DNA of 64,000 bases from contig NC_080702.1 in assembly GCF_030445035.2 (NCBI RefSeq), forward strand, positions 12,594,029-12,658,028. Direction: 5' to 3'. Under the pieces are notes generated by a model that was not told the origin of the DNA, made no database searches, and saw only the letters and a list, made by a program, of their open reading frames with translations. The translations under genes were made by a program, and so were the position numbers. This document shows, piece after piece, positions 1-64,000 of the stretch; the stretch's first letter is position 1, and the number at the start of each line of letters is the position of its first letter. This stretch comes from Dasypus novemcinctus (lineage: Eukaryota > Chordata > Mammalia > Cingulata > Dasypodidae).

Positions 1-244
1 GGTGTGGAAATTCCAGGTGGGAATGCTTGAGCCCTAGTGGACCAGTCCGTACGTGATAATCTTAGCTACTCCCACTGCGGTAAAGGTCACGGGGAAGAAA
101 CACTGGATACACGTGTCCCACCTTAAGCCCGCTCAGATCAGCCCAACGGAAGCGGCAGAGGAAGAATGGACTATCATAAATACTGAGGAACCGCTAAGAC
201 TCAAGATGGGACGCATGGGTAAGACTGGGATTGGAAAAAAATGA
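1..244 (+). pseudogene. pol: Class I ERV pol fragment (integrase C-terminus)
   Basis: This is the last ~80 codons of a gammaretrovirus-like pol, cut by the window edge. In the frame ending at 244 the translation contains LATPTAVKVTG followed by HWIHVSHLKPA, which is the SH3-like C-terminal end of gamma-type integrases (family knowledge). An in-frame TAG at 35-37 lies just before the conserved block, so the copy is dead. The frame runs straight into the env leader, as usual in class I ERVs where the pol end and env start overlap. The rest of pol lies outside the window. Confidence 0.8.
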
Positions 245-1988
245 CTATTTTACATCATCTCCTTCCTAGCACTTTCCCTAGCCCTAACTGCCCGTTCATT
301 TTGGGTAATGACCTACACCTCAAACACTGTCCGAACTGAGAATGGGGCCATCTTAAATAGCACCAACTCATCCAGCAAAGATCCCGTCCTCACTTTTGAC
401 CTGTGTGCCTGTTTGGTAAACAGGCACCGTCGGAGAGGTAGAGCAGGATTAGAGAGTAGGGGATGTGGAAGCAGTTCCTTGGAGAAAGGGCTATCCCAAG
501 ATCAAATTTATGCATGCTCATCAGATGGACCCCCTGAATGTAACGCCCCAGGTGAGTATCACTGCGCTGCACGGGGCTATGAAACCCTAGCCCCATGGAC
601 CACTAGGGAGCAAACTATTACCCTGAGCAGGGGCAAAAACAAGGGAGACAAAAGAGGGGAATATAACCCGATCCACATTCACATTTTGGATGGGTTTAAT
701 AATCACTGGGTAGGAGGGAGAACCTGGGGCCTCAGGTTATATGTCACAGGACTAGACCCTGGAACAGAGTTCACCATACAGAGGACTGTCCTGGAGCCAC
801 CCCCACTCAGCCCCATTGGCCCGAATCACGAGGTCCTTGTAAGCTTGAGCTGGGAGACCTCGGGATTAGAAAAGAAAAACCATAACCTGTCAAATCTACT
901 TTACTCGCTATGTTAGACTCTGTTTTTGTTTTCCTGGATGGTAGTCAGACAAATGCCCCAAGTGACTGTTGGCTATGCCTGAATCCCCAACCTCCCTACT
1001 ATGTGGAAACTGGGACAAATGGCATTATGTACAATTCAAGTGACCCTCTAATACATCTACCTGGCCACAGAAGAGAGTAAAACGAGGTGAATATGGGGAC
1101 ATAAACCCATGTTAACTCTGGGGGACGTACAGGGACCTGGCGCCTGTTTCGCGTCACAGCACGCTAGGGTTGATGAATCGTTTTTAAAACCCCTGTTCGT
1201 CAATCGTTTATACAATGATTCCTCAGAAACCTGGTACTGGATAGCCACAAATAGCACCTGGTTTGCTTGCACCCGGGGAATCAGCCCCTGCTTTTCCCCC
1301 ACAACCCTGTTAAGATACTTCTAGCCTGGCCATCTGCATCCTAGTACATATCATTCCCCAAGTATATTATTACTCTGGAGAAGGCGGACGTGAGCATCTC
1401 AGGTCCTTTGACAGGTATAAGAGGGCAGTACTCATCCTCGTCCCTATTTTAGCGAATCTCGGAATTGGAGGGTCTGCCACCGTAGGTGCCGCCGCTCTAG
1501 TCACTGGAAAAGAAAATTTAAAAACCCTTAGTAAACAAATAGACGTAGACCTCCAAACCCTAGAAAAATCTGTTACTTATCTTGAAACTTCTGTAGTGTC
1601 ACTAGCTGAAGCAGTACTTCAAAACAGAAGAGGCTTAGACTTTTTAAAGCAAGGAAGACTCTGTGTAAACTTAGGGGAAACTGGCTGCTTCTCTGCTAAC
1701 CATTCCAGTATTATTTGAGATAGCCTGTTCTTGGTAAGGAATAGATTAAAAGAATGGGAAGAAGCCCGAGTTAGGGAAGCAAATTGGTATGAAAAATTAT
1801 TCTCCTGGCCTCCCTGGGTAACCACCACTGTCAGTGCAGTAGCCAGACCTCTTATTCTTTTATTGAGTGGCCTCTTAGTAGCCCCCATCGCTATTAATTG
1901 CCTCACCTCCTACATCCAGAAGAGAGTGCAAGCTGTTAAAACTAATGGTGTTGCGCTCCCATTACACCCCACTGACAACAGAATCTGA
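206..1988 (+). pseudogene. env: Class I ERV env (gamma-type SU and TM), broken
   Basis: Envelope gene of a gammaretrovirus-like ERV. A hydrophobic leader (about 245-290) follows an early TGA at 242-244. SU is open from 308 to 916 and contains the gamma-type block WGLRLYVTGLDPG. The frame then shifts, and a CWLC (CxxC) motif appears near 970. More stops follow to about 1330. TM resumes near 1440 with a fusion-peptide-like stretch, a heptad region, and the immunosuppressive-domain-like LQNRRGLDFLKQ near 1617-1655. Its cysteine motif reads C-X7-C instead of C-X6-CC. A TGA at 1716-1718 interrupts TM. The anchor (LILLLSGLLVAPIAINC) and cytoplasmic tail end at 1988. Domain order and the downstream LTR make the identity secure; it cannot make a full product as it stands. 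Confidence 0.85.
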
Positions 1989-2010
1989 GGCAGGGTTTGA
2001 CTTAGTCACA

Positions 2011-2025
2011 AACAGGAGTGGGGAA
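2011..2025 (+). other. Polypurine tract of class I ERV
   Basis: A purine-rich run ending GTGGGGAA sits immediately before TGAAG, the first bases of the LTR. This is the arrangement by which gamma-type proviruses prime plus-strand synthesis. One T interrupts the tract. Confidence 0.55.
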
Positions 2026-2402
2026 TGAAGCAGAGAAAGTAGGGTGAACTGAGACCTGGGTCTATTCTAACAGCCTGAGAGCCGGACATGTGTTCGGCCT
2101 CACATCTGCCCCCGCCCCAGGGTAAAACACCCTAACCCCCTATAGCTCGGCTAACTGCCCATGTTCCGCTTCTGTAACTTGCTTGCTCAGCATTAGAAAG
2201 CACAATTAATTAGTTTAACCAGTAAAATTCCTTCTAAGCATGCGAAAACTACCCCTTCCTTTTGTATGGACCCCTATACAACCCAAGTTCCCCTGAGCTG
2301 GGGCCCCTTCACCTACTTATGGTGGAGTGTGCCTGGCCGAAAAATAAAGGTTCTCTAAATTTATACCTCCTAGGTGTCTAGATGTCTGATTTACATATTA
2401 CA
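2026..2402 (+). mobile_element. 3' LTR of class I ERV
   Basis: The LTR begins TGAAGCAG directly after the polypurine tract and appears to end in ...TTACA near 2402, about 377 bp. An AATAAA polyadenylation signal lies at 2343-2348, leaving about 55 bp of R/U5. The 3' boundary is inferred from where sequence becomes recognisable minus-strand class II gag. The 5' half of the provirus lies outside the window, so no target duplication can be checked. Confidence 0.65.
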
Positions 2403-3638
2403 TTTCCCTTACATCCTGGCAAACTTAATATATCCAGTCAAATCCACTTTACCTGTCATAATCCCAATAGCCTTCTGACAATTTGGATGAGCATTTTCAT
2501 AAGCCATTAGCTGCAAAATGTTATCAGTGGCTTCTAAATTATTGACATGTTTTTTGATAGCCTCTTGTAGCCGAGCAACAACGTCAGGGTAATGTTCTTT
2601 AGGTCCTTGTAATATTTTTTGGAAATGACACTGGAGGCTGGCCTTTAGCCTCAATTTTTTCCCACACACTTAAGCAACAGTGATGGACCAGTGCGATGGC
2701 TTGATCATTCATTGTTAATTGCTGATCTACTCCTGCCCTATTCCCCACCCCCACTAACTGACCCAAGGAAATGGGGATATTATGGGCTCTATTATGAGCA
2801 GTTTGAATCTCTGCCATGATCAGTCCACCAGGGTTTGAATTGTAAAAACTCTCCAGACCCTAGGGTGATGGGTTCTAATGCATACCAATCAGCTGGGATC
2901 AGCCTAGAGCCTTCAGCCAGCCCCTGCACCGTACCATATAGGTAAAAGGAGAATTTGGACCATATTGTTGCACGGCTGCTTTTAACTCTTTCAAAAATTT
3001 AAATGGGAAGGGTTCATGAGTGAACTCATAAACCCCATTCGGATTTTGAGGAGTCACTCCACAAGCTATTCTTTCTTGTACAGTGATTGGAAAAGTTATT
3101 TGAAGTGCCTCCAAGTCACCCTCCCTTCTAGCCTGTAAAATGCCTGTTGTAAAGCTGACAACTTTTGCAGAATATTTCCAGGCATAGGAGGGGGAGGACG
3201 TGTCAGCAGGAGGGAAAGTGACTTTCTAAAGTCAGCTAATGGTGGAGCTGAAAGCAAAATAACTTTAGAATTAGTATCAAAAAATTCAGAGGGAGGAACT
3301 TCCTCCCCTCCTCTATTTTCTGTTTTCTCTTCCTCATCTTCTGTTTGCAAAGGTTCCAAAACAGACCTAATAGTTGTCCAGGTGGGCCAAATAGTAACAG
3401 GGAGTGGGATACCTTGTACATGTAAAGTCTCTCTTCCAACTCTTCCCCAGTCTTCTAATTCTAAACTTCCTTCTGCTGGGGACCATGAGCAATATTTTTC
3501 TATAATCCGTAAAAGTTCTAAAATACGAGACTCACTGGCCTTGATGCCTCCTACCTTGAGAAACTGAAGAGACAGACACATGGATGATATTTTGTTGAAC
3601 TGTGTCAATTTCCCATCATACCCTGCTAGAATACCCAA
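2403..3638 (-). pseudogene. gag: Class II ERV gag (matrix and capsid), broken
   Basis: Read on the minus strand, this is a betaretrovirus/HERV-K-like gag. The 5' piece (3638-3096) is matrix-like, with an acidic linker (QTEDEEEKTE) and a proline-rich stretch. Capsid follows in at least two other frames: ADWYALEPI and a tryptophan-rich segment near 2830-2910, AEIQTAHNRAHN near 2780-2815, then the major homology region LQGPKEHYPDVVARLQEA near 2560-2610. The frame stops at 2409, and the zinc knuckles, pro and pol are missing, so the element is truncated where it meets the class I LTR. Frame changes near 3100, 2900 and 2670 make it a pseudogene. The matrix start was not resolved. Confidence 0.82.
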
Positions 3639-3737
3639 GAGTGTCCTTACTCACCAAGGACTTGAAAGGCCTTCTAAACAACTCGAGCCTCTGTGCCGTG
3701 ACAACGCCTTTTAGCTTGAAGCTCTTCTTCCCTTCAT

Positions 3738-3755
3738 GTCCCTATTCAGGGGCCA
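3738..3755 (-). other. Primer binding site, tRNA-Lys3-like
   Basis: On the minus strand these 18 nt read TGGCCCCTGAATAGGGAC, which matches the tRNA-Lys3 primer site at 15 of 18 positions. It lies 2 nt after the LTR's terminal CA, as expected. Confidence 0.65.
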
Positions 3756-3757
3756 GT

Positions 3758-4080
3758 TGCTGAAACCAGTTCAGCAATAGGTCTGCATGAAGGGAAGGCA
3801 ATGCAGAACTGAAGTAAAAATAGAGGGACAGAAAGAAAGACACAAGAGAGGAAACAAAGATGAGACCAGGGGATTTCACAGCTTTTGAAACTGAGAGCCT
3901 CAACCCTAGTTTCCCCATCTTATTTATTTGAAAGCTAAGAAGCAGCTCTGGGCTACAAGAAGCAACTTGCAACATAAGAAGCAACTTGCAACATCTACAA
4001 TAAGGTAATTTACAATAACAGGAGGCAACTCAGAACATCTTGTACAATAACAAGAAACAATAGGCCAGTTTCCCACAACA
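3758..4080 (-). mobile_element. 5' LTR of minus-strand class II ERV
   Basis: On the minus strand this begins TGTTGTGGGAAAC (from 4080) and ends ...CAGCA at 3758, followed by the primer site. A minus-strand AATAAA lies at 3923-3928. The length of about 323 bp and the TGTTGTGGG start fit class II LTRs. Its partner LTR is not in the window, so target duplications cannot be tested. Confidence 0.65.
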
Positions 4081-5340
4081 TATGAGTGTTGAGAAGAAAT
4101 GGCAAAAATCTGTAGGATACTGATTTATTTATTACTTGTGTGTTCCTGATGTCTCCAGGACAATAAAAAAATAATTAATCTTCCATTAGTATTGTCTTCC
4201 TTTCAATATGTGGGTTTCTTTCTACCAAAACTGTATAGTTTGATTATTATATATAATTTCATGTTAGGTTACCTAATGCAATGGATGCAGTTTTTAAAAT
4301 ATTTTATTTAAATATTGTGCTGTCAATAACAACTAGGTGATACTGGTGCACTTAATGTTTGGCATTTAATTATACTTTGTTTGCAATTAGTGTTGCTACC
4401 CCTGCTCTTTTTATTTAAATGAGCAATGTTTTTGCCAATACTTTGCTTTTAACATTTCTGAATATTTTTCAAAACTATATAATTTGATGCATTTTTATTG
4501 TGCAATTTTATGTTTGTTATTTTAGTAAGAAATATTGATGTATTTTTTCCTATTATTAAATTTATTTGGCCCTTTTAATCAGGACCTGAGAAGAAGGCAC
4601 TCACATAATCATGTTACTTCGATGGAAACAGATAATCTTATTTTCTGCCATAAGCTCATACAAATGTCATGAAGTTCATCTCTTTTTAAACTCCTGGGTG
4701 GAATTTTCCAGACAAAAATCTCACCATCAGTTATTGATGAATCATTCCGAGTAAAATTCAGACAGAAGCCTAATGAGTAGTTTTCAATGAGTCAGGTCTA
4801 TCCTTTGTGTTATCTTTAACATCTTCTTTGGCTAGAAAAATCAATAAACATGGATGGAGGGTACTAAGAATGCTCCATGTCTTAGCTCAAAAGCTTGGAA
4901 ATGTTGGCTTCCTATAGACCTTATTAATTTATATAAGTTCCAACTACCAAGAGCATACATTGGGACATGAGAACAAGTCCAGATGTGACAGCAAAAGGTT
5001 TATTCGATAGCATGTTTAAAAATATGACTTACATAATCACATGAAGCACTACTGTTACTGGATTTTGCTGCGGTTCCTGACTATCCTGCAGAAATGAATT
5101 TCAAGAGCACATCAGGTGAGCTAGGTCAGTAATTTATTCAGACAGGGAGGGATGAGTAATAGGAGAAAAAAACAGACCATGGTTCCCAGGTGAAGAGGAA
5201 GGGGCTGAAAAGTGATAAAGAGGATAATTCCACAGGATTTACTTGTGTGGTGACCATGGCAGGGGAAGAACAGCAAGAGCAGGGCACAGAAGGCAGGAAC
5301 AGGGGTCCAAAGGCAGGAGAGCAAATTCAGGTCTTGCTGC
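4081..5340. other. AT-rich sequence without recognisable features
   Basis: No ORF of substance, RNA gene or repeat family was recognised here. The sequence is AT-rich and is probably ancient decayed repeat plus unique intergenic DNA. Confidence 0.4.
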
Positions 5341-5520
5341 CCTTTTTTTTTTTTTTTTTTTTTTTAATGTGGAGGAGTAGTGACAGGTGTTGGATGTCCT
5401 GATTTTTTTTAAAAATGAAATTTTGGTTTTTTTAAAAGATACAGAGATCACACAAAATGTTACATTAAAAAAACTAAGATGTTTCTATATAACCCACTCC
5501 CTACCCTGTGCCTCCTTTTG
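5341..5520 (-). repeat. PolyT run and short minus-strand retroposon tail
   Basis: A T homopolymer (about 5343-5365) is followed by a 5'-truncated minus-strand copy of the window's polyA-tailed retroposon family. Its diagnostic ACAAAATGTTACATTAA block is at about 5452-5470, and the same block is seen near 24408 and 62771. Confidence 0.55.
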
Positions 5521-5523
5521 GAA

Positions 5524-5960
5524 CCATTAATTATTCCACCCCTTAGCTAATGGAAGTGGAGGAGTTCCGGCTCTTTGATGTTTTGACTGATTACCCCACT
5601 CATCATTTCCCCATGAGGGCCCAATGATAATATCCTTGGGGAATATCAGGAGCTTCTCTTGGCTTCTGGAGAAAGATTTGTTCCTAATGGCAGAAATTGG
5701 AGAGGGTGTTCCAGCAGCCATCTTGGGGTTTTTGATGTCCACCTGGACTCTCTGACAGGTTCCAGATCCATCAGCTGATTCCTCTGCTTCGTTCCCGCCT
5801 CAGAGTTTACACATTTATTCTTAAAGGGGTGCTGAAGGGAGATGACCATTCTTCTGCAGCTACTTCATGTTGGTTAGGGGCTGTAGGCCCTACCTGACAA
5901 GGTGTAAAACCCTCTTGCTTTTCTAGCTCAGTAGGCAGCAGACAGATTTGGCATCTTGGG
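5524..5960. repeat. Unclassified dispersed repeat, copy 1
   Basis: It begins with CCATTAATTATTCCACCCC and includes CATGAGGGC and CTTAAAGGGGTGCTGAAG. Bases 5524-5790 recur at 6594-6860 in the same orientation, clearly related by eye, and the 5800-5960 part recurs near 29365-29500. The two direct copies about 1.07 kb apart could be LTRs of a decayed element or parts of a duplicated unit. Confidence 0.5.
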
Positions 5961-6593
5961 CAAAGCTGAATGAAGTCCCCATATGGTTAAGAAAATTTTG
6001 ATTCTGGAAGAATTAATTAGAATCCTGAGAATATATGGTCCCACTAAGAGGATACTGGACGACAAAAGTAGAAAAGGCAGGGTGCCAGCAAAGGCTGCAT
6101 TTTCCCAAAGTTGATGGGAAACAGTACTCTTACTTCAGTTTAATGAGAAGCGACAATGCCCTTCTTATTTAAGTTAAAGAGATGAAAACAGACAAGTTTT
6201 TTTTTTAAAGCGTTGTCTGATTTACCCTCCCTCCCCCAGCAATAGGCATTTGGGTTAGGGTTAGAGGGAACAGCTGACTTTGACATGGGCACTACTTAGC
6301 TTTGTCTTGAAGAGGTACTTCAGGCTGATCAATGACTGGCACTCATACTTCTGGTGAACTGGCACTTCCTTGGGCAGCTGGCTTTATTCAGGATTAGTAC
6401 ACCAAGCTGGAAATTCCTTCAATAGCTGTGGGAGTGGCTGGAACTACAGAGTAAAGTTCCTTCCATTTTGGCTCTAATTGAGGAGGAGACCCGCTTTTCT
6501 AGGAAGAGGCAGACAGGGCCAAAATGGATGCCGTGGGAGTTCCCCTTCCCCAGGGCAGTCACAGGCCAGGACACCCTGTATAATGCTTTTTGA

Positions 6594-6870
6594 GCCATTA
6601 ATTATTCCACCCTATTGCTAATGGCAGGGGAGAGTTCCAGCTCTTTGCTGTTTTGACTGATTATCCCACTCATCATTCACCCATGAGGGCGCCATGATAA
6701 AGTTCTTGGGGACTATCAGGGCCTTCTCCTGGCTTCTCAAGGAAAGTTTTGTTCTGAGTGGCAGAATCTTGGGGAGGGTCTTCCAGCAGCCTCTTGGGGG
6801 TTATAGATGTCCACATGGACTCTCTCCCAGGTCCCACATCCATCCATTGATTCCCTATCTTACTACCCTG
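6594..6870. repeat. Unclassified dispersed repeat, copy 2
   Basis: Second direct copy of the 5524 repeat, starting CCATTAATTATTCCACCC and carrying the same CATGAGGGC core. Intervening sequence 5960-6590 has no recognisable coding potential. Confidence 0.5.
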
Positions 6871-9309
6871 CCATACTAGCATAAAGGAGAGAAAAGAATC
6901 TAGTCTTTTTTTCATTCAAATCAAACCAAAAGGGACTGTTGACTTTTTCCCATCCATAGTGTTCACTTACACTTAATTACTTTTTGTAAGAATGATCCAG
7001 ACTCAACAACTCTCTGGGGACTGTCCTTCTGATTGGAAATTCACAAAGCAATTCCCAAGAAGCCAGCAGTTATAAGCTTTATGGTTAAGAACTGAGATGG
7101 ACTCTGGTTGGAAACTCTATGGCCACATCATCCATTTAGTGGCTCTACTCTCAAAATGTGTGCTGGTTGAACTATGGGGACTGAAGTTGTTCTGCCTCTG
7201 CCAGCTCACAGTCTTCTAATCTTTCTCAACATGAACTGTCTAACTCCCACCTACCAATCTCAAGAGACAGTGTTTTTCCTATGTGTGTACCTACTTCTCA
7301 TATAGACACACACACAAAAAAGAAAATGTGAGCAGAAAGAGAGTAATTCATAACTGCAGACACAATTAAAAAGAGAAAATGTAGAGACTGTAGATTTACA
7401 ATTTTCTTTTATGGCTTTCTGTCATCTGGGCTATTTCAATCATAAAAAGAAGCTCTCACATGCATACACTGAATATCACTAAGGCAAAACACTATTTCAA
7501 GGTGCTATAATACTGAAGAATTTTTAAAGCAACAGCCTTTCAGCAAAGAAACTGCAGAAGGGAAGGCAGCCAGTTATAATACCCTGATTTCTCTTTTGGA
7601 AAGATTTCTACAGGACACACTTTTCCTTCTCTATGACAGAAAGAGGAAATCAAAGGACGAGGCCCAGACACAATCACACACAACCCTATTACCATCATTA
7701 GCACCCAAGAAAATCTGAGGGTCTGGGGTGGGTGATGATCCACAAAACCAATATATGTTGTACAATAAATGGTAATACAAAAGCAATACCAAATTTCTCA
7801 TCAGGCAATCTAAATTTATGCCAAGTTAATTCAATATTCCTACTGTTTTATTAAACCTATCGGAAAAAAAGAAAACCATTTGCTCTGGTACATCACAAAT
7901 TTCACAACACATTTCTTAATAGAAGCTCCTTGCTCTGCTATTTTGATATATTAAATATCTAGCAATGAACTTCTAGGGTCACAAATCCACAGTGATAAAA
8001 TCGATCACACTGCTGAACAGAAATATTTTATTGTACTTTTATGAGCTTTTGTTCCCTCTTCACTTGCAAGTAGATGTTTAGTAGTAGGAAGATATTTTGC
8101 TTCCGTAAAATGTATTAGAAACAATATATCAGTAATACAAAAATTCCTATCTACAAAGCTGTTCTGCACCCTTAAGTTTGAAAATTCAAGCACATCTCCA
8201 CCTAAAACTTACAAAGAATAATTTGTCAATGGAAAATGTCCAGTCATGATATTCAACTCAATTTATATCCTGAAATTGTTTGCATTTAAATCGTGGGCAT
8301 TAATTCTATTCTGCAACACTTTTTTATTAGCAAAAACAAAATAATATGAGTTGTAGGAGGGAATAAAGTACAACAAACCAAACACAGTAAGTTTTATATG
8401 GAAAATTTAGTGTAAGTAGAACTTGCAAAGTTTTGGGGATGGAAAAAGCTAAGGGAGTAGACCTCTGATGTCTATAGAAAAGAATTTTTGTTTACTTACC
8501 TTCAAAACGTCTTTTACAACAACATAGAAATCTATATTGCAAAAAATCAAGCAATTTATCCCCTCCCACAAAAAGAAGAGAAAGCTGAGGTTTAAGAAAA
8601 AGAGATTACTTATCCTGCAAATATATTATCTTAAACCAGATCTAAAACTGAAACTAGGTCATCTGTTAATGCCATAAATTCAGGACCTTTCCATTTATAA
8701 TGCATTAATTGATAAACACTATGCAAGAAATCTGATTTGGATGAGGTAGAAGTCCACAGATATGTAATACAGTGGGTACTCCAACATAATCAGCTAGTTA
8801 TGCACCTTGGCCTCTGGCCATTTCTACAGTACAGTTTTGTTCAGGGTAGTGCTTATACCACTTGTCTGGATCCAAACCTTTCTCACAAGGGTTTGGATCC
8901 CCAAACCTTCTCTTCCTAAACCAATTCTCACCTCCTCCAGATTCAAATTTCATGGGCAGGGAGGCAGAATCAAAGATGGAAATACTCAAAAGTATTCTGT
9001 AGAAGTATAGTATATATGCTAATTTCACCTGACTCCTGGCAAATTACAAAGAATATCAAAACACTTTACAAAGCACCATGGAGGTGAGATACACAAGTTT
9101 AATAATGAATAGGGAAAAGAAAGTAAGAGACTCCCACTTGCAGACAAGATGAAATAACAGGGATCTGATTAACCCCACTTTCTTGAAATAAACAAAGAAT
9201 AAGAGATAAAAAAAGAAACAAAGGTTTTGGAGACACTGGATATCAGGCGATGAAATAAAGTTATTCTTCAAGGTAAGAAACAAATAAGGTTAGCCCTAAA
9301 ATTAACCTG
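6871..9309. other. Intergenic stretch, nothing recognised
   Basis: AT-rich DNA with only short scattered ORFs. I found no RNA gene, SINE or LTR structure. A GGTTTGGATCC-containing short palindromic patch near 8868-8905 is the only local oddity. Confidence 0.35.
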
Positions 9310-9780
9310 GTGTATTAGTCAGCCAAAGGGGGTACTTATGCAAAATACCAGAAATTGGTTGGTTTTTATAATGGTTATTTATTTGGGGTAGGAGTTTACA
9401 GATACCAAGCCATAAAGCATAAGTTACTTCCCTCACCAAAGTCTATTTGGAGCAAGATGGCTGCCAACATCTGCTAGGGTTCAGGCTTCCTGGGTTCCTA
9501 CATTCCTAGGGTTTGCTTTTCTCTGGGTTCAAGTTTCCTTCCTTCCTGGCGCTGGCTCCTCTTTCTTCTGTATGCTGACTTCCCGGGGCACTACCTTAAG
9601 TCTTCAGCATCAAACTCCAACATCAAAACTCCAAAGTCAGAAACCCTCAACTCTGTTTTTTGCAATGCCTTTATCTGTGAGTCCTCACCCTAACCATAAC
9701 TTAATCACACCCAGGTACAGATCAGATTACAAGCATAATCTACTATTTCTTTTTGGAATTCATCAATAATATTAAAATGC
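9310..9780. repeat. Unclassified interspersed repeat beginning TGTATTAGTC
   Basis: The block starts TGTATTAGTCAGCCAAAGG and runs to ...TGCTACACCTG, with ATTTATTTGGGG and AGCAAGATGGCTGCC inside. A TGTATTAGTC start is reminiscent of reverse-oriented MaLR LTRs, but I cannot confirm the family and no target duplication was located. Confidence 0.35.
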
Positions 9781-10014
9781 TACACCTGAATTACTGCTTT
9801 GAGAGAGTCTAAGCTGAAGTTCATCAAGGAAAAATGTAGGCAGAGGATAGGAAGCTCCTTGAGTGAGACAGAGCTGAGAGTATGAGAAGAAGGTGGCTAG
9901 CATTCACAGGAAAGAGTAGAGGAGGGGAAAGAGATGCATGGAAAGAGAACTCCAGAAATCTCTAGAGAAACCCCCTTGAGTATTCAGCTGAATACTAATC
10001 ACCACACACATTTT

Positions 10015-11035
10015 AGAAAACTACTCAAGGTCAAGCGAAGAACCACACAAATGAATGAGAAGGAACATTACCAGACACTCTTATGGGGATGGAAATAGCT
10101 CCTATTCCAACCAGAAGACAGGGAAGCCTTGGAATTCCCATGACGTTGGGTAGAGTACGGAGAAAGGTCTTGCCTCTTTTGACTAAAGTCTGCTTTCTTC
10201 CTGCCTAAAAAACAGAAAATGGAAAACTGAAAAGAATTAAACTGTCTCCAAGAAAGTAAAAAATGTTCAAGAACAAAGCTCAAGAAAATTTGATAACAGA
10301 GAAATATCTAGTTCCCAAAAAGGTAAAATTCACACTATCTACCATCCAATCAAAGATCACTAGGCATACAAAAAAGCAGAAAAATACAACCCCTGATGAT
10401 TAAAAGAATCAAGGAAGTGAAAAGGAACCAGAATTGACACAGATGTTAAAAGTAGCAAAGAAGGATATTAAACAGTTGGCATAACTACATTCCATATGTT
10501 AAAAAAGTTAGAGACTTGGAAAATATTTTTAAAAGACCTAAATCAAACTTCCTAAAAACAATGTCTGTGATGATGATATATGGGGTAGGATTGACAACAG
10601 ATTAAACAATGAAGAAGTGAAGATTTAACCACCTTGAAGACATAGCAATAGAAATGATCAAAAATGAAGCTTAGGAAAAAATGTTTAAAAAATGAAAATA
10701 TCACCAATGAAATGTGAAACAATTTCAAGTGACATAAGAAACACATAATTGAAGTCACCAAAAGAGGGGATGGAAGAACTAAAAAAATTTGAGGAATCAA
10801 TGGACTCAGAAGTAAGACACCAAGAAATCTAATCTTACCCCTTCTCGTCAATATTGTACTGGAGGTTCTACCCCGTGCAAGAAAAACAAATAAAATACAT
10901 CAAGTTTAGAAGAAGAAAAATAAACCCTCTTCATTTGCAGATGACATGATCATGCATCAGATGGAATCTATTTTTTTTTAATCCACTTGAATAAGTTTAG
11001 CACAATTGCAGGATATATGTGCTGAACTTAATCCT
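10015..11035 (+). repeat. Decayed L1/HAL1 sequence
   Basis: An A-rich plus-strand block resembles ancient L1: a HAL1/ORF1-like part at 10015-10830, then ORF2-like sequence at 10835-10960 with TATTGTACTGGAGGTTCTA and TTTGCAGATGACATGATC, the latter encoding the FADDM reverse-transcriptase core. All frames are broken. Confidence 0.6.
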
Positions 11036-11639
11036 GACCACTTCATTACCTCAGAAAATGTCAGGCAGATGATGCACAAAGAGCACAGTCCTATATAAAT
11101 GTAGAAGTACTCATGGTGAAACAATGGAAGGAAGGGAATCTGGGGAATAAGCCCATTTTACACGGGTACATTATATACACGCTTATCACAAGAAGAGTCA
11201 AAACCAACTGTTTACGAGATTTGAATTGTGAGACTTACAAATTTGAGTACAATTTGTAAAATTCATATCATGGATTTGGTATGAAAATATAAATGCAAGA
11301 GACTTTGAGAATGATTCCTTAATAAGATCCTTAAGAATCAGAATTCTGGCTATGTGACTTGACTGCAGACTTGGGTTTCCACTGGGTAATACAGCTTTTC
11401 TCCCATCTGTAAAGTGTTTGAAAGGTGATGCATGGATAGATGAAGCCTGTGTCACAGTGCATTTGGGAGGACCCAGAAGAGATGTAGGTGGAGAGCTAAA
11501 TTCCTACCAGTACTTCTAGGGAATGGGTGTACTCTACTACTTATAGATATAAAGTGATGCAGGGGGTAGTAGGGAGGAATAAAACGTTCTTGCCTGATGC
11601 TTGTCTGCTTCTCTTTTGTCAACTATGTCCTCCCACATC

Positions 11640-11815
11640 CTGTGATTTTGTACTTACCACTTACAAGCTGTGACCTTGGCAAATTATCTGAGTTAATGGA
11701 GCCGGTTCTCCTATCTATAAAGCAAGAATAGTAATCACTCATACTGTGATGATGAAATAAGATAATGCATAGTACCTAGCACAAAAGCCCTTGGTGAAAA
11801 TTAGCTACAAATATA
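11640..11815 (+). repeat. MIR SINE remnant
   Basis: The order TACTTACCACTTACAAGCTGTG, GACCTTGGCAAATTA, TCTCCTATCTATAAAG, GATAATGCATAGTACCTAGC matches the mammalian MIR core and tail, diverged as expected for this ancient family. Confidence 0.7.
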
Positions 11816-14810
11816 GATAGTACTATTGGAGTCGTACAAAAGCACATCGTGCTCCATTATGAGCAAAGTGATTCTTAGAGAACAAACTCAAATAGAAATG
11901 AGTTGACAAAGGCCATATAGTGCCTGGACATAGTTTAAGCCTAGGTATGGAGGGAGTGGGTTTTACGTGCTAAGTTTACTTAGAACAAACTTGTGACTGG
12001 CCTGTCTTTAAGTCTCACTTCCCTATTCTGTAAAATGATGAAAAGAGTCTTGTGCTTTTATTTATCTCAAATACTGCTGGGATTACAGAAGTATAATTTT
12101 ATTAAAAAGAAGTGTGATTGGCACAGTACCAAAGCAATATACACAATATCTGGACTCTATTTTTATTTCTCCAGGCACTTAGGATTAGCCACATCATTAC
12201 TCCACTTCTACATCAAGCATAGATGCATCACTCTCTTTCTTAAGTAGTTGAAGAAACAGGGTCTTTCCTGTGTGCACTCTGAGCCAGCCCTTTGGAAGAC
12301 TTTTCACATGGTCCCAGCATATTAACACTGACTGGGCTATGTGACCTCTTTCATGGAAAACCTTCTCTTCTTGATTTTGTGTGTTCCGTATCTTATTCAG
12401 CTTTCTTAATGGTGTTGATTTGGACATTCTGGTTCCTGGGTGTTTCTTCATGTAGCTTCTCCTTCCCTTAGGCTTAATACTATTTCCATACGCTAATAAC
12501 CCAGATTCAGTCATTGTATTAATATTTCCTTTGCTGAGAAATAAATCGTTTGTTTCTTACCCAAAATGGAGATCACAAGTAGCTATTATTTAAAGAGCAT
12601 TAACTACATCCCAAGAATTGGAATATGGAATTTACATCTACTAAATTATCCTTACCGTCAATTTGAAGTTACCTCCTTCTGGAGCTCCTATGCTCTTCTA
12701 GAGTTATTGTATTTTAATCGAATTTCAATTCTTTTGATTTCTCTCAGGATGAACATTCTCAAACCCAATATGGTGATGCACTGTCTTACAGAACATTAGT
12801 AATAGTTTTAATTAAGAATTATTATAAAAACTCCCATTTATTTGGCTCCAATTATGTGTCTAGAGGTATACCAGGTGTATCTGAAGATAGTATATTATTG
12901 TTTTCATTTTATATTTAGGCAAAACAAGGCTAAGGGACTTTTAAAACTTATTCAACACTTATATTTGCCGAAATCAAAATTCACATTTACATCTGAATTC
13001 AATCTAACGCTGCTTCCGTTATAGACTACTGCTTCCACTCCTTCAAGAACAATGTATCTCCAACCATGGGACATAGTGAAGATAAATTTAGCTTCTTCTT
13101 TGGTGAGTGCTCTCTGTCCAAAATGCGTTGGGTTATTGCAATAGAAATTAAGAGGTGTAGCTTGTATTAACCTCAGTATAACACTCAAGTGTGCAAAATA
13201 AGTAACAAAGTCTCTTTCAAGCTTAAATATTGATAATAAAGTAGAAACATAATGACATATAAGTTTGGAGTTTCCACTATTTTCATTTGGATTACCTCTA
13301 AGTTCTTAAAGTCCCACCTACTGTAAAACCTCAGGGAACTAGACTTCCATGACTTCTGCCTGTGCTGCTCTATGTTCAGACACCTATAACCCTGCCTGGG
13401 GTTCAGTCTGTTTCACAGAGTTACCAAGGCCATCTACCTCCATTTCATATGCATGGTCCATTTAGTGGCACTCTTCGTTTCTACACACCCTTGACTCACG
13501 CCCTTGGGTACATGGAGATTACTCAGTTGCTTCTGCAACATAAGGGTGTGGTATGGAAATCTTATGGAGAGGGAAAATGCCTGGACAACACAAAGAATAT
13601 TTTTATTCTTGGGAGTCGGTGTCTATTTTGGATGAACAGATGAACCTGGGCATTAGGAAACCAAACTTTTATTCTGTCAGGTCCTAAAAACTTATTTGGT
13701 AACTTGTGGCTTCCCCTCAGGAAGCAATCCATGGAGATGATGCAGGCTTCTGTCGAGGGAACCCTTACTGTTGGGTTGTTCTCTAGCTCTCCTTTTCCCT
13801 AGAGTGAGGAGCAAAAATCTTGCTCTTGGTAAAGTATTCTCCAGAATATTTTGTCTATTTCTTGAGCCATTCCTATTTTAATAAGGATACAGGTGTTCAA
13901 AATTTAAAAAAAATTGTACGATATATGAATAGATCTCAATAAAACTGGCAACAATAAGGAAGAGGCAATCCCCCTACCCCAGCATGAATGGCTACATCCC
14001 AAACTTGATTACTGAACAGAGAAAGGGCTTAGTTTTTTTTTTTTAATTAGGAAAAACTAATCAGAGAAGATGCAAACATGTCAGAACCTTTGTCATTTTC
14101 TTTTGATGACTATTTTTAGAGAACACTCCCTTCGGCTTCCTAATAAAAAAAGACAATCTGTAATTAATTCTCAACTTCTTTTAAAATGAAAAATTGCTTT
14201 TTTGGCTTTGGTGGTGTTGACTTTTAGACATCCTCTAAAACGTGGCATGAAGCAATCAAAGCAGTGTCTACATAAAAAAGCAGAGAAGAATGAAAATGCC
14301 CAACCAAAACCTATACAAGCAGGGTAAAACCACAACAGTCTATAAATGCTCAAAAGATGAACAAGGAATGTCAGAGACCAAGAGCAATGGATTCATTAGA
14401 CAGGATGTGGAAACTCTGAAAGCTAAAGAGAAACAGGTTTGCAAATCATTATTTTAAAAGAAAACATATGGATGTAGTATATTCCATTATTATTCTTTCT
14501 TTTCTAAATTATACTCTGTTTTTATAGAAAAAAGGAACTAAGATTTCATTATAGCAGCCACTCTCTCTCCATTCTACTCCTTTATACTCAACCTCCCCCA
14601 AATAACACAGCCAGGGCTGTGTCATTTGCTGAAAAATTCTAAAATACAGCAGGATAATATTTTGAGATGTTTACTGAGGTTTCTTTGCCCAAGATTCCTG
14701 TATGCATTACCTTCCCTACTTCCAATAGTTGGGCAATAATGAAACCTTTCCTCATGTACTACCCTTAAGGGAAGCTGGGAATAAACAGCCATATTGTTTG
14801 TTTGGCTATT
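11816..14810. repeat. Intergenic DNA with weak MIR-like patches
   Basis: Short stretches at about 11990-12040 (plus) and 12570-12960 (minus) resemble MIR. The ORFs here, including a 105-codon minus-strand frame at 12197-12514, have no recognisable domain or splice context, and I do not call them genes. Confidence 0.35.
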
Positions 14811-14823
14811 GAAAACTTACTGA

Positions 14824-15229
14824 GGGAAGCGGACTTCGCCCAATGGATAGAGCATCTGCCTACCACATGGGAGATTCGCAATTCAAACCCCGGGCCTCCT
14901 TGACCCGTGTGGAGCTGGCCCATGCGCAGTGCTGATGTGTAATGTGTCCCAGGCACAGGGGAGGGGAGTCCCACATACAAGGAGTGCACCCCATAAGGAG
15001 AGCCGCCCAGCACGAAAGAAGTGCAGCCTGCCCAAGAATGGTGCCACACTCACGGAGAGCTGACACAACAAGATGATGCAACAGAAAGAAACACAGATTC
15101 CCAGGTGCTACTGATGAGGATAAAAGCAGTCACAGAAGAACACACAGCAAATGGACACAGAGAGCAGACAACTGGGGGGCGGGGAGTAGGGGAGAGAAAT
15201 AAATGAAAAAATAAATCTTTTTAAAAAAA
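14824..15229 (+). mobile_element. DAS SINE (armadillo tRNA-derived SINE), full length
   Basis: It begins GGAAGCGGACTTCGCCCAAT and continues with a tRNA-like B-box region (ATTCAAACC), the DAS body (GGAGAGCCGCCCAGCACGAA; ACAACAAGATGATGCAACAG) and an A-rich tail. A 13-bp target duplication GAAAACTTACTGA lies at 14811-14823 and 15230-15242. This family is characteristic of Dasypus, which drives the organism call. Confidence 0.9.
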
Positions 15230-15242
15230 GAAAACTTACTGA

Positions 15243-16805
15243 AAAAAGACAATTCACTGAAAGTAAAAACAACATTTATGATCTATAACAGTTGTGATTT
15301 TTGAGGAAGAAAAACACTGTGAATTTTAAGATCCAAAGTTTGGGTACATAACATTTAGATGTTATTTAAAAATAGAGAAAGAGAATATTGAGAAGGTGGG
15401 TTGATGGCATGAGGGTTGTTTTCCAGTCATAGAGTCAGGATATAGAAATATTTATTGCCGTAGGAAATAGTTTGGAAAAGGTTGGAAAATTAGGGCCAGG
15501 AATTAAAAGGTTGGATTAGGTCTCTCTTTTCTATTTATCCCTACATCTACCACCTGCCAACATTGTGATTGCAACCACAATTAAGGACAGAAATAAGAAA
15601 GCAGAAAATGTTGTCTCCATTTCCATCTTGAAGTCTTGGAAGATATGGCCTCCCAACACGAGGTGACCACAAGAGGTTTCAAATGGTGATGTATTCTCCA
15701 TGAAAATAAACTTCTTTGAAAAGTATCCAGAGATGAAAAAAATTTTCTCAATGTATAGATGCTATACGTTGTTGTTTTTTTTTAATTCTGGGCCAGAAAC
15801 ATTTCTGAAAAACCAAGGTGAAGAGCTCTTCATGCTTTTTTCCCCAGTTAAACTGAAATAACAGTAACTCATGAAAAATATAAGACACAACCATTCAATG
15901 TCTCTAGAAATGATCCTAAGGGCATACAGAATATGAAGAAATATTTTTTCCAGAAAATCTATTACATCTTGGTACAAAGAGCAGGGATTCAAATCATGAT
16001 CTGCTCCCTTTCCCCCCACCCCAGTTCTTGAAGATACAAGCTCCACTCCAGGCATGAGATGCCTAAAAGACAAATTCTTCTCACTGAAGTGTTCTCTCTA
16101 GAGTTATGGTATCTCCCAGCAGTGGAAGGTCTACAGTATTTCTCATCTCCATGAACTTCATGTTGCAGAAGCTCTATTCCAGGCAGGAGTGGTAGAGCAG
16201 TTGGGAGCTCCCTTCCTCCACCCAGACCCTATCTGTGTGCAAGAAGTTTATATCTATAAACAGGCCACAGATACTGGGCCACACTCACCCTCACATCAAC
16301 TCATGCCCTCGATGGGAGAAGCAAGCGAAGAAGACCAGAGTATCCCACCTTCACCCAGCACCCTGCTCACAGAGTAGGAGTATATTTCTAAGAAAAACAG
16401 ACCACTCTCCCCACCCAAAGCTCTAGAACAGTGGCATCAGTATTCTGCCCAGGAGGCAGAGGCACACTGGAAGAACAATGAGCTCAATAGTTCTCACTAA
16501 GAGGACTGACTTTATACGGAACCCAAAGTGGGGCAATTCCAAGCTAAGGGCACTGTCTAAAATAATGGATATTTTGGTTGGGAGCAATCAACAAGAGACC
16601 TTTAGTATGATTAAAGCAATAACGGAAAAGAAAGACTGGCTAGAAGTTTAACAGTAATAAACAACGAAGGAAATAACATATATAGAGCACTCCTGGGGTC
16701 ATGCAAGCCCCAAATTCTGGTCTGTAAAGTTACCACTGCAATGGGACCTGACTTTGATTGGATAATACTGTGGAGCATTTTGTGACCCACAGTGTTGTTA
16801 AAACA
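15243..16805. other. Intergenic stretch, nothing recognised
   Basis: No gene or well-defined repeat was recognised; short ORFs on either strand lack domain signatures. Confidence 0.35.
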
Positions 16806-16811
16806 ATAGGG

Positions 16812-16905
16812 GAGCAGGTACACATCAGTGGTTTGAGCACCTGCTTTCCATGTACGAGGGCCTGGGTTCCTGGGCCTGGTCCTTGGTACTTTGTTAAAAA
16901 AAAAA
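16812..16905 (+). mobile_element. Short tRNA-like SINE
   Basis: GGGGAGCAGGTACACATCAG with GTGGTTTGAGCACCTGC and GGCCTGGGTTCCTGGG looks like a tRNA-derived head (A-box and B-box-like parts) followed by an A10 run. The body is about 85 bp, much shorter than the DAS copies here, so it is either a distinct tRNA SINE or a head-only copy. Confidence 0.6.
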
Positions 16906-16919
16906 CAGAACAATAAGCT

Positions 16920-18250
16920 AGAAATTAAGGGAGTCTACCTGCAGTGTCTGCTATCAAGGGAAGAATACAAGCTATCTGATACTGATACAAGAAGACAAGC
17001 TAGCAGCTTAACAGAGAAATCTGGGAAAGACACAAAGAGAGACTGGCTCAAACCACCGTCAGTGGTGGAGTAGGGAGACTCAGGGTGACTGAGTACATGT
17101 ACAAGGCCTCTGAGAAGCAACAGTAGAGGCTACACACTTCAGGGAAACTGAGTGGCAAGGTCACTTAGAAAATAAACCTGCAAACTAGCAAATGTTTGTC
17201 TTCATTCATTAGCCCAGACAGGTCACTTAAAAAATAAACAAGCAAACTAGTAAACAACAATGACAGCCTTGGGTGGAAAAGCGGGATAATATAAGAGTTT
17301 CCACAATAAATTATATAAAATGCCTAGATTTCAACAAAAAAATTATGAGCAAGCAAATAAACAAGAAGGTACAACTCATACAGAAGGGGAAAAAAACAGG
17401 CAACAGAAACTGCTATTGAGAGGGCCTAGACTTTGGACTTTGCAGACAAAAAGTTAAAAGAAGCTATTCTAAATATGTTCCCAGAACTAGAAGAAGCCAT
17501 GCTTAAAGAATGAAAGGAATTTATAATACTGATGTCTCATATAACAAAATATCAATAAAGAAATAGAAAGTATAAAAAGAACAAATGGAAATTCTGGAGA
17601 GCAGAAGTCCAATAACAGTAATAATGTAATTTGTCAGAATGCCTTGAAGGTAGACAGGCACTGGGAAAAGAATCAGTGAATGTGAAAACAGATTGATAAG
17701 AGATTATACAATCTGAAAAACAAAAAGATAAATGAACAGTCTTAGAGAAATATGAAACACCATAAAAGCACACTAACACACACACTATGGGAGTATCAAA
17801 AGGAGAAGAGAGAAAGAAGTATAAATAATATTCAAAGAAATAATGAATACCAACTCCCCAAATTTGATGAAAAACATCAATATAACCATGCAAGATCAAG
17901 AAATACCAAGTTAGACAAATTGAAAAATATCAACACCCAGACACGATCATAGTAAAAATGCTGAAGGACAAACACAAGTAGAAAATCCTAAAAGTGGGAA
18001 GAGCAAAAAGAGTTATCATGGACAGAAATAGGATGACATATTTGAAGTGTTGAAAGGAAAAATCTATCAACAAAGAATCTTATTTCAAATACGATTGCTA
18101 GAAAACCTACAGTTTTTCAGACTGAAAGTACCAGATTTTAATTTGAGTCCACCTGAAAAAATAAAGAGCAAAGTAAAGGTAATTATGTTGCCAATTATGA
18201 AATGTAATAAAATTACTTATTAAATGATTTAAAGGATAATTACATAAAAT
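16920..18250 (+). repeat. HAL1/L1 ORF1-like remnant
   Basis: An A-rich plus-strand block has the order of ancient L1/HAL1 ORF1: coiled-coil-like sequence at about 17440-17760, then GAAGTGTTGAAAGGAAAAA with AAGAATCTTATTTCAAATACG near 18045-18092, and a C-terminal-like part to 18250. Frames are heavily broken. Confidence 0.5.
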
Positions 18251-18479
18251 AATGTAATTGTAATGTTATTGTATTTGGGGGCCTATGAAACATAGAAATG
18301 AAATATACTTCATAATAGCAGCACAAAGGATGTGGGTGGAAGCAAAGCTGTACTGTAGGCTGGAGTAAGGAAATGGTACCAGATGATAACTCAAATCCAC
18401 ATGAAGAAATGAACAAAATCAGAAGTACTAAATAATATTAATATTACAAACTCTGTAAATATATATTAGTCTCACTTTC

Positions 18480-19150
18480 CTCTCAGAACAGATCATACAC
18501 CTAAATATAAGAGTTACAACTATGAAAACCTTAGAACACACAGAGAGAACTACCACCAGGATCTTGTATCAAAATTTAAAACTTGTTCATCAAACAAATC
18601 ATCCAGAAAGTTAAAAGAAAACCAGAAGAATGGGAAAAAAAATATGTGGAAACTATATATGTTACAATGGCTTAACATTCATAATATATGAAGAGTTCCG
18701 CAACGCAACAAAAACACACAAATCCAATTTAAAAATGGACAAAGGACCTAAAAAGACATTTCTCCAAAGAAGATAAACAAATGGCCAATGAGCACATGAA
18801 AAGTCACTCAATGCCTTTAGCCATTAGGGAACTGCAAACCAAAAATCAAAACCATGAAATACTACCTCACATCCACTGGAATGACTACTATTAAAACAAT
18901 AACAACAACAATAAACCAACCAAAAAGTAATAAGCTCTGCTGAAGATGTGGGGAATAGGAAGACTGGTATATTTTTGGTAGGAATGTAAAATGTTACAGA
19001 ATAGTTAGACAATTCCTCAATACTTAAACATAGAACTACCATATGACCTGGCAATCCCACTTCCAGGTATGTACTCAAAGGAATTGAAACTACAGACACA
19101 AACAGATATTTGTACACCAGTGTTCACAGTAGCATTATTTACAGTAGGAT
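18480..19150 (+). repeat. L1 ORF2 3' end remnant
   Basis: Typical L1 ORF2 end sequence: AAATGGACAAAGGACCTAAA, CATTTCTCCAAAGAAGATA, AAATGGCCAATGAGCACATG, GAAATACTACCTCACATCCA and TGGCAATCCCACTTCCAGGT, in the expected order. Degenerate and non-coding. Confidence 0.8.
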
Positions 19151-19289
19151 TAGTAAATGGTGGATTTTAGAAGGTAAGATTTCAATATTTTCAAATTTTC
19201 TATAATTATCTTTGCAATAAAGTATTAGTAAGTGCATTTAAATGTACTGTCTAAAATGGAATCCACTCCACTAACAAGGATACTTATCA

Positions 19290-20960
19290 TCAAATTGAAA
19301 TCCCTGTAGAACATATGGTAACTGCTGTCAGTATATGTGGATGATGGAGGCAGAACTGTTTTAGAATTTGTCAAGAACATACTGCCACTTAGGTGAGATA
19401 CAAAATGAACACGAAGTTTAATGGGACTCTGTCACTGCAGCATAGCATGTATTTTAGTACCACTGGCAGACTGACTATGGCCAGTTACTTTTGGTGGCCA
19501 TTAGCTACAAATCTACACCTTTGATTCTTTTTTTTTTTAAGATTTATTTATTTCTCTCCTTCCCCACCCCTCCCACCCCAGGTGTCTGTTCTCTGTGTCT
19601 ATTTGCTGCGTGTTCTTTGTTCACTTCTGTTGTCAGCGGCACCGGAATCTGTGTTTCTTTTTGTTGCAACAGCTCTCCGTGTGTGCGGCACCATTCCTGG
19701 GCAGGCTGAACTTCCTTTCACGCTGGGCGGCTCTCCTTATGGGGTGCACTCCTTGTGCGTGGGGCTCCCTTACGCAGGGGACCTCCCTGTACGCATCAGC
19801 ACTGCGCATGGGTCAGCTGCACACAGGTCAAGGAGGCCCGGGATTTGAACCGTGGACCTCCCATGTGGTAGATGGACGCCCTAACCACTGGGCCAAGTCC
19901 GCTTCCCGTCCTTTGATTCTTATTTTATTCCTGCTCTTTGCCATCCTTCTTTCATCGTGGAAGACTGTACTGAGGCAGCTCACACTGTACTTGTTAAACC
20001 TCCAACTCTAAATACACGCACATCTTGTCCTAACCAGAATCCTCCCAGTATTTCATGAGTAACACACTACTGTCTTTGAGTTATTCTGTGTCCTTCTAGC
20101 TTGCCAGGAGCAGCTCACTGTGGTGCTTCCAAATGACCCAAAATGTGAAGAAGCCAGAACTAAAGCAAGGTGACATTGCTTTTCATTGTCTGAGGTGACC
20201 CAGTAATGTGTTTTGTTTTTTTGGTTTCTTCCTTTTTCAATTAATTTCATGTAAGGACATCATCTAATCATTTACATTATAGATGATATATATAATTTTC
20301 TCAGGGCAGAGATCACTGACTGGGAGTCTCTTCCAACTGATAAATGAATTAAGGGGCACCCATGAACGGCAGCAGCAAGTTATAAACTATAAGGCAGGGG
20401 GCCTGTCACACAGCTGTATTTCTTTTTCTCCTTGGATTAAGGATTAAGAATTTTATAATCACCAACCAAAATGGAATTGAGAGACAGATGTCTAGGAAAG
20501 GCTTGTGAATTCCAGATGGATCTGTAATGTTTGATTATGGGGTCGTGACTCGACCAGTTTCCCATGTAGCTTCCTCATTGTGGCAAGCAAGCAAAAGTCC
20601 TGTTCAAACAGGGTACAGCATGATCCTCATAGAGTTTTCTCCAGTTGCAGGTGACACAAGGAACAAATGAAAATGGAACATTAACTAGAATCACTGATGT
20701 AGAAAAATCTGGATGATAGGAAAACCAGGGCATTCTTGTTAAGTCTGTCTAGAATGGAAACATGGTTCCAGATCTTGGTGAGAATAAGGACTGGGGGTGT
20801 GGTTAAAGAAAATGATTTTCCAGGGAAGGACTATGGGAATGTACTACATTCCTGAAAGCAGTAGCTGTGTTCCCTTTATGTGTCATTGATTTGTGTGTAC
20901 AGTTATTAGGAAGTGTGTATGCATGACTCCACGTGATGTGATTTGGAGAAGGGAGTTTGT
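19290..20960. repeat. Duplicated block, copy 1 (5' part)
   Basis: This block is paralogous in the same orientation to 34410-35390 plus 43885-44040. Shared landmarks are AGAACATATGGTA, TTAGGTGAGATACA, ATTTTAGTACCA, AGCAGCAAGTTATAAACTA against AGCAGCAGATTATAAACTA, and ACAGCATGATCC. A DAS SINE inserted only in this copy. No exon is evident. Similarity by eye suggests an old duplication. Confidence 0.55.
19529..19909 (-). mobile_element. DAS SINE, minus strand
   Basis: Reverse-oriented full-length DAS SINE: a T-rich tail at the left, the DAS body, and the head reading GGGAAGCGGACTTGGCCC on the minus strand. An 11-bp target duplication CCTTTGATTCT lies at 19518-19528 and 19910-19920. Confidence 0.9.
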
Positions 20961-21039
20961 GTGTCAGTTTCCTAAGAGATGTGTTAAACATAACACTGGA
21001 TAACTGCCATCGCAAATTTTCTAAAAACTAATCCCATGA

Positions 21040-21240
21040 CCACTGCAAACTTTGCATATATTAACCCATAAAACCCTCACCATAATCATTCCTGGGATTA
21101 TATTTACTCTCCCCAACTTTTACATGGAGATTCTCAGGTTCACAGATTAGTGACCCAAGATTTCAAGTACCTAAGAAGAAGAGCCAAAATGTGAACGCAA
21201 CCATGTGCCCCTGTGTTGATATGCTGAACTTCTCAGCTTC
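21040..21240 (-). repeat. MIR-like remnant, minus strand
   Basis: A TTAACCCATAAAACCCTCAC start, GATTATATTTACTCTCCCC and AGTGACCCAAGATTTCAAG resemble a diverged reverse-oriented MIR. The call is weak but the order is right. Confidence 0.45.
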
Positions 21241-21673
21241 ACTCACTTCAAAGCCGTGAGTCACCAGTGACCAGGCAAGGGATCCCATCATCCATGTGTG
21301 CACCTGGAAGTGCACAGCTTATAGGGTTTCTAAACACAGCTATTCTTTATTGGTAGCCTCAGGGGTCCCATAATTTAAGTAAGCATTTAGGGGCATTTTA
21401 CCAGGTATTCAGGCATAGTTATTACTATGAAAAGCACCAGATATTTAGACATGGGTATCAGTGTGAAAGGCACATAGAAATCCCCATGTTTCTGGCAAGC
21501 TCATGGAGTCTGCAAGTTGTGAACCAGCGGTATGACAAGCTGGTCAACCTCTGCCAAGACTCAGTCACTGCTCAGCACGTCGTCCAAGCAGAAAAGAATC
21601 AGGGAGATATTTGGATCTATTTGATAACTTCATCACCTCAAGACCTACAAATGATGAAATCTGTGAGCTACAC

Positions 21674-22163
21674 TGTTGGAAACTGAGGCACAGTGGCCTC
21701 TCAAGGAGAGAGGTGCTGTCTCCATGCTAGTGCTGTCTCGATGGTTATGCTTGCAACCTAAGGAATGTGGTAATTAAGAGTTCCCAGCAAATGGGATGAA
21801 GCTATTAAAGGCTGAAAGAAAAGATGAGCACATACCTTTTGTAGTGAATAGAACACTTAAGACTTTGTACCTTAAGATGTTTTTAAATTCCTTAGACTAT
21901 GGGTAATGCTGACAATTAATACATATTGCTGCTTAATGACATGTAGGCTATGTGTTTATGCTTATTGGCACGTAGGCTACGTATGCCTGCTTCTTGGCAC
22001 GTACCCTGGAGTATATCAAGAACCCCTTGTAAACAATAAAGTTGTCTGAGGAGTCATTACTCGCAGACCCCCTGATCCCAGCTCTCCCGTTCTTTCTCTT
22101 TGTTTCCTATTTCCTTTTCTCTTTCTTTCGTTCCCCATACCCTTCGGGTCCAAATCTCCAACA
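21674..22163 (+). mobile_element. Solo LTR, class II-like, plus strand
   Basis: The 490-bp element starts TGTTGGAAACTGAGGC and ends CTCCAACA, giving TG...CA termini with a short terminal inverted repeat (TGTTGG/CCAACA). A perfect 6-bp target duplication CTACAC lies at 21668-21673 and 22164-22169. AATAAA is at 22035-22040, followed by a pyrimidine-rich U5-like region. No internal retroviral sequence is present, so it is a solo LTR left by recombination. A 6-bp duplication is typical of class II ERVs. Confidence 0.88.
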
Positions 22164-22559
22164 CTACACATCCGAGGGACAGTAACCAACAAGAACTCAA
22201 AGTTCCTAGTAGTCAATAGCCTAGTATTCATCCCTTCTTCCAACTCTCTTCTTGAGCTTACAGCCTCCTTTCTAATGAACCATGGGATGGCTGAGGTGAG
22301 CATGGAGAGTCACATAACTCAGTGAATAATCTAAGTAATGAAAAAGAACACTGAAAGGAAAAATATTACAAAGTCAACATTCACTATTTTTAATATGGTA
22401 AGGTGTGAGTGTAATCAAAACCTCTATAATTACCTTTATGAAAAAGGCTCTTTTCCCTAAAATTAAAACCAGTCAACCAATAAAACGCTACTTATCATTT
22501 AAAGAGAAAAAATACTACACAGCAGCACTCTGAATCTGGGGAGTTTGAAACGATCTTTG

Positions 22560-22920
22560 GGAAGTTCAGTAGGGCAGTCAGTATTATCCTAGCTTCAAAA
22601 CAGGGAGAAGGAGTGATGGGATTGTGACAGTAAATCATGGCTTGTATTTTAGTACCATTTGTAGATGGAATATTTCACTTTTCATTAGGATGCTTTTAGC
22701 TACATAGCCAAAGTATCTTATTTCTCTTTTGTTTCCTGTTTTTCTCATTTACCATCCTTCTTCTAAAAAGGATGATGGCTCACCAACTCATCATTCCAGG
22801 CTTCCTATCCCTCTGCCTCCAGATTTCCTTGCCCCTTCCCAAGTTGTATACAGCTCCCCAAATGACCCAGGAGCAACACCCCAAAGAACTGACAGTTACT
22901 CTTTGACCTTCTAGCTCTTC
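22560..22920. repeat. Partial third copy of duplicated block
   Basis: ATTTTAGTACCATTTGTAGA, TTAGCTACATAGCCAA and CCATCCTTCTTCT correspond to segments near 19450-19950 and 34560-34690. This implies at least three related units between 19 and 45 kb. Confidence 0.45.
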
Positions 22921-23859
22921 CTTAGGCCCTGCTGTAGGAATCTCCTAGTGACAGGACAAATGATGATGCCCCATCTAATTCCAAGGGAAGATCACCTTAC
23001 TCTGAGATGGAACAGTCACTTTCTTTGTACACCAGAAAAGAGAGACTGAAAATCCATTTGTATTCCTGGAAGTATCCAAACTGTAAAAACCCCAATCCCT
23101 GTTCTCTATTATAAGCAGCCTCAGTGGTCTCAAGACACACAGAGGTTACAGGTTCCTTTTATCATAGACTGAGGCCTTGACATATTATGTAATGTGCAAA
23201 AGCCTACATTCTTGTAATCAGGAGAGTGCTGTGATGGTCTACCTAAATGTGGAAGTGAGAAGTTGACAAGGGATTGTTTCACCTCCTCTATCTCACTTAC
23301 GAACTGTCTTGCTGAAGGCCTCTGACTCCACAGAGCCCTGGGAAGGTCTGGGATCCCAGGAGAAAGAGCATCATGATCTAGGGTGGCCAGTCTGGTCGCA
23401 ACTGAAGAAGGAAGGGATGGGTGTGCCACCGTCTCTAGTAACTTTCTTGCAGACGTTTGTGTTCCTAAAGATTGACTTGTAGATCAGTGGTAAGACTCTA
23501 CCAGGAGTGATGAGGACAACAGTCCAGATAGACACCTGAGCACCCAAACAGAGGATCACAAGAACTAGTTATATTGCATCTGCTACTTTGCAGGCTGAAC
23601 AAAGGAGTACAAAACAGAAAGCAAATACATAAGGAGCTCTGCTTTGTTCTTTTCATATTTTAATTCTATAACAGAGGTTAGAGGACCATGGTATTTCAGC
23701 ATTTGTGTTTGCAATCTTCTTTTCTGGATTTTGCTATTTAAGAATATCTTTTCCCACAAGACCTGCTCTTTCATGCACTGATGAATGCCAATCCTCAAAG
23801 CCTCTGTATTTCTAGGTTCACTACACGTGCTCCCCTGACCTGGTGAGGTGCAGTAGAAA

Positions 23860-24230
23860 GCATATACTTGAACAAACATCTAGTTTCCATCTCTCACCCA
23901 AATACAAATCCTGGGATTAGGAATAAAACCTAAATTTGCTTCCATTTGACAGAAGTTTGTGTGTAGTTTGCCCTTCAAGACTGTCCAAGGCCTGGCATGG
24001 TTTCTGGGGGACTCGTGTGCAGGGGCTGCTCAATGCCTCACACACTGCCTCATAGAGGCCCACTAACCACTCCTCCTAGAAAGAAACAGACCCAGGGCAG
24101 AGCCTCGGGGCTGTAGGGCCAGGGTGACACTGCTCCTCTCAGAACCCAAGCTCCAGAAAGCTAGCTCTGCCCTGTCCCCACACTGCAATCATGCTTCTCC
24201 ATGTTACCTTTCCTCATTCCTGTGCAGAAG
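23860..24230. repeat. Duplicated block, copy 1 (3' part)
   Basis: Paralogous to 44120-44480: CACCCAAATACAAATCCTGG against CACCCAAATCCAAAATTCCA, CCAAGGCCTGGCATGGTTTC against CCAAGGCCTGGCAAGGTTTC, and CTCTCAGAACCCA in both. The intervening 23100-23860 holds no recognisable gene. A minus-strand frame at 23371-23559 has a hydrophobic start but no supporting context. Confidence 0.55.
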
Positions 24231-24352
24231 CCCCTCCGGTCCAATTTCCCCAAATCTTGATGAACCCTGGAAGTTTCAACTGACTTAAGTGGTCACACCA
24301 CGGATACAACACTGTCTGACTTGCAGTCCAAGGGAATGTGGACAAATTACTT

Positions 24353-27310
24353 GATTTCTTTTTGCAAACCTCTTTATTGTCTTTCTTCTAAAAATACATA
24401 GATCACACAAAATGTTACATTAAGAAATATAAGAGGTTCCCATATACCCCACTCCCCGTCCCCCCCACTCCTTCCTTATATCACAACCTCTTTAATCAGT
24501 GTGGCACATTCATTGCACTGGTGAATACATTTTGGAGCACTGCTACACTGCATGGGTTATAGATTACATTGTAGTTGACTCTCTCCCAGTCCATTCAGTG
24601 GGTTATGGTAGGATACACAATGTTGTGCATCCGTCCTTGCAATATCATGCAGGACAACTGCAAGTCCTGAAAATGACACCTCTTCTTCCCTCTCCTTGAC
24701 CTCGGCAACTTGAGTGGCCACTGTCTCCAATTCAATGACACAAAATCTTCCATTGCTAGAGTCACAAAAGTTCTATTGTAGAATATCAGGAAGTCCAGTC
24801 TAATCCATATTTTATTTCTCCATCCTGTGGACCCTGGGATGGTGATGTCCACTCCACCTCTAAATTGAGAGGGGGTTAGATCCCACATGGCCGGTGGATG
24901 CGATTCTCCTGCTTGCAGTTGAAAACTCTTTCAGTTCCCTCGTGCCAGATACATAATGTCATTGTACCAAGTCCCAAAAATGCCCCTATGTTACACCTGT
25001 TTCCCCCTCTCCCTAATGCCAGAACATCCATGGTTCAATGATTCCTCAGTAACGGTATTTCTTCCATTGCTAGAATCACAATAAATCTATCAAAGAATAC
25101 TAGTAACTTTATTTTAGTCCATTGCTCATTTCCCAATCCTGACGACTCTGGGATGATGATTCCAACTCCACCATTAATTGAGGTGGGCTTTTTGATTCCA
25201 TATATACAATGAATGGGACTCTCCTGCTTACAGCAATTCTCGGTTCCTTGATATGTTGTTTGTCCATCATCTATCTCCTTCCTTTTAGTTGTCCTGTGTG
25301 GTGATCCCTCTCCTAAGGCCCCTGGAGAACAAAATGATGCCTGGGACAACCAAACGGGGGGGAAAAGAACAAAAGAGCAAGAAAGTAACAAAAGAGCGCC
25401 TGGGACAATGACTCAGCATATACTGGAAACCAGCCGTTTCCAGGAAAATGCAACTAAATCCGAGTGAGCACAGACCCAATAAGGGCACGGCAACCAGCAC
25501 TAGAGCTCTGACATGCTTCTCACCTCACTCAATATCATCCAATCCATCTTTTACATGATCCTTCAAAAAAGAGTATAAGATAGCCTCCCCCTTTACAATA
25601 AGCGGACTAGCTTTATCCCACCAAGCTGTCTCCAGAGACTCATTTCATTCTGCCTGTGTGTGTGCCTATGTGGCTAAGCATGCCTGTGTGGCTGAAACTC
25701 TGCTGCCTTACCCCCACTAAGAGCCCCTTACTTTGGTGGCTTGAGGCAGGAGCCCTAACCCGGCAGAGAAACCCCAGGAAAGTCTCGACAACATCCGTTT
25801 TGCCTGTGTGTGTGCCCGTGTGCCTGGGTGAGCTCACTGAAGTGAAGAATAGGAGTTGCAATTCCGTTGAAATTCAGAGCTCAGCTGTAACATGGATAAC
25901 CCAAGGATTTAAGTCTCTTGGATATACACCAACCAATATTAGTACTAATTATATGTTCAAATAGCAGGATAGAAGACTCACGCATAGGGAAATCACTGCT
26001 GTGTCTAACTCTGTCACACTGTGGAGGAAAAATACCAGACTAGGGCCCACTGGCAAGGGGCCAAATTCCTGAGCTATCTGTCCTGACTATAGTGTCTGGA
26101 TATCTCAATATCCCAGAGGAGCTTCACTATTTCAGACAGTATCTAATTTGTCTGTCAGTGAGAACCAAAGCCTAAGCACTCCCTATGGGATGGCCTCCCA
26201 ACTCACTTTGCAGTCTCTCAGCCATACAAACCATTTGTCTTTAGCTTTTCCCATTTTTTGTCAAGGTCTTTTTTCTTTTCTTTTCCAAATGACTGCTTTT
26301 GGAACTTGGCAGCAATCCCTTGGTCCCAGGGAGGCTCATCCCTGGGTGTCATGTCCCTCGCTGGGGAGTAGTTATTGCTTTAATATGCTGAATTCGGCTT
26401 AGAGGGAGACCACACAAGCAACAAGGAGGCTCCTAGTCCCTTACTCTTAGGCACCCTATTTTACTAGGCTAAGTTTCCATTTCAAGAGCAAAGGCTCATA
26501 AGGATAGTCATCCATACCAAAGGTCCTTCAATGGACTGGACATCCTCCTTCACAAGTCATTGTCACTGTACTTGGGGTATTCTTGTTGTTCCATTACAGA
26601 ATGTGGCAGGGATCACCCAGATGGGAATTTGATATTCTTTTGTTTATGGTGTGAATCTCCACCCACTGTAACATTTGAAATTTGAACACGTTAATATGCT
26701 TCATATATATACCCGGGGGAACTTCCTCCCATGAATCTCCCCTCACTGACCCCTCACCCCAATGAGTATCCCGGCCACAGTTGTAACCCTTCTATGATCT
26801 AAAACCTCTTCAAAAAGGAAGTCAATAAAGTTGCCAAATACACTTAATAAGAAAATGAAATAATAATGACCGTTTTATACATAAGGAGTATAATACTGAA
26901 ATAATAAGTAAAAATAAAAATTTTTTAAAATTGGGACATTAAAAAATAATGAAAATACATTTAAAGGAAAAAAACTTGTTATGGCATTTTGCCTTTCATC
27001 ACTGTAAGACTGTTATCCTGTATGCACCGTGGTATTTTTTTCCATTTATTCCCCTAGTGTATTATTATTTTTTCAGTTTTTTTTCAAAGAAATTTTAGGT
27101 CACATCACAGTCACGTACAGAATATAGGTAATTCCCATATACCTAACATCCTCCTCCTTTTTCCCTTTCCCCCATCAATAACAGTTTATCTGTGGATGGT
27201 ACACTTGTCACAACTGATGCACAAATACTGAAACATAGCTACTAACCTTCCTCAATGGTTCTCAATATGGTTTACATTTTGGACCGTACAGTTTTATAAA
27301 ATCTGATAAA
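24353..27310 (-). mobile_element. Long polyA-tailed retroposon, minus strand, copy 1
   Basis: On the minus strand the element ends (near 24353) with an A-rich tail preceded by CATATACCCCACTCCCC-type blocks. It is the longest member of a family whose shared 3' end recurs at about 27670, 30770, 46385, 51091, 56280, 57185, 59838 and 62730. It parallels 30765-32880 over most of its length. Variable 5' ends with a common A-rich 3' end indicate LINE-type target-primed insertion. No long ORF was found in its roughly 2.9 kb, so it is either a very long 3' UTR of an L1-like element or a non-autonomous retroposon. Confidence 0.55.
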
Positions 27311-27664
27311 ATTTAACATGGCCTAAAGTCATCACTGAAAGATGATGCAGAATTTTAAGCTTTTAAATCTGGTTTATTATATCCTTTCATATCTAATTTC
27401 GTTTACATTATTTTTGAAAAAGTACTTTTCAGTATGTAAAACATATGAAGATCAAGATCTACCATTCATTTCCACTGGTGTTACTCATTACTTTTCCCTC
27501 TATTATTAATTATGAATGGGAAAAGGTGTGAATATTTTTCCTACTGGTCATTACCTATGAACTTTTTCTTGAAATTGGAGACCTCTGTGTGAGAGTCAGA
27601 ACAGTTTTCCAAACATCACAAACCTTTCTCTCTTTCTCCTGTTATTTGTCTGCAATGCTAGAAC

Positions 27665-28190
27665 TATGGCAGGTTGGTTCTTTTTTAAATTTTTATTTTT
27701 ATTTTTAAAGAAACTAGATTACATAAATTTACATAAAAAATAGAGGATATCCCCATATACTCCACCCCCTCACACACTTCCCAATATCACTGATATTTTT
27801 CATTAGTGTGGTACATGTGTTACAAAGGATGAACACATATTTAAGCACTGCTACTAATATTTAGTTTACACTCTGCCCAAGTATTTTTATAGACTGTGAC
27901 AAAGTGTGTATAATGGCCTGTATCTGTCATTGCAATGTCATGCAGGACAATTCCAATGTCCCAAAACGCCCCTCGGAAACGCCAGTGGCCAATGCCTTTA
28001 TATCAGTGATAAAGTTCTTCCATTGCTGGAATAAAAGTAAGATTATGATACAAAGAGAATAGTAATAAGTCTACTTTAGTCCATTGTTCATTCCCCAATA
28101 TTGGGTATTTGGGGATGCTGATGCCCAATCCATTTCTAAAGGAGTGGGGACTTAGATCAAATTGGGCAGATGGATGCTAAAAACTATGGC
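27665..28190 (-). mobile_element. Retroposon family copy, minus strand
   Basis: 5'-truncated minus-strand copy with a T-rich left end, CCCCATATACTCCACCCCC and CATTGCAATGTCATGCAGGA, the latter nearly identical to the equivalent block near 24640. Confidence 0.6.
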
Positions 28191-29059
28191 AGCTTACCTC
28201 CGTACCTCCTGCTTCCGAATTTCATCCACTCTTAAGTATATTTGAGTATTTTATTCTTATGATTACTAAATTTTGTTTTCTTATTGCATTTTAGTGCTGC
28301 ACTTTCATTGATTTTTATCATTCACATGAGGTATTTGATTTCAGTTACTTTCTTTTTATTTAGTTTTTAAGAATTTGGTTTTCATGGTAGCATTTATTTT
28401 TAGATATGTTTTTTATTTTTTTCCATTCCTTTAGATTCCCAGTCACATAAGTTCAGAGTCATTTTAATTGGACCTACAATTTACCAACAATTGGCTTTCC
28501 TATTATCAGGCATATAAAGGACCCACCAAAGTAACTCATGTATATCACATGGTCTGAAGACTTATCAGTAACTTTTGCCCATACTATAGTTCAATACTTA
28601 ATTTTAGAAATAGCCTCTAGCAAGAAAGAATAGATATGTTTACTGATATTTTAAATTTTTTCATGTATGTATAAAGTCCTGCCAGCCACATTACAACATG
28701 GTTGTCTGACTGAGCATCTTGAAAATACCTACAATTAGTAAGAACTATTTAAACTGAAACCACGAAATGTTGGTCCCCTTACAAATGGGGTAACATTTTG
28801 GGATTTCAGAAATGCATACCCAGGCTTCTTATTCCCTGGGGACATTCTCCTGCTCACTGAGTGAACTGTCACTTGTGGAAGTCAAGAGAACCCTGTTCAC
28901 AGCTGTATCTATAACACCTGCTTGTGATATCTCTCTTTCTTAGTTAGACCAGGAAAAATATTTTATTGAGAAATAGAGGAAAGAACAGAACTTTCTGAGA
29001 AATGGAAAGGATGGAAACAAGCACTAAAATTTTGTATAGGCTTCTATAGACAGAGAAAG

Positions 29060-29640
29060 TGAGTTCTGACAGTGCGGACACCTTTAAAGCTATTAATTAT
29101 TCCTCCCCTTACTAAGGCTAATGGGAGGGGCCCAAGCTGCTACTGGTTATCCCACCAATTTTGGGGGCCAAAATTGAGTACTGTTTAGAATATGCAGGGC
29201 CTCCCCTCAGCCCACAAAAGTTCCAAATGGAACCTCAAGGTCAAGGTCAAGGAATCAGCGGGGTCTCATGGCTACATATTCATAATCTGTTGGCCATGTT
29301 GTGGCTCATCTTCTCCTCACTACCCTGTACTAAACTGCCTCAACTCCCCCCTTAAGAGAGTTCACTCCCTTATTCTTAAAGGGGTACTGAAGAGCAAAGG
29401 TCATTCTTCTGCAGTTACTTTCTGCTACTGACAGGGCATGAACCTCTCTGGCTTTTCTATGGTGTTTAATGGATGATGGGTCCTCACCCTGGTTAAAAGT
29501 GGATGAAATCCCCACATGACACAGTGAGATGATGCAACAAAGTGAGATGCAGAGGAGAGATAGTGGGAGATGTAGCAGACTAGGGAGATGAGGTTGCTCA
29601 CGGGACTGGATGCCTCTCTCCCACACCTGGGCTCCTGAGA
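29060..29640. repeat. Dispersed repeat related to 5524-5960
   Basis: CTATTAATTATTCCTCCCC, GTTATCCCACCA and TCTTAAAGGGGTACTGAAG are in the same order as in the 5524 and 6594 copies. The region 28190-29060 just before it shows nothing recognisable. Confidence 0.45.
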
Positions 29641-29660
29641 TCAATTCCTGTTGCGTCTTT

Positions 29661-30098
29661 TTTTTTTTTTTAAAGATTTATTTATTTATTTATTTCTCTC
29701 CCCTCCCCCCCCACCCCCCTTCCCTGGTGGTTGTCTGTCTCTGTGTCCATTTGTTGCGTCTTTCTTCTTTGTCTGCTTCTGTTGCTGTCAGCGGCACAGG
29801 AATCTGTGCTTCGTTTTGTTGTTGTTGTGTCATCTTGTTGTCAGCTCTCCGTGTGGGTGGCGCCATTCATAGGTAGGCTGCACCTTCCTCCCTGCTGGGC
29901 GGCTCTCCCTACAGGGCACACTCCCTGCGCATGGGGCTCCCCCATGCGGGGGACACCCCTGCGTGGCACAGCACTCCCTGCGCACATCAGCACTGCGCAT
30001 GGGCCAGCTCCACATGGGTCAAGGAGGCCCAGGTCCGAACTGCGGACCTCCCATTGGCAGGCGGATGCCCTAATCACTGGGCCAAGTCCGCTTCCCCC
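29661..30098 (-). mobile_element. DAS SINE, minus strand
   Basis: A reverse DAS SINE with a T-rich tail and (TTTA)n at the left, a C-rich tract, the DAS body and a tRNA-like head ending GCCAAGTCCGCTTCCCCC. Approximate target duplication TGCGTCTTTT/TGCCTCTTTA flanks it, with two mismatches. Confidence 0.88.
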
Positions 30099-30109
30099 GG
30101 TGCCTCTTT

Positions 30110-30764
30110 AAAGAAAAAAGGAAACATGGGAAGCACATGTCAGTGCAAAACAACAAAGTGGGGGAGGGGGGGAGGATAAATAAATAAAACAAGTCTTTTT
30201 TAAAAAATTACAATTAGCAACCAAGGAAGTTCACTTTATTCATTTAAGAGAGTCCAGATTTACTTTTCCTTTTTTAAAATTAATTCCATTAAACATAAAT
30301 TTAGAATTTTCGTCGCATTAAAGATTTAGTAAATATAATATTAACTTATTTAACTGTATTCTAGAAATTTAGGGAGATTACACCTAAGCTAAATAAAATT
30401 GAAACCATTATAGGTTATTCCAGAAATATTCTTTTTCCTTCCTTTACAGGAGGTTTAAAACTGTGAGTATACTCATACCTAATGCTAGCTTCTGGAATCT
30501 ATCATACTTGTTGAAATTTGTTTAAACTATAATTTAGGAAATATCTTTCCATGGTTTTCAAGAAGTTTTCCTTTACTTAATGAAATTTGTTAACAGGATT
30601 ATTAACCACCAGTATTTTAAAGCTGTTAAAATGTTTAAATTGGGGACCTACAGGATACACTGATTCAAAATTCCCCAGCCTAGATTATAGTTTTAATCTG
30701 CCACACCTAGCCCCTCCCTCAAAGTTCTGGCCAAGAGAAGGCTCTGGGGGCTGGGAAGGTTAAA
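30110..30764. other. AT-rich intergenic stretch
   Basis: No gene, SINE or LTR structure recognised. Confidence 0.35.
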
Positions 30765-32880
30765 GGGCTCAGGAAAATCTTTCTCCTTCCCAATTCCCAT
30801 ATGCACAACACCCTCCCCTTCACACACTTTCCCACTTTAACAACATCCCTCATTAAGGTTGTACATTTGTGACAACTGATGAACACATACAGGCACATTG
30901 CCACTATATGGATCATAGTTTATATTACAGTTTAAATTCTCTCCCATACAATTTAAGTTATGACAAGACACATACAGCCTGTATATGACACTGCAACATC
31001 ATTGAGCACAATTCCAATGTCCTGAAAATGTCCCCATATTACACCTATTTTTCCCTCTCCCTCCCCTCAGAACCTCCAGTGGCCATGGTCTCCACATCCA
31101 TGATAAAAGTTCTTCCATTACTAAAATCACAATAAGCGTATAGAGGAATAACAGTAAGTCTACTGTGATCTATCATTTATTCCCCAACCGTGAGGATTCT
31201 GGGTTGGTGATGCCCACTCTGTGTCTAATTGACAGGGGGCTTAGATCCCAAGGGGTATATGGATAGGACTATCTTCTTGTAGTTGTAGACTCTCTGTTCC
31301 TTGGAGAGGTTGTTGTCCATTATCATCTCCTTGTCACTTGTCCTTGGTGAGTCCAATGAACTGGAGAGTACATGCTTCAACTCTGTTGATTTTCAGAGCC
31401 CAAATGGCACATGGAAAGCTCAACAGTATAAGTCTCTTTGACATAACCTTATCAACTCTATTACTAACTATAGGTTCAAAGAAAACTGGCAGAAGAGCTA
31501 TGTGTAAGCAAACCACAACTGAGTCCAAGATTATCACCTTCTCAGCGTGCCAAATTCCTGAGTCGTCCACCCTGTCTATACTGTCTGGATGTCTCCAGAG
31601 CCCTCAGGAGCCCAGCTATTTGAGGCAATATTTACTGTGAAAGTCACTAAGATCCAGCTGAGACGTGTATAAGTATACCTCTAGAATGATTACCCGGCTC
31701 ATTTTCAAGTCTCTTAACCATATAAACTCATTTGTCTTTACTTTTTACCCCTTTTGGTCAATGTCTATTTCAAGCTGAATTGCCGGTTGGTGCTTCGTAG
31801 CAATCCCTCAGTGCAAGGGAGCCTCGTCCCAGGGAGTCATGTCCCATGCCAGGGAGAAGTTAGTGCATTTATATGCTGAGTTTGGCTTAGAAAGAGGCCA
31901 CACTGGAGCCACAAGGAGGTTCTCAGAATAAATCTCTTAGGCAGCCTATAATACTAATCTAAAGGTTTCAAAAGTAAAGGTTCATAAGTAGAGTCATCAA
32001 CATCAAGGGTGCATCAATGTCCATCCTCCATCACTAGTCACTGCCTCTGTACTTGGGGTTCCTGCTGTTCTATTTGGGAATGTTGCAGAACTGGGTTTTG
32101 TTATTCTTTTGGTTATTGTGGGAAAGTCTACCCACTGTGACAATGCCACATGAACATTTGACCACATGCCTATGCCTTATGGGGATGCACCAGGTGAACG
32201 TCTTTCCATGAATCCCCCATCATTGACACCTCACACCAATGATCCTCACCTGAAACAGTTGCAATCCTTCTGGGATCCAAAATTTCTCTTAAAACGAAGT
32301 CAATAAAAGAATCAAACACAATTTTTAAGAAAATGAAATGATGATAGTTTTAAAAATACAAATACAATAAAGTTTTTAAAATTGAAATAATTGAAAAATT
32401 TTCCATTGTATCTTTCATCATCATAAGATCTGTTGTCTTCCATGTTCAGTGACAAGTTCTTCCACTTATTCCCCCAGAGTCGTATTTTTTTCACTGTAAT
32501 TTCAGAGAAACTTCAGGCTATAGAAAAGTCATGTAGAGAATACAGGGTATTCCCATATACCCAATATCCTCCCCCTTTTCCTGTTTCCCCTATTAATAAC
32601 ATTTTACATGTGGATGGTACATTTGCTACAATTGATGCACACATACTGAGTCACTGCAACTAACCATGGTCAATGATTTACATTATGGTTTACAATTAGG
32701 ACTATACACTTATAAATTCAGATGAAATTTAGTATGGCCTGTATCCAGCACTGCAAGATCATGTAGAACAATTCCATCACCCCAAAAATGTCCCATGTTC
32801 CATCTGTTTTATTCCTCCCTCTTTCTCCCCTCAGGACCCAGGGCAACCACCAAGCTCTACTCCTTGAAGAACAAGATTTA
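30765..32880 (-). mobile_element. Long polyA-tailed retroposon, minus strand, copy 2
   Basis: It parallels 24353-27310 in the same order: CAATTCCCATATGCACAACA near the 3' end, AGGGAGCCTCGTCCCAGGGA, TATATGCTGAGTTTGGCTTAG, TGTACTTGGGGTTCCTGCTG, AACGAAGTCAATAAA and GTATTCCCATATACCCAATA. No ORF longer than about 100 codons. Confidence 0.55.
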
Positions 32881-33690
32881 TAGTTACTTAAAACAACACT
32901 GAGGGTTTGACATACTGTTCTGTTGTCTCCTACTAGGCACTGCCTATGCTCTCAAGAGACTCCTGCCCCTCTATTTGAGGACATAGCAGGACTGCCCAGA
33001 ATGGGAGTACCACACCTTACCACTCATTATGTGGGTCAGCACCCACTGACACAACATACTATAAAAAGATGAACATTCACACACTTCCTAGAAGCCTGCC
33101 CCTGGTGGACCCTGTCCTGCATGCTCCCCACATCCAACAAGCTAAACTAGTAACCGTCTCATGCCATATTTGTCAAAACAACATTCCCAATGTTATAGTT
33201 ACAATCACATATCCAAAAATCCCAAGTGTTCACCTGCTCCCTCCTCAACCTTCCCCCCAGTTCCATGGACAGTCCAACCCTCCCCTCACTAACCCCTCAC
33301 AAACCAGCACCACCCAACCCAATAGCATCACTGCCCACTGTCATACCCATCCACTGCACAACTACACCCTTCCATGTTAACATACATATTGCCCACAATT
33401 GCTCACGACCCTCTACGCCATTTCTGAGAAACATTTTAATTTAAGAAATGACTAAAATTAAGTAGTTGTGTATTGGCAAAGCAGCCATGTTTAAAGGACA
33501 GGGCACTGACCTTGGAGTTTCCACTCCCAGGTATGAATCCAGCTTTGAGTCTTATTAAGTCAGATGTGAGCCAAGACATTGTATCTGCAATGAACCTTTC
33601 TGAGCATTTACACATGTTACATATATTAACTCACTCATAGACATACGTCATGGATGACTCACTGTTCTACTCCTTGGGTGAAAAAACCGA
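32881..33690. other. C-rich intergenic stretch with weak MIR-like patch
   Basis: C-rich sequence at 33060-33420, then a possible reverse MIR patch around 33600-33690. The 103-codon ORF at 33069-33380 is low complexity (proline/histidine/threonine) and not called a gene. Confidence 0.3.
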
Positions 33691-34415
33691 GGGAAGGGAT
33701 TGCATGTGCAACAATGACAGAAAACAGAAATGAATTTCATCAAAAGTCAAAAGCTTTGTGGACGAAAAGACATTATTAAGAAAGTGAAAAGAACCTACAG
33801 AAAAGGTTGCAAATCATATTTCAAGAAAGGGTTAAAATAGCCAGTATATAAAAAGAACACCAACTGTCCGAAACCGGCGGGGGCGAGTCCAGGGGCCTGT
33901 GGGAAGAAGCATGGGTAGGAGCAGGAGTCGAGAGAACAATGGAGGCAAGAAAGAGCTCTGATCAAGCCTCGTTTATTGGGGGTAGAACATGGGAATTTAT
34001 ACTGAGGGAAGGGAGCGTGTCCATAGGTGGTAGGCTGGTTTCGTGGGTGGCAGATGTCCAAGGAGGGGATTGGCTGAAAGTTCGTGCCGGGTCTGCAGAG
34101 TTTCGCGCCTTGCGCATGCGTGCTTGCTGTGGTCACCAGAGTTGTGGCGGGAAGGGGAGAACAAAGAAACAAGGAGGAAGAAGAAGGAAATGGCGGGGCA
34201 GGGCTGTAGTAGTTATGAGATTCGCCATGTTGTTGGAGGCTGTAAATAGATTTCACAGCGGGTGGCTCCCCACAACCAACAACTCAACAACAGAAAGAAA
34301 AACATGCCAATTATATACTGGCAAAGGACTTGACTAGATAATTCTCCAGAGGATATACCAATTACCAATAAGCACATGAAAAGATATTCAAAGTCATTAC
34401 TCATTAGAGAAATTC
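33691..34415 (+). repeat. L1 ORF2 3' fragment split by a solo LTR
   Basis: L1 sequence runs 33691-33864 (AAGGTTGCAAATCATATTTC) and resumes at 34281-34415 (TTCTCCAGAGGATATACCAA, AATAAGCACATGAAAAGATA). The two parts join cleanly once the LTR and one target-site copy are removed. Confidence 0.7.
33865..34274 (-). mobile_element. Solo LTR, class II-like, minus strand
   Basis: The 410-bp insertion in L1 reads, on the minus strand, TGTGGGGAGCCACCCGC ... GCCGGTTTCGGACA. A perfect 6-bp target duplication ACCAAC lies at 33859-33864 and 34275-34280. Minus-strand AATAAA is at 33972-33977, with a TATAAA-like box about 20 bp upstream of it. The TGTGGGGAGC start and the 6-bp duplication fit class II ERVs. 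Confidence 0.92.
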
Positions 34416-35390
34416 CTATAGAACATATGGTATACGCATGGTCAGCATATGTGGATCCACAGAGGGTGAAATGATCTGGAAGATATCAAGAAGATACTGG
34501 CTATTTTGGAAATTTAGGTGAGATACAGAACAAACAGGAGGAACCATGGGACACTGTCACTGAATTTTAGTACCATTTGTAAGCTGATTATTACAAGTTA
34601 CTTTAGGTTGCCGTTAACTACAAAGCCAAGTACTGATTCACAATTCTTTGCTCCTACTGTCCTTGCTGTTCTTCTGACAGTAAGAAGATGGCCCAGCAGC
34701 AGCTCATCCTATACTTGTTAATCCAAAACTCCAGTCTACCCTCTTATCCAAGGCGAGAATACTCTGAATAATTCGTGGTTAAACACCAATGTGCTCAGAG
34801 ATACTCTCTGTCCACCTAGCTCTGAAATAATAAATGATGGTGTAGCTTCCTAATGACCAGGAAGATGAGGTGGCCCCATTGAAAGCTAAGGTGGGGTCGC
34901 TATTCTGTGCCTAAGATATAAATGTTACCTTTTTTGTTTTTCTCTTTCCGTTGCCTTCAGGTAAGTATATCTACTTATGGACATTATACTTGACATATAC
35001 AATTTCCTAGGAGAGGAGAGTGTCAAGTGGGGTCACCTTCAAACTGACCCCTTTTTTAAAAGGGGCATCCCAAAAAAACAGCAGCAGATTATAAACTACA
35101 CAGTAGGGGTCTTTACCTCAGCAACATTTTTCCTCCGCTGATTGTAAAAATTTTGTAATCGCAAAGCAAAATGGACTTGAGAGATCTATGTCAAAATAAA
35201 TGCCCTTCCACAGACGTCCTTACACTTGCTTACGGGGCCTTTGACTTGACCACCCTTTCCCATCTGTTCTTCTAAAGCACCAAGAGAACAAAGTACCTGA
35301 GCAAAGACCACACAGCATGATCCAATCCTCAAGAGTTTTCATTTAGGCTATTGGGCATGACTCTAAGTAAGCAAAACAGTACATATTCCA
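34410..35390. repeat. Duplicated block, copy 2 (5' part)
   Basis: Paralogue of 19290-20800 in the same order and orientation. It is interrupted downstream by a SINE and the provirus and resumes at 43885. Confidence 0.55.
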
Positions 35391-35405
35391 ATTCACTCAC
35401 TTTTG

Positions 35406-35728
35406 GTTGTTGCATCATCATCTTGCTACATAACTAGCTTGCGTGAGAACTGGCTCACTGCACGGGCACTTGGCTTGCTGCATGGGCACTTAGCTCGCCA
35501 CATGGGCATTGGCTTGTTCTGCAGGCACTGGCTCGCCATGTGGGTGCTCGCCACACAGGCACTCGCATGGGCACATGGCCTACCACGCAAGCTCTCAGGC
35601 TCGCGACATGGGCACTGGCTCACCATGCAGGCACATTTTCTCTTCTTTTTGACTGGGAGGTCACAGGGATAAAATCCAAATCCTCCCACATGGTAGGCAG
35701 AGGCCCTGAGCCACATATGCTTCCCAGG
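35406..35728 (-). mobile_element. SINE with internal minisatellite, minus strand
   Basis: A flanking duplication ATTCACTCACTTTTG (35391-35405) / ATTCACTCGCTTTTG (35729-35743), 14/15 matching, bounds the element. The minus-strand head starts GGGAAGCATATGTGGCTCAG. Inside is an imperfect array of about 19-20 bp units on the theme GGCACTGGCTCGCCATGTG. The same architecture occurs at 61325-61933. The tail lacks the usual T run at the left edge. Confidence 0.75.
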
Positions 35729-35790
35729 ATTCACTCGCTTTTGAGGGAAAATCTGCGTAAGAAAATCAGCATCCTGGAGAGTCATTCTGG

Positions 35791-36200
35791 TGAGGCACAG
35801 CGTCAGGCAACAGTCTGGCTTGCCTCTCTGGCCAGCTCTGGCGCGAAGTAGGTACCGCTTCCGCTAGGGTAAGGGTGGCTGGTACGGGCGCTCCGCCCTT
35901 GGCCTGGTACGGGCGTCACCGCCCTCAGCCCGCCCTTCGGCCCTCCCACCGCACGTCATCTCATGCCCCCCCCTGCTTGCCGAGCCGACCGCCTAGCCTT
36001 ATAAGGGCATGTAGCTCGCCCGGACCAATAGGGAGCTGGGGCCAGCAACGGCCCTCCCCGCACCAGCCCAGTATATCAGTGCCTGCAGTTCCGCAATAAA
36101 CCAGATCTGCGCCATCAGCCAGTCTCCGTGGTCTGTCTCCTCTAGCCGGGCCGCGTCGTCCTCGCCTCCTGCGACCCCACGAAGCCCCGCAGAGGCTTCA
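35791..36200 (+). mobile_element. 5' LTR of provirus
   Basis: It starts TGAGGCACAG and ends GAGGCTTCA, 410 bp. There is a TTATAAG TATA-like box at 35999-36005, AATAAA at 36095-36100, and two GGTACGGGCG motifs in U3. The 3' LTR, minus its insertion, differs by 8 substitutions and one C-run indel. Confidence 0.92.
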
Positions 36201-36202
36201 AC

Positions 36203-36220
36203 TGGCGCCCAACGTGGGGC
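36203..36220 (+). other. Primer binding site, tRNA-Lys1,2
   Basis: TGGCGCCCAACGTGGGGC lies 2 nt after the 5' LTR. It is the 18-nt complement of the 3' end of tRNA-Lys1,2, the primer used by several betaretroviruses. Confidence 0.92.
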
Positions 36221-36242
36221 ACGAGCACCCGCTGCCCGTGAG

Positions 36243-36250
36243 CAGGTAAG
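36243..36250 (+). promoter_or_regulatory. Predicted major splice donor
   Basis: CAG|GTAAG (cut after 36245) matches the donor consensus and lies between the primer site and gag, the expected place for the subgenomic env donor. Confidence 0.65.
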
Positions 36251-36269
36251 GACCAATTCCTCCTCCGCT

Positions 36270-38127
36270 ATGGGAGCCTCTTTTCTCCAGCCGGCAGGCC
36301 CCGCAGTTTCGGGCGCTTGCTGGCCTACTGGCCTGCCACCAATGTAAGGTTTCGGCCAAGCAGCTCCAGACTTATTGGGATTTACTGATCCCCTTCAATC
36401 CCTGGCTTTCCACCGCCAATCTATGGGACCCTGACACCTACCGCATGCTGGTTGATCGTGTTTCCGCCACTATGGAACATGAAAACAAGCACTTCCCCCC
36501 CGGCCTTATTCCCACGCTTATTGCCATCCGCTCTTGCTTGCTCGGCGCCGCTCCGCCTGTCACAGCCTATAACTGTGCCTGGCCAGACCCCCTCGAACAG
36601 GGCAATTCCGACCCCACGGATAATGATTCTGCCTCCTTAGTTTTTCAGCTTAATAACATCCTGGAGGAGGACGAGGCCACCCCGGGTCCACCGATGCCCT
36701 CTAAAATCCAAAATGATCTTGCCCCAAAAGGCCACCTTGCCGTCAAACAAAATGGCGATTCCGCCGCCGCCGGGCGCCTCCCTAGCGCTAACAAACAAGA
36801 TGGCGAACTTCCTCCTTCTTCCTCGGCTAACACACGGAAGTCTCTGTACCCGGAGCTTTCTCCTTCGCCATCCCCTGACAAACAGGAAGAGGTCAACTTG
36901 AAAGAGGAACCATTACCTCACTCGCCCCCAACTGGAGCGGTTGCCTCGGGGGCGGAAATGAGAGTGGGGTTACACAACCCCTCTCTAAGCAATACCACAA
37001 CACCACCTAGCGGTAGCCCTATGTTAACCCTGTCCCTCCCTAGCACCTTCTCCCCTGCTTTAAACCCAACACTCGCTTTTAGTCCAAGCACCCTGCACCC
37101 GCTTACTCTTCCTCCGGTGGCCCCTCCCCCCGCGCCGCTTACCTCCCATCAAGCCATGCCCCCGCCTCAACAACCCCCTCAGCTATACCCGGTCAACCTA
37201 ATGCCTACGCCTCAGCGCCCCCTCCCCTGGTACCCGTACAGTCCTTCGGAGGTGAAGCGCCTGCGTGAGGCCGTCCGGGAGGATGGACTAGGCAGCCCTT
37301 ACGCCCAACAACTCCTTAACGACATGTCGCTTAACTTAAACCTCCCCTATGACTGGCAAGCCATTGCCCGAGCCATCCTTACTCCCGGCCAGTTTGTTAA
37401 TTGGCGAGCCCACTTTCAAGATCAGGCTGAGCAGCAGGTGAGGGCCAACCACCCCAATGGCATTACTTTTCCCCTGAATGCCTTCCTCGGCTTACCACCC
37501 TATAACGCCCCAGCAGCCTTCGCTCAGGCCACTGCTGTTTTCTGGGATCAGCTCCGGAGCATAGCTATGCGTGCTTTTGGCAATTGCTCCACTATAAAAA
37601 CTGAAACCTTCACCAAGCTTGTTCAGGGCAAGGAGGAGGATTTTTCTGCCTTTGTTTCAAGAGTTCAAGAGGCGTGTGCCTGCAAAGTAACCAATGAGCA
37701 GGCCCAAGCGGCTCTTGCGCGGGAGCTCATCTTAGAGGGGGCAAACCCTGTTTGCAAGCAAGCCATTGCTTCCAAACGGGAGGGTAGCCTCCATGAGTGG
37801 ATTTTGGCCTGCAAAGACCTAGACCAAACCTCTCATACCCTTGCCACCTCTTTCGCTTCTGCCCTCGCTTTGGCCATGGGACCTTGTTTCCGATGTAACC
37901 AGGAAGGGCACTTTGCCTGCGACTGCCCCAACTCAAAGGGAGCCCCGCCTCCCAAAAAGCCACCGGGGCCAAACACACCTTCTACCCCATGTCCAAAGCG
38001 TAAGAGAGGCTATCATTGGGCCAGAGATTGTCACTCACGGTCAAACATAAACGGCAAGCCTTTAAACTTCAAAGGGGGCGAGCCTCAGCCCCGCCCCCAA
38101 GAGGCACACCACCTGCCAAAACCCTAA
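36270..38127 (+). CDS. gag: Gag polyprotein (matrix, capsid, nucleocapsid), start frame-shifted
   Basis: Structural polyprotein that assembles the particle. The only ATG at a sensible place (36270, encoding an MGAS start suited to N-myristoylation) is in a different frame from the rest and stops at 36345-36347. The main frame, open from before 36300 to the stop at 38125-38127, has its first ATG at 36445. Thus a 1-base change lies within about the first 10 codons. Matrix (36300-36560) is followed by a proline/serine-rich linker, then capsid from about 37190. The major homology region is LVQGKEEDFSAFVSRVQEA at 37618-37674. Nucleocapsid knuckle 1 (CFRCNQEGHFACDC, 37885-37926) is an intact CCHC. 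In knuckle 2 (37990-38031) the second Cys is replaced by Arg (CGT, 37999-38001). No clear PPxY or PTAP late motif was seen in the linker. Confidence 0.9.
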
Positions 38128-38582
38128 TGTGGTCCGTCCCTATAACTGGGGATAAGCCTACTATGGCCCTAAGGATTAACAACCACTGGTACCATGGCAC
38201 CCTAGATTCTGGGGCTGAAATTTCTTGCTTCCCTGCCTGCTACGCCAAACATTGGGAAGTACAGCGCGGACCGCCCGTTCAGGGGGCCACCGGGGACTCA
38301 GTCTCTCAACGAGCACGCTATCCCGTCACATGGGAAGATGAAGAAAGTCATATAGGTACCTTCCAGCCGCTCTTCCTGTCTACCCTCACCACTATATTAT
38401 GGGGGCGAGACATTCTAGAGCAAAGTGGAGTCGTCTTAACCACGGTTCCCCCCCAACAGTTTGCGCCACTGCTCAGCTTGCTCCACCCGACCCCACCCCT
38501 CTGCAATGGGACACAGAGGAGCCTATTTGGGTCGAGCAGTGGCCCCTACCATCCCACAAACTTACCACCCTGCACACCCTAG
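38016..38582 (+). CDS. pro: Retroviral aspartic protease (pro)
   Basis: Aspartic protease that cleaves the polyproteins, made as Gag-Pro by -1 frameshifting at 38061-38067. The open frame runs 38016-38582 and overlaps gag by 112 nt; the ATG at 38016 is not needed for translation. The catalytic motif is LDSGAEI, with Asp at 38205-38207. A glycine-containing flap-like region follows near 38290, then LWGRDIL at 38397-38417, the conserved helix that supports the active site. DSG instead of DTG is known in some retroviral proteases. The C-terminal part (38420-38582) overlaps pol and has no dUTPase signature, unlike typical betaretroviruses. No stop or frameshift interrupts the catalytic core. Confidence 0.88.
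38061..38105 (+). promoter_or_regulatory. gag-pro -1 ribosomal frameshift signal with pseudoknot
   Basis: The slippery heptamer T TTA AAC is at 38061-38067, in register with gag codons. After a 6-nt spacer, stem 1 is GGGGGCG (38074-38080) paired with CGCCCCC (38092-38098), perfect over 7 bp. Loop bases GCCTC (38082-38086) can pair with GAGGC (38101-38105), giving an H-type pseudoknot. It lies 58 nt before the gag stop, and the -1 product enters the protease frame, so position, register and structure agree. Confidence 0.9.
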
Positions 38583-41129
38583 TCCAAGAACAACTTGAGG
38601 CCGGCCATCTTGAGCCTTCCACTAGCCCCTATAATTCGCCTGTCTTTATTATTCACAAAAAATCCACAGGCAAATACCGGCTTTTACATGACCTCAGGGA
38701 AATCAATAAACACATTCTTCCCATGGGGTCCAGCCAACCTGGCCTTCCTCACCCTACAGCAGTCCCCCATCGCTTTCATGTCGCTACGATCGACATCAAG
38801 GACTGTTTCTTTTCTATCCCACTGCATCCACAAGATCGACACAAGTTTGCCTTTACAGTCCCGCTCCCCAACCATCAGGGAGTCGCTTATTGGTAACAAT
38901 GGAAAGTGCTCCCGCAAGGCATGAGGAATAGCCCTACCATCTGTCAAAATTTCGTCACCCTGGCGGTTGCCCCTCTCCGGCACTGAGCCTGTATCATCCA
39001 TTATATGGACGATATCCTCCTTGCCCACAAGAACCCCCACCAGCTGCAACTCGTTCTCACACAGCTCAAACTAAACCTGTCACTTATAGGCCTCCACATT
39101 AAAGAGGAGAAGGTGCAGCTTAGCCCTCCTTTTACCTTCCTCGGGTTACGGGTTGCGTGCCATGTTGAGCCCATCGCCCCCCAACTGAATGTCCCCGCTC
39201 AGCTCTCATTAACTGAGTTGCAACAGCTATGCGGGAATATCATTTGGGTTAGATCAGTGCTTCCCATCACTACGGCACAGCTCAACCCTCTCTTTGAGTT
39301 GTTACAAACATCCAGCAACCCACCCGAGGCAATTACTAAGAAAATCACCATCACACCAGAGGTGCGAAAAGCCATACAGGCAGTCCTGCGCTCTCCAGCG
39401 CTATGACCCCACTCAACCAATTTTGGCATTTGCTCTCGCCACTCCAGGAACTCCCACGGGAGTTCTGTGGCAGCAGGGACCCCTGTTGTGGCTACACCCA
39501 TCCAAGAGCAAGCTCCAAAAGATATGCCCAGCTATTCGCCTTTGGATCTCTCTTGCTGCAGACCTTAACACCCTCTGTCTGCATACATACCATGTTCCCC
39601 CCTCTACCATCGTCTGGCCACTCAATGCCAAGCAAACCACCCACCTCATCCAAACCAATGAGGATATGCAAGTCTTGCTTGAGGACTTTAGGGGAGAGTT
39701 CGACAATCACCTCCCCTGCCACAAATTACTGCAGGGTCTGGTCCAACTCCCCTTTGCCGACCCATTCCATCCCTTCCCCTCTTCAACACCACTGCCCCAT
39801 TCTACCACCATTTTCACAGACGCCTCCAAAACCAAATATGTGTTTGTAGTGTACCAACCTGGGCACCCCCATCCCCGTACGTTCACCTATACTAACCAAT
39901 TCTCTGTGCAGACGGGTGAGCTACTGGCCGTGTATGCCGCCCTCAGGGCCTTCCCGGCCGAGGCAGTCAATATCTTCACTGACAGCCAGTATACACTCCA
40001 AGCCTGTCGTGTTCTGGCCTTTTCCACCTTCTTCCCTAAGGACACCCCCATCGACACGGCCCTGGCCTCGTTAAAGGAATTGCTCGAGCGCCGTACAGCT
40101 CCATGGTACGTGGCACACCTGAGAAGCCACTCAGACTTGCCCGGGTCCCTAACTCGGGGCAATGCCTTAGCCGACCAAGTAGTCTCCACCTATGCGCTCA
40201 CCACCATAGGGAACCTTATCAATCAAGCAAAGATACTTCACTCTAAATTTCATTTTTCGGCCGCCTCTCTTAAACATCTACTGCCGGACCTTTCTATAGA
40301 CACATGTGAACATTTGGTGCGCGCCTGCAAAACCTGTGCCCCTTTCCTGCCTCTAGGGCCCCTGCAGCCACAGGGGGTAAACCCCCGTGGCCTTAAACCA
40401 AATTCTCGATGGCAGCTAGATGTCACCCATGTACCGTCCTTCAGACGCCTCAAATATGTGCATGTGGCTCTCGACACCTTCTCTCACCTCTGCTATGCTG
40501 TGTCCCTCGCAGGAGAAACAGCCAAGCACTGCATTAAGGCCCTAAGACAAGCCATCCTTTTCATGGGAGTTCCATGGGATCTAAAAACCGACAATGGCCC
40601 CGCGTACCGCAGCTCCTCCTTTGCTGCCTTCCTCAGTCTCTACAACATCACTCACCATTTCGGGATCCCATACAACCCCCAGGGCCAGGCCATAGTGGAA
40701 CGCACCCACCGCCACTTAAAAATTCAAATACAAAAGGAGAGAGACTTGCACCCACACAGCCAACCAAGTGACATCATAACAGCTTGTCTTATTCACATGA
40801 ACCTCCTCTCCTTTGATAAGAATGGTCTCTCCCCCCTTCACAAACATTGGGGCCCCTCCTACGCACCAACGGTCGCCCCAATGGTTTATTGGAGAGACCC
40901 AGAAACACATACTTGGGAAGGGCCCAGCCCCCTTCTCACCCAAGGGAGAGGGTTCTCTTGTGTCTTTCCAGAAAATGCCTCGCAGCCAATCTGGATCCCA
41001 GGCCGAAACATCAAGCCAGCCACCGCAGCAGCGACGGATGACGAGGAGGGAATGTCGCCAGCTTCGCAGCCTCACCTACCGGATGACTCGCCTCGTCCTC
41101 GACGAGCCGGCCACCGAGCCCAACACTGA
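38399..41129 (+). pseudogene. pol: Pol: reverse transcriptase, RNase H and integrase, with two stops and a frame change
   Basis: Pol is in the -1 frame relative to pro. RT begins near 38500 ([23 protein letters not shown]) and has the polymerase motif with IDIKDCFF near 38792. Catalytic YMDD is at 39002-39013. In-frame stops TAA (38894-38896) and TGA (38984-38986) lie before YMDD. Near 39380-39406 the frame changes, and RNase H and integrase continue uninterrupted to 41129. RNase H carboxylates are visible at 39819 (D), 39918 (E) and 39981 (D). The integrase HHCC finger has His at 40239 and 40251 and Cys at 40326 and 40335. The catalytic triad is D 40419, D 40590, E 40698, with D-X35-E spacing. 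The C-terminal end (GRGFSCVF) is class II-like. The enzyme is inactive as encoded. Confidence 0.93.
40952..40972 (+). promoter_or_regulatory. Predicted env splice acceptor
   Basis: A pyrimidine-rich run (TTCTCTTGTGTCTTTCCAG) ends in AG at 40970-40971, only 3 nt before the env ATG. A second candidate acceptor ends at 41245 (CTTGCCGCAACAG). Confidence 0.65.
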
Positions 41130-42786
41130 GCTTATCCAGCTCCTGCGCCTGTACCACCGCGCCCGAGCTGTCCACCCACCACCAAATAACGCCCCCACCT
41201 CGCTTGTTCCCCTTCTCATCCTTCTTCTCTCCCTTGCCGCAACAGGAGAAGCCGCTAAGCCGCGCAGCCAGTACGAGCTTTGGGCCGCTTTACAAGCCCC
41301 GCCCGGATTCCTCTTTCTGACCCGCTCTAGCCCCCTCTTCCCCGCCGTCTACCACACCTCCTGTGACCTCGGCCTCCCATGCAACCCTATGTTCCAACCT
41401 TCCTCCTCCCACCTCAACGTTTCCGTTTCACCACCCCCCCTGGGACACCATTTTCCTCTCCCTCAGTAATCAGTCTGACTCGTCCTTCCCCGACACCCTC
41501 TACTTCTCCCTCGCAATATCTGCGAAGTTTGGTACAATCGCACCTCCGCCTCCGCACGCACTTCCGGCATAGCCTACCGACTAGATGGCCTCTGGCCACC
41601 CACCTCCAACGCCACCCGATCCAAACAGTTTGCAGCTTATGTGCAACGCCCCCCCGTCCCCAATTGCAGTCCTAAAGGCTCCCCCCATGCTGCGCCCTTA
41701 CAGTCTTTTCGCTGGCGCGACTGCACACACCCCAACCCTACCGCCACAGGCCTCTTCACCCCCATGGCCTTGCTTCCTAATGAAACAAGTACCACTATCT
41801 TCGTCGACCCGCTCCGGGTCACACCCGCATACTCCTTCTCTACCTTGTCCCTCTGTGGGCCCTCTTCCTGCCTCAACCTGCGACCCTTCGTCTGTCTCTC
41901 CAACTGCTCCCTCTCCAATGGCACTCTAATGGTCAACGGCTCAACGTCAACCTTCGCCAGTCGTTCCACTCAAATTATCCACACCTTTGCCTACGTTAAG
42001 CCCCCATTCACCTTTCTCCTCTGCAGAACTCTAAGCTTCCCCTCCGCGGCCTGCTTTCTCTCCAACTTCTGGAATAACTCCTTCCCATACGCTTTCCTGC
42101 TTCTCCAGCCACCCCTCGTATGGGTCCCCATCAACGCCTCTGATTCGGTCCCTCCCCAACTCTCCCCCTGCCCCTGTCCCCGTCAGATCTTGCACCCCGC
42201 AGGGTTCAGCGCGACTTCGGACTCTCCGCCGCCATTGCCGTCGCCTTCATCGCTTCCTTAGCAGCCGCCACTACCGCCACCGTTGCCCTAACGCAAACCT
42301 CCCTCACTGCCGGAGTCGTCAACAACATCTTAGCGACAACCCAAGCAGCCCTCGGCACTCAAATGGACATCAACCTTCTCCACCACCACGCCATCTTAAA
42401 CCTCCAGCAACAAATAGACTTGCTTGCCCTGGACGTTGATACCCTTTATTCCCTTGCCAACACCCTGTGTGACGGGAGCTACCAGTTCTCCCAGCTCTGC
42501 ATCACCCCCGTCCCTGTCAACCGCTCCACCCACCGGTCCACCCTCAGAAACCTAATACTATCTTCTTATAATGCCTCCTTCCACAACCACACCCTGGCGC
42601 TTCAGGCCTACAGAGAGAGTTATTCAGACCTAGCTATTCCCCAGCTTGCCTCATCTGTCCTCGGGGAGCTGCCTGTTCATCTCCGCCAGCCTGGCATTCT
42701 ATGGCATTATCGGTGCCGGGCTCTTGCTCGTCCTCCTCCTCCTCTGTTGTGTCCGTGGCGCCCTGCGGCATGCGCGGCAAGAGTGA
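40975..42786 (+). pseudogene. env: Class II Env (SU and TM) with several frame changes
   Basis: Envelope glycoprotein gene overlapping the pol end by 155 nt. Frame 1 opens at 40975 with a leader of about 93 aa: an Arg-rich segment (residues 20-39), LIQLLRL, then the hydrophobic core LVPLLILLLSLA. SU continues to TAA at 41467-41469. Reading then moves to frame 2 (to about 41540), back to frame 1 (to about 42180), and to frame 0 for the cleavage region. A furin-like RVQR site is at 42201-42212, followed by a hydrophobic Ala-rich fusion peptide. TM shows C-X9-C (CDGSYQFSQLC) rather than the gamma C-X6-CC. The anchor (GAGLLLVLLLLLCC) is in frame 1 and ends at the TGA at 42784-42786. Many N-glycosylation sequons are present. 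At least four frame changes make it non-functional. Confidence 0.87.
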
Positions 42787-42819
42787 CGGCTTATTGCCGC
42801 TGCCTCTCTGGTTCTTAGT

Positions 42820-42836
42820 AAAAACGAAGGGGGAGA
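42820..42836 (+). other. Polypurine tract of provirus
   Basis: AAAAACGAAGGGGGAGA immediately precedes the 3' LTR. One C interrupts the purines. Confidence 0.85.
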
Positions 42837-43878
42837 TGAGGCACAGCGTCAGGCAACAGTCTGGCTTGCCTCTCTGGCCAGCTCTGGCGCGAAGTATGTG
42901 GGATAGCCTCCTCCTCAGTAGGGGCCAGCCCTGGCGGAAGGTAGACGCGTAACCTGGAGCCAGTGGTCAAGGGAAGGGCTGGTACGGGCGCAAGCCCTCA
43001 GCCCGCCCAGGCCCACTACGAGGCGGCCAGTACGGATGCCACGTCCTCGGGCCGTTGGTATGCGGCGCTCCAAAGCCCGCCCAGTCACCTAGGCTACACC
43101 CACTGTTCCTGCCAAAAGGCAACATCCCGACGGCTCCCCCACTCCCCCTTCCCCCTCCTCTTCCCGCCTCCCCTCGCTGTGACGCCATTCCCGCCCCTTC
43201 CCGTACCCTCCCTCCTAGCATTTCCGTGTTGCTCCTTACCAATCCTCATCGAAAGTCTCCCCAGCACGCCTTATACGGCATCCCAGCAAGAACTCTGCCC
43301 GCCCCTCCGCCACAGCCCTATATAATCTCTGTACATTCCCCGATAAACGGCTCTGTTACAGCTCCACAAGGGTGTCTCGTCTCCTTCGTCCCCGCCGCCC
43401 TCCACACCTTGCACGCCTCCGCCGGAGACTCGGCCAAGTCTTCCGCCTCACCCCCGCCTCCGGGAAGAGTCGCCTGGCCCACGGCCGCCCGTCCCTCGGC
43501 CAGGCTCAGATCGCCGCTGCCACAAAGTAGGTACCGCTTCCGCTAGGGTAAGGGTGGCTGGTACGGGCGCTCCGCCCTCGGCCTGGTACGGGCGTCACTA
43601 CCCTCAGCCTGCCCTTCGGCCCTCCCACCGCACGTCATCTCATGCCCCCCCTGCTTGCCGAGCCGACCGCCTAGCCTTATAAGGGCATGTAGCCCGCCCT
43701 GACCAATAGGGAGCTGGGGCCAGCAACGGCCCTCCCCGCACCAGCCCAGTATATCAGTGCCTGCAGTTCCGCAATAAACCAGATCTGCGCCATCAGCCAG
43801 TCTCCGTGGTCTGTCTTCTCTAGCGGGGCCGCGTCGTCCTCGCCTCCTGCGACCCCACGAAGCCCCGCAGAGGCTTCA
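42837..43878 (+). mobile_element. 3' LTR of provirus, split by a nested solo LTR
   Basis: It starts TGAGGCACAG, identical to the 5' LTR for the first 60 bp, is interrupted at 42897, resumes at 43530 and ends GAGGCTTCA at 43878. Without the insert and one target copy it is 409 bp. AATAAA is at 43773-43778. Confidence 0.92.
42897..43524 (+). mobile_element. Solo LTR nested in the provirus 3' LTR
   Basis: A 628-bp insert begins TGTGGGATAG and ends GCTGCCACA. It is flanked by the 5-bp target duplication AAGTA (42892-42896 and 43525-43529); the uninterrupted 5' LTR has AAGTA once at 35846-35850. A TATA box is at about 43317-43327 (CTATATAATC). The usual AATAAA is replaced by GATAAA near 43342. 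It contains GGCTGGTACGGGCGC and CCCTCAGCCCGCCC, also present in the host LTR, so the two families are probably related. Confidence 0.93.
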
Positions 43879-43884
43879 TTCTAG

Positions 43885-44500
43885 TTCCACCTCCTGGAAG
43901 ACATGAGGATTGGAGTATGGTTAAAGAAAGTGATTTACCAAAGAAAGAACTACAGTTCTTGTAAGCATCAGTGTTCCCCTAAGGTGGCATGGATTTTGTG
44001 TTCAGGGTCTGGGGAGTGTCTGTGTAAGTCTGTGTGGTGTGCTGGTGAGTGTGCGGGGCAGGGGAGGGGTGTGACTGTGTGTCCTGGAGAGGGGCAGTGT
44101 GATGTATTTCCTTGAGCACACTTCTAGCCTCCACTCTTCACCCAAATCCAAAATTCCAGCGTTAAGAATAAAACTGAATTGACTCCCATTTGAGAGAGAT
44201 TGCTGTCCAGCTGCACCTCAGTACCTTCCAAGGCCTGGCAAGGTTTCTGGAGGACTTGTATGAAGGGGCTACTGACTGCCTTGTTTCACACACTGGCTCT
44301 CACAACACTGCTGACCTGGTCTCCTGGAATGAACCAGGTCCACCACAGCATCTCTGGACCACAGGGCTGAGGGATGCCTGCTCTCTCAGAACCCACAGCT
44401 CCAGTGAAGACAGTTCACCCTGTCTCCCAAACTCTACGCATGCCCCTCCCTGTGAGCTTTCCTCAGGCCACTGGGTGTGTTCCTGCCCTGGGTAACTGGG
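43885..44500. repeat. Duplicated block, copy 2 (3' part)
   Basis: Continuation of the 34410 block after the provirus. 43890-44040 matches 20770-20900 and 44120-44480 matches 23875-24230. Confidence 0.5.
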
Positions 44501-46384
44501 ACAAGCATAAATGTTTCCTTCCCTCCCTCCCCCAGCTGTCAACACTTTTCCAGAGCAAGTGTGGTTCCAGAAATTATCCTGTACTAGGTTCAAGAGAAGA
44601 GATCTGGGAAGTAAAAAGAGCTGAAGAGAAAGAAGAGGAAATGTGGAGCAGGTCAAAAAAGGGGAAGGGAAACAAGTGCATATGGAATCCACTGCTTTTC
44701 TAGCTTCCTTTTGGCATTTCCGGAAATGCAGCAAAACTGAGGGAACACTAGGTAGCTGCAATTAATATTTTACGTGAACATGCAAGTGGAGATAAGAACT
44801 ACCTGGTAAAAATAGGCACAGGAATTGAAGGATGTCCTGAGAACTTCTACCCGGGGACAGCAACCCTTTCCATACAAGCCCTTAGGTTGCCGAGCCATCC
44901 ATCCAATGGCTTTTTTGGAGACGAGGACTGACACGATGCACTGTTTTCCAAAACCTTTATGAGATTGTAATTTTCTTTCTATTATGCCACCGGCTTTTTC
45001 CTAAATGCACAAATTTTTTTTTTCCTTGAAGCCCATAAATTTTAATGGAATACATATTGCCATAATTCTCATTCACTGCTCGGTACACACTTTTTAATAA
45101 GCAGCTTCAAAGCATTCCTTCTATTTCCAAAAAAAAAAAATGATAGCTTTTTTACTTGTTTCAGGACTCTGCTTTGGTTTTGTCTTTTCATGGACTTCAC
45201 ATATTGGCTCTTCTTTACTTAGCATTCACTTTTGACACTTTTTCTCAAATCTTGTACAATTTCTGTTAATTACTCTTCAATATGTTTTTCTCTTTTCAAC
45301 TTCTATTTCTTATAAAGCATTATCATTCACTGTATTTCTTCTAGCTTACATTACATTTTAAAGTAATTTTTCCTTTTTTTCATGTTCTTTCCTCATTTAT
45401 GACCCTTTATTTTTTGAGTATTTATCGGATGTCTTTTCATATCTTACATCATTTTCTTAATGCCTTATACCTTGTTTATGAAAAAGTACATCATAAAGTA
45501 CACAAAAATGAAGATATTTCATTTCTTTGTACTGTTGTTTCTCTGCACTTATTCCTTTTTTGCCCTATATTCCCTTTTGTATGTCAAGCGACACGAGGTA
45601 TTTTTATTATTGGTCATTTCACGTGTTTTTTTCTTTGAAACTGTAGGTAGTATGATTCAGAATAGCTTTCCCAACCTCACAGAGCTGTCCATCCTGTTGT
45701 TTCTATAAAATGCTCATAAATATGGCAGCTAACTTATGGGTATTTCCTGGCTCCATATTTCTCCCAGTGTTAAATATGGGTCTTTGTTCTCACTACCTCT
45801 ATTGCACCTGTCCTATTCTATTTCATTCTGTATCTGATTACTGATTTTCACCCCTATAGTAAGTTCTTGTTCTGAAAGGGAACAAATGCTGTCATCATGC
45901 CAAAATCTAGTTGTTACCTTTAAATGGGCATATATTTTCAGAATCAATTAGCTTCAAAGGTATTTTCAGTTAAATGTCTCAAAATGTAATTTATTTCTGA
46001 AATACATATATATAAGTATTTTATCTATGAATTATTAACTTTTAGTTTATTACTGTTGAAACTGAAAGTAAGTTCAAGTCAATTCAAGGATTATCATCAA
46101 TTTCTGATGTTAAATATAAACTCCAACTTAACCCCACAAAGAAAATATCGAAAAAATATACAGGAAAAAAAAAAAAAAAGAATGGGATCAAATTGTTTCA
46201 CTACAAAAGATCAACTACACATAAAAGGCAGCAGCAATGGAGGAAATGAGGGGTAAAAGGTATAAGATGTAAAAGAAATGAATTTACAATGCCTAAATAA
46301 ATCCTGCTTTTCAAAGTAATTGCTTCAAAATAAATAGATTATAAGGTGTACTTGCAAGAGACCTAAGTTTTTTGGGCTGTCCAT
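44501..46384. other. AT-rich intergenic stretch
   Basis: Pyrimidine-rich and AT-rich DNA (45120-45640 in particular) with no recognisable gene. The small ORFs at 45399-45708 are T-rich translations of low-complexity sequence. Confidence 0.35.
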
Positions 46385-47025
46385 GTCCAACCTGGGCTTT
46401 GAATCACAACAGAGTTGCAAACACCTACTCACAGCTCATTGGACTCACCCAGTACAACTAAAAAGGAGATGAAGATGGACAACAAACATCTCAAGGAACA
46501 TAGAGAGTCTACAACTGTAAACTACATAGCTCCATTCATCTGCTTCATGGGAGTGAAGCCCCCTCTCAATTACAGGTGGAATGGGCATCACCATCCCAGA
46601 ATCTTCAGGAATGGGAATAGAACTACGGACTAACGTAGACTTCCAGGTATCCTAATATAGACTATTTGTGATTCTAGCAATAGAAAAATTTATATCCTTG
46701 ATTTGGAAGCAGTGGCCATTGGAGTTTCTGAGGTCAGGGAGAGGGAAAAACAGGTTCAATATAGGGTTATACTTGGGACTTGGAAATTGCCCTGAATGAC
46801 ATCACAATCACAGATATAGGCCATTATATATCTTGATATAATCTTTAAAATTGTTTGGGAGAAAGTGTAAATTACAATGTCAACTATAATCCATGCTTAG
46901 AGGCAATGCTCTAAAATGTATTCATCAATTGTAACAAATATACCATACTAATGAAGAATGTTGTTAATGGGGGGAAACGTGAGAGGTATAGGGAGTGGGG
47001 TATATGGGAAAACCCTGTATTTTTA
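46385..47025 (+). mobile_element. Retroposon family copy, plus strand
   Basis: Plus-strand copy with CACCATCCCAGAATCTTCAG, AAGCAGTGGCCATTGGAG, CAGTGGGGTATATGGGA-like end and an A-rich tail. About 640 bp, 5'-truncated relative to the copy at 24353. Confidence 0.65.
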
Positions 47026-47475
47026 AAAATATATTTACTGAGATATATCACACACCCACAAACATACATAAACAGGAAGTGTATAGTAATAGTTGTGAAC
47101 TTATAAAACGAATGTATATAACATCATACAGGACTCTCATAAGTCACCCTACCACCAACACCCTACATTTTTGTGAAACTTTTTAAACTAATGATTAAAG
47201 AGCACTGTCAAAATATTACTACCAAAGTATTTTCCAATACTTTTTGTATGTATACATTTTTTGTATGTATATTTTTTATTGAAGTATATCACTCATACAC
47301 ATATACACAATAAGTGTATAGTAAAGATTGCGAACTTAAAAAATAAACACACATAACATCACACAGGGGTCTCATACATCACCCCTCCACAAACTCTCTG
47401 CATTGGTGTCAAACATTTATTACAAATTATTCAAGAGCATTGTCAAAATATTATTACCAACTATATTCCTTCTCT
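47026..47475. repeat. Two tandem copies of an AT-rich repeat (GAAGTATATCAC type)
   Basis: GAGATATATCACACACCCAC (47039) and GAAGTATATCACTCATACAC (47281) begin two related units of about 190 bp. Each contains AAGTGTATAGTAA and GCA(C/T)TGTCAAAATATTA. Reverse-oriented relatives lie at 55865-56240, also as a pair. Confidence 0.55.
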
Positions 47476-47667
47476 TACATTTGATGTATTTTTCCTCCAA
47501 CCCATACTATTTTTTATATAACATTTATGTAATCTAAGCATCTTCAAAAAATAATAAAAACAATAAACTCACCAATTAAAAGACACATATTGGCAGAATG
47601 TATTTTAAAAAAATACTTCAAATGCGGCGCCTTGCTTGGTCGGTGGCGGTGGGGTCTGGCTGCGGAT

Positions 47668-47801
47668 GAGGGGTCGGTCCGGCTTTGGACGAGGGGTTGG
47701 TCCGGCTTGGGACGAGGGGTTGGTCCAGCTTGGGACGAGGGGTCGGTCCGGCAGCAGACGAGGGGTCGGTCCGGCAGCAGACGAGGGGTCGGTCTCACAG
47801 G
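47668..47801 (-). repeat. 23-bp minisatellite in LTR R/U5
   Basis: Five full units of 23 bp (plus-strand GAGGGGTCGGTCCGGC core) at 47668, 47691, 47714, 47737 and 47760, and a partial sixth. Confidence 0.85.
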
Positions 47802-47818
47802 GGTTGCGCGGTTCAGCT

Positions 47819-47935
47819 GACGGGGTCGCCCGGCGAAGCCGGCGACGAAGGGGTCGCCCGGCGAAGCCGGCGACGAACGGGTCGCCCGGAGAAGCAGGCG
47901 ACGAACGGGTCGCCCGGAGAAGCAGGCGACGAACT
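47819..47935 (-). repeat. 28-bp minisatellite in LTR R/U5
   Basis: Four units of about 28 bp on the theme GGGTCGCCCGG(C/A)GAAGC; the first two and last two form near-identical pairs. Confidence 0.85.
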
Positions 47936-48344
47936 GGGGACAAGGGAGGCCAGGCCCTTGTCGGGGGCTCTCAGGACTGGAGGGCGCACGGCAGAAGAAC
48001 TACTGCGGAGATGAGGTAAACACGCAGGTCCAACTTTATTGAGGAAGTGGCTACAGTTTTATAGGGACTGGGGAAGGTTGATTGGTCGAAGCTTATGTCA
48101 TGTTCTGATTGGTTGCCGCAAGCAGTTACTGGGGAGAAAGGTTGGTGGGAGGTACTGGAAGGGGGAGGGGTGGTGATTAGGGATTGGCTGTTGCTGTTGC
48201 CAGGGGAAGTGGCAGGGTTTAGGGATTGGTGGCTGCTGTTACTGGGGGAAGTGGCAGGGTTTAGGGATTTGGTGGCTGCTGTTGCTGGGGTGGAGGGCAG
48301 ACTTGAGTTTCCCGCCTTGTTCCTGGCTGTTGCTGCTGTTGGGC

Positions 48345-48367
48345 GGGGGGGGGGGGGGGGGGGGGGG
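48345..48367 (-). repeat. Homopolymer of 23 G (C on the LTR sense strand)
   Basis: An uninterrupted G23 run inside the LTR U3. The length may be unreliable because such runs slip in sequencing. Confidence 0.9.
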
Positions 48368-49235
48368 CAGACTGGAATTTTCCGCCCTGCACCTGCGCAG
48401 GGAGAAAGAAGAAGGGTATTGCCTCATAAGGCATCGTGTGGCGCTATCCGGGAGGAGGGGCGGCCGCGGAAGCATGGCTGCCGAGAAGGGGAGACCTGAG
48501 GGCACTCTGCGCCCATGCCGAGCTCCCTTCAGGGGTGGCGGTGAGTCCGACCAGCCACCCTATTGTGGGGGCAGCGGCTTGGAATTAGGCCTACCACGGC
48601 TGCTCCCCTGACAGGCCAGCAAACCACACTTCAGCCCGAGGGGTGACCGCATTCAAACACCCTGTTATTTTGAAGAGACTCACTTTAGATCCAAAGAAAT
48701 GAATACTCTGAAAGTTCTGAGATGAATAAAAATATTATGTACAAAGAGTAACAAGAAGGGAGGCTATACTACTATCAGAAAAGAACAGCCGCGAAGTCCA
48801 AACTCAGAACAAAAGAAAATGGAGAGCACTATATACTAAGAAAAGGGTCAATCCAACAAGAAGGTGCAACAATCACCAACATATATGCACAGGAGCTGCA
48901 AAATACATGAAACAACATTGGCAAAACTGAAAGAATAAATAGTTATACAATAATACTAGGAGACTTCAAAATACCACTTTCAAGAATGAATCAACCATCA
49001 AGACAGAGTATTAGAAAGGAAACTGAGGAAGTCAACAATATTATAAATAAACTGCACTTAACAAACATATATAGAATGCCTCCCAACAACAGAAGAATAC
49101 ACATTCTTCTAAACTATCCTTGTATCATTCTCCAGGCTAGACCGTATGTTAAGATATAAGACAATAAAAATTAAAAGACTGAAATTACACAAAGCTTCTC
49201 TTCTACCACAATTGATTTATATAAAAATCAGTAAC

Positions 49236-49610
49236 GGGGAAGCGGCTGTGGCTCAATCAGTTGGGCTCCCATCTACCAAATGGGAGGTCCTGGGTTCACG
49301 TGCTGGGGCCTCCTTGTGAAGACAGGCTCATCGGCAAGCGCTGCATAATGCCGCAGACCTGCAAGAGCAGAGGAGAACCGACTCAGCAGGGTGAGGCAAC
49401 AAAAAGGGAGACAAGCAAAATCTACAGAAGAGCCCACACTGAATGGACACAGAGAGCAGACAATAAGCAAGTCACAAGGGGGGTGTGTATGGAAATAAAT
49501 TTTAAAAATAAATACAGGCACAGAAGAATGCACAGTGAAAGGACACACAGAGTAGACAGCAAGCAACAATGCTGCAAAGCGGGGGTGGATGGAGAGAAAT
49601 ATTTAAAGAA
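49236..49610 (+). mobile_element. DAS-type SINE variant in L1
   Basis: The head GGGGAAGCGGCTGTGGCTCA with GGTCCTGGGTTCACG (B-box-like) differs from the other DAS heads. The duplication AAAAATCAGTAAC/AAAAATCAATAAC is at 49223-49235 and 49611-49623. The tail has a second partial body (49508-49600) after an A-rich linker. Confidence 0.82.
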
Positions 49611-51090
49611 AAAAATCAATAACAGAAGGAAAACTGCAATTATACAAGTAAGTGAAAAATATATGACCCATTTTTAAATATCCAACAGGATAATTTTCTG
49701 AAACCCACCTACAAGAGAAATCAGAAAATTCTTATTAAAAAAAAAAAAAAACATGCAAAAACCTATGGGAAGGAGCAAGGCACTGCCCCTTATAGCTATA
49801 AGGGAAACTTATAGCTATAAATTTCTACATTAAGAATGAATGGTATCAAACCACTAACCTAACTTCCTATCTTGAAGAAAGAAGAATAAGTCAAACTTAA
49901 CATTACTAGGAGGAAGGAAATAATAAAGATTAGAGTAGAGATAAGTGAGATAAAGAACAGAAAAACAATTCAGAGGATCAATGAAACCAAAATTTAGTTC
50001 TTTGGAAAGATTAATAAAATTGACAAAGCTTTATCCAAACGAAGAGAAATGAAAGAAGATGCAAATAACTACTTAAGGAGTGAAAGTGGGAATATTATCA
50101 CTGATCTAGCAGAAATTAAAAGGGTTATAAGAGAATATTATGAACATTCATATTCCAACAAACTAGATAACCTAGAGGACATGAACAAATTCCTAGAAAC
50201 ATAAAAATAACCTGCATTGATTAAAGAAGAAATAAAAGATATTAAGAGACCTATAAAAGCAAAAAGATTGAATAATCAAAAACCTCCCTACAAGGAAAGG
50301 TCCAAGACCAGATGGCGTTAGAGAGAATTGTACCAAGCACTCAAACAAGAATTAACACAAATCCTTCACAAAGCCTTCCAAAAGAAACGAAGAGGTCGGG
50401 ATTCTTCCTAATTCATTCTAGGAGGCTAGTATTACTGTGATACCCAAACCAGATAGAGACATCAAAAGAAAGTAACGGAACAACTTCTCTAATGAAGCAA
50501 AATCTCAACAAAACACTAGAAAATCAAATCCAACAACATAAATTAGAAGGATTATACCACATGACCAAGGGTGACTTATCCCAAGAAGGAAAAATCCATA
50601 TGATCACTTTAATAGCACAGAAAAAGCTTCTGATGATATCTACCATGATTTCATAATATCACTCAGAAAAATAGGAATAAAAGGTAACAACCAAAACATG
50701 ATAAACACAAAAAACTCACAGCAAACATCATAGTCAATATAAGAAAGAATGAAAACTTACAATGAAAGACTGAAACCTGTGATCAGGAACAAGGCAACGT
50801 TACCCACTTTTATCACTTCTATTCAAAATTATACTCAAAGTTCCTGGCAGGGTAATTAGGCAAAAAAAGAAAAAGGCACTGAAATCAGAAATGAAAAAGT
50901 AAAACTAACACTTCTCTCTGATGGTATGTCCTTCCATAATGAAAATCCCAAAGGAGTCACAAGAAAACTACTACAGAAAATAAATTTAGTGAAGGTGCAG
51001 GGTACAAGATAAACTCTTAAAAAATCAGTTTTGTTTTTTCATACCAGGAAAGAACAATCTGAAATGGGCATTAAAAACTAATTCCATTAG

Positions 51091-51709
51091 TTGCAACATC
51101 TGCTGTCCAGTTCATTGGCCTCACCCTGGACAACAAACAGGGAGGTGAGGATGGACAACCACCACTCAGAGGAACTGAGAGTCTACAACTGCAAGCATCA
51201 CAGTTCCATCCATCACCCACATGGGACTGAAGCCACCTCTCAATCAGAGATGAAATACATATCATCACCCCAGAACCCTCAGGAATGGGAAATAAAATAT
51301 GGAACAGAGAGGACTTATTGGTATTCTAGCAGTGGAAGAAATTATATCATTGATGTGGAGGTAGTGGCTACTGGAGGTGCTGAAGGCAGGGAGAAGGAAA
51401 AAGAGGTACAATATGGGGGCATTTCTGGGACATGGAGTTGTCCTGAATGACACTGCTATGACAAATACAACCCATTATATACCTTCCACCACCTACAGAA
51501 TTGAATGTAAACTACAATCTAAACTATAATCCATGCTTAGTGGCAAAGCTCCAAATGTGCTCATCAATTGCAATGAATGTGCCACATTAATGAAAGAAGG
51601 TGTTATTGTGGGGAAGGGTGTGAGGTGTGGGGAACGGGGCATTTGGGAATTCCTTATATTTTTTAACATTTTGTGAAACCTAAGTATTTTGAAAAAAAAT
51701 TTTTTTTTA
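51091..51709 (+). mobile_element. Retroposon family copy in L1 ORF2
   Basis: About 620 bp with an A/T-rich tail. The L1 flanks both show AATTCCATT (about 51080 and 51710), a likely target duplication. It shares CAGTTCATTGGCCTCACC, ATCACCCCAGAACC and the common 3' end with the family. Confidence 0.65.
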
Positions 51710-52090
51710 ATTCCATTCACTATAGCATCTAAAAGGAAAAAAAAACCTGAAAATAAATTTAAAGAATGAACTATACAATGAAAACTGCAAAACACTACAG
51801 AAAGAAATTAAAGACCTAAATAAATGTCAAGATATAGTGTGTCCACATTTCACATTTAATATTGTTACAATACCATTACTACTTGAAACGATCTACAGAT
51901 TAAATACAATACCTATCAAAATTTCTGCAGCATTTTTTTGTAGAAATGAAAAAAGTCGATCCTCAAATTCATATGGAATGCCAAGAGGCCACGACTAGTC
52001 AAAACAATCGTTCAGAAGTTTGTAACTACATAATAAGCACATGCAACCAGAATATCATCCCAAATTGTATAACATACCATATAAAGAACT

Positions 52091-53310
52091 AGAAAAACCT
52101 CATCTATTCTCCAGGGAAAAAAAACGATCAAGCAGATCAGTCCCAAAAGAACCATAGAAGGAATTATCAGACAAAGCAGTTATTAAATCTCTGCTCAGTG
52201 AGAAAGGTAAATACTCTTGGAACGAAAGAAGAGATAGTTCACAACAAAGAAACAAACAACAAAAAAGATATAAAAGGAAACTTTAGACCTAGGTATAAAA
52301 TATCTAATATCTAATTCAAGGACAACCAGCAGGATGGCAGCAGAGTAAGCACCAAGAGTCAGCTCCTGCTAAGGGCAGTTAGTAATCACACAACTATCTA
52401 AAGCACCTGTTTGGGGCTCCAGGAGATGAGAAGAACATCCTGCAACATCCTTGGAAGGAATGGAGGGAGGAGACTGTCCCTCTGTAGAAAAGATTCTTAA
52501 ATAGAGCACTCCACGGCACAGAGGCTGGTGCCAATCCTCCACTGGAGGCACAAGCCACCTCCGGAGCTATTCCGTGGCTGGTATCAAAAGGTTCACATCC
52601 CAAAACTGGGGCTTCGAGGAAGAGACATTGTGCACTAACATCAGCTATTGATGAGTAAACTCAGTGGGCTAAAGTATAATATTAAGAACAGCTAAAGTAT
52701 CAACCTGCCAAGTCGGACAGAGGTCAGCTGCCTCCATTTTGACTCTGCTCCCGGCATGAGGGGAAACCAGCCTGACTGAAAATCACAGTGAAGGTATGAA
52801 ATAGTTTCTTTCATTCAGATCAACCTGCAGCCCTAGGCTAGGCTTCACTCCCACCTCTGTCAGGGTGGCAACTGGTGGTACTGCCCTGCCTATCCAGGTA
52901 ACTGCAGGTACCTTTGGTTGGCACAGAATGAATAATTGGGAATATACTAGGGCAACTGCAGTCATCTTGGGCCTGTAATGCATAGATTGCTGCCCACACA
53001 TGCAGCTCCACGCCCTCCCCAAGCAGGGGAGAAGGGGGCATGAAGCTTCATCAGGCTCTCTGGGCAACTACAGTCTAGGCCTGCATGACTTGGATTATTT
53101 CACACACCTGTGACTCGGTCCCTATCCCTGGCAAAGGACAAAGTTTGAAGATGCTTCATTGGTTCTTGGGGTTAAAAGGGAAACTTGAGCTTCCACAGCT
53201 TACATCACCAACTACATTCTTGGTTCCTACTGCACAACCAGCAAGGGAGAAAGGACAGGAAACCCTAATTTAAAGAGAAAAACTGCATGCAGAATACTCT
53301 AATAAGCCAG
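52091..53310 (+). repeat. L1 5'-UTR-like segment, copy A
   Basis: It begins near AAGAACTAGAAAAACCTC, includes CAGCAGGATGGCAGCAGAGT (52328) and a GC-richer part to 53300. It aligns in order with 57674-59620, which runs on into L1 ORF1; that is why I call it a 5' UTR. Here it interrupts ORF2 sequence. Confidence 0.55.
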
Positions 53311-53722
53311 AGGTTTACTCTCATTGCTAGACTTTAAATCATATTACCTAGCTGGGGTGATAAAAACAACATGGTACTGGCCTAAAGACAGACACATAGG
53401 CCAATGGAACCAAACTGATGTTTCAGAAACATACCCTCACATGTATGGTCAAGCGATTTTTGACTAGCCTGTCAAACCCACTCAGCTCTGGCAGAACAGC
53501 CCATTCTACAAATGGTACGGAGAGAACTGAGTATCAATAGCCAAAAGAAGGAAAGAGGATCCCTATCTCACACCTGATCCAAAAATTAACTAAATATGAT
53601 TCAAACACCTAAATATAAAAGCAAAAACCATAAAGCTTCTAGAAGAAAATGAAGGAAAATATCTGCAAGACCTGCTGATAGATTTTGTGTGTGTGTGTAT
53701 GTATGTGTGTATATATATATAC

Positions 53723-53973
53723 TTGTTATCATTTATTTTATCCCCTCCCTGCCCTTGCATCTTGCTTCCTGTCTGCTCTCTCTGTCCATTCACTGCTTGT
53801 CTCCCTTTGTTGCATCATCTTGCTGCGCCAGCTCTCTGTGGGTGCCAGCCATCAGCTCTCCACAGGAGCAGGCCAGCTTGCCTTCAGAAGGAGGCCCCAG
53901 GACGAAAACTCAAGGCCTCTCATATGGTAGACAGGAGCCCAATCGACTGAGGTACAGCCGCTTCCCTGTTCCC
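53723..53973 (-). mobile_element. DAS-type SINE, minus strand
   Basis: Minus-strand head GGGAAGCGGCTGTACCTCAG matches the variant at 49236. TATATATATAC flanks it at 53712-53722 and 53974-53984. A (TG)n/(TA)n tract lies just to the left. Confidence 0.8.
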
Positions 53974-53984
53974 TATATATATAC

Positions 53985-55026
53985 TTTTTCCTTATTTTTT
54001 TTTTTTTTTTTAAATGTTACATTCAGAATATATTCCAATAGCATACTTGGGGTTCCTGGTCAGGTGTGGGTGCTCTCTCTCTGGAAATTAAAGAGACATT
54101 GTTTTCTGTGCTGAGCTGGTTCAACGAGGACCCACTTGAATCTCCTACTGGACCTCTCAGGCAGCTGTCCTGCTGCCTTGGGAGAGAGGGAAGTGAGGAA
54201 GGGAGAAAGGGGGAATGTCAGATTCCCAAGCATTTTATTTAACTGCAAAGAGGATTCCTTCCTCGAAACTTTGTCTGGTATTTTATTGGTTTGTCTTCTT
54301 GTTTTTCCTTCCTCTTTATCCCCCCAAGGCCCTTTTCTCTTTCTTTCTTTTTCCTTACTTGCTCCCTCCATCCCTTTTTTTTTCTTCTTTCTCTTCCTTT
54401 AAACTTTTTTTATATTAGGTTCTGCAGGGAGCACTTCACATTTGCTGTATTTCCTCATCCTCCATTTCCTCTTTTCTCTGTGTATTGATCTTGGCCACCA
54501 ACATTATCCCCTTTCCTCTACATCTTTCTATCCTCCATCATTTATTGTTTCTCTTACATTACACCTCTCTTTGTATGGCCCCCTATTTTTCTGACTTTTT
54601 ATTTCTAATACCTTTGTTCTGGTTTGTCTTATATTGACTCTTTATGTTATTGTCTTTTCTTTTCTCTTTCCCTCTCTCCTGAACACACTAGCCTTTTAAT
54701 TCACACTATATATTCCTCCCCAAATTCAGTTTACTGTCTCATTATAGGTACTCTACTTTGCTTACTGTTATAACTCTACAGAGCTTACAGGAGTCTAATA
54801 TGCATTCTCCTAGATCTCACATGATTCCTCTGGTAATATTTACTATAAATACTAGGTGGTGGTTTCTTAAAGGAGACAAGAGTAGGACTAAGATGGCCTA
54901 CTGATACTTACTGTATATAGAAGTTTTAATTAGCTTTACTGTAAAACTGTGGAAATGTATAGAGTGGATAATAACACATAGCTAGTAATAGCCAGTTCAC
55001 AAATGGGGATGTGGCTGAAAACGGTA
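53985..55026. other. T-rich intergenic or unclassified repeat
   Basis: A polyT run near 53996-54012 is followed by pyrimidine-rich DNA without recognised domains. ORFs are low complexity. Confidence 0.3.
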
Positions 55027-55032
55027 GTCTAC

Positions 55033-55331
55033 TGTAGGTGGAGCGGCAGAGACATTCAGCCTGGCTGTGTTGCGAGCGACTAGATGAGCACTCTCTCTAG
55101 TCCACACGCTTTTGGGCACACCCAAAAGATGGTGCACCAGCACTGAGCCAAATATCTCCAGCCCCGCCTCACCCTCTGCCCGTGAACCCTCCACCTATCA
55201 GCTATGCCCCGTAAGCCAAACCACTATATAAACGCTGCAACTTCCTCAATAAAGCAGACGTGCATCATGAACCCATCTCCGAAGAGAGTCTGTCTCCGTC
55301 GTCCTTACCCCAACGAGCCCCTCGTTCAACA
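55033..55331 (+). mobile_element. Solo LTR, class II-like, plus strand
   Basis: A 299-bp element starts TGTAGGTGGAGC and ends CGTTCAACA. A perfect 6-bp target duplication GTCTAC is at 55027-55032 and 55332-55337. It has a TATATAAA-type TATA box near 55225 and AATAAA at 55248-55253. Confidence 0.92.
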
Positions 55332-55337
55332 GTCTAC

Positions 55338-55795
55338 ATTTGTAAATGCCTAAAGAATAACCTAGGAACTGAATAGCACAGAAAACCAAGAGGTGGATGA
55401 GAATTGTGGTTGATGGTACAGATTCAAGTGTCCTTTGTCAGAAGGAGCAAATGCACATCACTATTTGATCATACACAATACGGTGGGAGAGGACAAACAT
55501 GGGAAAAGCACAACTGGAGCGGCAGATGGACTGTGATCAGCAGTAATAATGTAGTATTCTTGTATTTATGCCAAGGATGTACTGTGTAGGTAATGGTGCA
55601 GTATGGAAAAAATGTGCCGTATGTACACTATGCATATGGTAACAACTGGATGATATCATCATATAATCTGTAACCAATATTCCACCACACTGTGGTATGC
55701 TGATAGAGGGATTTGTTTGGGAATTCTGCACATGTGCACAATTATTTCCTAAATTTACAACTTCTGTCATAAAAATACATTAAAAAATAGTAATA
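55338..55795. repeat. Unclassified repeat flanking the solo LTR
   Basis: The sequence (GAACTGAATAGCACAGAAAA, GGTTGATGGTACAG) resembles a LINE 3' UTR in style, and the same block seems to extend left of the LTR (54900-55026). Family not identified. Confidence 0.3.
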
Positions 55796-55864
55796 GGGTG
55801 GGTTGGGGGAAAACCTACCAAATATAAGAAAAGGATTATAATTAGTAGTAAAATTTCCTCGATA

Positions 55865-56240
55865 TTCTTTCATAATCTATAAAAATGTCTCACGATAATG
55901 AAAGGTATTGATGGAGGGCCGATATATGGGCTCCCATACATATGTCATGCATGTTTGCTTTGAAGGTTCACAATTTTTATTATACACTTGTTTATGTATG
56001 TTTATACATAAATGACATAAAGATAACAAAATAAGGTTGGTTGGGGGGAAAATGCTTTGGTTAGTAGAAATATTTTGATGTTGCCCTTTAATCATTACTG
56101 GAAAATGTTTAACAAGAAAGCAAGGTATTGGTGGTAGGGTGAGGTGTAAGAGTCCTGTATGATGTTATATATATGTTTCCTTTGTAAGCTCAAAAGTATT
56201 AACATAAACTTATTGTTTACATATGTTTCTCTATGAGTGA
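55865..56240 (-). repeat. Paired AT-rich repeat, minus strand
   Basis: Two adjacent units that are reverse relatives of 47026-47475. Both include an (A)ATAAACTTATTG/ACACTTGTTTATG-type core and a GTATGATGTTATAT-like block. Confidence 0.45.
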
Positions 56241-56279
56241 TATACTTCAATAAATTTTTTTAAATTAAGGAAAAAATCA

Positions 56280-56860
56280 CCATTTCCATTAATTCCAACA
56301 CCTACTCTCCAGTTCACTGGCCATATAGGATTGAAGTCACCCCTCAATTAGAGGTCGAGTGGTCATCACCCATCCCAGAATCTTCAGGATTGGGGAATAA
56401 AATATGGAATTGAGGGGACTTACTGGTATTCTACTACAGACATACTGGTATTCAAGCAATGGGAGAAATTTTATCATTGATGTGGAAACACTGACCACTA
56501 GAGGAGCAGAAGGCAGGGACAGGGAAAAGGAGGTGTAAGGGGTCATTGTTGGGACATGAAATAATCCTGAATCACATTGCAACAACACATATAGGACATT
56601 AATTCCCTGCCATAACCTACAGAATTGAGTGGGAGAGAGTGTAAACTAAATGTAAACTGTAAACCATGCTTAGTGGCAATGCTCCAAATGTGTTCATCAA
56701 CTGCAGTGAATTTAACATACTAATGAAAGAAGTTGTTAAATGTGGAGAAGGGTGGGAGGTGTGGAGAGTGGGGCATTTGGGTACCCCTTATATTTCTGTA
56801 TGAAATTTTGTGTAATCTATCTTTTAAAAAAATAAAAAATATATTTTAAAAAAAACTATT
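56280..56860 (+). mobile_element. Retroposon family copy next to L1 ORF2
   Basis: The same element type sits against the same L1 ORF2 neighbour (ATTCTATTCACTACAGCACC) as the 51091 copy. It ends in an A-rich tail near 56850. Confidence 0.6.
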
Positions 56861-57184
56861 CTATTCACTACAGCACCTAAAAAAATATGTACCTGAGAAT
56901 AAATTTAAACAAAGAGATGAATGACCTGTACAATGAAAACCACAAAACACTACTGAAAAGAAATTAAAGAAGACCTAATAAATGGCAAGATATTACCTAA
57001 AGTGATCTACGGATTAAATGCAATACTTCTCAAAATCTCTATGGTCTTTTTTTTGGAAGAAATGGAAAGAGTTGATCCTCAAATTCATATGGAATAGCAA
57101 GAGGTCCCAACTAGCAAAATCAATCTTTCAGAAGTCTCACAACTAAATAACAACCACATGCAACCAGGATATCATGCCATATCA
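56861..57184 (+). repeat. L1 ORF2 fragment, copy B
   Basis: Homologous to 51710-52090: CACTACAGCACCTAAAAAAA, CCTCAAATTCATATGGAATA and CAACCACATGCAACCAGGAT. Confidence 0.65.
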
Positions 57185-57673
57185 TACAACCAAGCCAAGG
57201 TCCACAGGAAGGAGGAATACAGTAAGGATTAGAGTGGACTTAATGATATTCTATTCATGAACTATTGTGGTTAATAATCGAGAAAATGTGGCATTGGTGT
57301 GGAAAAAGTGGCCATGGTGACTGCTGGGTGCGGGGAATGGGAGGAAGAGATGAGATGTGAAGGGACTTGGAGATGTCCTGAGTGGTGCTGCAGGGACAAC
57401 TGCCGGACATTGTATGTCCTCCCATGGCCCACTGGATGGAACGTGGGAGAGTGTGGGCTATGGTGTGGACCACAGGCCATGGGGTGCAGTGATGCCCAGA
57501 GATGAACTCACCAGATGCAATGGATTTGTCATGATGATGGGGGAGAGTGTTACTGTGGGGGGAGTGGTGGGGTGGGGGCGGTGGGGGGGTGAATGGGGAC
57601 ATCATATTTTTTGAATGTAGTATTTTTTTAAAAAATGAATAAATAAAATTAAATGAAAAAAAAAAAAAAAAAA
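57185..57673 (+). mobile_element. Retroposon family copy with polyA tail
   Basis: G-rich version of the family 3' end (GGAGAGTGTGGGCTATGG, GGGGACATCATATTTTTTGA) ending in an A16 run at 57657-57673. It is absent from the equivalent place in copy A (52090), so it inserted after the A/B duplication. Confidence 0.65.
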
Positions 57674-59620
57674 GAACTAGAAAAATCTGGTCTGTTCTCC
57701 AGGGGAAAAAAACAATCAGCAGATACAGCCCCAAAGGAACACAGAAAGAATGATGAGACAAAGCAGTTATTAAGTCTCTGCTCAATGAGAAAGGTAAATA
57801 CTCTCCTTGGAATGAAAGAAAAGATAGTTCAAAACAAAGAAACAAACAACAAAAAGATGTAAAAGGGAAACTTTAGACCTACATATAAAACATCTAAACT
57901 CAGGGACAAACCAGCAAGATGGTGGCCAGAGGAAGGAGTTCCGAGTCAGTTCATGCTACAGGACAGTTAGCAAACACACTGAGCTATCTACTAAAGCACC
58001 TGTTTGGGGGCTCCAGGAGACCAGAAAAGCATCCTCCAACATCCCTGAAAGCATGGAAGGAGGACACTGCCCATCTGCAGAGAAGATTTATAAGTAGAAC
58101 ACTCCACACCCCAGAGGCTGGCGCCCATCTTCCAGAGGCAGCACAAGACATCTTGGAGCTATTCCTCAGCTGCAATCAGAAGTTCCACTTCCCAAAACTG
58201 GCAGAGGAAGAGAAGACTGGGCACCAGCTTCAGATAATGATTAGTAAAGTAAATTAGGCAGTCTAAAGTATAATGTTTAGAATGGCTAAAATTTGAACCT
58301 ATCCAAGTCAGAAAGAGGCTGTGTTGTAGGCAGCACATCTCAGCCTAGCAAAATGGCTCAGATTGTACCGAGATGGCCTCCGGCGCTAGCTGGCTCGCCA
58401 ACCTGAAAGCTGCTTCTTTCCCCAGCAACAAGACAGAGCGAGCAACCTATACACTCCGTCCCCTTTGCCCAGCCAATCAGCGCATGCCACACTCCCCTCA
58501 ACCCCCACCCTAGCCCTTATAAGCTGTTGCACTTCCCTAACAAATCAGACCTGCGCCACCAGCCTGTGTCTCCAGAGCGGTTACTGTGTGTTATTGGGTT
58601 ACTGTGTGTTATTGTGCTCTGTTCCTCCTTACCTTGGGAGGCCCCCAGGCCGCTCCTCAGTGCACACTGGCGGCAACAAGGCTGGTAACCACTATTTTAA
58701 CTCTGCCCCTGGCACAAGGAGAAAATTCCAGTGATGTAAGGACAGCCTTCTTTCCATCCTCATCAGACTGTAGCTCTAGGCTAAGCCCTAGCCCCACCTC
58801 CAGCAGGGAGGAGGCTGTGGGGCCCTGCACCAGCCTCTCCAGGAAAATAAAGGTCATGCCTCAGAGGACTACAATCATTCTACTCTGACTGCTTCAGGGG
58901 CTATTCTGGAATTGGAAGCTCCGTTTCCCAAAAAACAGGGAAGGAAGGGATGGTTGGCCACCAACTGCAGCTAGTGATTAGTAAATATGGCTGGCTGAAA
59001 TAGAACCCTAAGAACAGGTAAAGTTTGAACCTGTCCAAGTCAGAAAGAGGCCAGTGGACACCATTTTGACTTTGCCCCCAGCATGAGGGGAAGCTGGGCT
59101 GGCTGAAAATCATAGTGATCGTAGGGACTGGCTTCTTGTACCGAGATCAGCCTGCAGCCCTAGCCTAGGCATCAGCCCCACCTCTACCAGGGAGGAAGCT
59201 GGCGGGCCCTGCACCAGCCTCTCTGGAGAACTGCGGGAACATTCGGCTGGCAGACTGAATACTGGGAAGACTACCAGGGCAACTATGGTCATTTTGCACA
59301 TGCACAGCATAGCATGTTGCCCACACCTGCAGCTCTATCCCTGCCAATGCAGGGGAGGGGACTTTAAGCTTCCTCAGTCTCTCTAGGTGACTACAGTCTA
59401 GGTCTGCGCACCCTGGATCATTCCACACAGCTGTGGCACTATCCATACCCTGCAAAGAAGAAGGGAGGAGATTCATCAGTCCTTGGGAAACAAGGGCAGC
59501 TGGAGTCTCCACTGCGTTCAACACCAATTATATCCTTGGCTCCCACTACACAACTGGCAAGGGAGAAAGTGCAAAAAAACCCTAAAGAGAGAAACTGCAC
59601 CCAGAATAAATACATCTAGT
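57674..59620 (+). repeat. L1 5'-UTR-like segment with two tandem monomers, copy B
   Basis: It starts GAACTAGAAAAATCTGG and includes CCAGCAAGATGGTGGCCAGA (57910). One unit covers about 58150-58850, including the LTR, and repeats at 58895-59220; both have CC(C/T)AAAACTGGC or CCCAAAAAACAGG, GTCAGAAAGAGG and TGCACCAGCCTCTC. It leads into ORF1-like coding sequence near 59620. Confidence 0.55.
58322..58678 (+). mobile_element. Solo LTR inside L1 5'-UTR monomer
   Basis: A 357-bp element starts TGTTGTAGGCAGC and ends GGCGGCAACA, with a perfect 6-bp target duplication AGGCTG at 58316-58321 and 58679-58684. It has a TTATAAG TATA-like box at 58518-58524 and AACAAA instead of AATAAA at 58539-58544. A GTTACTGTGTGTTATTG unit is repeated in U5. 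Confidence 0.92.
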
Positions 59621-59837
59621 AAGCCAGATGGCAAGATACCAACAAAAACTGCAATCCATACAAAGAAACAGGAAGATATCACCCAGGTAAAGGAACAAGG
59701 TAAGCCTCCTGATGACATAAAGGAGCTGAGACAACTAATCATAGATGTTCAAACAAATCACCTTAACAAATTCAATGAGATGACTAAAGAGATTAGGTAT
59801 ATTAAGACAATACTGATGCTCCTTGCCTGCAATACTT

Positions 59838-60702
59838 GAAGCCCCCTATGGTACAAAACTACTTCAAAAATGAAGCCCAATATATCCACTGCCTTGCCAA
59901 TGGGCCCTACTTTGTAATTTGTGTTCCTGAGTCTAATGGATTGGGACTCAGATGTGACCTTTCTACACATGCCTCTTATGTCACTTTTACTGAACCTGTG
60001 GTTGGTTGGGGTTGGTATATACCAAGGAACTTAAATCTCTGGACTGGGCATGTGCCTGAGCCTCAGCAGAGCTGCAAATCCTACTCTCCGGTTTGTTGAA
60101 CTTACTACACAGGTCAGCTAGGAGGTAAAGATGGTCAACCACCATGTCAGGGAGCTGAGAGTGCCTATAACTCCAAGCAGGAGAATCGCATCCATCAACC
60201 ATGTGGGCTCTAGGCTCCTTCTCGATACAGAGGTGGAGTGGACATCACCAAACCAGGGTCCACAGCATGGAGGAATAAAATACAAATTACAGTGAATTTA
60301 CAGGTATTCTACTATAGAACTACTGTGACTACTAATGGTCGAAACTGGAGCATTGATCTGGAGAAAGTGGCCACGGTAGTTGCTGAGGGTAGGAAGAGGG
60401 AAGAGGAGATGAGATGTGGGGACATTTTCGGGACTTGAAATTATCCTAAATGATATTGCAGGGACAGATGCTGGACATTATATATCTTACCATAACCCAC
60501 TGAATGGCCTGGGGAGAGTGTTAACTACAATGTAAACTATTATCTATGTGGTGCAGCAGTCCTCCAAAATGTATTCACCAAAAGCAATGAATGTGCGACA
60601 GTCGATATATGTGGGAACCTCTTATATTTTTTAATGTAACATTTTTTGTGATCTACGTATCTTTTAAAAAGAGAAGACAACTTAATAAAAAATTAAAAAA
60701 AG
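59838..60702 (+). mobile_element. Retroposon family copy in L1 ORF1
   Basis: An 865-bp family member with TATATACCAAGGAACTTAAA, GAGTGCCTATAACTCCAAGC, GTGGAGTGGACATCACCA and an A-rich end. It is longer at the 5' side than the 51091 copy and parallels the reverse complement of 62730-63720. Confidence 0.65.
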
Positions 60703-61324
60703 ATGGCACTGGAAGAGCACAAATTTCAAAGTACATGCAGAAAAATTGGAGATCTTATGGGAATTAAAGGTGCAATAAATGAAATTTTAAAAATACTGGA
60801 GTCATATAACAGATTTGAGGAGGCAGAAAAAAGGACTGGTGAGCTGGAAGAAATAGCTTCTCAAAGCAAAAGTAAAAAAGAACAGTGGAAGAAAGAATGG
60901 AAAAAATTGAACAAGGTCTCAGGGAACTAAATGACAACAAAAGATGTGGAAACATATGTGTAAAAGGTGTCCAACAAGGAGAAAAGGGGAAAAGGGTAAT
61001 AGGAATGTTTTAAGAAATAACGGTAGAAAATTTCACAACCCTATTAAAGGACATGGATATCCATATCTAAGAAGCACAACGCACTCCCTTATGTATAATT
61101 TCAAAGAGTACAACCCCAAGACATATTAATTATAATGTCAAATACCAAAGACAGAGAATTCTGAGCAAGAGAGAACCAATGCATAACATATAAGGGACAC
61201 CCAATAAGATTAACTACAGAGTTCCCATGGAGGCAAGAGAGAGTGGTGAGTGTTACAGGTCTTTTAGAATTTGTTCAGTAGGTCTTCTGGTTCTTGCTGG
61301 AAGACCCTTACTTTCCCCATATTT

Positions 61325-61933
61325 TTTTTTCTTTCCATCCCCTGCCCTGCTGTTATTGCGGTCTGTGTCCATTTGCTGTGTGATCTTGTTTATCAATTTC
61401 TCTTTTTTGTCTTCTCTTCTCATCTTTGTCCTTTAAGATTCACCAGGATTCCATCCTGGGGAACTCTAAACTGGAGAGAAGTTCCCTGTCAATTCTACCA
61501 CCTCAGTTCCTGGTCTCTTGCAGCGCTTCACCTTGACTCTTCCCTTGTCTCTTTTTTAATGTCATCTTCTTGCTGCATGACTCACACAGGTGCTGACTCA
61601 CTGTGTGGGCACTCAGCTCAACATGCAGGCACTGGCTCGCCATACGGGCACTCGTGTGGGCATTCAATATGCCACCCAGACACTCACGTGTGTACTTGGC
61701 TCACCAAGTGGGGACTCAGTTTGTCATGTGGACACTCAGCTCACCATGAGGACACTCGGCTCACCATATGGGCACTTGGCTTAGTGCAAACATTTGGCTC
61801 GTCACGCTGACAATGGCTTGCCATACAGGCACACTTTCTCTTCTTTTTCACCAGGAGACACTAGGGACCAAACCTGGGACTTCCCCTATGGTAGGCAGAG
61901 ACCCTATCACATGAGTCACATGTGCTTCCCACG
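61325..61933 (-). mobile_element. SINE with expanded internal minisatellite, minus strand
   Basis: A perfect 12-bp duplication TTCCCCATATTT lies at 61313-61324 and 61934-61945. At about 609 bp it is nearly twice the DAS length. 61580-61840 is an array of about 19-20 bp units (GGCACTCGGCTCACCATG theme), as in 35406-35728. The minus-strand head reads GGAAGCACATGTGACTCATG. Confidence 0.8.
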
Positions 61934-62329
61934 TTCCCCATATTTAACAATAAAGTTAAGTTCACCTTAGTAAACTGGGTATTCTTAAAAACCATAAAAA
62001 GAAGACAACATTGGTATGATATATTTAAGATACTGTGAAGGAAAAATTTCCAGTTAAGAATCTTATACCCGGTAAGATTGTCTTTCAAAATTGAGGGTGA
62101 GTTTAGAATATTCACAGATAAACAGAAATTGAGAGAGTTTATAATCAAGAGACCAGCTTTGCAGGAAATATTAAAGGGTATGTTACAGCCTGAAAAGAAA
62201 AATCAGGACAGAGAGTCTAGAAATATAGAGTATGTAAGAAAAAGTAACCGAAAGTGTCAAAAGAGTGGTAAAATAAAAAATGACAGATAAAACACCAATA
62301 TTTAAGAATCAACCTAACATTGTAAATCA

Positions 62330-62720
62330 CTTGTATTCAGAAAACTACAACTCATTGTTAAAAGAAATTTAAAAAGATGTAAATAATTGGAAGAACACGC
62401 CATGCTCACATATTAGAAGACTAAATATCATTAAGATGTAAATTCTACTCAAATTGATATACAGATTCTATGCAACTCTGATAGAAATTCCAACACCATT
62501 TTTTAAATAATTGGAAAGCATGATTATCAAATTTATTTGGAAGGTTAAGGGGTCCTGAATACCAGGAACACCTTAAAGAAGAAAACTGAAGTTGGAGGAC
62601 TCTCACTTCTGGACTTTAAATCGTATTACCAAGATATACTGGTGAAAACACCATGGTACTGAAATAAAGACAGATACATAGACCAACGGAAATGAAGTGA
62701 CGGTTTCACAAACCATCCGT
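62330..62720 (+). repeat. L1 ORF2 fragment
   Basis: ATTCTACTCAAATTGATATA, TATCAAATTTATTTGGAAGG and CATGGTACTGAAATAAAGAC follow the ORF2 order. It covers the same ORF2 region as 56861-57184 and part of 53310-53690. Confidence 0.65.
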
Positions 62721-62729
62721 TTTTATTTT

Positions 62730-64000
62730 ATTAACACATTTCTTTTTATTAAAGTTAACAGATGACACAGAATGTTACATTAAAAAAACATAAGAGGTGC
62801 CCATATAACCTAGTCCCCAACTCCCACCTCCATCATTTTTGTAATCTGTATTTTTCTGAAGATAAATACATCACAAAAAAGGTTATATTATAAAAAAAGA
62901 GGTTCCCATATACCCCCCATTCCCCCACCCCACTCCTCCCACATAAACAACCTCCCACATCATTGTGGCACACTCACTGCACTTGGCGAACACATTTTGG
63001 AGCACTGCTGCACCACGTGGATAATAGTTTACCCTGTAGTTCACACTCTCCCCCAGTATATTCAGTGGGTTATGGCAGGATATATAATGTCCAGCATCTG
63101 ACCCTGCAATATCACTTAAGAAAATCCCAAGTCCCAAAAATGCCTGCTCATCACATCTATCTTCCCTCTCCCTGCCCGCAGCATCTACTGTGGCCACATT
63201 CTTCACGTCAATGATACAATTTCTTCTATTACTAGTCACAATAGTTTCATAGTACAATATCAGTAAGTCCACTCTAATCCATGTTTTATTCCTCCATTCT
63301 GTGGACCCTGGGGATGGTGATGTCCACTCTACCTCTATATAAAGAAGAGGCATAGATTCCTCATGACTGATGGATGTAATTCTCCTGCTTGCAGTTGTGG
63401 GCAGTCTTCGTTCCCTGGTGTGGTGGTTGACCATCTTCACCTCCCTGTTAGCTGACCTGGGTAAGTCCAATGAAACAGAGAGTAGGGATTGCAACTCTGC
63501 TGAGGCTCAGGGCCCAGCTGGTACATGGGCAGTTCAGAGATTCAAGTCCCCTGAGTACACGCCATACATATTATGAACCACAGGCTCAGAAAAAGTGACA
63601 GGAGAGGCATGTGTAGACAGGTCATATCTGAGTCCAGCTCCATCACTCTCAGGAGCACAAATCCCAAAGTAGGGCCTATTGACATGGCAAAGAACTCAAA
63701 ATCCATCTGCCATGACCATATACTCTGTGGGTCTCCATAGCCTTCAGGAGAACCAGTACCTAGGGTTGTATCTCCTGAAGCTGTTTCTGGGGTCCTGCTG
63801 AGGTGTGAGTAAGCACAACCACTCTGATGACCCCCCAACTCATTTTTTAAGACTGTCATCCATATATACTCATTTCTCTTTGCCATTTCCCCCTTTTATA
63901 CAAGGTAAAACAGCAGTTTTTAACACATCCTATATGTAGGCTGAGATACTCTGTTGGTCTGAGTTGACCTTTTATTCAAGGTCTCTTTCTAGTTGCATCA
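62730..64000 (-). mobile_element. Retroposon family copy, minus strand, running off the window
   Basis: T-rich left end, ACAGAATGTTACATTAAA, CCATATACCCCCCATTCCC, then the family body to the window edge. It holds a 203-codon minus-strand ORF (62883-63494) that is not conserved in sister copies. Confidence 0.6.

What the first reader, a model, noticed from the sequence alone, without database searches (positions are those of the whole stretch)
38061..38105. Complete -1 frameshift cassette: TTTAAAC, 6-nt spacer and H-type pseudoknot
Seen directly: the heptamer is in gag register, stem 1 (7 bp, 38074-38080/38092-38098) is perfect, and loop 38082-38086 is perfectly complementary to 38101-38105. 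Known: betaretroviruses and deltaretroviruses use such signals for Gag-Pro. Inference: this cassette survived intact although pol and env decayed, so it is a usable natural example of a compact, GC-rich pseudoknot.
Basis: partly seen in the sequence, partly recalled or inferred. Interest (0 to 1): 0.75.

Follow-up and report, generated by a model that had tools for sequence, protein, structure and literature searches.

The report
Retroviral gag-pro frameshift pseudoknot, stem re-drawn
A fossil retrovirus carries an RNA signal that should make ribosomes slip back one base so that its protease can be made; it is of a known (mouse mammary tumour virus) kind, but sister copies in the same genome show that one stem was first drawn in the wrong register.

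Summary
The cassette is real. TTTAAAC (38061-38067) is in gag register, 64 nt before the gag stop, and the -1 frame leads into a retroviral protease domain. Another register, GGGGC 38075-38079 / GCCCC 38088-38092, is fully paired in 177 of 193, and stem 2 (as drawn) in 185 of 193, with compensatory changes at three stem-2 pairs. The result is an MMTV-type pseudoknot: 7-nt spacer, 5-bp S1, 2-nt L1, 5-bp S2, one wedge A (38087), 8-nt loop ending AA. The window's copy is atypical: G38080 completes a competing 7-bp hairpin, and gag, pro and RT frames are damaged. New member of a known kind; slippage was not measured. A by-product may be more interesting: pol lies in a second -1 frame, and 92 of the 95 copies whose pro-pol junction was located have no standard slippery heptamer in the overlap; the one candidate shared by 10 of 10 chosen family representatives is C CCC CAA at the end of pro.

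The parts
35791..43878 (+). provirus between two LTRs (5' LTR ends 36200, its left end only approximate; 3' LTR about 42837-43878; the 5' LTR lacks about 0.6 kb of the 3' one)
   Evidence: direct repeats; LTR alignment 35838-36200 / 43517-43878, 11 mismatches in 363
36203..36220 (+). putative primer binding site just after the 5' LTR
   Evidence: sequence; that it is of a tRNA-Lys type is recalled, no call
36250..38127 (+). gag body reading frame (stop to stop), stop TAA 38125-38127
   Evidence: Pfam Gag_p24, Gag_p24_C, zf-CCHC_5
38061..38067 (+). slippery heptamer T TTA AAC in gag register
   Evidence: intact in 190 of 193 places
38068..38074 (+). spacer, 7 nt
   Evidence: 7 nt in 186 of 193 places, 6 nt in 4, heptamer broken in 3
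38075..38079 (+). stem 1, 5' arm GGGGC
   Evidence: fully paired with 38088-38092 in 177 of 193
38080..38081 (+). loop 1, GA here (AG 87, AA 81, GG 21 of 193)
38082..38086 (+). stem 2, 5' arm GCCTC
   Evidence: fully paired with 38101-38105 in 185 of 193; compensatory changes
38087..38087 (+). single unpaired A between the stems (wedge position)
   Evidence: A in 191 of 193; role by comparison with MMTV
38088..38092 (+). stem 1, 3' arm GCCCC
38093..38100 (+). loop crossing stem 1 (L2 in Huang's naming), 8 nt, ends AA
   Evidence: variable at 38093-38096 and 38098; A38099 and A38100 in 193 of 193
38101..38105 (+). stem 2, 3' arm GAGGC
   Evidence: hairpin -13.9 kcal/mol in this copy; fully paired in 3 of 193
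38004..38582 (+). -1 (pro) open frame; protease domain about 38151-38438; overlap with gag 38004-38127
   Evidence: Pfam RVP E 1.1e-10
38448..38459 (+). pro-pol junction: seven C, AA, then CAG here (TAG in 7 of the 7 closest sisters that differ: L003-L008 have TAG; L001, the duplicate, has CAG)
38342..38896 (+). RT reading frame, -1 relative to pro
   Evidence: Pfam RVT_1

Best explanation
A programmed -1 ribosomal frameshift signal at the gag-pro junction of a betaretrovirus-like (class II) endogenous retrovirus, of the MMTV structural type. Ribosomes translating gag meet the pseudoknot 7 nt downstream while TTA and AAC are in the P and A sites; a fraction slip back one base (onto TTT and AAA) and read on into pro, giving Gag-Pro; the rest end at TAA 38125. 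The knot is S1 38075-38079/38088-38092, S2 38082-38086/38101-38105, wedge A 38087, loop 38093-38100. Shown: sequence, frames, protease domain, conservation, and covariation of S2. Inferred: folding, slippage and its rate. In this copy a competing hairpin (through G38080) and a gag start in another frame make present-day use doubtful (inferred).
For: Frames and domains. In 193 places of the same genome (the window's own and its segmental duplicate included) S1 is fully paired in 177, S2 in 185, both in 170; in the 141 that flank or protease searches bring in, 125, 137, 122. S2 pairs change together: 38083-38104 C-G 166 / T-A 24; 38085-38102 T-A 158 / C-G 34; 38082-38105 G-C 129 / G-T 57 / A-T 6. 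Paired cells 98% (S1) and 99% (S2), against 39-60% and 36-66% when partners are slid by 1-3 inside the block. Of 190 copies with an intact heptamer, 146 reach D[ST]GA in the -1 frame without a stop, and 177 have a gag-frame stop within 120 nt. Nested-fold z of the 60 nt after the heptamer is -3.2. Geometry (spacer 7, S1 5, S2 5, L1 2, L2 8, L3 1) is next to MMTV (7, 5, 7, 1, 8, 1). The two adenines conserved here, wedge and loop end, are the kinds whose addition turned an inactive knot into an active one in work reviewed in PMC5009743 (passage).
Against: No frameshifting was measured. S1 shows no double change: its pairs are invariant or altered on one side (16 of 193 not fully paired), so S1 rests on conservation, not covariation. 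On a quick tree of a protease piece the double changes at 38085-38102 and 38083-38104 are about one event each and 38082-38105 went by steps through G-U; independent-pair sign tests had 1-3 pairs and cannot reach significance. Of 190 copies with an intact heptamer 38 show no D[ST]GA in the -1 frame, 6 only after a stop, and 13 have no gag-frame stop within 120 nt. Nested folding of this copy gives the 7-bp hairpin as minimum (-17.0 for 38068-38105, the lowest of the 14 commonest cassettes); no pseudoknot program was run. The whole cassette lies in a two-frame coding overlap, which also constrains it.
Confidence: 0.9

Rival explanations
1. One reading: 7-bp S1 38074-38080/38092-38098, 6-nt spacer, 2-nt loop to S2.
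For: Perfect complementarity in this copy; stronger stacking (-19.0 against -13.3 kcal/mol).
Confidence: 0.03
2. A plain hairpin, not a knot, is the stimulator, at least in the window's copy, because G38080 stabilises the 7-bp hairpin.
For: Nested minimum of this copy is that hairpin, -17.0, against -14.3 in the commonest close sister with A; GA in loop 1 occurs in 2 of 193, the window and its duplicate.
Against: S2 is conserved with compensatory changes across the lineage, which a hairpin would not need. Stem sum for the knot is -24.5 before loop costs.
Confidence: 0.12
3. Chance complementarity, conserved only because gag and pro both code here.
For: The cassette lies in a two-frame overlap, and chance cassettes occur about 0.12 times per 64-kb strand.
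Against: Within the same overlap spacer and loop vary while stems, wedge A and loop-end AA hold, and S2 pairs change together.
Confidence: 0.04

Closest known systems
MMTV gag-pro frameshift pseudoknot
   Same: 7-nt spacer, 5-bp S1, short L1, single wedge A, 8-nt loop (Huang 2013 Table 1 and introduction passages; Atkins 2016 passages)
   Different: slippery site UUUAAAC instead of AAAAAAC; S2 5 bp instead of 7; L1 2 nt instead of 1
SRV-1 / MPMV / JSRV / HERV-K10 / IAP gag-pro pseudoknots
   Same: compact H-type knot 7-8 nt after the heptamer at gag-pro
   Different: GGGAAAC or AAAAAAC heptamers, S1 6-7 bp, no intervening base in Huang's table; Atkins et al. do mention a wedge A for SRV-1
UUUAAAC signals of coronaviruses, toroviruses and arteriviruses
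   Same: the heptamer
   Different: S1 11-14 bp in all UUUAAAC rows seen but SHFV and PEDV (5), and mostly longer loops; unrelated viruses

Membership tests
MMTV-type gag-pro -1 frameshift signal | X XXY YYZ heptamer in the gag frame before the gag stop, protease in the -1 frame | tested here: met
   in sisters 146 of 190 without a stop
MMTV-type gag-pro -1 frameshift signal | compact H-type knot 7 nt downstream with 5-bp S1, wedge A, about 8-nt loop ending in A | tested here: met
   as sequence: both stems full in 170 of 193, spacer 7 in 186 of 193; compared with Table 1 of PMC3835772. The fold itself was not probed
MMTV-type gag-pro -1 frameshift signal | stem pairs supported by compensatory change | tested here: inconclusive
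   met for S2 (three pairs) on few independent events; none for S1
MMTV-type gag-pro -1 frameshift signal | measured -1 frameshifting | not testable with these tools
   needs a reporter
genus Betaretrovirus | -1/-1 gag-pro-pol layout | tested here: met
   window. Sisters, pro to RT: -1 in 57 of 71 placed, 0 in 8, +1 in 6; 36 of 107 not placed
genus Betaretrovirus | dUTPase in pro, N-terminal of the protease | tested here: not met
   Pfam finds RVP only in the pro frame, and 69 nt separate the heptamer from the start of the protease stretch used. PMC3621094 states that all betaretroviruses encode it (passage); PMC1224870 reports that many chicken beta-like ERVs lack it (passage). Hence betaretrovirus-like, not filed as a member
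genus Betaretrovirus | closest capsid, protease and integrase relatives betaretroviral | tested here: met
   among solved structures only: Gag 8c9m then HERV-K capsids, protease 3sqf, integrase 7usf, 3jca; that 3sqf is MPMV and 7usf/3jca MMTV is recalled
genus Betaretrovirus | G-patch at the end of pro | not tested
   no motif search was run

The most novel reading that the evidence does not exclude
This ERV lineage reaches pol by a non-canonical second -1 shift: peptidyl-tRNA-Pro slips on CCC in C CCC CAA UAR at the very end of pro, without an X XXY YYZ heptamer. In 10 of 10 family representatives that I chose (window with CAG for UAG) it is the one in-frame site of the last 63 nt of pro, shared by all, in which the P-site codon re-pairs perfectly; its A-site codon has one mismatch. 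Of 104 copies examined the junction was located in 95; an in-frame canonical heptamer lies in the -1-open overlap of 3 of these 95, and the core C5AATA[AG] is in 90 and C5AACAG in 2. Against: in 9 of 104 the core was not found (an A interrupts the run in some), in 15 of 95 the UAR is in another frame than the gag-pro shift gives, the site may be held by two-frame coding alone, and no strong downstream fold was seen (7 tested, z -2.2 to +0.7).
Probability: 0.35. Interest if true: 0.65.

Novelty: new member of a known kind. Interest (0 to 1): 0.4.

Why it matters
It gives 193 places with 61 distinct natural versions of a compact MMTV-type knot in one genome, which can separate what stems, wedge A and loop-end adenines contribute. 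It also shows that a stem drawn by eye in a GC-rich stretch can be in the wrong register, which sister copies reveal. The pro-pol junction of the same lineage would be a new type of retroviral shift site if confirmed.

Tried and rejected
Rfam at gathering score gave no frameshift element in the window, nor anything at E up to 1 in 37950-38650. Phage collection: no match. IMG/VR with the protease piece: one match of 24 residues, judged false from 401 bases of its sequence, so no relative outside this genome was obtained. The host species was not identified; armadillo was a guess from genome size, followed only by paper searches, and is not claimed. Nested RNA folding cannot represent the knot. 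Canonical slippery sites in the pro-pol overlap: 3 of 95. Paper searches on C-run pro-pol shifting, pro-pol slippery sites, CCC CAA shifting, UUUAAAC gag-pro in ERVs and Dasypus ERVs: by the listings nothing described this lineage or its pro-pol site; only titles and abstract starts were seen and only open-licence papers are held, so this is no proof of absence. Papers of which more was seen: PMC3835772 (outline, Discussion, passages), PMC5009743, PMC1224870, PMC3621094 (passages only).

Full report
What was checked. The window lies in a 3.61-Gb genome (G000, contig C45), species not named. The heptamer TTTAAAC is at 38061-38067 with TTA AAC as gag codons. Gag runs 36250-38127 (Pfam capsid and zinc-finger hits), and the -1 frame 38004-38582 carries a retroviral protease (RVP, E 1.1e-10); RT lies in a further -1 frame. 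So the observation sits where a gag-pro shift site must be.

Which knot. Two registers of stem 1 are possible in the G/C run. The other has GGGGC 38075-38079 with GCCCC 38088-38092, a lone A38087 between the stems and an 8-nt loop 38093-38100. I collected 193 places in the same genome. 52 were fetched through a pattern that covers 38061-38084 (biased towards the 5' arm of stem 1; some of these also turn up). 141 are places that DNA upstream or downstream of the cassette, or the protease, brings in. Fetching. All searches return capped lists (for instance 150 scored of 3206 candidates), so this is a sample. The 193 include the window itself and its segmental duplicate.

Result of the count. Second register fully paired: 177 of 193 (125 of 141). 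Stem 2: 185 of 193 (137 of 141). Spacer 7 nt in 186, 6 in 4, heptamer broken in 3. Stem 2 changes in step at 38083-38104 (C-G or T-A), 38085-38102 (T-A or C-G) and 38082-38105 (G-C, G-T, A-T). Stem 1 has no double change. A38087 is kept in 191, A38099 and A38100 in 193, while 38093-38096 and 38098 vary. On a quick tree built from a 185-base protease piece the double changes are about one event each for two of the pairs and stepwise for the third; sign tests on independent pairs cannot reach significance with so few. The covariation is thus visible but rests on few events.

Comparison with the literature. Huang et al. 2013 (PMC3835772: outline, Discussion and passages incl. most of Table 1 seen) list MMTV as spacer 7, S1 5, S2 7, L1 1, L2 8, L3 1, the one betaretrovirus there with an intervening base; the present knot is 7, 5, 5, 2, 8, 1. 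In the part of that table seen, UUUAAAC stands in arterivirus, coronavirus and torovirus rows, and the betaretroviral gag-pro rows show GGGAAAC or AAAAAAC (the passage was cut after the BLV row). Atkins et al. 2016 (PMC5009743, passages) describe the wedge A as important for function, and an inactive knot with an 8-nt loop made active by a junction A and an A at the loop's 3' end; both positions are conserved here.

The window's own copy. LTRs differ at 11 of 363 aligned positions. A copy 1.92 Mb away on the same contig is 99.7% identical over 3024 bases of the provirus and 99.6% over 2201 and 1701 bases at its two sides, which reach beyond the LTRs; hence a segmental duplication and not a second insertion. 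GA in loop 1 occurs in 2 of 193, these two; G38080 completes the 7-bp hairpin, which is the nested minimum here (-17.0; the 14 commonest cassettes range from -10.8 to -17.0, the closest common sister with A has -14.3). The first ATG after the leader (36270, followed by GGAGCC) is in another frame than the gag body, and pro and RT frames are altered as well, so present use of the cassette in this copy is doubtful (inference).

Chance. In 60 Markov-1 random sequences of the window's length the cassette type occurs 0.117 times per strand; observed 1 on +, 1 on -. The window holds more heptamers on + (473) than the random sets (276 on average), so the true expectation is somewhat higher.

Results that do not fit or limit the reading. 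Of 190 copies with an intact heptamer 38 show no D[ST]GA in the -1 frame, 6 only after a stop, and 13 have no gag-frame stop within 120 nt; one family has a repeat and C runs of variable length after the knot. Frameshifting was not measured and the knot not probed.

Beyond the finding. Pol lies -1 to pro in 57 of 71 copies in which both frames were placed, 0 in 8, +1 in 6; 36 of 107 were not placed. The end of pro reads CCC CAA followed by UAR in 9 of 10 chosen family representatives and by CAG in the window. Of 104 copies the junction was located in 95; 3 of these have an in-frame X XXY YYZ with Y = A or U in the overlap open in the -1 frame, and in 15 the UAR is not in the frame given by the gag-pro shift. 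In one family the C run varies in length or is interrupted, and some copies have pro and RT in one frame. How pol is reached is thus open; slippage of the proline tRNA on C CCC just before the stop is my best guess and is not shown.

Verdict. The finding is a genuine gag-pro frameshift signal by sequence evidence, with stem 1 and spacer to be corrected; it works like, and in the sequence features tested is, an MMTV-type signal. The virus is betaretrovirus-like but lacks the pro dUTPase, so it is not filed as a Betaretrovirus.

Noticed in passing
38448-38459 and sister loci L003-L008, L105-L215: Pro-pol junction mostly without a canonical slippery heptamer; C CCC CAA UAR at the end of pro with pol in the -1 frame.
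   Followed up: partly
part of L050-L101, downstream of the cassette: One family (TTCCAAG spacer, GGGGT 3' arm) has in many copies a tandem repeat of the 3' part of the knot and C runs of variable length; several of its copies have no gag-frame stop in the stretch held or no D[ST]GA in the -1 frame.
   Followed up: no
L146, L167-L189: C run at the pro-pol junction varies in length or is interrupted between copies, and some copies have pro and RT in one frame.
   Followed up: partly
G000:C45:10704793-10716793 (L001, L216, L217): Segmental duplication of the provirus with flanks, 99.6-99.7% identical, 1.92 Mb from the window.
   Followed up: yes
35791-36200 against 42837-43878: The 5' LTR lacks about 0.6 kb present in the 3' LTR; the two matching pieces overlap by 16 bases at the break.
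   Followed up: no
about 38008-38034: The second zinc knuckle of gag lacks one of its cysteines in this copy (the expected pattern is recalled).
   Followed up: no
61248-61309: U7 snRNA-like sequence, score 61.3 against a gathering score of 34.
   Followed up: no
19829-19904, minus strand: tRNA-Gly-like sequence (ARAGORN; Rfam 29.3 bits at a cut-off of 29).
   Followed up: no
47630-47813: Tandem array with a 23-base period.
   Followed up: no
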